39,532 bases of DNA from an uncultured Methylococcaceae bacterium (GTDB lineage: Bacteria; Pseudomonadota; Gammaproteobacteria; Methylococcales; Methylomonadaceae). The first letter of the stretch is position 1. Every line of letters begins with the position of its first letter. Location of the stretch: contig CAIPPE010000229.1 of assembly GCA_903866825.1 (NCBI GenBank), positions 1-39,532 of the forward strand, in the 5' to 3' direction. Below the pieces are notes generated by a model. That model had not been told where the DNA came from and made no database searches. It worked only from the letters and a program-made list of their open reading frames with translations. Shown in pieces: positions 1 to 39,532 of the stretch. Made by a program: the position numbers and the translations under genes.

Positions 1-2
1 AT

Positions 3-1771
3 ACAGCGCACACCAAGATCTACCCAGTCCGATTTTGCAAAGCAGTTGAGAAATGGGCCCCTCATGTAAGTCATCTCTTTTTACAAAAGTCCACCTTTAG
101 TATGTGAATGGCCAGCAGTAGGATTGTCAGGAGTTCATATCTTACCTACTTGATTGCCTGCATGAGGATCTAAATCGCTCATACGTGCAGCCAGCGAGTA
201 GTGTCTTTATAAATCCGATCCCAACTATCGATTTGGTTGCCAACGCAACAGGAATGTCCTTTGGTGGAGGCAAGCTAGAGGAGCCCAAGCCAGCTTTGGT
301 GCAGAATGTCTTCAAGGCACCTCCGAAGAAGGACGACAAGCGAGACTAGAGTGAGAAAGACGAGGAAGATGCCATGGAGGCCTGGAAGAACCATCTCTTG
401 AAGAACAAGTCGGTCATAGTAGATTTGTTCTAGGGGTAATTGAAATCTACCTTAGAGTGCCAAATCTGCAAGTTCAAGTCAACAAAGTTCGACAGCCTTA
501 TGTACCTAAGCGTGCCTATCGCAGGGAGACAGTACGGACAGGTCTAACCTACCCTTCAGCAATGTCTCGCTGAGTACAGCAAGAGTGAGGTGCTCGATGG
601 GCAGGACAAGTGGTACTGCGAGAGCTGCAAGAAGCATCAACCCGCCATAAAGAAGATCGACATTTGGAAGCTCCCATCGATCCTAATTGTGTGCCTGAAG
701 AGGTTCAAGTTCGCTGGACGCGGCCAATACACTAAAAATGAAGACTGTGTCTAGTTTCCCATGAATAATTTGGACTTGACTCCCTATGTGTCCTCTCCTT
801 AGAAGGAAAAACCTATGTATGACCTGTTCGCGGTGGCTAATCATGAGGGGAGCATGAACTAAGGTCACTACTTCTCATATACTTGGAATCATGCGAGCAG
901 AAATTGGTATTATTAGAACGATTAGGAAATAAAGTTGGTGACGAATCTCTCCAAGATAGTCTCTCCAACTGCCTATATGCTTTTCTATACAAAAACCTCT
1001 GCGCAGAACTTTTTCCGACAAACCCTGAGCATCCCTGATTTTTGGCCTCACGTAGTCGCGGCGGCAGTCCAAGTCGTAGGTACGGGCAAAGACAAAAAAT
1101 CAAAGCTCAAACGAAAGAAGGTCCGTGCGTAAATTAAAAACCTGCAAACCTCCATGGCATCCTTCGCCACATAGGGCGGCTTCAGACTCACTGCGGCCAT
1201 GGGTAAGGAAGAAGAATCCATGGGTGAGACAAGTTCCTTCGCTGCCCTTGCATAGCAGCTGGGCTCCTAGAAAGGAACCACGAATATCTTCTAAATTCTT
1301 CAGCAAAGCGTGCGCACCGTCGGCATGATGAGCCAAGCACACTCCAAGAAGTCTGGGAAGAAGAAGCATAAGAAGGCGAAGGAGGATGCTTCAGGAAAGC
1401 CCGAGTAACCGGCGCGAAATGGTTTCATGTTCGGAGAGTCAATGACCTCTAACTTTAACGCGGGGGCTGTACCGAACCCTAACAGTGGCGGTGCTGCAAG
1501 TATGGAGCAGCAGATGGCGATGACTAACTCGAGCATGATGATGATCAATAATGAGGTACACACTCACATCAGCAACATCTTTCTAAACGGGCCCGACGAT
1601 CAAACGATGCCTGAGTTCTACGCGAGACCCGCCAAGAAGAAGGGTAAAAAAGGGAAGAAGAAGAAGAAGGCCGAAAATGGAGGGGACTAGGCTGTCATCA
1701 ACTTTAACTAGCCGGTCAAGGAAGAGGACGAAGACGAAGAAAAGGATTTGCCCAAGTTCGGCTAATCATGA
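3..1771 (+). CDS. Ciliate ubiquitin-specific protease (USP family), 3' part, reassigned stop codons
   Basis: Deubiquitinating cysteine protease (peptidase C19), resembling the USP4/11/15 and USP2/8 groups. Exon 1 is 3-65, intron 66-100, exon 2 101-1771. Exon 2 reads for 556 codons only if TAA and TAG mean Gln; I count 19 such codons in frame and no TGA until 1769-1771. The code is supported by conserved sites: TAG at 119 is the third Gln of GQQQDCQEF (the family's QQDA.EF box), and TAA at 437 is the Gln of FQGQLKS. Zinc-type CxxC pairs lie at 458-469 and 617-628. The catalytic His is in NQGHY (His codon 866-868), and the domain ends at SPTAYMLFY near 963-992. The Cys box lies upstream of the window. 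A long tail follows, with Lys-rich runs near 1348-1385 and 1633-1672 and an acidic end. No bacterial gene is likely here: the frame is broken in codes 1 and 11. Family and code are seen directly; the exact orthologue is not resolved. Confidence 0.92.
66..100 (+). other. 35-nt spliceosomal intron in the USP gene
   Basis: The piece begins GTAAGT and ends TTTAG. Removing it joins the frame of exon 1 (ending ..EKWAPH) to that of exon 2 (starting YVNGQQQDCQEF) in phase 0, giving the usual USP run 'AP.(Y/F).G.QQDA.EF'. Without splicing the two pieces lie in different frames. Very short introns are common in ciliates. Splicing is inferred from protein continuity, not observed. Confidence 0.8.
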
Positions 1772-1798
1772 CCCTTTTTTCATATGGTGAGGTCGAAA
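1772..1798 (+). other. Short 3' trailer of the ciliate gene
   Basis: Only 27 bases separate the TGA stop from the first telomeric G. Such a minimal 3' non-coding region is normal for gene-sized macronuclear chromosomes of spirotrich ciliates. An ATG at 1784 inside it happens to be in frame with mraZ and would give a false 14-residue N-terminal extension to that protein. Confidence 0.7.
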
Positions 1799-1828
1799 GG
1801 GGTTTTGGGGGTTTTGGGGTTGGGTTTG
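1799..1828 (+). repeat. G4T4 telomere tract of a ciliate nanochromosome and junction to bacterial DNA
   Basis: The tract reads G4-T4-G5-T4-G4 from 1799 to 1819, then degenerates (TTGGGTTTG) to 1828. Spirotrich ciliates add G4T4 repeats at chromosome ends, with a double-stranded part of about 20 bp, which fits 1799-1819 with one extra G. The G-rich strand runs 5' to 3' towards the end, the correct orientation for a right-hand telomere. The bacterial mraZ frame starts immediately after. The break point is somewhere in 1820-1828 and cannot be placed exactly because TTG/TTT bases could belong to either side. Confidence 0.88.
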
Positions 1829-2293
1829 TTTCGAGGCATTAGTTCAATCAATTTAGACGACAAAGGGCGTCTTGCAATACCGACTCGTTATCGGGATGAA
1901 TTGCAGGAGTGCTGTGAGCGTCAATTGGTTGTAACGGTCGCAGTAAACGAAAAATGTATCGGTGAAAATGGTTGCTTGTGGCTTTATCCTTTGCCTGAAT
2001 GGGAGCGTCTTGAGCAAACAATCAGTCGTTTACCTACTTTAAATAAGATGGCAGTTAAGTTAAGGCGCTTTCTTATTGGAAACGCATCAGAATGTGAGAT
2101 GGATGGACAGGGTCGGTTTTTATTGCCAGACAAGTTACGAAAGTTTGCCCAGATGGATAAAAAGATTGTTTTGGTGGGACAGCTTAATAAATTTGAAATT
2201 TGGAATGAAGATGCCTGGACAGCCAAAGAAGCTGAATGGTTGAATGGCAATGATGATGAAGGTTTGGAAGAGCTAGAAACTTTATCTTTTTAA
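1826..2293 (+). CDS. mraZ: Transcriptional regulator MraZ, N-terminus at the junction
   Basis: MraZ is the first gene of the dcw cluster, a ring-forming DNA-binding protein with two AbrB-like halves that controls the cluster's own promoter. The conserved body starts FRGISSINLDDKGRLAIPTR and has the second-half motif ASECEMDGQGRFLLP; the length from the Phe is close to the family's roughly 150 residues. MraZ proteins normally begin Met-Phe-Arg-Gly; here the codon before Phe is TTG at 1826, which may be a true TTG start or the result of the join replacing an ATG. An upstream ATG at 1784 gives a frame of 169 residues, but its first 14 codons are ciliate trailer and telomere, so I reject it. The native promoter and the MraZ operator repeats are missing, replaced by ciliate DNA. 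Confidence 0.88.
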   Translation: MFRGISSINLDDKGRLAIPTRYRDELQECCERQLVVTVAVNEKCIGENGCLWLYPLPEWERLEQTISRLPTLNKMAVKLRRFLIGNASECEMDGQGRFLLPDKLRKFAQMDKKIVLVGQLNKFEIWNEDAWTAKEAEWLNGNDDEGLEELETLSF

Positions 2294-2309
2294 TACGGGA
2301 GTTTTGTTG

Positions 2310-3236
2310 ATGGAACATTTGCCCGTTATGTATGCAGAAGCTTTGCAGCAACTGGAGATTAAAAAAGACGGTATTTATCTCGATTGTACCTTTGGGCGAG
2401 GGGGACATAGTCAAGGGATTTTGGGTTTGTTAGGTCCGACAGGGCAGTTAGTTGCTTTTGATCGAGATCTTGAAGCCGTTAATTCAAGTTATGCAAAGGC
2501 ACTGTTAGAGGATAGTCGATTTAAGATTGTACATGGTTGTTTTTCACAGCTAGAAAGCGTTATAGAAAATAGTCATTTACTAGAGCAGGTAGATGGTATT
2601 TTGATAGATTTAGGGGTTTCATCACCTCAACTGGATAATCCGGAAAGGGGCTTTAGTTTTTTACGGGAAGGCCCTTTAGATATGCGAATGGATGGCACTT
2701 CAGGAATCTCTGCGGAGCAATGGTTAACGACGGTTGATGAAAAAACACTGGTCAGTGTTTTATTTGAATACGGTGAAGAAAAGTTTGCTCGACGTATTGC
2801 TAAGGCGATTATCGAAAGAAGATTGATTTCACCGATAACAACGACAACTCAATTAGCTAAATTAGTTGAAGATGTTGTTCCCATGAGAGAAAAGAATAAG
2901 CATCCTGCTACTCGAACATTTCAAGCAATACGGATTGAAATTAACAAAGAGCTGGATGAATTAAAAACTGTTTTAGAGCAGTCTGCCCGGGTTTTAAAGC
3001 CGAGTGGGCGGTTAGTGGTTATTTCATTTCATTCACTGGAAGATAGAATTGTAAAGCGTTTTATTAGAGACGAGTCCGGGGCCAAATTTAATCCGGGTAA
3101 GTTACCAATAAAAGAAATTGATATTGCCAAGGGTATTTTAAAAAAAGTGGGTAAGGCATTGAAAGCGGATGTCCAGGAAGTAAAGCAGAACACACGGTCT
3201 AGAAGTGCAGTAATGCGGGTTGCTGAGAAGGTTTAA
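2310..3236 (+). CDS. rsmH: 16S rRNA (cytosine-1402-N4)-methyltransferase RsmH
   Basis: SAM-dependent methyltransferase that modifies C1402 in the decoding centre of 16S rRNA; formerly called MraW. It shows the family run DCTFGRGGHSQGIL (SAM site), DGILIDLGVSSPQLD, GPLDMRMD, HPATRTFQAIRIE and VISFHSLEDRIVKRF, and is 308 residues, the usual size. I take the ATG at 2310 rather than the TTG at 2304 because GGGAG at 2296-2300 is then 9 bases upstream and the protein begins MEHLPVMYAEAL as in relatives. It lies 16 bases after mraZ, and its stop is directly followed by the GTG of ftsL. Confidence 0.95.
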   Translation: MEHLPVMYAEALQQLEIKKDGIYLDCTFGRGGHSQGILGLLGPTGQLVAFDRDLEAVNSSYAKALLEDSRFKIVHGCFSQLESVIENSHLLEQVDGILIDLGVSSPQLDNPERGFSFLREGPLDMRMDGTSGISAEQWLTTVDEKTLVSVLFEYGEEKFARRIAKAIIERRLISPITTTTQLAKLVEDVVPMREKNKHPATRTFQAIRIEINKELDELKTVLEQSARVLKPSGRLVVISFHSLEDRIVKRFIRDESGAKFNPGKLPIKEIDIAKGILKKVGKALKADVQEVKQNTRSRSAVMRVAEKV

Positions 3237-3503
3237 GTGATTATTAGTCGATTATTGATTGTGGCGGCTGTGGTACTGTTGTTGTCATCCTTGGCGGTTG
3301 TATATAGCAAGAACCTTTCACGTTTGATTTTTATAGAGATCCAGAAGCAGGAAAGAGCGCTTGATCAATATGAGGTTGAATGGGGACAAATGCAACTGGA
3401 ACTGACCATGTTGGGGGAGCAGAATCGATTAGAAATGGTGGCAAAGAATGAGCTGAAGCTGATTATGCCATTAAGAGAAAAAATTATTTATATAAAACCA
3501 TAA
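3237..3503 (+). CDS. ftsL: Cell division protein FtsL
   Basis: Small bitopic inner-membrane protein of the divisome; it forms a complex with FtsB and FtsQ and helps activate FtsW-FtsI. The 88-residue product has one membrane segment at about residues 4-23, then a periplasmic heptad-like coiled coil containing LGEQNRLEMVAKNELKL, the typical FtsL pattern. It starts at GTG, with no gap after rsmH and none before ftsI. Sequence conservation in FtsL is low, so the call rests on length, topology and position. Confidence 0.9.
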   Translation: MIISRLLIVAAVVLLLSSLAVVYSKNLSRLIFIEIQKQERALDQYEVEWGQMQLELTMLGEQNRLEMVAKNELKLIMPLREKIIYIKP

Positions 3504-5228
3504 ATGTTAGATTTTCGAGATAGAAGTCCGGCCAAAAAAGCGATAGATGACTTTTCTGGCAGAAGGAAGTTTGTAGTGGTTTTTATAATGATTTGTATGT
3601 TCGTGCTAGTTGTTAGAGACATTCATTTACAGGTTGTTAGTAAACAGTTTTTAAAGCATCAAGGCGATATGAGACAGGTTGATGAGGTTTCTGTTTCCGC
3701 TTATAGAGGCATGATTGTAGATAGAAATGGTGAGCCTTTAGCTATCAGTACACCGGTTGAGTCTGTTTGGATAAATCCGAGGGAGCTTAAAAACGCTAAG
3801 CCGGAAGGCATAAGAGCAATGGAAAAGCTGCTGGATTTACCTGCTGGAAAAGTCACTGACTGGATACAGGAAGATTCCCGAAGACAGTTTCTTTATATTG
3901 CGCGTCGGGTTAATCCGCAACTGGCCGATGATGTAAAAGCATTAAAGCTGGAAGGTGTTTATTTTGAACGCGAATTTAAGCGCTATTACCCGGATGGCGG
4001 TGTTTCTGGTCATATCGTTGGTTTTACCAATGTGGATGATATTGGACAGGCTGGAGTTGAAGCGGGTTATGAGAAGTTACTTAAAGGAACTGCAGGCAGT
4101 AAGCGAGTTATTAGGGATGGAAAGCGCAGAATTATTGAAGATGTAGAAAGTATTGAAGAGCCTGTTTCTGGAAAGACGCTTGAGTTAAGCATTGATCAAC
4201 GCATTCAATATTTGGCTTATAAGGAATTGCAACTGGCAGTTGAAGAAAATAATGCTAAATCTGGCACAGTCGTTGTTTTAGACGCGAAAAACGGGGAGAT
4301 TTTAGCGGCTGTTAATGAGCCGTCTTTTAATCCAAATACCAGGAATAATTTAAAAGAAAGTGTTTATAGAAATAGAGCCTTTACTGAGGTATTTGAACCT
4401 GGGTCAACGGTAAAGCCTTTTGTTGTTGCAGCAGCTTTAGAGGGTGGGTATATAAAGCCCAATTGGCTGTTTCCGACCAATGGCGTTTTTCAGGTTGGGC
4501 ACAATACGGTTAAAGATGTGCATAATTACGGCACTCTGGATGTGACTCATGTACTTACAAAGTCCAGTAACATTGGTGTAAGTATGATGTCTTTAAAAAT
4601 GCCGGCGAAGTATCTGTGGGATACATATCATCAACTTGGCTTTGGTGTTTCAACGGGATCAGGTTTTCCGGGCGAAGCGAATGGGACCATGAAAGATTAT
4701 AAAAGATGGAGCGATTTTGATCGTGCGACGATGTCGTTTGGTTATGGTTTAAATGGTTCGGCTTTGCAATTGGCAAGAAGTTATACGGCATTGGCGGATG
4801 ATGGTCTGTTGCACTCTGTGAGTTTGTTAAAGCGTGAGGATGATGACGATGTTGTTCGAGTGTTTTCTGCTAAAACTGCAAGAACTGTCAGGAAGATGAT
4901 GGAGACTGTGCTAACCAAAGAAGGTACAGCCTACGAAGCCAGAGTTGATGGCTACAGTGCTGCCGGTAAAACCGGGACAGTAAAAAAAGCCACCTCAAGA
5001 GGCTATACAGAGAAAAGTTATTTCGCGGTTTTTGCGGGGCTTGCCCCTGTTAATGACCCACGTTTGATCATAGTGGTTATGATTGATGAGCCCTCTGCAG
5101 GTAAGTATTACGGTGGCTTGGTATCGGCTCCGGTGTTTTCGAAAGTGATGGCGGGTGCCTTGAGAATACTTGAGGTAGCACCTGATCAAGAAGAGACAAT
5201 GCCTATTTTGCTAACTGAAAGAAAATAA
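3504..5228 (+). CDS. ftsI: Septal peptidoglycan transpeptidase FtsI (PBP3)
   Basis: Class B penicillin-binding protein that cross-links septal peptidoglycan, the partner of FtsW. 574 residues: a membrane anchor at about 23-40, a pedestal domain starting at YRGMIVDRNGEPLA, and the transpeptidase domain. All three active-site motifs are present: S301-T-V-K304 (nucleophile Ser301), S354-S-N356 and K489-T-G-T. The ATG directly follows the ftsL stop, which implies coupled translation. Nothing suggests an altered penicillin-binding site, but resistance cannot be judged from this alone. Confidence 0.96.
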   Translation: MLDFRDRSPAKKAIDDFSGRRKFVVVFIMICMFVLVVRDIHLQVVSKQFLKHQGDMRQVDEVSVSAYRGMIVDRNGEPLAISTPVESVWINPRELKNAKPEGIRAMEKLLDLPAGKVTDWIQEDSRRQFLYIARRVNPQLADDVKALKLEGVYFEREFKRYYPDGGVSGHIVGFTNVDDIGQAGVEAGYEKLLKGTAGSKRVIRDGKRRIIEDVESIEEPVSGKTLELSIDQRIQYLAYKELQLAVEENNAKSGTVVVLDAKNGEILAAVNEPSFNPNTRNNLKESVYRNRAFTEVFEPGSTVKPFVVAAALEGGYIKPNWLFPTNGVFQVGHNTVKDVHNYGTLDVTHVLTKSSNIGVSMMSLKMPAKYLWDTYHQLGFGVSTGSGFPGEANGTMKDYKRWSDFDRATMSFGYGLNGSALQLARSYTALADDGLLHSVSLLKREDDDDVVRVFSAKTARTVRKMMETVLTKEGTAYEARVDGYSAAGKTGTVKKATSRGYTEKSYFAVFAGLAPVNDPRLIIVVMIDEPSAGKYYGGLVSAPVFSKVMAGALRILEVAPDQEETMPILLTERK

Positions 5229-5232
5229 TTCG

Positions 5233-6744
5233 ATGACAATGAAGCTAAGTGAATTATTAGAGGGATTTGTTTCAGGTCAAAACGCTATTTTTTCTAAAGC
5301 CGGCGAGACAGATATAACAGGGCTTGCTTTAGATAGTCGGGAAGTTGTTACTGGAAATGCGTTTATTGCCTTAGCGGGTTCTCAGCAACATGGTCTTGCC
5401 CACGTGAATCAAGCTATTTTAAAAGGCGCGGTTGTTGTTATTTATGACCCTTTAGGTGGTGGTGAGCAGTTAGCGCAATCAATAGACGCTGCTCCCATGA
5501 TTGCTGTTGATAATTTAGGTTTTAAGTTGGGGGATATTGCCGCTCGTTATTTTGGTGATCCTTCTCGGTTAATGTCAGTGATTGGTATTACTGGGACGAA
5601 CGGAAAAACATCATGTACCCAATTTTTAAGTCAAATGTTAAATGACTGCGGGGTTGTGGGTACGCTGGGTTGGGGTGAGTGGGGTCAATTAAATAGAACT
5701 AAGAATACTACGCCAGACGCACTTGAAATCCAGAGAATACTGGCTGAATTACTGAAAAATAAAAAGCACATTGTCGCGATGGAGGTTTCATCTCATGGGT
5801 TGGCTCAAGGTCGAGTCAATGGGGTGATTTTTAAAGGTGCTGTATTTACCAATATTAGCCGTGATCATTTAGATTACCACGGAACCATGGAAGCCTACTT
5901 ACAGGCAAAATTGCAATTATTGGATAAGCCGGGATTAGCTTTTGTTGTTGTAAATCTGGATGATCCTTATTTTGAACAAATTATCGATGCAGTGCCTTCA
6001 AATGTAGTCATTTGGGGTATTAGTTTTAAAGCTCAAACCCTTAAAGTTGGAGAGAGTGTTAATGCAGCCGCTATTGTACACACTGCCGAGGGTATTGAGT
6101 TTGAGGTTAATTGGCGAGGTGATAGGCAGCGTGTTTATGTACCTGTTTATGGGGATTTCAATGCTGAAAATAGTCTCCTTGTTTTAACAGTGATGCTGGC
6201 AATGGGGCATTCATTATCTGAAGTGGCTGAAAAACTAATGAGCGTAAAACCTGTTACAGGACGTATGCAACACTTTGGTGGTAATGGATTGCCATTAGTG
6301 TTTGTTGATTATGCGCATACACCGGATGCTCTGAATAAGGTGCTCTCAGGTCTTAGGCAGCATTGTCAACAGACATTATGGGTGGTTTTTGGCTGTGGCG
6401 GCAACAGGGACAAAGGCAAAAGACCCGAGATGGGGGCGATTGCAGAACAGTGGGCCGATCGGGTGATCGTTACGGATGATAACCCAAGATTTGAAGATAG
6501 CCTCGATATCGTAGGAGATATATTGGCCGGATGTAAGAGTTCGATCGGTTCTGATTCGAACGCTAAGATTATCCTTATTCAAAATAGAAAGCAGGCAATA
6601 CAAACGGTCATACTCAATGCAACTGAAGAGGATTGTATTGTGATTGCGGGTAAAGGGCATGAGGATTATCAGGATATTAATGGAGAGAAAATTCCATTTA
6701 GTGATAGTCAGGTTGTGATTGATACCTTAAAAATGAGAGCTTAA
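5233..6744 (+). CDS. murE: UDP-MurNAc-L-Ala-D-Glu:meso-diaminopimelate ligase MurE
   Basis: Cytoplasmic Mur ligase adding the third amino acid of the stem peptide. 503 residues in three domains: N-terminal UDP-binding, central ATPase with GITGTNGKTS (P-loop Lys125), and a C-terminal domain with D416-N-P-R419. The DNPR signature is the meso-diaminopimelate recognition loop, so the wall is of the Gram-negative DAP type rather than lysine. The C-terminal KGHEDYQ motif is also present. The gap to ftsI is 4 bases and to murF 5 bases. Confidence 0.96.
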   Translation: MTMKLSELLEGFVSGQNAIFSKAGETDITGLALDSREVVTGNAFIALAGSQQHGLAHVNQAILKGAVVVIYDPLGGGEQLAQSIDAAPMIAVDNLGFKLGDIAARYFGDPSRLMSVIGITGTNGKTSCTQFLSQMLNDCGVVGTLGWGEWGQLNRTKNTTPDALEIQRILAELLKNKKHIVAMEVSSHGLAQGRVNGVIFKGAVFTNISRDHLDYHGTMEAYLQAKLQLLDKPGLAFVVVNLDDPYFEQIIDAVPSNVVIWGISFKAQTLKVGESVNAAAIVHTAEGIEFEVNWRGDRQRVYVPVYGDFNAENSLLVLTVMLAMGHSLSEVAEKLMSVKPVTGRMQHFGGNGLPLVFVDYAHTPDALNKVLSGLRQHCQQTLWVVFGCGGNRDKGKRPEMGAIAEQWADRVIVTDDNPRFEDSLDIVGDILAGCKSSIGSDSNAKIILIQNRKQAIQTVILNATEEDCIVIAGKGHEDYQDINGEKIPFSDSQVVIDTLKMRA

Positions 6745-6749
6745 ATAGT

Positions 6750-8126
6750 ATGAAAATAATGTTGAGTGCTTGTGCTGCAATTGTGCAAGGAAAGCTCATT
6801 GGAGAGGACGTTGCTATTACAGGGGTTAGTATAGACACGCGCGTCATTCAGCCAAATCAGTTGTATATCGCCATTAAAGGCCATAATTTTGATGGTAATG
6901 ACTTTGTCGGTCAGGCAGAAAAAGCGGGGGCGATTGCAGCAATTGTACATGAAGGAGTCTCATCGGCTTTGCCGCATATTGTTGTTGAAGATACCCGCCT
7001 TGCGTTGGCAAGGTTGGCAGGGGCATGGCGTCTATCGTTGTCTGAGCATGAAAAGTCACTATCGGTAGTGGGTGTGACGGGTAGCAATGGCAAAACGACC
7101 GTTAAGGAAATGGTTGCTGCAATCTTGGCAGTTAATGCCACTGTGCTATTTACTAAAGGCAACTTGAATAATGACATTGGTGTGCCTTTGACACTGTTTC
7201 GACTGACGGAACAAGATCGCTATGCAGTGATTGAAATGGGTGCAAATCACATTGGAGAAATTGCTTATACCAGTCATTTTGCAAAAGCGGATGTAGTTAT
7301 TATTACCAATGCAGGTGCCGCTCATTTAGAAGGTTTTGGTAGTTTACAGGGTGTCGCGAAAGCTAAAGGTGAGATCGTTGAAACGCTTGGGGAAGCCTGT
7401 GTTGCCGTTCTTAACCGGGATGATGACTATTTTGCTTATTGGAAGTCAGTTGCAGGAAATCGAAAAATCATTTCATTTGGTTTAAGCGAAGAGGCTGATG
7501 TAACGGCTAAAGTGACTAAAATCGGTATTACTAATAATTCGTTTGTAAGTGCATTTGATTTAGTTACAGCTCAAGGCACCGTTGAAATTAATTTGAAATT
7601 AGCGGGCCAGCATAATGTACTTAATGCCTTGGCTGCAACGGCTGCCACTTTGGCTTTAGGCATAGAACTAGCGCAAGTTAAAGTCGGTTTAGAAGGTATA
7701 AAGCCCGTAGTGGGGCGAATGCAGCCATTAGTAGGGTATTTAGGAAGTATCATTATTGATGATACTTATAACGCAAATTCAGATTCTCTTAAAGTGGGTC
7801 TGGATGTATTGAGCCAGCTAAGCGGTAGGCATTGGCTGGTATTAGGGGCTTTTGGTGAACTGGGCCCTCAAAGTGCCAGGATTCATGAGGAAATAGCTGA
7901 GGTTATCAAATCAAGTGGTGTAACTCGGATATTTGCCGTGGGTGCTGATACTAAGAATACGGTGCAGGCTTTTGGTTTAGGAGCCACTTTTTACGAAAAA
8001 CAAGAAGATTTAATTGCCGAACTAAAACAAGAATTAAGAGGCGATGAAGTTATTTTGATTAAGGGTTCACGAGCGCAGCGCATGGAAAATGTAGCTGCTG
8101 CTTTAGTTGAAAATTTCAGGAATTAA
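6750..8126 (+). CDS. murF: UDP-MurNAc-tripeptide:D-Ala-D-Ala ligase MurF
   Basis: Adds the D-Ala-D-Ala dipeptide (the product of the Ddl activity encoded downstream) to the tripeptide precursor, completing the soluble pentapeptide. 458 residues with the ATP-binding VTGSNGKTTVKE (Lys115), the EMGANHIGEIAY segment and the family motif DDTYNANSDSLK near residues 330-340. It sits 5 bases after murE and 3 bases before mraY, as in other gammaproteobacterial dcw clusters. Confidence 0.95.
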   Translation: MKIMLSACAAIVQGKLIGEDVAITGVSIDTRVIQPNQLYIAIKGHNFDGNDFVGQAEKAGAIAAIVHEGVSSALPHIVVEDTRLALARLAGAWRLSLSEHEKSLSVVGVTGSNGKTTVKEMVAAILAVNATVLFTKGNLNNDIGVPLTLFRLTEQDRYAVIEMGANHIGEIAYTSHFAKADVVIITNAGAAHLEGFGSLQGVAKAKGEIVETLGEACVAVLNRDDDYFAYWKSVAGNRKIISFGLSEEADVTAKVTKIGITNNSFVSAFDLVTAQGTVEINLKLAGQHNVLNALAATAATLALGIELAQVKVGLEGIKPVVGRMQPLVGYLGSIIIDDTYNANSDSLKVGLDVLSQLSGRHWLVLGAFGELGPQSARIHEEIAEVIKSSGVTRIFAVGADTKNTVQAFGLGATFYEKQEDLIAELKQELRGDEVILIKGSRAQRMENVAAALVENFRN

Positions 8127-8129
8127 ACC

Positions 8130-9212
8130 ATGTTACTTTATTTTGCAGATTATTTAATGACGTTTGATGGGGGGTTTAGGGTATTTCAGTATCTGACTTT
8201 CCGTGCAATTTTAGGTGCATTAACCTCATTATTGATCTCATTTATTATTGGTCCAGTTATGATTAGAAAATTAAGTTCTAACAAAATTGGCCAAAGCATT
8301 CGTGAGTTGGGTCCCCAATCACATTATGAGAAGTCAGGTACGCCTACAATGGGTGGTGCCTTAATTCTGGTTGCAATTACGGTCAGTACTTTGCTCTGGG
8401 CTGATCTCGGTAATCGTTACATTTGGGTTATTCTATTGGTCACTCTTGGCTATGGAATTATTGGTTTTATTGACGACTACAGGAAAGTCATTAAACGTAA
8501 TAGTGATGGATTGTCTGCAAGAGCAAAATACTTAGGCCAATCAATAATTGGCTTAACGGCAGCTATTTTTTTATATAAAACGGCGGCTTTACCGGCTGAA
8601 ACCCAATTTATTATTCCTTTCTTTAAGGAAGTTATGTTGGATATGGGCTGGATGTATGTAGTCTTGACCTATTTTGTTATTGTCGGAACTAGTAATGCAG
8701 TTAATTTAACTGATGGTTTAGATGGCTTGGCTATTATGCCCTCTGTGATGGTTGCGGCTGGGTTGGGTGTATTTGCCTATCTTTCCGGGCATTCTGCATT
8801 TTCTGATTATCTGGCTATCCCCTATTTGCCTAATTCGGGAGAGCTTATCGTTTTTTGTGCTGCACTAGTAGGTGCTGGTTTAGGTTTTTTGTGGTTTAAC
8901 GCTTATCCTGCAATGGTTTTTATGGGAGATGTTGGTGCTTTAGCTTTGGGTGCTGCCTTAGGTGTTTTAGCTGTGCTGGTCAGGCAAGAAATCGTTTTAA
9001 TGATTATGGGAGGGGTTTTTGTTATGGAAACTTTATCCGTAATTATTCAAGTAGCTTCATTTAAGTTAACTGGAAAACGGGTTTTTCGTATGGCGCCAAT
9101 ACATCATCATTTTGAATTGAAAGGCTGGCCTGAGCCAAGAGTTATTGTTCGTTTTTGGATTATCACTGTCATTTTGGTGTTGATCGGCCTGGCTACATTG
9201 AAGTTGAGATGA
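8130..9212 (+). CDS. mraY: Phospho-MurNAc-pentapeptide transferase MraY
   Basis: Integral membrane enzyme that transfers phospho-MurNAc-pentapeptide to undecaprenyl phosphate, making lipid I. 360 residues with about ten hydrophobic segments. The family motifs are present: [20 protein letters not shown] (Mg-binding Asp pair), [21 protein letters not shown] and [15 protein letters not shown]. The start at ATG 8130 gives the typical N-terminus. It is followed by a 62-base gap to murD, the only real gap inside this cluster's mur section; that gap holds just a 16-codon frame from 9218 which I do not consider a gene. Confidence 0.96.
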
Positions 9213-9274
9213 GTGTTATGAGCAAGATACATGAAAATAATCTTTTTGATGGCTGTGTTCTCGGTTAAGCCACT

Positions 9275-10651
9275 ATGAGTATGGATAATATAGCTATCTT
9301 AAGAGCCTTAAATACAAACTTTGGTTTGGATCCTAAAAGCTCAAAAGTCATAGTTGTAGGGTTGGGTAATACAGGGATTTCGGTTGCCTACTTTATGCAG
9401 AAGCTTGGTTTTAATTTTGCCATAACTGATAGTAGAGATAAGCCACCTTTAGAAGATGCATTTTTTCAGGCAATGCCAGATACACCTGTTTTTACAGGTG
9501 GGTTTGATAACTCGGCTTTTCAAGTGGCCACGCATTTGGTAGTGAGTCCGGGCGTTTCATTGCTTGAGAAAGCAATTGTAAAAGCAGTTGCTAATGGCGC
9601 GAAGATTGTAAGCGATATTGATTTATTTGCCTGTTCTGTCAATGTGCCTATTGTAGCAATTACCGGATCAAACGGTAAAAGCACAGTCACTACAATGCTC
9701 GGTGAAATGGCGAAATATGCAGGAAAGCGAGTTGGTGTTGGTGGAAATTTGGGAACGCCTGCTTTGGCTTTATTGGAGCACCCAGCAGACCTTTTTGTCT
9801 TGGAGTTATCAAGTTTTCAACTTGAACGAACTCATGTTTTGAATGCTGTTGCAGCAACAGTGTTAAATATTTCAGCGGATCATCTTGACAGGCATGATGA
9901 TATCGCCAGCTATGCTCAAGAAAAGCAGAGTGTTTTTAGAGGTACTGGTGTTATGGTCATTAATATGGATGATCCTGTAGTTAAAGATATGATCTTATCT
10001 TCAAGGACGGTATTGACCTTTTCAATCAAAGAGAGCGCAGACTTTTGCATAGGCTTTAAGGAGGGGGTTGAGTATCTGATGTACAACGATGAAAGTTTAA
10101 TGCCATTAGCTGAGTTACCACTTGAAGGTCGGCATAATGCAGCTAATGCTTTAGCTGCTTTGGCTTTAGGAACTGCTATAGGCTTAGATGCGGTGGCCAT
10201 GTGTGATGCTTTGAAAGTGTTTAAAGGTTTGGATCATAGAATGCAGAGAGTGGCAGAGATTCGAGGTGTGACTTGGGTGAATGATTCAAAGGCGACTAAT
10301 ATTGGCGCGTGTGTTGCTGCTTTAGAGGGGTATGACCGTAAAGTCATTCTGATAGCTGGCGGTGACGCTAAAGGCGCAGATATGAACGAATTAACACCCG
10401 TTATTAAAGAAAAAGCAAAAAGTGTTGTTTTAATGGGGAAAGATGCAGGGTTAATAAAGCAGGCTTTGAATGGCTGTGTCCCCGTTTATGATGCAAGCAA
10501 TATGGTACAAGCGGTACAAATTTGTGCAGATATTGCTGACATGGGTGACAGTGTACTGTTATCTCCTGCCTGTGCAAGTTTAGATCAGTATAAAAATTAT
10601 CAAGATAGAGGTAATCAATTTTCTAAAGCTGTATTAGGTTTACTTAAATGA
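9275..10651 (+). CDS. murD: UDP-MurNAc-L-alanine:D-glutamate ligase MurD
   Basis: Second amino-acid-adding Mur ligase, cytoplasmic. 458 residues: Rossmann-like N-domain with VVGLGNTGISVAYF, ATPase loop AITGSNGKSTVTT (Lys135), and C-domain motif WVNDSKATNIGAC. The chosen ATG at 9275 gives about 23 residues before the first strand, slightly long for MurD; the ATG at 9281 is an equally good start. The stop overlaps the ftsW start by 4 bases (ATGA), which implies translational coupling. Confidence 0.94.
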   Translation: MSMDNIAILRALNTNFGLDPKSSKVIVVGLGNTGISVAYFMQKLGFNFAITDSRDKPPLEDAFFQAMPDTPVFTGGFDNSAFQVATHLVVSPGVSLLEKAIVKAVANGAKIVSDIDLFACSVNVPIVAITGSNGKSTVTTMLGEMAKYAGKRVGVGGNLGTPALALLEHPADLFVLELSSFQLERTHVLNAVAATVLNISADHLDRHDDIASYAQEKQSVFRGTGVMVINMDDPVVKDMILSSRTVLTFSIKESADFCIGFKEGVEYLMYNDESLMPLAELPLEGRHNAANALAALALGTAIGLDAVAMCDALKVFKGLDHRMQRVAEIRGVTWVNDSKATNIGACVAALEGYDRKVILIAGGDAKGADMNELTPVIKEKAKSVVLMGKDAGLIKQALNGCVPVYDASNMVQAVQICADIADMGDSVLLSPACASLDQYKNYQDRGNQFSKAVLGLLK

Positions 10652-11820
10652 AAAAGCGGGCAAAGCCATCAAGAATTGGGCGGTTTCATTTTGACCCATT
10701 GTTAGTGATGGTTACTTTGAGTTTACTCATTATAGGATATGTGATGGTTGCTTCTTCTTCATTGCATTTAGGTGCGAAATTAGGAGATACATTTTATTAT
10801 CCGATAAAACAATCCATGCATATAGGGTTAGGACTTTTTTTTGGTTATCTTGTTGCCATTACACCTATTCGTTTTTGGGAAAAGTCGGGGCAGTGGCTGT
10901 TTATTGGTGGATTATTATTACTGGTCATTGTTTTGATTCCAGGTTTAGGGGTAAAAGTAAACGGTAGTACTCGTTGGTTGTCGCTGGGTGGTGTCAGGTT
11001 ACAGGTTTCAGAAGTTGTTAAATATTTTGCAGTGATTTATATGGCGGGATATGTGACCCGACATCAGAAATCCGTGAGGGAATCCATTTTATCGCTATTA
11101 AAGCCATTAAGTTTGTTTGCTGTAGCTAGTTTGTTATTGTTAATGGAGCCAGACTTTGGTTCAGCAGTGGTAATAATGATTATTGCGATGGGTATCATGT
11201 TTTTGGCTGGAGCGCGATTGTCACCTTTTATAGGAATACTTTCTATTGGAGCTGTAGCAGCAATATTTTTGGTGATTTTTGAGAGTTATCGAATGAAACG
11301 TGTCACCAGTTTTATTAATCCATGGGCAGACCCCAAAGATACGGGTTATCAATTAGTGCATGCATTAATTTCTTTTGGTCGCGGAGAATGGTTTGGTGTT
11401 GGTTTAGGGAATGGGATTCAGAAGTTGTTTTATCTTCCTGAAGCGCATACAGATTTTTTATTTTCTGTGATTGCCGAAGAGTTAGGGTTGTTAGGTGTAC
11501 TGACAATCATTGGATTATTTACAGTATTAGTATGGCGTGCTTTTGAAATAGCCATAGTTGCAGAGAAAGCCGGTGAGAAGTTTGCAGCATATCTCGCTTA
11601 TGGTTTAGGCATTTGGTTTGGTTTTCAGTCATTTGTCAACATGGGCGTCAATATGGGAATTCTGCCCACTAAAGGTTTAACGTTGCCATTAATGAGTTAT
11701 GGTGGTGGCAGTATGATGATTATGTGTTGTGCAATTGCATTACTATTTCGTGTTTATAGCGAAGTCTTTGAGATCAATGCTAATAAGCCAAAGGAAAGGT
11801 CCCGATGGGTAAGCGCATAA
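10648..11820 (+). CDS. ftsW: Septal peptidoglycan glycosyltransferase FtsW (SEDS family)
   Basis: Polytopic SEDS protein that polymerises lipid II at the septum with FtsI. 390 residues, about ten membrane segments beginning near residue 16. Family motifs include GSTRWL, EPDFGSAVVI, GYQLVHALISFGRGEWFGVGLG and PEAHTDFLFSVIAEELG, and the end motif GLTLPLMSYGGGSM. It overlaps murD by 4 bases and murG by 16 bases, so the three are probably translated together. Confidence 0.96.
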   Translation: MKKRAKPSRIGRFHFDPLLVMVTLSLLIIGYVMVASSSLHLGAKLGDTFYYPIKQSMHIGLGLFFGYLVAITPIRFWEKSGQWLFIGGLLLLVIVLIPGLGVKVNGSTRWLSLGGVRLQVSEVVKYFAVIYMAGYVTRHQKSVRESILSLLKPLSLFAVASLLLLMEPDFGSAVVIMIIAMGIMFLAGARLSPFIGILSIGAVAAIFLVIFESYRMKRVTSFINPWADPKDTGYQLVHALISFGRGEWFGVGLGNGIQKLFYLPEAHTDFLFSVIAEELGLLGVLTIIGLFTVLVWRAFEIAIVAEKAGEKFAAYLAYGLGIWFGFQSFVNMGVNMGILPTKGLTLPLMSYGGGSMMIMCCAIALLFRVYSEVFEINANKPKERSRWVSA

Positions 11821-12881
11821 TTATTATGGCCGGAGGAACGGGTGGGCATGTTTTTCCTGCTTTAGCTGTAGCAGAATATTTAATAGAAAACGATTGGCAG
11901 GTTAGCTGGTTGGGTACGCACAGAGGGCTAGAAAGTCGAGTGATTCCTGAGCATAACATTGCAATTGATTGGTTGTCTGTGGCCGGCGTAAGAGGCAAAG
12001 GAGTCATTGCCAAAATTAGGGCTGTTTTTATGCTCTTTAAGGCCTGCTTTCAAGCTGGGAAAATATTGCATACGCGTAAGCCTGATGTGGTGTTAGGTAT
12101 GGGCGGTTTTGTTGCTGGACCAGGAGGTTTAATGGCAAAGCTTCTTGGTATTCCACTGGTCATTCATGAGCAGAATCGTGTTCCAGGTACAACTAATCGT
12201 TTGCTTGCGCGTATCGCTAACCAGGTTTTAGAAGCATTTCCTGATAGTTTTGAGCAGCACACTAAAGCAAAGTTTACCGGTAATCCTTTAAGAAAAAGCT
12301 TTCTTACTAAAAGAAATACGCAACAAAGAAGAGATGACGGTGAAATTCGATTGTTGATAGTTGGTGGCAGTCAGGGTGCTCAGATTTTAAACGAGATAGT
12401 ACCAGAGGCTATCTTTGAATTTAAAAAGTTGGATTCTAAGCATCGCTTATTGCGAGTAAAGCATCAAACCGGTGCCGCAATGTATTCTCAGGTCGATAAG
12501 CGGTATAAGGATTTAGGTATAAAGTCTGAGGCCAGTGCTTTTATAGCGGATATGGTCAACGTTTATGATTGGGCTGATTTGGTAATCTGTAGGGCTGGAG
12601 CAATGACAGTGAGTGAGGTGGCAGCAATGGGAGTTCCGGCAATTTTTATACCTTTGCCCAATGCTATAGATGATCATCAATCAGCTAATGCACGCTATTT
12701 AACGGATGCAGGTGCTGGACTCTTGTTAACGCAAAATAATTTGAATCCATTGTCATTGGCTGAATATATAGACGAGGCATTAAGTAAGTTAGCTTTGATG
12801 AGTAGGGATGCACAGAAGTGTGCTCGTCTAGATGCAACAGAGATTGTTGCGGGCTATTGTATGGTTGAGGCAGGGTTATGA
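11805..12881 (+). CDS. murG: Lipid II synthase: UDP-GlcNAc transferase MurG
   Basis: Peripheral inner-membrane GT-B glycosyltransferase that adds GlcNAc to lipid I to form lipid II. 358 residues with the N-terminal Gly-rich loop [17 protein letters not shown], the acceptor-side [12 protein letters not shown], the linker [12 protein letters not shown], and the UDP-GlcNAc site with [14 protein letters not shown] and [15 protein letters not shown]. It starts inside the ftsW end (16-base overlap) and its stop overlaps the murC start by 4 bases. Confidence 0.96.
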
Positions 12882-14347
12882 AAATACCTGAGAAGGGTAC
12901 GCAAATGGTGTCTGCATTTGGAAACATAAAGCGCATACATTTCGTCGGTGTTGGTGGCACTGGAATGAGTGGAATTGCGGAGGTTTTACTAACCTTAGGT
13001 TATAAGGTGTCAGGGTCTGATATTAAAGAAAGTGGAGTGACCCAGCGCTTAGCAGATCTGGGTGTGATTATTAATATAGGACATCAGCGGGAAAATGTGA
13101 CCGATGTTGATGTGGTTGTCGCATCAACAGCAATAGATCGAAGTAACGATGAAATAGATCAAGCTTATATTAATAGAATACCTGTCATTCCACGTGCAGA
13201 AATGTTAGCAGAGTTAATGAGGTTTCGATTTGGTATTGCTGTTGCAGGGACGCATGGAAAAACAACGACAACTAGCTTAACTGCCAGTGTATTAGCAGAA
13301 GGCGGGTTAGATCCAACGTTTGTGATTGGCGGTCGTTTAAATAGTGCGGGTAGTAATGCAAAATTAGGGTTAGGGAATTACTTGGTAGCTGAAGCTGATG
13401 AGAGTGATGCCTCATTTTTATATCTTCAACCGATGATTGCGATAGTGACTAATATTGATCAAGACCACATGGAAACGTATCAAAATAGTTACCAGCGTTT
13501 AAAAGATACGTTTATAGAATTTTTACATCATTTACCTTTTTATGGTTTAGCGGTGTTATGTCTGGATGATGAAGGGATTAGAGAGATTTTACCGCACATA
13601 TCCAAGCCAGTGATTACTTATGGTGTGCATGAAGATGCGGATATTCGGGCAGTTGATGTAGAGCAAAAGGGGATGTTGACTACATTTAATGTTATTCGTC
13701 GAGGCGATTATCCAGCTTTAAAGGTAACACTAAACATGCCTGGATGGCACAACATGCTTAATTCCTTGGCTACAATTGCGGTAGCAACCAAGCTTGCGGT
13801 TTCTGATGAGGCCATAATTAAAAGTCTCGGTGAGTTTAAGGGGGTAGGAAGACGTTTTCAAATTCAAGGTGATTTAACTATTGATGACGGGAAACTGACT
13901 TTGGTTGATGATTATGGGCATCATCCAAAAGAAATCGCTGCGACTTTAGAAGCTTTACGTCAGGCGTGGCCTACTCGACGAGCAGTGGTTATTTTTCAAC
14001 CACATCGATATACGCGAACACGTGATTTGTTTGAAGATTTTGTGCACATATTATCAACCGTGGATGTACTCATTTTAATGGATGTTTATTCGGCTGGTGA
14101 GTCAGTAATAACAGGTGCTGATGGTCGAGCCTTAAGTCGTGCAATTCGGACGCGAGCGCAGGTTGATCCTGTTTTTGTTGATAATTGGCAAGAGTTACCA
14201 AAAATATTAGCCGGTATTGTAAGGCCTGACGATGTTATTTTGACTATGGGTGCTGGCAATGTTGGGCATTTTGCTACGCAGTTACCTGAGCTATTAACTG
14301 AAGCCTTAGCTTATAGGATTGTGCCGTCGGTGAGTCATTCCTCATGA
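12878..14347 (+). CDS. murC: UDP-MurNAc:L-alanine ligase MurC
   Basis: First amino-acid-adding Mur ligase, joining L-Ala to UDP-MurNAc. 489 residues: N-terminal [13 protein letters not shown], ATPase loop [13 protein letters not shown] (Lys128), and the C-domain motifs [18 protein letters not shown] and FQPHRYTRT. It starts at ATG 12878 overlapping murG; a second ATG at 12905 would give the N-terminus [15 protein letters not shown], also plausible. Its stop overlaps the next gene by 4 bases. Confidence 0.95.
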
Positions 14348-16155
14348 AAGGCCGATTGTTACTTAATGAAAATCTAGCCAGATATACCAGTTGGCGTGTC
14401 GGTGGACCTGCAGATCGATTATATATCCCTTTTGATAGAGAGGATTTGTGTGATTTTGTAAAGTCGCTACCGGTTTCTGAATCCGTATTTTGGATAGGGT
14501 TGGGTAGTAATTTATTAGTTAGAGACGGAGGTATTCGAGGTACTGTAATAAATACAAAGGGACGATTAAAAGGGATGCGTCTAGTTGAGGATACAGTTGT
14601 GTATGTTGAAGCGGGGGTCCCTTGTGCTCATGTTGCAAGGTTTTGTTCAGAACAGGGATTGGTTGGCGCTGAATTTTTAGCGGGTATACCTGGCACAATG
14701 GGCGGCGCTTTAAAAATGAATGCAGGCGCTTTTGGTGGGGAAACATGGGGCGTTGTTAGTCAAGTTGAAACCATTGATGCGTTAGGTCAATTATCGGTTC
14801 GGTATCCTTCGGACTTTAATATAAGTTATCGGTCAGTAAAAACAGAAAGAGTCGAGTGGTTTTTAAGTTGTCACTTGTTGTTACAGAAAGGTGATGTTGT
14901 CGCTAGCCAGCAGAAAATTAAAGGATTATTAGAAAAGCGTGCTCAAACACAACCCACAAATCAACCTAGTTGTGGATCTGTATTTAAAAACCCAGAGGGT
15001 GATTTTGCAGCAAGATTGATAGAGAAAACAGGATTGAAAGGTTATTCAATTGGTGGTGCTTCTGTCTCAGAAAAGCACGCTAATTTTATAGTAAATACAG
15101 GTAACTCGACTGCTGCTGAAATTGAGCAGTTGATTGGATATGTTCAAAAAATAGTAAAGGAACAGCAGGGTGTTGAATTGCACACAGAGGTATGTATGGT
15201 AGGTGAGGTTGATTTAGAAAGGCAGCACCTGGTGTCTTTCCGAAATCCTGAAAAATTTGGTCGGGTTGCCGTGCTGATGGGCGGGTCGGCAGCAGAGAGA
15301 GCCGTTTCTTTGAGAAGTGGTAATGCTGTTTATCAGGCCTTATTACGAAAAGGCGTAGATGCGATTGCTATTGATGTAACAGGAAGTCCAATTCAGGCTT
15401 TGAGTGGTGTGAATGTTGATAGGGTTTTCAATATTATTCATGGTCGTGGTGGAGAGGATGGTGTAATCCAAGGGGTTCTTGAGGTGTTGGGAATTCCATA
15501 TACGGGCAGTCGGGTTTTGGCTTCTGCGTTAGCGATGGATAAGCTTAAAACAAAACTATGCTGGAAAGGATATGGTTTAGTGACTCCTAAATGGTTTTTA
15601 TTGAAAGACGAACATGATCTTGATGCTTGTATTGAAGCATTGGGCTTTCCGGTGATTGTAAAGCCTGCCCAAGAAGGTTCTAGCATTGGTATGAGCAAAG
15701 CAAATTCAAGGAAAGAACTCCAAAATGCGCTGAAATTAGCTTTAGATTACGATTGTGATGTTTATGCTGAAAGTTGGGTGACTGGTAAAGAATATACTGT
15801 AGCTATTTTGAATGATATCGCTTTGCCTGTAATCCGTTTAGAAACGCCCAATTCATTTTATGATTACGAAGCAAAATATAATGCTACAACGACAAAATAT
15901 CATTGTCCTGCTGGCTTAAGTGATGAGCAGGAGCAATTTATTAGAAATGTTGCATTGATTGCAAGCAAAGTGGTTGGTGCTAAAGGATGGGCAAGAGTCG
16001 ATATATTTATCGATGATTCTGGTCAGTATCAATTAATTGAGATTAATACAGTGCCGGGTATGACGGATCATAGTCTGGTCCCAATGGCAGCCAAGCAAGA
16101 AGGTATAGATTTTGAAGAGTTAGTTTGGCGGGTACTGGAAACCAGCCTTGGATAA
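14344..16155 (+). CDS. Fused UDP-MurNAc dehydrogenase MurB and D-Ala-D-Ala ligase Ddl
   Basis: One uninterrupted frame of 603 residues holds two complete enzymes. Residues 1 to about 288 are a short (type II) MurB, the FAD-dependent reductase making UDP-MurNAc: [22 protein letters not shown]-like region, [18 protein letters not shown], the serine motif [14 protein letters not shown] and the final HTEVCMVGE. Residues about 303-603 are a full Ddl: [69 protein letters not shown]. The linker is only about 15 residues. In most gammaproteobacteria murB and ddl are separate neighbours in this order. An in-frame GTG at 15232, preceded by AGAAAGG, could also start Ddl alone. A lost stop codon, a true bifunctional enzyme, or a sequencing indel in the linker are the options; both halves look intact. 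Confidence 0.93.
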
Positions 16156-16922
16156 TGAGTAATGTAGGCATTAAACCCCTGCTAACCGGATTACTATTGT
16201 TGGGTCTGGTTGTAGTCGCTGGGTATCAATTAGATAAAAAATGGCAGATTCGGGCGTTATCGATAAAAAATGTATCTTTGCCGATTAGATACGTGAGAAT
16301 TGAAGGCGTTTTTCAATATCTCAGTAAGAGTGAGGTACAGGCTGTGTTACAGCCAATGGTAATGACAGGTTTTTTTGATGTTGATATGCAGGAGATACAT
16401 GCTGTAGTTTCAAAATTGCCTTGGGTTGATACGGTTACTGTTAAGCGTGTCTGGCCTGATGAAATTGATATCAAGGTACAAGAAAGGAAGCCATTTGCGC
16501 GCTGGGGAGAAAATAGCTTGATAACAGAGCAAGGTATTATATTTACGCCTAAAAATATAGAGCAATTTAAAGATAGGGTGTTGGTAATTGGACCTGAATT
16601 ACAGCAATTAAAAGTACTGGAAATAATGAAGGGCATTAAAACGGCTTTAGCTGACCATTCTATGAAGTTAGCAGAGTTTAGTGTTAATGAACGAGGGGCA
16701 TGGAAAATCAAATTGGCAAATGAACTGGAAATACTGTTGGGGCGTAATGAGCAATTAAAGAAATTACAGCGTTTTTTAAAAACGTTGACAGTGTTAGATC
16801 AAGAACAGTTTTTGCAAATTGAAAGAGTTGATTTGAGATATCCCAACGGGTATGCAGTTTCATGGAAGCCTGGAACCGCTGAGATTGACTGGAGTGCCAT
16901 TGCAAAACCCAATAATGAATGA
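16155..16922 (+). CDS. ftsQ: Cell division protein FtsQ
   Basis: Bitopic divisome protein linking FtsA-side and periplasmic components and holding FtsL-FtsB. 255 residues from the ATG at 16155, which overlaps the Ddl stop by one base (TAATG). An upstream in-frame GTG at 16125 exists but lies within Ddl and adds nothing typical. Membrane segment at about residues 7-23, then a POTRA domain (about 40-110, VRIEGVFQYLSKSEV through VDTVTVKRVWPDEIDIKVQERKPFARW) and the beta domain with ITEQGIIFTP. Confidence 0.93.
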   Translation: MSNVGIKPLLTGLLLLGLVVVAGYQLDKKWQIRALSIKNVSLPIRYVRIEGVFQYLSKSEVQAVLQPMVMTGFFDVDMQEIHAVVSKLPWVDTVTVKRVWPDEIDIKVQERKPFARWGENSLITEQGIIFTPKNIEQFKDRVLVIGPELQQLKVLEIMKGIKTALADHSMKLAEFSVNERGAWKIKLANELEILLGRNEQLKKLQRFLKTLTVLDQEQFLQIERVDLRYPNGYAVSWKPGTAEIDWSAIAKPNNE

Positions 16923-16953
16923 GAATACGATAAGGCGATAAAGAGTAAATAAA

Positions 16954-18180
16954 ATGGCAAAAAAAACAGAGCGTAATTTAATAGTCGGATTAGATATAGG
17001 TACGTCAAAGGTTGCGGCTATTGTTGGTGAGCTGACCAGTGACGGCAATATAGAAATAATTGGCATAGGATCTACGCCATCACGAGGCCTTAAGAAGGGA
17101 GTAGTGGTTAATTTAGAGTCAACAGTTCATTCTATTCAAAAAGCAATTGAAGAAGCTGAGTTGATGGCAGGGTGCCAGATTAGATCTGTTTTTGCGGGTA
17201 TTGCTGGGAGTCATATTCGAAGTCTAAATTCACATGGTATTGTGGCTATTAAGGATAAAGAAGTCACTCAATATGATATTGATAGGGTTATTGATTCGGC
17301 ACGAGCAGTTGCTATACCAGCGGATCAGAAAATATTACATATTCTGCCACAGGAATTTGTAATTGATCTTCAAGATGGCATTAAAGAACCCATTGGTATG
17401 TCAGGGATACGGTTAGAGGCTAAGGTTCATATGGTGACAGGGAGTGTAAGCGCCTCACAAAATATTATCAAGTGTATTCGCCGGTGTGGGTTAGAGGTTG
17501 AAGATATTGTATTAGAGCAATTAGCTTCATGTAATTCTGTGCTTACAGAAGATGAAAAGGAGCTGGGTGTTTGTTTAATTGATATTGGGGGGGGGACAAC
17601 AGATATTGCTATTTTTGTTGAAGGAGCCATCAAGCACACAGCCGTAATACCGATTGCAGGCGATCAAGTAACCAATGATATTGCTGTAGCATTACGAACA
17701 CCTACTGTAAATGCAGAAGAAATCAAGCGTAAGTATGCTTGTGCGTTAACACAATTGGCAAACGTTGATGGTGTGATTGAAGTTCCGAGTATAGGTGATA
17801 GAGCCCCACGCAAAATTTCAATGCAAAATCTGGCTGAAATAATAGAGCCTCGTTATGAGGAGCTTATGTTGCTGGTGCAGTCAGAGCTTAGACGAAGTGG
17901 TAATGAAGAGTTAATTGCAGCAGGTATTGTTTTGACTGGGGGCAGTTCAAAAGTCATGGGTCTGATTGAATTGGCTGAGGAGATTTTTCATATGCCAGTA
18001 AGAATGGGGGGGCCGCAAAATGTTTCTGGGTTAGCCGAGGTGGTGAGAAATCCCATTCACTCAACAGGGGTTGGACTGTTAATGTACGGAAAGGATCATC
18101 AGAACTTGGGTAGAAGTCATGAGGCAGATGGTTTAAGTTGGATTTCCAAAATGAAAAGCTGGTTTCAGGGTAATTTTTAA
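16954..18180 (+). CDS. ftsA: Cell division protein FtsA
   Basis: Actin-fold ATPase that anchors FtsZ filaments to the membrane. 408 residues: phosphate-1 loop GLDIGTSKVAAIVGE near residues 12-26, the 1C domain, phosphate-2 LIDIGGGTTDIAIF and the adenosine loop GIVLTGGSSKVMGL. The C-terminal membrane-targeting amphipathic helix is visible as SWISKMKSWFQGNF. It lies 31 bases after ftsQ and 32 bases before ftsZ. Confidence 0.97.
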   Translation: MAKKTERNLIVGLDIGTSKVAAIVGELTSDGNIEIIGIGSTPSRGLKKGVVVNLESTVHSIQKAIEEAELMAGCQIRSVFAGIAGSHIRSLNSHGIVAIKDKEVTQYDIDRVIDSARAVAIPADQKILHILPQEFVIDLQDGIKEPIGMSGIRLEAKVHMVTGSVSASQNIIKCIRRCGLEVEDIVLEQLASCNSVLTEDEKELGVCLIDIGGGTTDIAIFVEGAIKHTAVIPIAGDQVTNDIAVALRTPTVNAEEIKRKYACALTQLANVDGVIEVPSIGDRAPRKISMQNLAEIIEPRYEELMLLVQSELRRSGNEELIAAGIVLTGGSSKVMGLIELAEEIFHMPVRMGGPQNVSGLAEVVRNPIHSTGVGLLMYGKDHQNLGRSHEADGLSWISKMKSWFQGNF

Positions 18181-18212
18181 TAACGTTTATTTTGTATTTA
18201 AGGGGTGGTGTC

Positions 18213-19373
18213 GTGAAATATGAATTGGTGGATACTTATACACAGTCCGCAGTCATCAAGGTTATTGGTGTCGGCGGTGGTGGTGGCAATGCCGTTAATC
18301 ATATGGTTGGAAGCCATATTGAAGGCGTGGAGTTTATTTGTGCAAATACAGATGCTCAGGCATTAAGAAAGATTACAGTTGACACCATTATTCAGTTGGG
18401 TGTCGAGTTAACAAAAGGGTTGGGAGCGGGTACAAATCCAGAAATTGGAAAATTTGCTGCTGAAGAAAATAAGGATCGAATTAAAGAGGTATTGCAAGGC
18501 GCAGATATGGTTTTTTTGACTGCCGGAATGGGTGGTGGGACTGGAACAGGCGCTATTCCTGTCATAGCGCAGATTGCAAAGGAAATGGGCATTTTAACGG
18601 TTGCAGTGGTGACGAAGCCTTTTCTTTTTGAAGGTAAGAAGAAGCAGCTTGTCGCAGAGCAAGGTATTGTAGAGTTAGAAAAATACGTTGATTCGTTAAT
18701 CACGATTCCCAATCAGAAATTATTGCCGGTTTTGGGCAACAATGTTTCTTTAATGAATGCTTTTAAAGCCGCAAATGACGTATTACTTGATGCGGTTCAA
18801 GGTATTACAGAGCTTATTATTCATCCAGGTATGATTAACGTTGATTTTGCTGACGTTAGAACTGTTATGTCTGGAATGGGTGCTGCTATTATGGGCGTTG
18901 GCTCTGCATCGGGCGAACATCGTGCTCGTGAGGCCGCTGAAAAAGCCATTGCATGTCCTTTGCTTGAAGACATTAATTTGCAAGGTGCCCGTGGAATTTT
19001 GGTTAATATATCTGCGGCTGATATGGGCGTAGCCGAGTTTAACGAAGTGGGTAATATCGTTCATGAGTTTGCTTCTGAAGATGCTGTTATCAAGATTGGT
19101 ATGGCTATTGATCCAACCCTGGGTGATGAGATTAAAGTGACAGTCGTTGCTACAGGAATGGGTATGCCTCGCGTAGCGGTTAAAGCTCCCGTTAAGGCGA
19201 TACATAAGCCAGCAGCAGGCATTACTAATTATGATGACTTGGATAAACCGACTGCCATGCGTCATGCTGGAAAAAACGAATCTAAAGAAACCCGTTTTGG
19301 TGCGCAAACTAAAAAAGAGATAGATTTGGATTATTTAGATATTCCAGCCTTTTTAAGGCGTCAGGCTGATTGA
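18213..19373 (+). CDS. ftsZ: Cell division GTPase FtsZ
   Basis: Tubulin homologue that forms the Z ring. 386 residues from GTG at 18213; the start is set by the AAGGGGTGG Shine-Dalgarno sequence at 18200-18208 and by homology (the family has about 15 residues before AVIKVIGVGGGGGNAV). An in-frame TTG at 18192 is rejected since it would precede this ribosome site. The tubulin signature GGGTGTGA starts at residue 107. The intrinsically disordered linker is short and ends in the conserved partner-binding peptide LDYLDIPAFLRRQAD. It is the last gene of the cluster; lpxC, which usually follows in gammaproteobacteria, is absent. Confidence 0.97.
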   Translation: MKYELVDTYTQSAVIKVIGVGGGGGNAVNHMVGSHIEGVEFICANTDAQALRKITVDTIIQLGVELTKGLGAGTNPEIGKFAAEENKDRIKEVLQGADMVFLTAGMGGGTGTGAIPVIAQIAKEMGILTVAVVTKPFLFEGKKKQLVAEQGIVELEKYVDSLITIPNQKLLPVLGNNVSLMNAFKAANDVLLDAVQGITELIIHPGMINVDFADVRTVMSGMGAAIMGVGSASGEHRAREAAEKAIACPLLEDINLQGARGILVNISAADMGVAEFNEVGNIVHEFASEDAVIKIGMAIDPTLGDEIKVTVVATGMGMPRVAVKAPVKAIHKPAAGITNYDDLDKPTAMRHAGKNESKETRFGAQTKKEIDLDYLDIPAFLRRQAD

Positions 19374-19401
19374 TTACTAATAATTAGAAATATAATCATC
19401 T

Positions 19402-19436
19402 TAGCTAGGACTTGAAATTATAAAGGGTCCTAGCTA
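19402..19436 (+). terminator. Perfect inverted repeat after ftsZ, probable transcript end or mRNA 3' hairpin
   Basis: The arms TAGCTAGGAC (19402-19411) and GTCCTAGCTA (19427-19436) are perfectly complementary over 10 bp with a 15-base loop, 28 bases after the ftsZ stop. There is no immediate T run, so it is not a classic intrinsic terminator; it could stabilise the ftsZ mRNA end or be a protein site. Confidence 0.5.
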
Positions 19437-19716
19437 TGGAGTGAAAGTACATTTTTAATCAAAAACTAGTTGGATAGTGTTTGAAATAAGATACAGCTTC
19501 AGGTTTTGCTATTCTTATTTTGTTTAGTTAGTTTCATTTTTTCAGTAAATCATAAGTGTTTATTCTCTTTGACATTCTGTCGATATTTTATCTGTGGATA
19601 AAATAGAATTATTTACTTAAAATATCTAGAAAACATCCCTTTCAGTAACCTTAGCTGTTTATTCAGTCACTTTTTTAGTGTTTGCTTGGACACTTAGCTA
19701 ATCAAACCAACGTATT
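19437..19716 (+). other. AT-rich intergenic region with a hairpin, likely promoter of the next gene
   Basis: The whole gap between ftsZ and the flavoprotein gene is 343 bases, the longest gene-free stretch of the bacterial part. I see no small gene in it. It contains a perfect 8-bp hairpin, ATTTTATC (19585-19592), loop TGTG, GATAAAAT (19597-19604), just after a TTGACA-like hexamer at 19569-19574. A promoter is expected here because a large independent gene follows, but no well-spaced -35/-10 pair is convincing. Confidence 0.35.
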
Positions 19717-22700
19717 ATGGAACAAAACAATTTTATTCTTGGAATCCCGACTTTTACCTACGCCGATTTATATGATGCAGCACGTCTAAATGACTTAATG
19801 GATGTGTTTGATGAGTCTATCAAAAAGCATGATATTGAATTGTTTGATAAATTTTCTGCTTATCGTCAAAACCAGGGTGAGGGCTTAAAGCCAGAAGAAA
19901 TTTCTGAGTTGTTAGTCAACATGGGGCCTTATGTCGGTCAGTTTGTGGCTAAGTTGTTTAATGTTTCCTCGCAACACCAAGCGCAAGCAGATAAAATTAA
20001 AGATGAAATTGATACTATCTTCACGTTTAAAAATGAAGTGGTTGAAAAGCTGGGTGTTGTCTTCAAAGGTCAAGATACCAGTGATTGGAATATTCCTTCC
20101 ATTTTGAGTCAATTTGATTTACTCATTGAGGCCGGTTTTTCTGAAGCGAATGAAGACCCTGATCCTGAACATCGTGTGGCCCGTGTAGGCGCAGTGATTG
20201 GTTTACTCTCTAGTCACTATAAGTTAGTCTCTAAAGGAAAAGCTAGCGCTTATGAAAATGCTGATGAGCAAGTCAGTGCGTTACGCACTAAATTAGCGAT
20301 ACATGAATTGGCTGCTACTGAATTTGCTGACATTATTGCTAGAAAAGAAGCCGCTGATTTTATTGGTGGCTTAATGGATATTGTGCAACGCTGGAGTTTT
20401 GTTGCTCAACAAGATAATGACATCGTTGCAGACTGGTTAAGTTTTAAACTTCCAGAAAAAAGAGATTTTGATAACTTAGTTGAGCATGAAGTCGTTGATC
20501 GTGGTCAATTTACGGCCTGGATGGGTGAGCTAGCGCACCGTCGTCGTCGTGATGGCTTTAAATTAACTGATCTTCGTTATAATCAAAGACAAGTTCTATC
20601 AGAAGTTAATCATTGTATTTATTGCCATGAGCGTGATACGGATTCGTGTTCTAAAGGTATGCGCAATAAGAAAACTAATGAGTTTAAAGCGGATCCATTG
20701 GGTGTAACCACGATTGGTTGTCCATTGGATGAAAAGATTTCCGAAATGCATTTGGTTAAACGTAAAGGTGACAATATTGGTGCCTTAGCGATTATCGTGG
20801 TTGATAATCCTATGTGTCCAGGTACCGGTCATCGTATCTGTAATGAATGTATGAAGGGTTGTATCTATCAAAAAACCGATCCTGTTAACATTCCTCAAAT
20901 TGAAACCAATGTATTAACTGATGTGTTATTCATGCCTTATGGTTTTGAGATTTATAGCTTATTAACACGCTGGAACCCATTAAACGTTAAACGTCCAGTG
21001 ATGTTGCCTTATAACGGCAAAAATGCCTTGGTTGTTGGTTTAGGACCTGCGGGTTACACCATGAGCCATTATTTGTTAAATGAAGGTTTCGCAGTAGCGG
21101 GTATTGACGGTCTTAAATTAGAACCTTTACCCGTTGAATTAACCGGTGATGCAAATACGTTACCGGTACCGATTGTTGATTTTAAAGATTTATATGAAGA
21201 TTTAGATAAGCGTATTTTAGCAGGCTTTGGCGGTGTCGCTGAATACGGTATTACGGTGCGTTGGGATAAAAACTTTTTAAAAGTAATTTATCTTACACTA
21301 CAAAGACGCGCGGCTTTCCGTTCTTATGGTGGCGTGCGTTTCGGCGGTACTTTAACCATTGATGATGCGTGGGATTTGGGTTTTGATCATATCTGTATCG
21401 CATCAGGTGCGGGTCAACCGACGATTATTGATCTTAAAAACAATTTAATGCGCGGTATTCGTAAAGCTTCAGATTTCTTGATGGCGTTACAATTAACGGG
21501 TGCGGCTAAAGCTTCTTCATTGGCTAACCTGCAAGTCCGCTTACCCGCTGGTGTGATTGGTGGTGGTTTAACGGCAATTGATACGGCAACAGAATTGATG
21601 GCGTATTATCCTGTGCAAGTTGAAAAAATCTTGCATCGTTATGAAACGCTGGTTAACGTGTATGGTGAGCAAGCGGTTCGGGCGCGTTATGACAAAGAAG
21701 AAATCATTATTTTTGATGAATTTTTAGCCCATGGCAAGTCGATTTATGCTGAGCGGGTGCGTGCGGAAGCAGAAGGTGAAGCGCCTAACTTCCAGCCCTT
21801 AGTTGAAGCATGGGGTGGTGTAACCCTGTTCTACCGTAAAGGCATGAAGGATGCGCCTGCGTATCGTCAAAATCATGAAGAAATTAGCGAAGCTTTAGAA
21901 GAAGGTATCGCCTTAGCTGAAGGTATGAGTCCTTTGGGGGCTGAACCAGATGAATATGGGCATTTAGCATCGGTTGATTTCGAGAAATTAGTCTTGGACG
22001 GCGGCCGTTGGGTCAATTCTGGTGAGATTGTTAATGTGCCTTTACGCAGTTTATATGTTGCTGCGGGTACTTCACCAAACACTATTTATCAAAGTGAATA
22101 TCCAGACACTTTTGTCATGGATAAATGGTTCTTTCAACGCTACGAGCCTGAGTGGACAAACGATAGCGTTGAGTTAGTGCCTATGCATGATGAAAAAATG
22201 CCTAAGTTGGGTAAGCCTGCACCTTTAACGTCTTATCAAAAAGGCGGCAAGTTTATTAGTTTCTATGGTGATAATCATCCTGTGTATGCAGGTAATGTGG
22301 TTAAAGCGATGGCTAGCGCTAAGAATGGTTATCCTTATGTGGCTAAGTTATTTGCAAAAGAATTGGCTAACTTGGATGATAAAAAACAAGCTGAGCGTGA
22401 TACGAATTTAACAGTATTGTTTGCTCGTTTAGATGAAGTATTTAAAGCGACTATTGTGGCTGTTAATCGTTTAACGCCAACTATTATTGAGGTGGTAGTT
22501 AAAGCACCTTTGGCTGCGCAGAAGTTCTATCCGGGTCAATTCTATCGCGTTCAAAATTATGAAGCGTTTGCACCTACGGTGGAAGGAACTGTTTTAGCTG
22601 CTGAAGGTTTAGCCTTAACAGGTGCCGAAGTGGATAAAGAAAAAGGCACTATTTCTTTAATTGCTTTAGAAATGGGTTCCTCATCTCGATTATGTGCATC

Positions 22701-23409
22701 GTGGAAAGTGGGTGATCCATTGGTTATTATGGGTGTAACAGGTACGCCTACCGATATTCCAAGTAATCAAACCGTGTTGTTGCTTGGTGGTGGTTTAGGT
22801 AACGCGGTATTGTTCTCGATTGGTAAGGCCTTACGTGCGGCTAATAATCGAGTGATTTATTTCGCGGGTTATAAATATTCTCAAGACCGTTTTAAAGTTG
22901 AAGACGTAGAGGCTGCAGCGGATTTAATCGTCTGGTCTGTTGATAAAGGTGAAGGTGTTGAAGCGATTGTGCCAACTCGTCCACAAGATAAAAGCTTTGT
23001 TGGTAATATCCTGGAATGTATGGTGGCTTATGCGACCGGTGAGTTAGGTGATCAACCTATTTCATTAGCAGATGTTGATCATTTGGTGGTGATTGGTTCT
23101 GACCGGATGATGGCGGCAGTAAAATCTGCGCGTTTTGATGTGTTGAAGCCGTATCTTAAAAAAGCACATCATGCGATTGGGTCTATCAATTCACCCATGC
23201 AATGTATGATGAAAGGTATTTGTGCGCAATGTTTATGTAAACATGTGGATGCCGAATCAGGTAAAGAATACTTTGTATATTCTTGTTATAACCAGGATCA
23301 AGATTTGGATAAAGTGGACTTCCCGCATTTAAATGCGCGTTTGCGTCAAAATACGGTGCAAGAAAAATTGTCTAATTTGTGGTTAGATTATTTATTAGAA
23401 AAGCAATAA
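19717..23409 (+). CDS. Large composite flavin/iron-sulfur NAD(P)-linked oxidoreductase
   Basis: 1230 residues built from recognisable pieces. Residues 1 to about 295 are mainly helical and I recognise no family. About 300-410 are Cys-rich, starting CIYC (Cys300, Cys303), with CPGTGHRICNECMKGCIY, resembling the Fe-S entry domain of the GltD/dihydropyrimidine dehydrogenase group. From 439 (VVGLGPAGY) and 613 (VIGGGLTAIDTATE) come the two dinucleotide folds of GltD-like flavoproteins. From about 905 to the end is a PyrK/ferredoxin-reductase-like unit: FYPGQFYRVQ for FAD, LLLGGGLGNAVL for NAD(P), and a C-terminal cluster site Cys1163-x5-Cys1169-x2-Cys1172 with Cys1190. This suggests electron transfer between NAD(P)H and another carrier through flavins and Fe-S centres. 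No signal peptide, so cytoplasmic. It has its own terminator. Substrate unknown; its regular codon use hints at strong expression. Domain reading is from motifs; the function is inference. Confidence 0.85.
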   Translation: MEQNNFILGIPTFTYADLYDAARLNDLMDVFDESIKKHDIELFDKFSAYRQNQGEGLKPEEISELLVNMGPYVGQFVAKLFNVSSQHQAQADKIKDEIDTIFTFKNEVVEKLGVVFKGQDTSDWNIPSILSQFDLLIEAGFSEANEDPDPEHRVARVGAVIGLLSSHYKLVSKGKASAYENADEQVSALRTKLAIHELAATEFADIIARKEAADFIGGLMDIVQRWSFVAQQDNDIVADWLSFKLPEKRDFDNLVEHEVVDRGQFTAWMGELAHRRRRDGFKLTDLRYNQRQVLSEVNHCIYCHERDTDSCSKGMRNKKTNEFKADPLGVTTIGCPLDEKISEMHLVKRKGDNIGALAIIVVDNPMCPGTGHRICNECMKGCIYQKTDPVNIPQIETNVLTDVLFMPYGFEIYSLLTRWNPLNVKRPVMLPYNGKNALVVGLGPAGYTMSHYLLNEGFAVAGIDGLKLEPLPVELTGDANTLPVPIVDFKDLYEDLDKRILAGFGGVAEYGITVRWDKNFLKVIYLTLQRRAAFRSYGGVRFGGTLTIDDAWDLGFDHICIASGAGQPTIIDLKNNLMRGIRKASDFLMALQLTGAAKASSLANLQVRLPAGVIGGGLTAIDTATELMAYYPVQVEKILHRYETLVNVYGEQAVRARYDKEEIIIFDEFLAHGKSIYAERVRAEAEGEAPNFQPLVEAWGGVTLFYRKGMKDAPAYRQNHEEISEALEEGIALAEGMSPLGAEPDEYGHLASVDFEKLVLDGGRWVNSGEIVNVPLRSLYVAAGTSPNTIYQSEYPDTFVMDKWFFQRYEPEWTNDSVELVPMHDEKMPKLGKPAPLTSYQKGGKFISFYGDNHPVYAGNVVKAMASAKNGYPYVAKLFAKELANLDDKKQAERDTNLTVLFARLDEVFKATIVAVNRLTPTIIEVVVKAPLAAQKFYPGQFYRVQNYEAFAPTVEGTVLAAEGLALTGAEVDKEKGTISLIALEMGSSSRLCASWKVGDPLVIMGVTGTPTDIPSNQTVLLLGGGLGNAVLFSIGKALRAANNRVIYFAGYKYSQDRFKVEDVEAAADLIVWSVDKGEGVEAIVPTRPQDKSFVGNILECMVAYATGELGDQPISLADVDHLVVIGSDRMMAAVKSARFDVLKPYLKKAHHAIGSINSPMQCMMKGICAQCLCKHVDAESGKEYFVYSCYNQDQDLDKVDFPHLNARLRQNTVQEKLSNLWLDYLLEKQ

Positions 23410-23442
23410 TCCTTCAGTTGATCTGGTTGCTAATTGAGAAAG

Positions 23443-23479
23443 ACGGGTAAACAATATTTTTGTTTCCCCGTTATTTTTG
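23443..23479 (+). terminator. Rho-independent terminator of the flavoprotein gene
   Basis: Stem ACGGGTAAAC (23443-23452) with GTTTCCCCGT (23462-23471), one mismatch, 9-base loop, followed by TTATTTTT. It lies 34 bases after the stop at 23409. Confidence 0.75.
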
Positions 23480-23539
23480 TGATAACGGTGATCTTTAACC
23501 GTAGATTGAATATCTGAATTTTTTGTTAAGGAGTGATAT

Positions 23540-24025
23540 CTGAATACTAATGAGGCTTGTCTTTGTGGTTCTGGCATTAATTACGAAACTTGTTGTCACC
23601 CGTTTCATTTAGGACAGAGATTTCCTGTTACTGCCGAAGCGTTGATGCGTTCCCGTTATAGTGCTTATGTTTTGCGTAATGCTGAATATTTGCAACAAAC
23701 CTGGGATTCTACAAAACGCCCAGAACTGATTGATTTCTCGCGTGAGACAATAACGTGGTTGCGGCTTGAAATTACAGATATTAAAAAAGGTGGTGCTAAA
23801 GATACTAAAGGCGTGCTGGCCTTTAAAGCCTTTTATAGTCAGGATGGCGAAGAATGTGTCATGAATGAAATCAGTCGGTTTATTAAAATAGCTGGTCGAT
23901 GGTTTTATCTTGATGGTGTAATAAAATCGATGGGTAAGATAGATATGCAGACTAATCAGGGAAAAAATGCACCCTGTTCTTGTGGCAGTGGTAAGAAGTT
24001 TAAGCGTTGTTGTGGTGCTGTTTGA
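23540..24025 (+). CDS. YchJ-like SEC-C motif protein, apparent CTG start
   Basis: About 161 residues, with zinc-type Cys motifs at both ends: ACLCGSG...ETCCHPFH at the N-terminus and APCSCGSGKKFKRCCGAV (SEC-C) at the C-terminus, around a central domain with LMRSRYSAYVL and WLRLEITD. This is the YchJ/UPF0225 family, whose role is unknown; the SEC-C motif binds zinc and in SecA contacts SecB and ribosomes. The first ATG (23642) would remove the conserved N-terminal Cys motif. The frame is open only back to the TGA at 23534, and the only reasonable start is CTG at 23540, six bases after a perfect AAGGAG (23528-23533). A sequencing error in an ATG or GTG is the alternative. It stands alone between a terminator and the mla genes. 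Confidence 0.8.
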   Translation: MNTNEACLCGSGINYETCCHPFHLGQRFPVTAEALMRSRYSAYVLRNAEYLQQTWDSTKRPELIDFSRETITWLRLEITDIKKGGAKDTKGVLAFKAFYSQDGEECVMNEISRFIKIAGRWFYLDGVIKSMGKIDMQTNQGKNAPCSCGSGKKFKRCCGAV

Positions 24026-24123
24026 ACACTTCAAAAAAATATTAAGGTGTTGATATGGGACTGGGTCATTTTACTTTTTATTCAAACAAAATCATGGCAT
24101 TTTGCAATATCAACGACAATAGA

Positions 24124-24151
24124 TTGACTTATCAACGAGTAGTCGTAGAAA
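24124..24151 (+). promoter_or_regulatory. Possible sigma70 promoter for the mla operon
   Basis: TTGACT (24124-24129), 16-base spacer, TAGAAA (24146-24151), 39 bases before the mlaF ATG. The -10 match is only moderate. A second TTGACA at 24166-24171 is too close to the start codon to serve a leadered transcript. Confidence 0.3.
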
Positions 24152-24190
24152 ATAGATCCTTTAGATTGACAAACACGATTACAATTGCGC

Positions 24191-25018
24191 ATGGTTAACA
24201 GCGTTTCTTCTCAAGATAATTTAGTATCTGTCCGTAATCTGACATTTTCTCGTGGCAGCAAGAAAATATTTGACGATATTTCGTTGGATTTTAAGCGAGG
24301 TAGAATAACGGCCATTATGGGTCCCAGTGGTACTGGAAAAACCACCTTGTTAAAATTAATAGGGGGGCAGTTATTCCCTGATCGAGGCTCTATTTTTGTT
24401 GATGGACAGAATGTGCATCAATTGCGTCGATCAGAATTGTACGATCTACGAAAACGCTTGGGTATGCTTTTTCAAAGTGGTGCTTTATTAACCGATATGA
24501 CGGTTTTTGATAACGTAGCATTCCCGTTACGCGAGCACACCCATTTGCCCGAGTCAATGATACGCACTCTAGTATTAATGAAGTTGCAGGCAGTCGGGTT
24601 GCGTGGAGCAAGAGATTTAATGCCTAATGAATTATCTGGCGGCATGTCAAGACGAGTCGCTCTGGCAAGAGCTATAGCCCTTGATCCGATGATGATCTTA
24701 TATGATGAACCCTTTACTGGACAGGATCCAATTTCAATGGGTGTGTTGGTCCATTTAATTAAATCATTGAATAATATTTTAGGGCTAACAAGCATTATTG
24801 TTTCTCATGATGTTCATGATACTTCTGCGATAGCGGATTATATTTATGTTTTATCAGAGGGTAGAGTCGTTGGTCAAGGTACTCCAGAAGAGATCCAGCA
24901 GTCGGATTCCGAATGGGTGCAACAATTCATGACTGGAGCAGCAGATGGTCCCGTGCATTTTCATTATCCTGCTAAAGATTATGTTGATGATTTAATGTCG
25001 TTAGGTAAGCGGTATTAA
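24191..25018 (+). CDS. mlaF: Mla lipid transporter ATPase MlaF
   Basis: ATP-binding subunit of the MlaFEDB inner-membrane complex that moves phospholipids between inner and outer membranes and keeps the outer membrane asymmetric. 275 residues from ATG 24191 (an in-frame TTG lies at 24185). Walker A GPSGTGKTT (Lys50), signature LSGGMSRRVALARA, Walker B MMILYDEPFTG and the switch His in IIVSHDVHD. The C-terminal tail runs to residue 275 and may contact the STAS protein MlaB, as known for the family. Confidence 0.93.
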   Translation: MVNSVSSQDNLVSVRNLTFSRGSKKIFDDISLDFKRGRITAIMGPSGTGKTTLLKLIGGQLFPDRGSIFVDGQNVHQLRRSELYDLRKRLGMLFQSGALLTDMTVFDNVAFPLREHTHLPESMIRTLVLMKLQAVGLRGARDLMPNELSGGMSRRVALARAIALDPMMILYDEPFTGQDPISMGVLVHLIKSLNNILGLTSIIVSHDVHDTSAIADYIYVLSEGRVVGQGTPEEIQQSDSEWVQQFMTGAADGPVHFHYPAKDYVDDLMSLGKRY

Positions 25019-25128
25019 TAGAATATGCAGCGTTAATTCAATCTTGTTGTAGAAACTTTAAATGAATTAGATTTTAATGTTTCCTTTACGTTTCAAACTG
25101 AACATTAATGAGATAGATATATTATAAA

Positions 25129-25911
25129 ATGAGTCAATTTATACAAGATTTGGGTAAAAGCACGCGTACCAGTTTTACTAAGTTGGGACGATCAACCTAT
25201 TTTTTATTACAAACCATTTCTGGAATTTTCAGCGTATTGCCTCGCCCAAGGTTATTGCTGAATCAAATGTATTCAGTGGGTGTCCTGTCCTTTTTAATTA
25301 TTACCATTTCGGGTTTATTTGTTGGCATGGTTCTTGGTCTTCAGGGATATTATACGCTGTCGGACTTTGGTGCTGAAGAAACGCTGGGAGTTATGGTCGC
25401 TGCTTCTTTAGTCAGAGAATTGGGACCCGTTGTGTCGGCGCTATTATTTGCAGGTAGAGCGGGTTCTGCTTTAACTGCTGAAATTGGACTCATGAAAGCG
25501 ACAGAGCAGTTATCAGGGATGGAAATGATGGCTGTTGATCCAGTTAAACGTATTATAAGTCCTCGATTTCTGGCTGGTTTAATATCGATGCCTTTATTAG
25601 CAGGATTATTCAGCGCAGTGGGTATTATTGGTGGGCAGATTATCGGATCAGGATTATTAGGTGTGGATGAAGGGGCTTATTGGTCGCAAATGCAAGCAAG
25701 CATTGATTTTCATGATGATATTATCAATGGTTTTATTAAAAGTATTGTCTTTGGATTTGTAACTTCCTGGATTGCTTTATTTGAAGGTTATGATGCAATC
25801 CCTACTTCGGAAGGTGTTAGTAGAGCAACTACGAGAACCGTAGTTAATTCAGCGTTTAGCATATTAGGTCTGGATTTTATCCTGACTGCACTCATGTTTG
25901 GAGATCATTAA
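25129..25911 (+). CDS. mlaE: Mla lipid transporter permease MlaE
   Basis: Membrane subunit of the MlaFEDB transporter (MlaE/YrbE permease family). 260 residues with an N-terminal amphipathic region and about five to six hydrophobic segments; family motifs include AEETLGVMVAASLVRELGPVV, AGRAGSALTAEIGLMKATEQ, EMMAVDPVKRIISPR, and the terminal FVTSWIALFEGYDA with TTRTVV. It starts at ATG 25129 with no clear Shine-Dalgarno and lies 110 bases after mlaF, an unusually wide gap for this operon. Confidence 0.94.
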   Translation: MSQFIQDLGKSTRTSFTKLGRSTYFLLQTISGIFSVLPRPRLLLNQMYSVGVLSFLIITISGLFVGMVLGLQGYYTLSDFGAEETLGVMVAASLVRELGPVVSALLFAGRAGSALTAEIGLMKATEQLSGMEMMAVDPVKRIISPRFLAGLISMPLLAGLFSAVGIIGGQIIGSGLLGVDEGAYWSQMQASIDFHDDIINGFIKSIVFGFVTSWIALFEGYDAIPTSEGVSRATTRTVVNSAFSILGLDFILTALMFGDH

Positions 25912-25912
25912 G

Positions 25913-26376
25913 ATGCAGCACACCAATAATCAGGATACATTAGTTGGCCTTTTTGTGGCGGCAGGTATTGTAGGACTTTTTTTTCTAGCTATGCACGTCA
26001 GTAATTTAAGTTCATTTGTTGAGGAAGACAGTTATACGATTACTGCTCGATTTGAAAATTCCGGGGGGTTAAAAGTTAAATCTCCGGTTTCTGCAGCTGG
26101 TGTTAAAATAGGTAAGGTTAGCTCCATTAGTTTTGATCCAAAAACCTATGAGTCTGTTGTTCAGATGAGTATTGATTCAAAATACAATACGATGCCGGAT
26201 GATACTACCGCAAGTATTTTTACGGCTGGTCTACTAGGTGAACAATATGTTAATTTAGAGCCAGGTGGTTCAGAAACTTATTTAAAAGCTGACGGGAAAA
26301 TTGAAATTACTCAGTCGGCAATTATTCTTGAAAAAGCGATTGGCCAGTTCCTATTTAAGTCAGCGGAAGAAAAGAA

Positions 26377-26380
<4 letters not shown>
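25913..26380 (+). CDS. mlaD: Mla substrate-binding MCE protein MlaD
   Basis: Membrane-anchored MCE-domain protein that forms a hexameric ring over MlaE for lipid passage. 155 residues: membrane anchor at about 10-30, MCE domain at about 38-115 (YTITARFENSGGLKVKSPVSAAGVKIGKV), then a helical end with SAIILEKAIGQFLF. I take ATG 25913, one base after the mlaE stop, with GGAG at 25900-25903 upstream; an in-frame TTG at 25898 inside mlaE is rejected. Somewhat shorter than E. coli MlaD. Confidence 0.92.
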
Positions 26381-28007
<1,627 letters not shown>

Positions 28008-28015
28008 GTTTTATA

Positions 28016-28642
28016 ATGTTAACTATCGCTGTATCTAAGGGCAGAATATACGAAGATGCTTTGCCTTTATTGGCCGAAGCTGGCATTGTGCCAACGGATG
28101 ACCCAAAGACCTGTCGTAAATTAATATTGGCAACTACGCGACCTGATGTTCAGTTGGTGATTATTCGTGCGACTGATGTACCGACGTTTGTAGAATATGG
28201 TGCGGCGGATTTAGGGATTGCAGGTAAGGATGTCTTGATAGAACACGGTGCCGAAAGTCTCTATGAGCCGTTAGATTTAAATATTGCTTGCTGTCGATTA
28301 ATGACAGCGGCTCATAAAGATGCACCCAAATTGAGTGGTCGTATCCGAGTAGCGACTAAGTACGTTAAAATTGCACAAAGTTATTTTGCTAGCCAAGGTA
28401 TTCAGGCTGAAATCATTAAATTGTATGGGTCAATGGAGCTTGCACCACTGGTTGGGCTAGCTGATTGTATTGTTGATTTAGTTGATACGGGGAATACGCT
28501 TAGAGCCAATGATCTTGAGCCACGTGAGTTGATTATGAATATCAGTTCCCGGCTAGTGGTCAATAAAGCGGCGATGAAAATGAAGCATGAGGCTATTTCA
28601 GCGTTGCTCACGCAATTTGAAAAAACATTGGCGAATAGGTAA
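28016..28642 (+). CDS. hisG: ATP phosphoribosyltransferase HisG, short form
   Basis: First step of histidine synthesis: ATP plus PRPP to phosphoribosyl-ATP. 208 residues, the short form that lacks the C-terminal regulatory domain and in known cases needs the HisRS-like partner HisZ for activity and feedback control. Seen motifs: [28 protein letters not shown] and the PRPP site [16 protein letters not shown]. hisZ is not in this window. It is 8 bases after murA and 2 bases before hisD. Confidence 0.95.
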
Positions 28643-28644
28643 GC

Positions 28645-29952
28645 ATGATGTCTGATTTAACAATGCTTAAATTAGATGCATCGTCATCTGATTTTAATGA
28701 GCAATTAAAGGGATTATTGGCGTGGGATGAAACCGATGATCTCGATATTCAAATGCGCGTATTAGAGATTATTGCGAACGTACGTAAAAACGGCGACAGA
28801 GCCTTAATAGAATATACCAACCGTTTTGATCATCGTCAAATAGATCAGGCCAATGAGCTTGAAGTATCTAAAGAAACATTGAAATTAGCTTGGGAAAGCC
28901 TGCCAGTAGATCAAGCAACAGCACTTCAGGTAGCAGCTGAGCGTATTCGCGCTTATGCAGACTATCAAAAAATTCAATCCTGGCAATATACTGAAGCCGA
29001 TGGCACAGTATTAGGGCAAAAAGTTACCCCTTTGGATCGTGTTGGTTTGTATGTGCCTGGAGGTAAGGCAGCTTACCCGTCTTCTGTGTTGATGAATGCG
29101 ATTCCAGCAAAAGTAGCTGGGGTTGCTGAATTGATTATGGTTGTACCGATGCCACAAGGCGATGCTAATGAATTGGTGTTAGCGGCGGCTTATTTGGCGG
29201 GCGTAGATCGGGTTTTCTCTATTGGAGGAGCGCAAGCCATTGCAGCGCTGGCTTATGGGACAGAATTTATTCCGCCGGTGGCTAAAATAGTTGGTCCTGG
29301 TAATATTTACGTTGCAACTGCAAAGAAACTGGTTTTTGGTCAGGTGGGCATTGATATGATTGCAGGGCCTTCTGAGATATTGGTAATTTGCGATGGTAAA
29401 ACCAACCCGGATTGGATTGCCATGGATTTGTTTTCTCAGGCAGAACATGATGAAAATGCCCAAGCCATTTTAATCAGTGACGATAGTAATTTTTTACAGG
29501 CCGTTGAGAAAAGTATTAATGCTTTATTACCTACAATGGAACGGGCAGAAATTATTAGAGCTTCATTATCGACCCGTGGAGCGCTAATTAAAGTAGGTTC
29601 TTTAAGTCAGGCTGCGGAAGTTGCTAATATTATTGCGCCAGAGCATTTAGAATTATCAGTTGCAGAACCCGAAACCTTAAGTGCTCAAATACGTCATGCA
29701 GGTGCTATCTTTATGGGGCGTTACACAGCAGAGGCTTTAGGTGATTATTGCGCTGGCCCTAATCATGTATTACCTACTTCTAGTACTGCGCGGTTTTCTT
29801 CACCTCTAGGCGTTTATGACTTTCAAAAGCGATCGAGCATCATTTATTGCTCTGATGTGGGGGCTGATACTTTAGGTAAAACAGCCTCCATTTTAGCACG
29901 TGGTGAAAGTTTGACTGCCCATGCGCGTTCTGCGGAATATAGAATTAAATAA
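28645..29952 (+). CDS. hisD: Histidinol dehydrogenase HisD
   Basis: Zinc enzyme for the last two oxidation steps from histidinol to histidine, with NAD. 435 residues with [35 protein letters not shown], the catalytic [20 protein letters not shown] (catalytic Glu-His pair) and [19 protein letters not shown]. The ATG at 28645 is followed by a second ATG; either may be used. Confidence 0.96.
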
Positions 29953-30015
29953 GGTTAAACGTCGTTACTCCATTGTTGATGACGTTGTAAGCTCTTTAAC
30001 ATTAAGTAGTGAACT

Positions 30016-31113
30016 ATGACTCAAAGCAATTTAATCGCCCACGTTTTTCGTAAAAAAGTTCTAGCCATGAGCGCCTATAAAGTCGCTGATGCAACTGGAC
30101 TGATTAAGCTTGATGCAATGGAAAACCCCTATAGTTGGCCTGATGCTATTAAGGAGCAGTGGTTAGAGTTATTAAAAGACTGTCAACTAAATCGATATCC
30201 TGATCCAGATGCTAAAGCCTTAGGCCAGACTCTTAAGCAATTAACTCAATTGCCAGATCACTTTGATTTATTGCTTGGCAACGGGTCTGATGAGATTATT
30301 CAGTTGCTCTTGATGGCGTTACCAGAGGGTTCAGCCGTATTAGCGCCGGCTCCTGGATTTGTGATGTACAAGCAGATTAGTGATTCGTTAGGCTTAAAAT
30401 ATATTGGTATGCCGTTATTAACGGATGGTTTTGATTTGGATTTGCCTGGTATGTTGCAGGCGATTGAACAGTATCAACCCCGAATTATATTTTTAGCTTA
30501 TCCTAATAATCCAACGGCTAATTTATTTAACGAGGCTGCGATAGTTGAGATTGTAAAGGCTGCTCAAGGTTTGGTTGTAATCGATGAGGCGTATGCGCCA
30601 TTTGCGGATGCAAGTTTTATCGATCAGTTAGATCATTATGATAATTTATTAGTGATGCAGACTGTATCTAAGTTAGGACTTGCAGGTTTAAGATTAGGTT
30701 ATCTGATGGGGAGTCCTGACATTATTGAACAATTGAACAAGATTCGATTGCCTTATAATATCAACAGCCTTACTCAAATGAGTGCAGAATTTGCTTTATC
30801 TAATAAAGCCTTCTTTGATGAGCAAACTCAAGCTATTTGTGCTGAAAGAGCCTTAGTTTTAAAGGCATTGAATGACTATGACGAGATTACTGCCTATTCT
30901 AGTGCGGCCAATTTTATTCTTTTTAAAACCCCGCCAGGTAAAGCGACTGATATTTTCCTATCGATAAAAAATCAAGGAGTTCTAATAAAAAATATGACTA
31001 GCCAAGGAGGGGTGTTAACAGACTGTCTGCGAGTGACTATAGGGACGCCAGAAGAAAATAAGGCTTTTCTTGATGCATTACACAACAGTCTTAAAGAGTT
31101 GCAGCAAAAATAA
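30016..31113 (+). CDS. hisC: Histidinol-phosphate aminotransferase HisC
   Basis: PLP-dependent transamination of imidazole acetol phosphate to histidinol phosphate. 365 residues, fold-type I: LDAMENPYSWP, LGNGSDEIIQLLL, the pyridine-binding AYPNNPTANLF and IDEAYAPFAD, and the Schiff-base Lys219 in TVSKLGLAGLRLGYL. It lies 63 bases after hisD and is probably in the same operon (murA-hisG-hisD-hisC). The rest of the his pathway is elsewhere. Confidence 0.95.
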   Translation: MTQSNLIAHVFRKKVLAMSAYKVADATGLIKLDAMENPYSWPDAIKEQWLELLKDCQLNRYPDPDAKALGQTLKQLTQLPDHFDLLLGNGSDEIIQLLLMALPEGSAVLAPAPGFVMYKQISDSLGLKYIGMPLLTDGFDLDLPGMLQAIEQYQPRIIFLAYPNNPTANLFNEAAIVEIVKAAQGLVVIDEAYAPFADASFIDQLDHYDNLLVMQTVSKLGLAGLRLGYLMGSPDIIEQLNKIRLPYNINSLTQMSAEFALSNKAFFDEQTQAICAERALVLKALNDYDEITAYSSAANFILFKTPPGKATDIFLSIKNQGVLIKNMTSQGGVLTDCLRVTIGTPEENKAFLDALHNSLKELQQK

Positions 31114-31255
31114 ACTGGCGCAGTGAATAGTTAAAGTTGTGTAGTATCTTCAATAATTCAAACTAAGCACTTCAAATTCATCTGCTTCTAGTGTTATATT
31201 GACGCAAAATAAAAATGAGCTTTTAAAAGCCGTATAAAATCAGGAGATACCCATA

Positions 31256-31855
31256 ATGAATAATAAAGGCGTAGATAAGTCAAAACGCCAGTTTTTAACC
31301 TCGGCATTGACCGTGGTTGGCGCTGTTGGCTCTGGCTATTTAGCGGTCCCCTTTCTTGCCCAAATGCAACCCAGTGTTAAAGCAATGGCAGCAGGAGCCC
31401 CAGTTGAAGTGGATATTAGTAAAATGGAAGTTGGGCAATTGATTAGGGTTGCTTGGCGAGGTAAGCCGGTATGGGTTCTCAATAGAACCCCAGAGGTAAT
31501 TCAAACATTAAAAACCTTAGATGCTGAACTTAGGGATCCACTTTCAAATGATTCAGAGCAACCAGCCTCTAGTAAAAATCCGGTGAGATCATTGAAACCA
31601 GAGATTTTTGTTGCTGTTGGTTTGTGTACGCATTTAGGTTGTTCTCCGACATTTCGTCCTGAAGTTGCTCCTGTTGATTTAGGTGAGAAATGGAAAGGCG
31701 GTTTCTTCTGTCCGTGTCATGGTTCATGGTTTGATTTGGCCGGTCGTGTGTATAGGGGTGTTCCGGCACCGACTAATCTAGAAATTCCGCCTTATCGCTA
31801 TGCAAGCGAGACACGCATCATCATTGGTGAAGCCGCTGAGGAGAAAAACGCATGA
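31256..31855 (+). CDS. petA: Ubiquinol-cytochrome c reductase, Rieske iron-sulfur subunit
   Basis: Electron carrier of the bc1 complex, taking electrons from ubiquinol to cytochrome c1. 199 residues. The N-terminus KSKRQFLTSALTVVG has a Tat-like signal with its hydrophobic part as membrane anchor (KRQF replaces the usual RR). Cluster ligands by family: Cys124 and His126 in CTHLGC, Cys152 and His155 in CPCHGS, with Cys129-Cys154 as the disulfide. The start is fixed by CAGGAGA at 31241-31247. The upstream gap (31114-31255) holds a perfect 12-base palindrome, GCTTTTAAAAGC, at 31219-31230. It overlaps petB by 4 bases. Confidence 0.96.
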   Translation: MNNKGVDKSKRQFLTSALTVVGAVGSGYLAVPFLAQMQPSVKAMAAGAPVEVDISKMEVGQLIRVAWRGKPVWVLNRTPEVIQTLKTLDAELRDPLSNDSEQPASSKNPVRSLKPEIFVAVGLCTHLGCSPTFRPEVAPVDLGEKWKGGFFCPCHGSWFDLAGRVYRGVPAPTNLEIPPYRYASETRIIIGEAAEEKNA

Positions 31856-33279
31856 AACCAACACGTTTAAGTGAATGTGGCAATTGGGTATTAGATCGTT
31901 TCCCTGTCACAAAGTTTTGGAATGACCACATGACGCATTACTATGCGCCTAAGAATTTTAATATTTGGTATTTTTTTGGTTCTTTAGCCTTATTGGTGTT
32001 AGTGAACCAGATTATTACTGGTATTTTGTTAACCATGAACTACAAGCCAGATGCAAAGTTAGCTTTTGACTCTGTCGAATACATTATGCGGGATGTGCCT
32101 TGGGGCTGGCTAGTGCGATATATGCACTCAACTGGGGCATCTGCTTTTTTTATAGTTATTTATTTGCACATGTTTAGAGCCTTACTCTATGGGTCATTTA
32201 AACACCCGCGAGAGTTAATCTGGATTTTTGGGATGTTGCTGTTTGTGGCTCTCATGGCTGAAGCCTTTATGGGGTACTTGTTACCTTGGGGGCAAATGTC
32301 TTTTTGGGGCGCTCAAGTTATTATCTCTTTGTTCAGCGCGATTCCAGTTATTGGTGACGATTTGTCACTCTGGATCAGAGGGGATTATGTTATTGCTGAT
32401 GCAACGTTAAACCGGTTTTTTGCATTTCATGTTATTGCTGTGCCATTAGTATTGGTTATGTTGGTGTTTATGCATCTGGTTGCATTACATGAGGTTGGTT
32501 CGAATAATCCTGATGGCATTGAAATAAAAGCGTCTAAAGATCCCTGGGGGCATCCTGTTGATGGTATTCCCTTTCATCCTTATTACACGGTAAAAGATCT
32601 GGTCGGTGTAGGTGTGTTTTTATTGTTCTTTGCGACAGTAATATTCTACATGCCAGAAGTCGGTGGGTACTTTCTTGAGCATGCGAACTTTATTCCGGCT
32701 GATCCCATGAAGACCCCTGAGCATATCGCTCCGGTTTGGTATTTCACACCGTTTTATTCAATTCTAAGGGCGATTCCTGATAAGTTTGCCGGTGTTATTG
32801 GTATGGGTGGTTCTATTGTAGTTTTATTTTTGATACCGTGGTTAGATCGTTGTAAGGTAAAGTCAATTCGTTATCGTGGTGGAATTTTCAAAAAAGCATT
32901 GTTTTTATTCGTAGTCAGTTTTTTAGCGTTGGGTTATTTAGGTACGCAACCAGTAACGCCTTTAGCCACTACAATGGCTAGGCTGTTTACAACTATCTAT
33001 TTTGGTTTCTTTTTGTTAATGCCGATTTTTACCCGGTGGGAAAAAACTAAGCCAGTTCCTAGACGGCTAACAAAAGATCATAGTCTTGAAGAGCAGTTGC
33101 ACGCGTTAGAAGAGCAATTGCCTGCTTTGATCGAGGAAATAACAGAATTAAAGCCAGTGTCTACAGAGATTGGTCACCCAGCATTTAAAAGCACCTTTTT
33201 TAACAGGCGGCCTAACCCTAAAGGGATCGCACATGTTATTAGCCGGTTAGCGATAAAATTAAAAGGGAGTCTTGATTGA
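31852..33279 (+). CDS. petB: Ubiquinol-cytochrome c reductase, cytochrome b subunit
   Basis: Membrane core of bc1, holding two b hemes and the quinol-oxidation and quinone-reduction sites. 475 residues; heme ligands lie in HSTGASAFFIVIYLHMFR and FHVIAVPLVLVMLVFMHLVALH. The Qo motif is PVWY (residues 294-297) rather than PEWY, a variant I recall from other beta/gammaproteobacteria. After the last membrane segment there is a hydrophilic tail of roughly 65 residues with repeated LEEQLHALEEQLPAL, predicted coiled coil, longer than in typical cytochrome b of about 400-430 residues. Confidence 0.95.
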   Translation: MKPTRLSECGNWVLDRFPVTKFWNDHMTHYYAPKNFNIWYFFGSLALLVLVNQIITGILLTMNYKPDAKLAFDSVEYIMRDVPWGWLVRYMHSTGASAFFIVIYLHMFRALLYGSFKHPRELIWIFGMLLFVALMAEAFMGYLLPWGQMSFWGAQVIISLFSAIPVIGDDLSLWIRGDYVIADATLNRFFAFHVIAVPLVLVMLVFMHLVALHEVGSNNPDGIEIKASKDPWGHPVDGIPFHPYYTVKDLVGVGVFLLFFATVIFYMPEVGGYFLEHANFIPADPMKTPEHIAPVWYFTPFYSILRAIPDKFAGVIGMGGSIVVLFLIPWLDRCKVKSIRYRGGIFKKALFLFVVSFLALGYLGTQPVTPLATTMARLFTTIYFGFFLLMPIFTRWEKTKPVPRRLTKDHSLEEQLHALEEQLPALIEEITELKPVSTEIGHPAFKSTFFNRRPNPKGIAHVISRLAIKLKGSLD

Positions 33280-33280
33280 T

Positions 33281-34000
33281 ATGAAAAATTTAATTGCTTT
33301 ACTTTTATTATTCATCCTATCGTTTGCCGCTTTTGCTTCTGAACCCGTTGAGCTGCAAGAGGCAAATATTGATTTAAGTGATAATGCGTCATTGCAGCGA
33401 GGTGCCCAACATTTTGTAACCTATTGCTTGGGTTGTCATTCGGCCAAGCATATGCGTTACTTACGTTTTGCCGTGGATACTGGTGTGGACCCGCAGAAAG
33501 TTCTAAAAGATATTGCACCCGAGGGTGCTAGTATTTATGACCAAATTCATAGTGCTATGAATAAGCACGATGCTGAAAAATGGTTCGGTGTGCAACCTCC
33601 TGATCTTTCATTAATTGCAAGATCTCGGGGTGCAGATTGGTTATATAGTTATTTGAAAAGTTATTATGCAGATCCTTCGCGCCCATTCGGAGTCAATAAT
33701 CTGGTTTTCGAAGATACCGCCATGCCGAATCCTTTATGGCAGTTACAAGGGGAGCAGCATGCTGAATCGAGAAGAACGATATACGGTGAATATACTAAGC
33801 TCGTACTTGATGAGCCAGGGAAATTATCAGAGAGAGAGTTTGATCGTTTTGTTAACGATCTCGTCAATTTTCTGGTCTATGTCGGTGAACCTGTTCAATT
33901 AGAAAGGGAGCGTATGGGTAAGTATGTCATCTTCTTTTTGTTGGTCTTTTCAGTGATTGCTTATTTACTTAAAAAGGAATATTGGAACGATGTTGATTAA
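33281..34000 (+). CDS. petC: Ubiquinol-cytochrome c reductase, cytochrome c1 subunit
   Basis: Periplasmic, membrane-anchored c-type cytochrome of bc1. 239 residues: signal peptide (LIALLLLFILSFAAFA), heme site Cys49-L-G-Cys52-His53, the probable axial Met in DTAMPNPLW and a C-terminal anchor YVIFFLLVFSVIAYLL followed by a charged end. I choose ATG 33281, one base after the petB stop, over the TTG at 33272, because AGGGAG at 33264-33269 spaces better and the signal peptide then begins MKNL. Confidence 0.95.
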   Translation: MKNLIALLLLFILSFAAFASEPVELQEANIDLSDNASLQRGAQHFVTYCLGCHSAKHMRYLRFAVDTGVDPQKVLKDIAPEGASIYDQIHSAMNKHDAEKWFGVQPPDLSLIARSRGADWLYSYLKSYYADPSRPFGVNNLVFEDTAMPNPLWQLQGEQHAESRRTIYGEYTKLVLDEPGKLSEREFDRFVNDLVNFLVYVGEPVQLERERMGKYVIFFLLVFSVIAYLLKKEYWNDVD

Positions 34001-34087
34001 AAGGTAACCTATGAAGACAGGGATGTTTTCTTGTTATTGTCGGTGCCTAAATCTTTTGTTGACAACATCAAAAGGCATACTTCCATA

Positions 34088-34096
34088 TGCTACAAT
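34088..34096 (+). promoter_or_regulatory. Extended -10 promoter for sspAB
   Basis: TGC-TACAAT is an extended -10 element (five of six consensus bases plus TGn), 41 bases before the sspA start. TTGACA at 34059-34064 is too far upstream (26-base spacing) to be its -35, which is tolerable for an extended -10. It suggests that sspA-sspB is transcribed separately from petABC. Confidence 0.45.
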
Positions 34097-34137
34097 GATC
34101 CTTTTATTGCCCTATTTTGTCCAAAGAGGTTGCTTTC

Positions 34138-34773
34138 GTGGCAAATATTATTACTCGTAAATCTGCGATGACGCTTTTCTCATCCCCAACGTGTGCAATG
34201 AGTCATTGTGCTCGTTTTGTATTGCACGAAAAAGCAGTTGCTGCAGATATAGAATATTATGACCCGACAGACCCGCCTGAGGATTTGCTTGAACTTAATC
34301 CCAATGGTACCTCCCCAACGTTTATAGAGCGTGATCTGGTTCTCTATGATTCCCGGATTATTATGGAGTACTTGGATGAGCGTTTTCCTCACCCCCCATT
34401 ACATCAAATGGATCCTGTTTCTCGTGCTAATACCAGAATGCTGATTAAAAGAATAGATCAGGATTGGTATCAATTATTGGATGAAATATTATCTTCTGGT
34501 GAAAAAAAGTCTGCCCGAGCTAGAAAAATGCTTAGAGAAAGTATTTTATCAGCAACACCTATTTTCGCAGCCAGACCTTATTTTATGAGTGATGAGTTTT
34601 CCTTAATTGATTGTGCTATTGCGCCATTGTTATGGCGATTACCTAGCCTTGGAATTGATGTATCAACGCCGAATGATGTTATCACTAATTATGCGCAACG
34701 TATTTTTAGAAGACCTGCTTTTAAGCGAAGCTTGAGCGAACAAGAAAAAGAAATGATTGAACCTTTAAAATAA
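34138..34773 (+). CDS. sspA: Stringent starvation protein A (RNA polymerase-associated, GST fold)
   Basis: GST-like protein without glutathione activity that binds RNA polymerase and controls stress and acid-tolerance genes in gammaproteobacteria. 211 residues from GTG at 34138, chosen because AAAGAGG at 34123-34129 lies 8 bases upstream and the product then begins like other SspA; the TTG at 34117 is rejected. Motifs: MTLFSSPTCAMSHCARFVL, DLLELNPNGTSPTFIERD, YDSRIIMEYLDERFPHPPL. Confidence 0.93.
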   Translation: MANIITRKSAMTLFSSPTCAMSHCARFVLHEKAVAADIEYYDPTDPPEDLLELNPNGTSPTFIERDLVLYDSRIIMEYLDERFPHPPLHQMDPVSRANTRMLIKRIDQDWYQLLDEILSSGEKKSARARKMLRESILSATPIFAARPYFMSDEFSLIDCAIAPLLWRLPSLGIDVSTPNDVITNYAQRIFRRPAFKRSLSEQEKEMIEPLK

Positions 34774-34783
34774 CGATTACAAA

Positions 34784-35161
34784 ATGACCTCTTTAAAGCC
34801 CTATTTGATTCGCTCAATTTATGAATGGATAATTGATAATGAGTTGACGCCCTATTTACTGGTTAACGCAGAAAATAGTCGTGCTGTTTTGCCACAAAAG
34901 CTAATTGAAGATGGCAAAATTATATTAAATATTAAGCCTCAAGCGATACAAGGGCTTGATTTGGGTAATACGGATATTCAATTTAATGCCAGATTTAGTG
35001 GAAAGCCTATGGGGATTTTAGTTCCAGTCTCTGCGGTTATGGCTATTTATGCTAAAGAAAACGGTAAAGGAATGATTTTTGATCAAGAAGAATTGACGGA
35101 TGAAAATCCACCGCCAGATGACAAACCGCCATCAAGACCCAATCTACGAATTGTAAAGTAA
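34784..35161 (+). CDS. sspB: ClpXP adaptor SspB
   Basis: Adaptor that brings ssrA-tagged proteins to ClpXP. 125 residues: folded N-terminal domain with PYLIRSIYEWIIDNELTPYLLV and FNARFSGKPMGILVPVSAVMAIYAKENGKGM, a Pro-rich flexible linker (ENPPPDDKPPSRP) and the short C-terminal ClpX-binding peptide PNLRIVK. Directly follows sspA (10-base gap), the standard pair. Confidence 0.95.
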   Translation: MTSLKPYLIRSIYEWIIDNELTPYLLVNAENSRAVLPQKLIEDGKIILNIKPQAIQGLDLGNTDIQFNARFSGKPMGILVPVSAVMAIYAKENGKGMIFDQEELTDENPPPDDKPPSRPNLRIVK

Positions 35162-35277
35162 TTAAAAACAGATAAGACAGAAGGTATCAGTTGGCTGTAG
35201 CAGTCAATTTATTATCCATTCGTCATGTTTTGGTTTGTGTTTCTTTTTTAGTACTACGATAGTTAACAAACTCCCCG

Positions 35278-35283
35278 TATAAT
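35278..35283 (+). promoter_or_regulatory. -10 element of the guaB promoter
   Basis: A perfect TATAAT 34 bases before the guaB ATG, in the 156-base gap after sspB. No good -35 hexamer is seen at 16-18 bases spacing, which suggests an activator-dependent or upstream-element promoter. TTAACA at 35263-35268 is too close. Confidence 0.5.
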
Positions 35284-35308
35284 ACTTAATATTTTAGTAA
35301 ATAATTAG

Positions 35309-36784
<1,476 letters not shown>

Positions 36785-36835
36785 TTCATTATAGTCACAC
36801 TCAACCTTTATTCGCTTACTCAATCACTTTAGTTT

Positions 36836-36865
36836 TTATGCAAATTGTTAAATCGATTTGCATAA
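36836..36865. repeat. Perfect 10-bp inverted repeat between guaB and guaA
   Basis: TTATGCAAAT (36836-36845), 10-base spacer, ATTTGCATAA (36856-36865). Two half-sites about two helical turns apart suggest a dimeric regulator site or an mRNA hairpin between the two genes. There is no T run, so it is not a standard terminator. The rest of this 127-base gap shows nothing else. Confidence 0.55.
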
Positions 36866-36911
36866 CAGCATAAAGTGGTCTGAACTTAAATTTAAAATAT
36901 AGAAAATCATC

Positions 36912-38498
36912 GTGAAACAAGCATCCAATAATATCCATAGCCATAAGATCCTTATTTTAGATTTTGGATCACAATATACTCAGTTAATTGCTCGACGCAT
37001 TCGTGAAATTGGGGTTTATTGTGAAATTTATTCTTGTGAATGTTCTGAGGCAGAGATTAAAAACTTTGCACCCAATGGCATTATATTGTCGGGCGGCCCC
37101 GATACTGTAACCAGTGGCGATACACCGCGTGCTCCACAGTGTGTTTTTGACTTGGGCATACCGGTGTTGGGCATTTGTTATGGCATGCAAACCATGACAG
37201 AACAAATGGGCGGTAAAGTTGAAAGCTCAAATCACCGAGAGTTTGGTTATGCGCAAATTAGAGCACGAGGCCATTCAAAATTATTAACCGGAATTGAAGA
37301 TCATCTATCACCCGAAGGCTTTGGATTATTGGATGTCTGGATGAGTCACGGTGATCGCGTTGTTGATTTACCAGAAGGATTCTCCTTAATAGCCAGTTCT
37401 GACGGTGCACCTATTGCAGGTATAGCCAATGAAGACAAGGCCTTCTATGCCCTACAATTTCATCCAGAAGTCACCCACACTAAACAAGGTGGGCGTATTC
37501 TTTCGCGCTTTGTATTAGACATCTGTGGCTGTGAGGTTTTATGGACTGCCAGCAATATTATTGAAGATAGCATTAATGCCGTCAGAGAAAAAGTCGGCAC
37601 AGATCATGTGATCTTAGGCTTGTCAGGCGGTGTTGATTCTTCCGTTGTCGCCGCTTTGTTGCATAAAGCGATTAAAGACCAGTTAACCTGTGTCTTTGTA
37701 GATACTGGTTTGTTACGATTGCACGAAGGCGATCAAGTCATGGCGACCTTCGCAGAACACATGGGCGTAAAAGTCATTAGAGTCGATGCAGAGTCACGTT
37801 ATTTAGACGCTTTAGCGGGTATAACTGATCCAGAACAAAAGCGTAAAATTATCGGTAACTTATTCGTCGAAATCTTTGATGAAGAAGCCGCAAAAATCAA
37901 GGATGCAAAATGGTTGGCACAAGGCACTATTTATCCCGATGTCATTGAATCAGCCGGTTCAAAAAGCGGCAAAGCACATTTGATTAAGTCACACCATAAT
38001 GTGGGTGGGTTGCCAGAAAATATGCTATTAAAATTAGTTGAGCCTTTACGTGAGTTATTTAAGGATGAAGTGAGACGACTCGGGCTAGAATTGGGTTTGC
38101 CATCAGATATGGTGTTTAGGCATCCTTTCCCTGGGCCGGGCTTGGGCGTCAGGATTTTAGGTGAAGTTAAAAAACAATACGCTGATTTGTTACGTCAAGC
38201 AGATGCTATTTTTATCGAAGAATTATACCGACATGACCTTTACGATAAAGTCAGTCAGGCCTTCGCGGTATTTTTACCTGTAAAGTCAGTGGGTGTGATG
38301 GGTGATGGTCGTCGTTATGATTACGTGATTGCCATTCGAGCCGTAGAAACGATTGATTTTATGACCGCACGCTGGGCACATTTACCTTATGAGTTTTTAG
38401 ATCTTATCTCTCGACGTATTATCAACGAAGTGCCTGGTATTTCTCGTGTGGCTTATGATATATCGGGTAAGCCACCTGCTACGATTGAATGGGAATAA
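36912..38498 (+). CDS. guaA: GMP synthase (glutamine-hydrolysing) GuaA
   Basis: Converts XMP to GMP with ATP and glutamine. 528 residues: class I amidotransferase domain with Cys89 in GICYGMQTM and [11 protein letters not shown]-pyrophosphatase PP-loop LSGGVDSS starting at residue 237, and the C-terminal dimerisation domain ending [12 protein letters not shown]. It starts at GTG 36912; no strong Shine-Dalgarno is visible. The product precedes [20 protein letters not shown] by a few residues, as usual. Ends overlapping tadA by 10 bases. Confidence 0.96.
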
Positions 38499-38950
38499 GC
38501 CCAGAGGAAGACGAAGCATGGATGCGCTATGCTTTTCGCTTGGCGCAACGTGCAGAGGAATACGGAGAAGTGCCTGTTGGAGCGATAGTTGTTAAAGATA
38601 ATCGATGTATCGCTGAAGGCTGGAACAGCGTTATTACCCAGCATGACCCTACCGCTCACGCAGAAATAGTGGCTTTAAGGACGGCAGGATTAGCGTTAGA
38701 AAATTATAGAATTAACGATACGACCTTGTACGTGACCTTAGAGCCCTGTGTGATGTGTATGGGGGCCTTAGCCCATAGCAGGATAAAACGATTGGTATTC
38801 GGCGCTTATGATCCTAAAAGAGGCGCTGTTTGTAATGCATTAAGTCTGACAGATGCCAGCTTCTTAAATCATCGAATTAGCTGGACGGGTGGCGTGTTAG
38901 AAGCCCAGTGTGCCGAGCTGTTAAGGGACTTCTTTCGCGCCAGGCGTTAA
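38489..38950 (+). CDS. tadA: tRNA-specific adenosine deaminase TadA
   Basis: Deaminates A34 of tRNA-Arg(ACG) to inosine, needed to read CGN codons. 153 residues; zinc site His57-Ala-Glu59 with Cys87 and Cys90 in [10 protein letters not shown]; substrate loop DPTAHAE. It starts within the end of guaA (ATG 38489; an ATG at 38519 is possible but would shorten the first helix) and is likely cotranscribed with guaA. It is the last plus-strand gene in the window. Confidence 0.95.
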
Positions 38951-38999
38951 GTGATCGAGATCATATTTTTAAGGGCGTATTTTTGGACTAACTAGTAAA

Positions 39000-39024
39000 G
39001 CGCCACAGATAGTGGTGCGTTTTA
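39000..39024 (+). terminator. Rho-independent terminator after tadA
   Basis: Stem GCGCCAC (39000-39006), loop AGATA, GTGGTGC (39012-39018) with one G-T pair, followed by GTTTTAATT. It lies 50 bases after the tadA stop. The A-rich 5' side (AAA before the stem) would let it work weakly on the minus strand too, for the convergent pyrE remnant. Confidence 0.6.
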
Positions 39025-39116
39025 ATTAAGGATTGAATACGTTCCTGTTCTTCCGTTTGTAATGGATGTGTGATTGTCTCTTGATTTATTATCGAGACTT
39101 ATTGAGTGCTCTTCAG

Positions 39117-39377
39117 CTATGCGTACTGGCTTTGATAGGCTTCAATGGCGTTTAACTGAGCACTGTTTGCTTCGGCCTTTAAATATTTGATGATGTTTTC
39201 TAACGTGATAATAGCAATCACCGGCATGTTATAGCGTTCTTCCACTTCCTGAATTGCCGAACACTCACTCAAGCCTTTTTCTTGCCGGTCTAAGGCAATC
39301 AATACGCCAGCAGGAATGGCATTAGCGGCATTGATAATCTCAACAGATTCTCGCACTGATGTACCTGCGGTAATAAG
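39117..39377 (-). pseudogene. pyrE: Orotate phosphoribosyltransferase remnant, C-terminal part only
   Basis: The frame encodes about 86 residues matching the end of PyrE (orotate plus PRPP to OMP, pyrimidine synthesis): [52 protein letters not shown] full enzyme is about 213 residues. Upstream the frame meets a stop at 39378-39380, and the homology stops in the middle of the PRPP motif (normally DDVITAGT), so the acidic pair and the whole N-terminal domain are missing. It cannot be active. Either a deletion or rearrangement created it, or the assembly is wrong here. Confidence 0.82.
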
Positions 39378-39403
39378 TTAGTGTTGTTGTCGGTGGCGGG
39401 TTC

Positions 39404-39532
39404 TTAAGGGATAAATTTCTCTAAGAGATTATCCATAAAGTTCCAGCCTTGTTCTGAGCAATAATAATGGTTATTGTCATAGATAAGCAATCCTTCTTTA
39501 AGTCCGTTTGATAAAGCGGGCTCTAAACTATC
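39404..39532 (-). CDS. hemW: HemW-like radical SAM heme chaperone, C-terminal end
   Basis: The last 42 codons of a gene that begins beyond the window. The residues LKEGLLIYDNNHYYCSEQGWNFMDNLLEKFIP match the closing pattern of HemW and related coproporphyrinogen-oxidase-like radical SAM proteins (Gly-Leu-Leu ... Gly-Trp-x-Phe-hydrophobic ... Leu-Leu-x-x-Phe). HemW is a heme-delivery protein. The piece is short, so the family call is moderate. Its stop is 24 bases before the pyrE remnant on the same strand. Confidence 0.55.
   Translation of the reverse strand, partial: DSLEPALSNGLKEGLLIYDNNHYYCSEQGWNFMDNLLEKFIP

Follow-up and report, generated by a model that had tools for sequence, protein, structure and literature searches.

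The telomeric end of a ciliate nanochromosome joined to the mraZ locus of a Methylococcales-type bacterium in a chimeric contig

Features of the ciliate and bacterial parts

The window, i.e. the whole stretch of 39,532 nucleotides analysed here, is contig C229 of an assembly comprising 4,276,322 bases in 345 contigs. Its positions 1-1821 are eukaryotic, being the 3' end of a macronuclear nanochromosome of a spirotrich-type ciliate, and from position 1822 onward the sequence is chromosomal DNA of a Methylococcales-type gammaproteobacterium. The features of both parts are listed below, together with those of a second contig of the same assembly that covers the mraZ locus (C150, 8,777 bases; coordinates under L107).

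3..65, plus strand: USP exon 1 (partial), read in code 6; spliced peptide against USP15, E = 1.1e-8; begins within the UCH domain
66..100, plus strand: intron of 35 nt, GTAAGT...TTTAG; alignment spans the splice
101..1768, plus strand: USP exon 2, 556 codons, 19 TAA/TAG read as Gln; UCH, E = 8.9e-47
1769..1771, plus strand: TGA stop codon
1772..1798, plus strand: trailer (3' subtelomere), 27 nt
1799..1821, plus strand: telomere GGGGTTTTGGGGGTTTTGGGG and TT, G-strand running outward; telomere proper at 1799-1819, TT at 1820-1821
1813..1820, plus strand: 8-nt microhomology TTTGGGGT between the telomere and the native bacterial DNA
1822..1910, plus strand: identity with the end of C150 (L107), the carrier of the native upstream DNA, 89/89 bases
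1826..2293, plus strand: mraZ, native TTG start; MraZ PF02381, E = 7e-32
2304..3236, plus strand: rsmH (MraW), second gene of the cluster; profile match, E = 5.2e-108
L107 (C150) 90-150, minus strand: three GTGG units immediately upstream of mraZ
L107 480-830, minus strand: rnpB (bacterial RNase P RNA), 352.7 bits
L107 912-1784, minus strand: rsmI, profile match

Read in code 6, the two exons (3-65 and 101-1768) provide 577 open codons followed by the TGA at 1769-1771. These codons include 7 TAA, 12 TAG, 10 CAA and 14 CAG, with no TGA; a 20th TAA/TAG falls inside the intron and hence outside the coding tally of 19. Over 101-1768 all 556 codons of the USP frame are open in code 6, as against at most 93 consecutive ones in code 11, and the remaining five frames reach at most 142 open codons in code 6. 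Profile searches recovered the UCH domain (PF00443) in the translation of this exon, and the matches to solved structures, among the 60 of 97 that were listed, are chains named as various USPs, the best (E = 1.3e-56) being to chains named ubiquitin carboxyl-terminal hydrolase 15 (USP15). The spliced peptide aligns to USP15 with no gap at the splice, which supports the intron. The first UCH residue of the fragment corresponds to position 64 of 254 in the profile; thus, the fragment begins inside the domain and the 5' end of the nanochromosome is absent. The telomere, situated at the 3' end of the gene, is of the (G4T4)2G4 type with one extra G. A search of the genome found no second copy of window 1-1828 elsewhere in the assembly and no other contig that overlaps it. 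An initial annotation of this DNA had proposed a USP gene in the first 1.8 kb that uses TAA/TAG for Gln and TGA as stop, with a tiny intron, a 27-base trailer and a G4T4 telomere in the correct orientation, and all of these elements are borne out. It had also placed bacterial DNA directly after the telomere, correctly as regards mraZ and rsmH, though the boundary is at 1821/1822 and not at 1828.

Beyond rsmH, the list of open reading frames shows a series of long frames on the same strand, which the initial annotation had named the dcw cluster. The best named relatives of RsmH (the best 80 of at least 580 matches) come from uncultured Methylococcaceae MAGs (80% identity), Crenothrix polyspora (75%) and a Methylococcales bacterium (73%), and from the labels of these relatives the bacterium is probably a methanotroph or a relative of one. 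The genes that follow are open under code 11, which rules out an altered genetic code in the bacterium itself. The mraZ frame as called (1784-2293) is a hybrid that opens at an ATG of the ciliate trailer and continues in phase through the telomere; automatic annotation could accordingly give MraZ a spurious N-terminal extension in place of the native start, TTG at 1826.

The two parts also differ in composition, a comparison that had been suggested as a check on the join. The GC content of the USP exon is 48%, versus 41% from 1822 onward, and the codon usage of the ciliate part lies at a distance of 0.211 from that of the bacterial genes, with mraZ at 0.118 and 12 bacterial genes of the window, taken singly, at 0.057-0.105. 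The fit to bacterial composition ranges from -2.041 to -2.132 bits per base in the nine 200-base windows up to 1800 and from -1.935 to -1.999 in the ten after it, so that all nine fit more poorly than any of the ten beyond.

Two minor observations concern the bacterial part by itself. At 36001-36500 the GC content rises to 52%, against about 41% across this part, and the right end of the window (39233-39532) matches another contig, C225, in two pieces of 96% and 91% identity that lie about 390 bases apart in C225, which looks like a diverged repeat.

The native mraZ locus and the junction

When the assembly was searched with window 1829-3236, a second matching site emerged at positions 1-82 of C150, with 100% identity. 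The identity extends back to 1822, the two contigs diverging at 1821, and in the other direction it reaches exactly the end of C150; a match that stops exactly at a contig end has the form expected of a fork in an assembly graph. No exact overlap was found at the right end of the window or at the far end of C150, and the length of 89 bases is not tied to a k-mer setting. Upstream of mraZ, C150 carries, in order, the GTGG repeats, rnpB and rsmI. Its rnpB is the sole match to this RNA in the whole assembly; hence, C150 is very probably part of this genome and no stray. The GTGG repeats are presumably the operator bound by MraZ.

To place this arrangement among relatives, 24 other genomes of the genus were searched with window 1829-3236; 21 of them matched and 19 gave loci (L088-L106), with upstream DNA cut at about 1.5 kb and at least 1300 nt before mraZ in 15 of the 19. 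In 13 of these 15, rnpB lies upstream of mraZ on the same strand (at the other two, L104 and L106, it was not found in the 1.5 kb upstream), and 11 of the 15 show part of rsmI as well. Longer stretches (L108-L114), taken from seven of the same genomes and thus not independent of the former set, have rnpB in all seven cases and rsmI within 3 kb in six. A further set of 80 named loci, which takes in other orders and even betaproteobacteria and in which a diverged rnpB can be missed, gave an mraZ match in 78 and at least 1300 nt of upstream DNA in 68, with rnpB within 1.5 kb in 32 and rsmI within 3 kb in 21 of the 68. The DNA of C150 before mraZ can be aligned to that of relatives over up to 2 kb. 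Within the 65 bases preceding mraZ there are three GTGG units in C150, none in the window and at least two in every one of the 19 genus loci; counting all loci examined, 24 of 25 have at least two, the exception being L009. Of the 19 genus loci, 18 start mraZ with TTG and one, L094, with ATG. The arrangement in C150, not that in the window, is therefore the native locus, and its gene order is that of most relatives in the genus with enough DNA upstream.

The crossover between the two organisms lies at 1821/1822, directly after the microhomology at 1813-1820. At 1821 the window shows the T of the telomere and the native sequence a C, so that in register the window has GTTTTGGGGTT and C150 TAATTTGGGGTC, each followed by GGGTTTG. 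Of 92,932 bacterial positions (both strands, C229 from 1830 onward plus C150), 19 carry a telomeric 8-mer, all eight phases being counted, or about 2 in 10,000; a shared 8-mer exactly at the crossover is thus unlikely to be due to chance, with the register having been picked after inspection.

Affinities of the ciliate

Among the published ciliates that were compared, by way of their published descriptions, Halteria fits best, which gives a tentative affinity rather than an identification. As described (PMC7858049), the telomere of Halteria grandinella, [C4A4]2-3C4, is like the one seen here, in which one block has five G; TAA and TAG are read as Gln, as here; 59% of the introns are 30-40 bp long with a bias for AAG after GT (here 35 nt and GTAAGT); and the stop codon lies about 63 bp before the telomere, likewise a short 3' end (here 27 nt). 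Its GC content is given as 43%, compared with 48% for the exon here, and the species is said there to be very common in freshwater. Oxytricha trifallax is alike in its C4A4/G4T4 telomere and in an intron length mode of 37 bp, but differs in a GC content of 34.2% (probably of exons) versus 48% and in having apparently 210 bp beyond the stop codon versus 27 nt (PMC3558436); that Oxytricha also reads TAA and TAG as Gln, the same as here, is stated in the account of Halteria (PMC7858049). Nyctotherus ovalis shares a G4T4 telomere and short trailers, whereas its introns of 21-29 nt and its preference for UAA as stop are unlike what is seen here (PMC2633312), and it is ruled out because seven TAA codons stand in frame. 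Euplotes, in which UAA and UAG are stops (PMC2633312), is ruled out by its genetic code, as the initial annotation had soundly argued. The latter's assignment to an oxytrichid or stylonychid type of spirotrich holds for the spirotrich features, but the label has to be widened, with Halteria fitting at least as well as Oxytricha.

These features suggest that a spirotrich was present in the same sample, and the earlier conclusion that bacterium and ciliate were sampled together is reasonable; nothing shows a symbiosis. Halteria has been described as omnivorous or bacterivorous in the hypolimnion of a reservoir with Methylobacter among the typical prokaryotes there (PMC12366787), and their occurrence in the same waters makes the joint sampling of such a ciliate and such a bacterium unremarkable.

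Origin of the join

The identities of both parts, the crossover and the native contig for the same locus are seen directly in the assembly; the making of the join we infer. The contig almost certainly combines, artificially, DNA of two organisms from the same sample, by whatever route this came about, and the bacterium has not captured a ciliate gene, the join being almost surely an artefact. This was also the reading that the initial annotation had preferred, and it is supported by C150 with its native upstream DNA, rnpB and rsmI; an independent bacterial contig continuing upstream of mraZ had been named there in advance as counting against integration, and C150, with 89/89 identical bases, is such a contig. 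Given an artificial chimera, telomeric mispriming is the most likely route and a fairly probable one, the others being ligation, a template switch or an assembler overlap, judging from about nine bases at the join. The G-rich 3' strand at the end of a nanochromosome, terminating in ...TTTTGGGGTT, would anneal in vitro just before mraZ to the bacterial complement of TTTGGGGTCGGG, with eight paired bases and a terminal T:G wobble; that is, a telomeric strand with GGGGTT at its 3' end would be paired across TTTGGGGT, its last base forming the wobble. Extension of the mispaired end during end repair or amplification would then leave a T at 1821 in place of the bacterial C, and the assembler, meeting a fork at 1822, would have kept the ciliate branch on C229 and left the native branch as C150. 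Mispriming with a T:G wobble would account for the T at 1821 without a sequencing error.

Two of the other artificial routes have to be weighed against mispriming. In a ligation chimera, the nanochromosome end would have been trimmed in end repair and ligated to a random bacterial fragment that happened to start with GGGTTTG. Such an event would be consistent with the telomere ending after three G blocks and TT, close to the [C4A4]2-3C4 of Halteria (PMC7858049), yet it does not predict an 8-base microhomology, telomeric 8-mers being as rare in the bacterial DNA as noted above, and we regard it as unlikely. Alternatively, an assembler, scaffolder or gap-closer might have joined ciliate and bacterial contigs through the near-match TTTGGGGT(T/C), with no chimeric molecule ever having existed, as the short shared stretch exactly at the junction and the fork-like shape of the 89-nt overlap would allow. 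This would, however, have required the mismatch at 1821 to be tolerated, and the match, with 19 telomeric 8-mers among 92,932 bacterial positions, is not unique; moreover, eight contiguous bases are far under the overlap accepted by common assemblers. Hence, a join made by software is, in our estimate, distinctly unlikely. Mispriming and ligation differ in what they predict for other cases: the former calls for 3' microhomology to phases of GGGGTTTT at nearly all joins of telomeres to bacterial DNA, the latter for none.

A real capture would mean that the nanochromosome had been inserted ahead of mraZ in some of the population, i.e. that a subpopulation of this methanotroph relative carries the nanochromosome end, fused through its telomere before mraZ, beside cells with the native locus of C150. 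The contig is indeed continuous, the assembly does contain two forms of the locus, and one account of reservoir hypolimnion water names both Methylobacter and Halteria, a bacterivorous spirotrich (PMC12366787). Against this, there is a single junction, the ciliate DNA running to the contig start within an exon with no overlapping contig, and the telomere is intact at the join, as it would be at a free end, and counts 22 telomeric bases besides the extra G. The window form also lacks the GTGG repeats present before mraZ at 19/19 genus loci, and the gene would meet 19 in-frame stops under code 11 in addition to an intron. No USP/UCH match was found in 200 other genomes of the family, UCH at E <= 0.001 being confined to 1 of 201, the window's own, in this sample from a larger group. 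A second junction with the bacterial chromosome was not found in this assembly, and because of this and of the existence of C150 real integration was rejected; both the capture and the mixed population it implies are exceedingly improbable.

A chimeric contig might still mirror a physical association, if the ciliate hosted the bacterium as an endosymbiont. Ciliates with bacterial endosymbionts are indeed described from lake waters (PMC7969357, PMC13037464), but the genome, at 4.28 Mb, lies within the 1.7-4.8 Mb of its genus relatives and is unreduced, and searches of the bin for telomere, USP and kinesin sequences gave no other sign of a ciliate, with no second telomere and 0 matches to kinesin. 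The telomere pattern, allowing up to two mismatches, matched five times in the bin, three of them at this join, versus six times for a reversed-pattern control, and an exact telomeric 20-mer had no match in the assembly, not even at this join because of the extra G. The titles and abstract openings found in a literature search mention no methanotroph endosymbiont of a ciliate, and we consider an endosymbiosis behind the chimera very improbable.

A pattern search for a USP relative in viral contigs gave 10 matches, none of them a relative. In the titles and abstract openings found, a chimera of a ciliate telomere in a bacterial genome is not described, which is no proof of absence; for the reverse direction, the nanochromosomes of Euplotes focardii are reported to hold no bacterial sequences (PMC8455672).

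The feature is thus the end of a chimeric contig; it is no part of the bacterium's biology and adds nothing new to it. In metagenome-assembled genomes, chimeric contigs are known that likewise have a foreign segment at one end, a microhomology where the two parts meet and a second contig with the native sequence. The present case differs in that the foreign part bears a natural chromosome terminus, from which its origin can be read with unusual ease. The macronucleus of Oxytricha holds tens of millions of telomeres (PMC3558436), and if mispriming is the true route, abundant telomeric 3' ends of ciliates may be a recurrent and searchable source of chimeras. The contig provides a clean example of the way eukaryotic DNA can enter collections of bacterial genomes: although the bin has ratings of 98.93% completeness and 3.18% contamination, one of its contigs opens with a ciliate gene.
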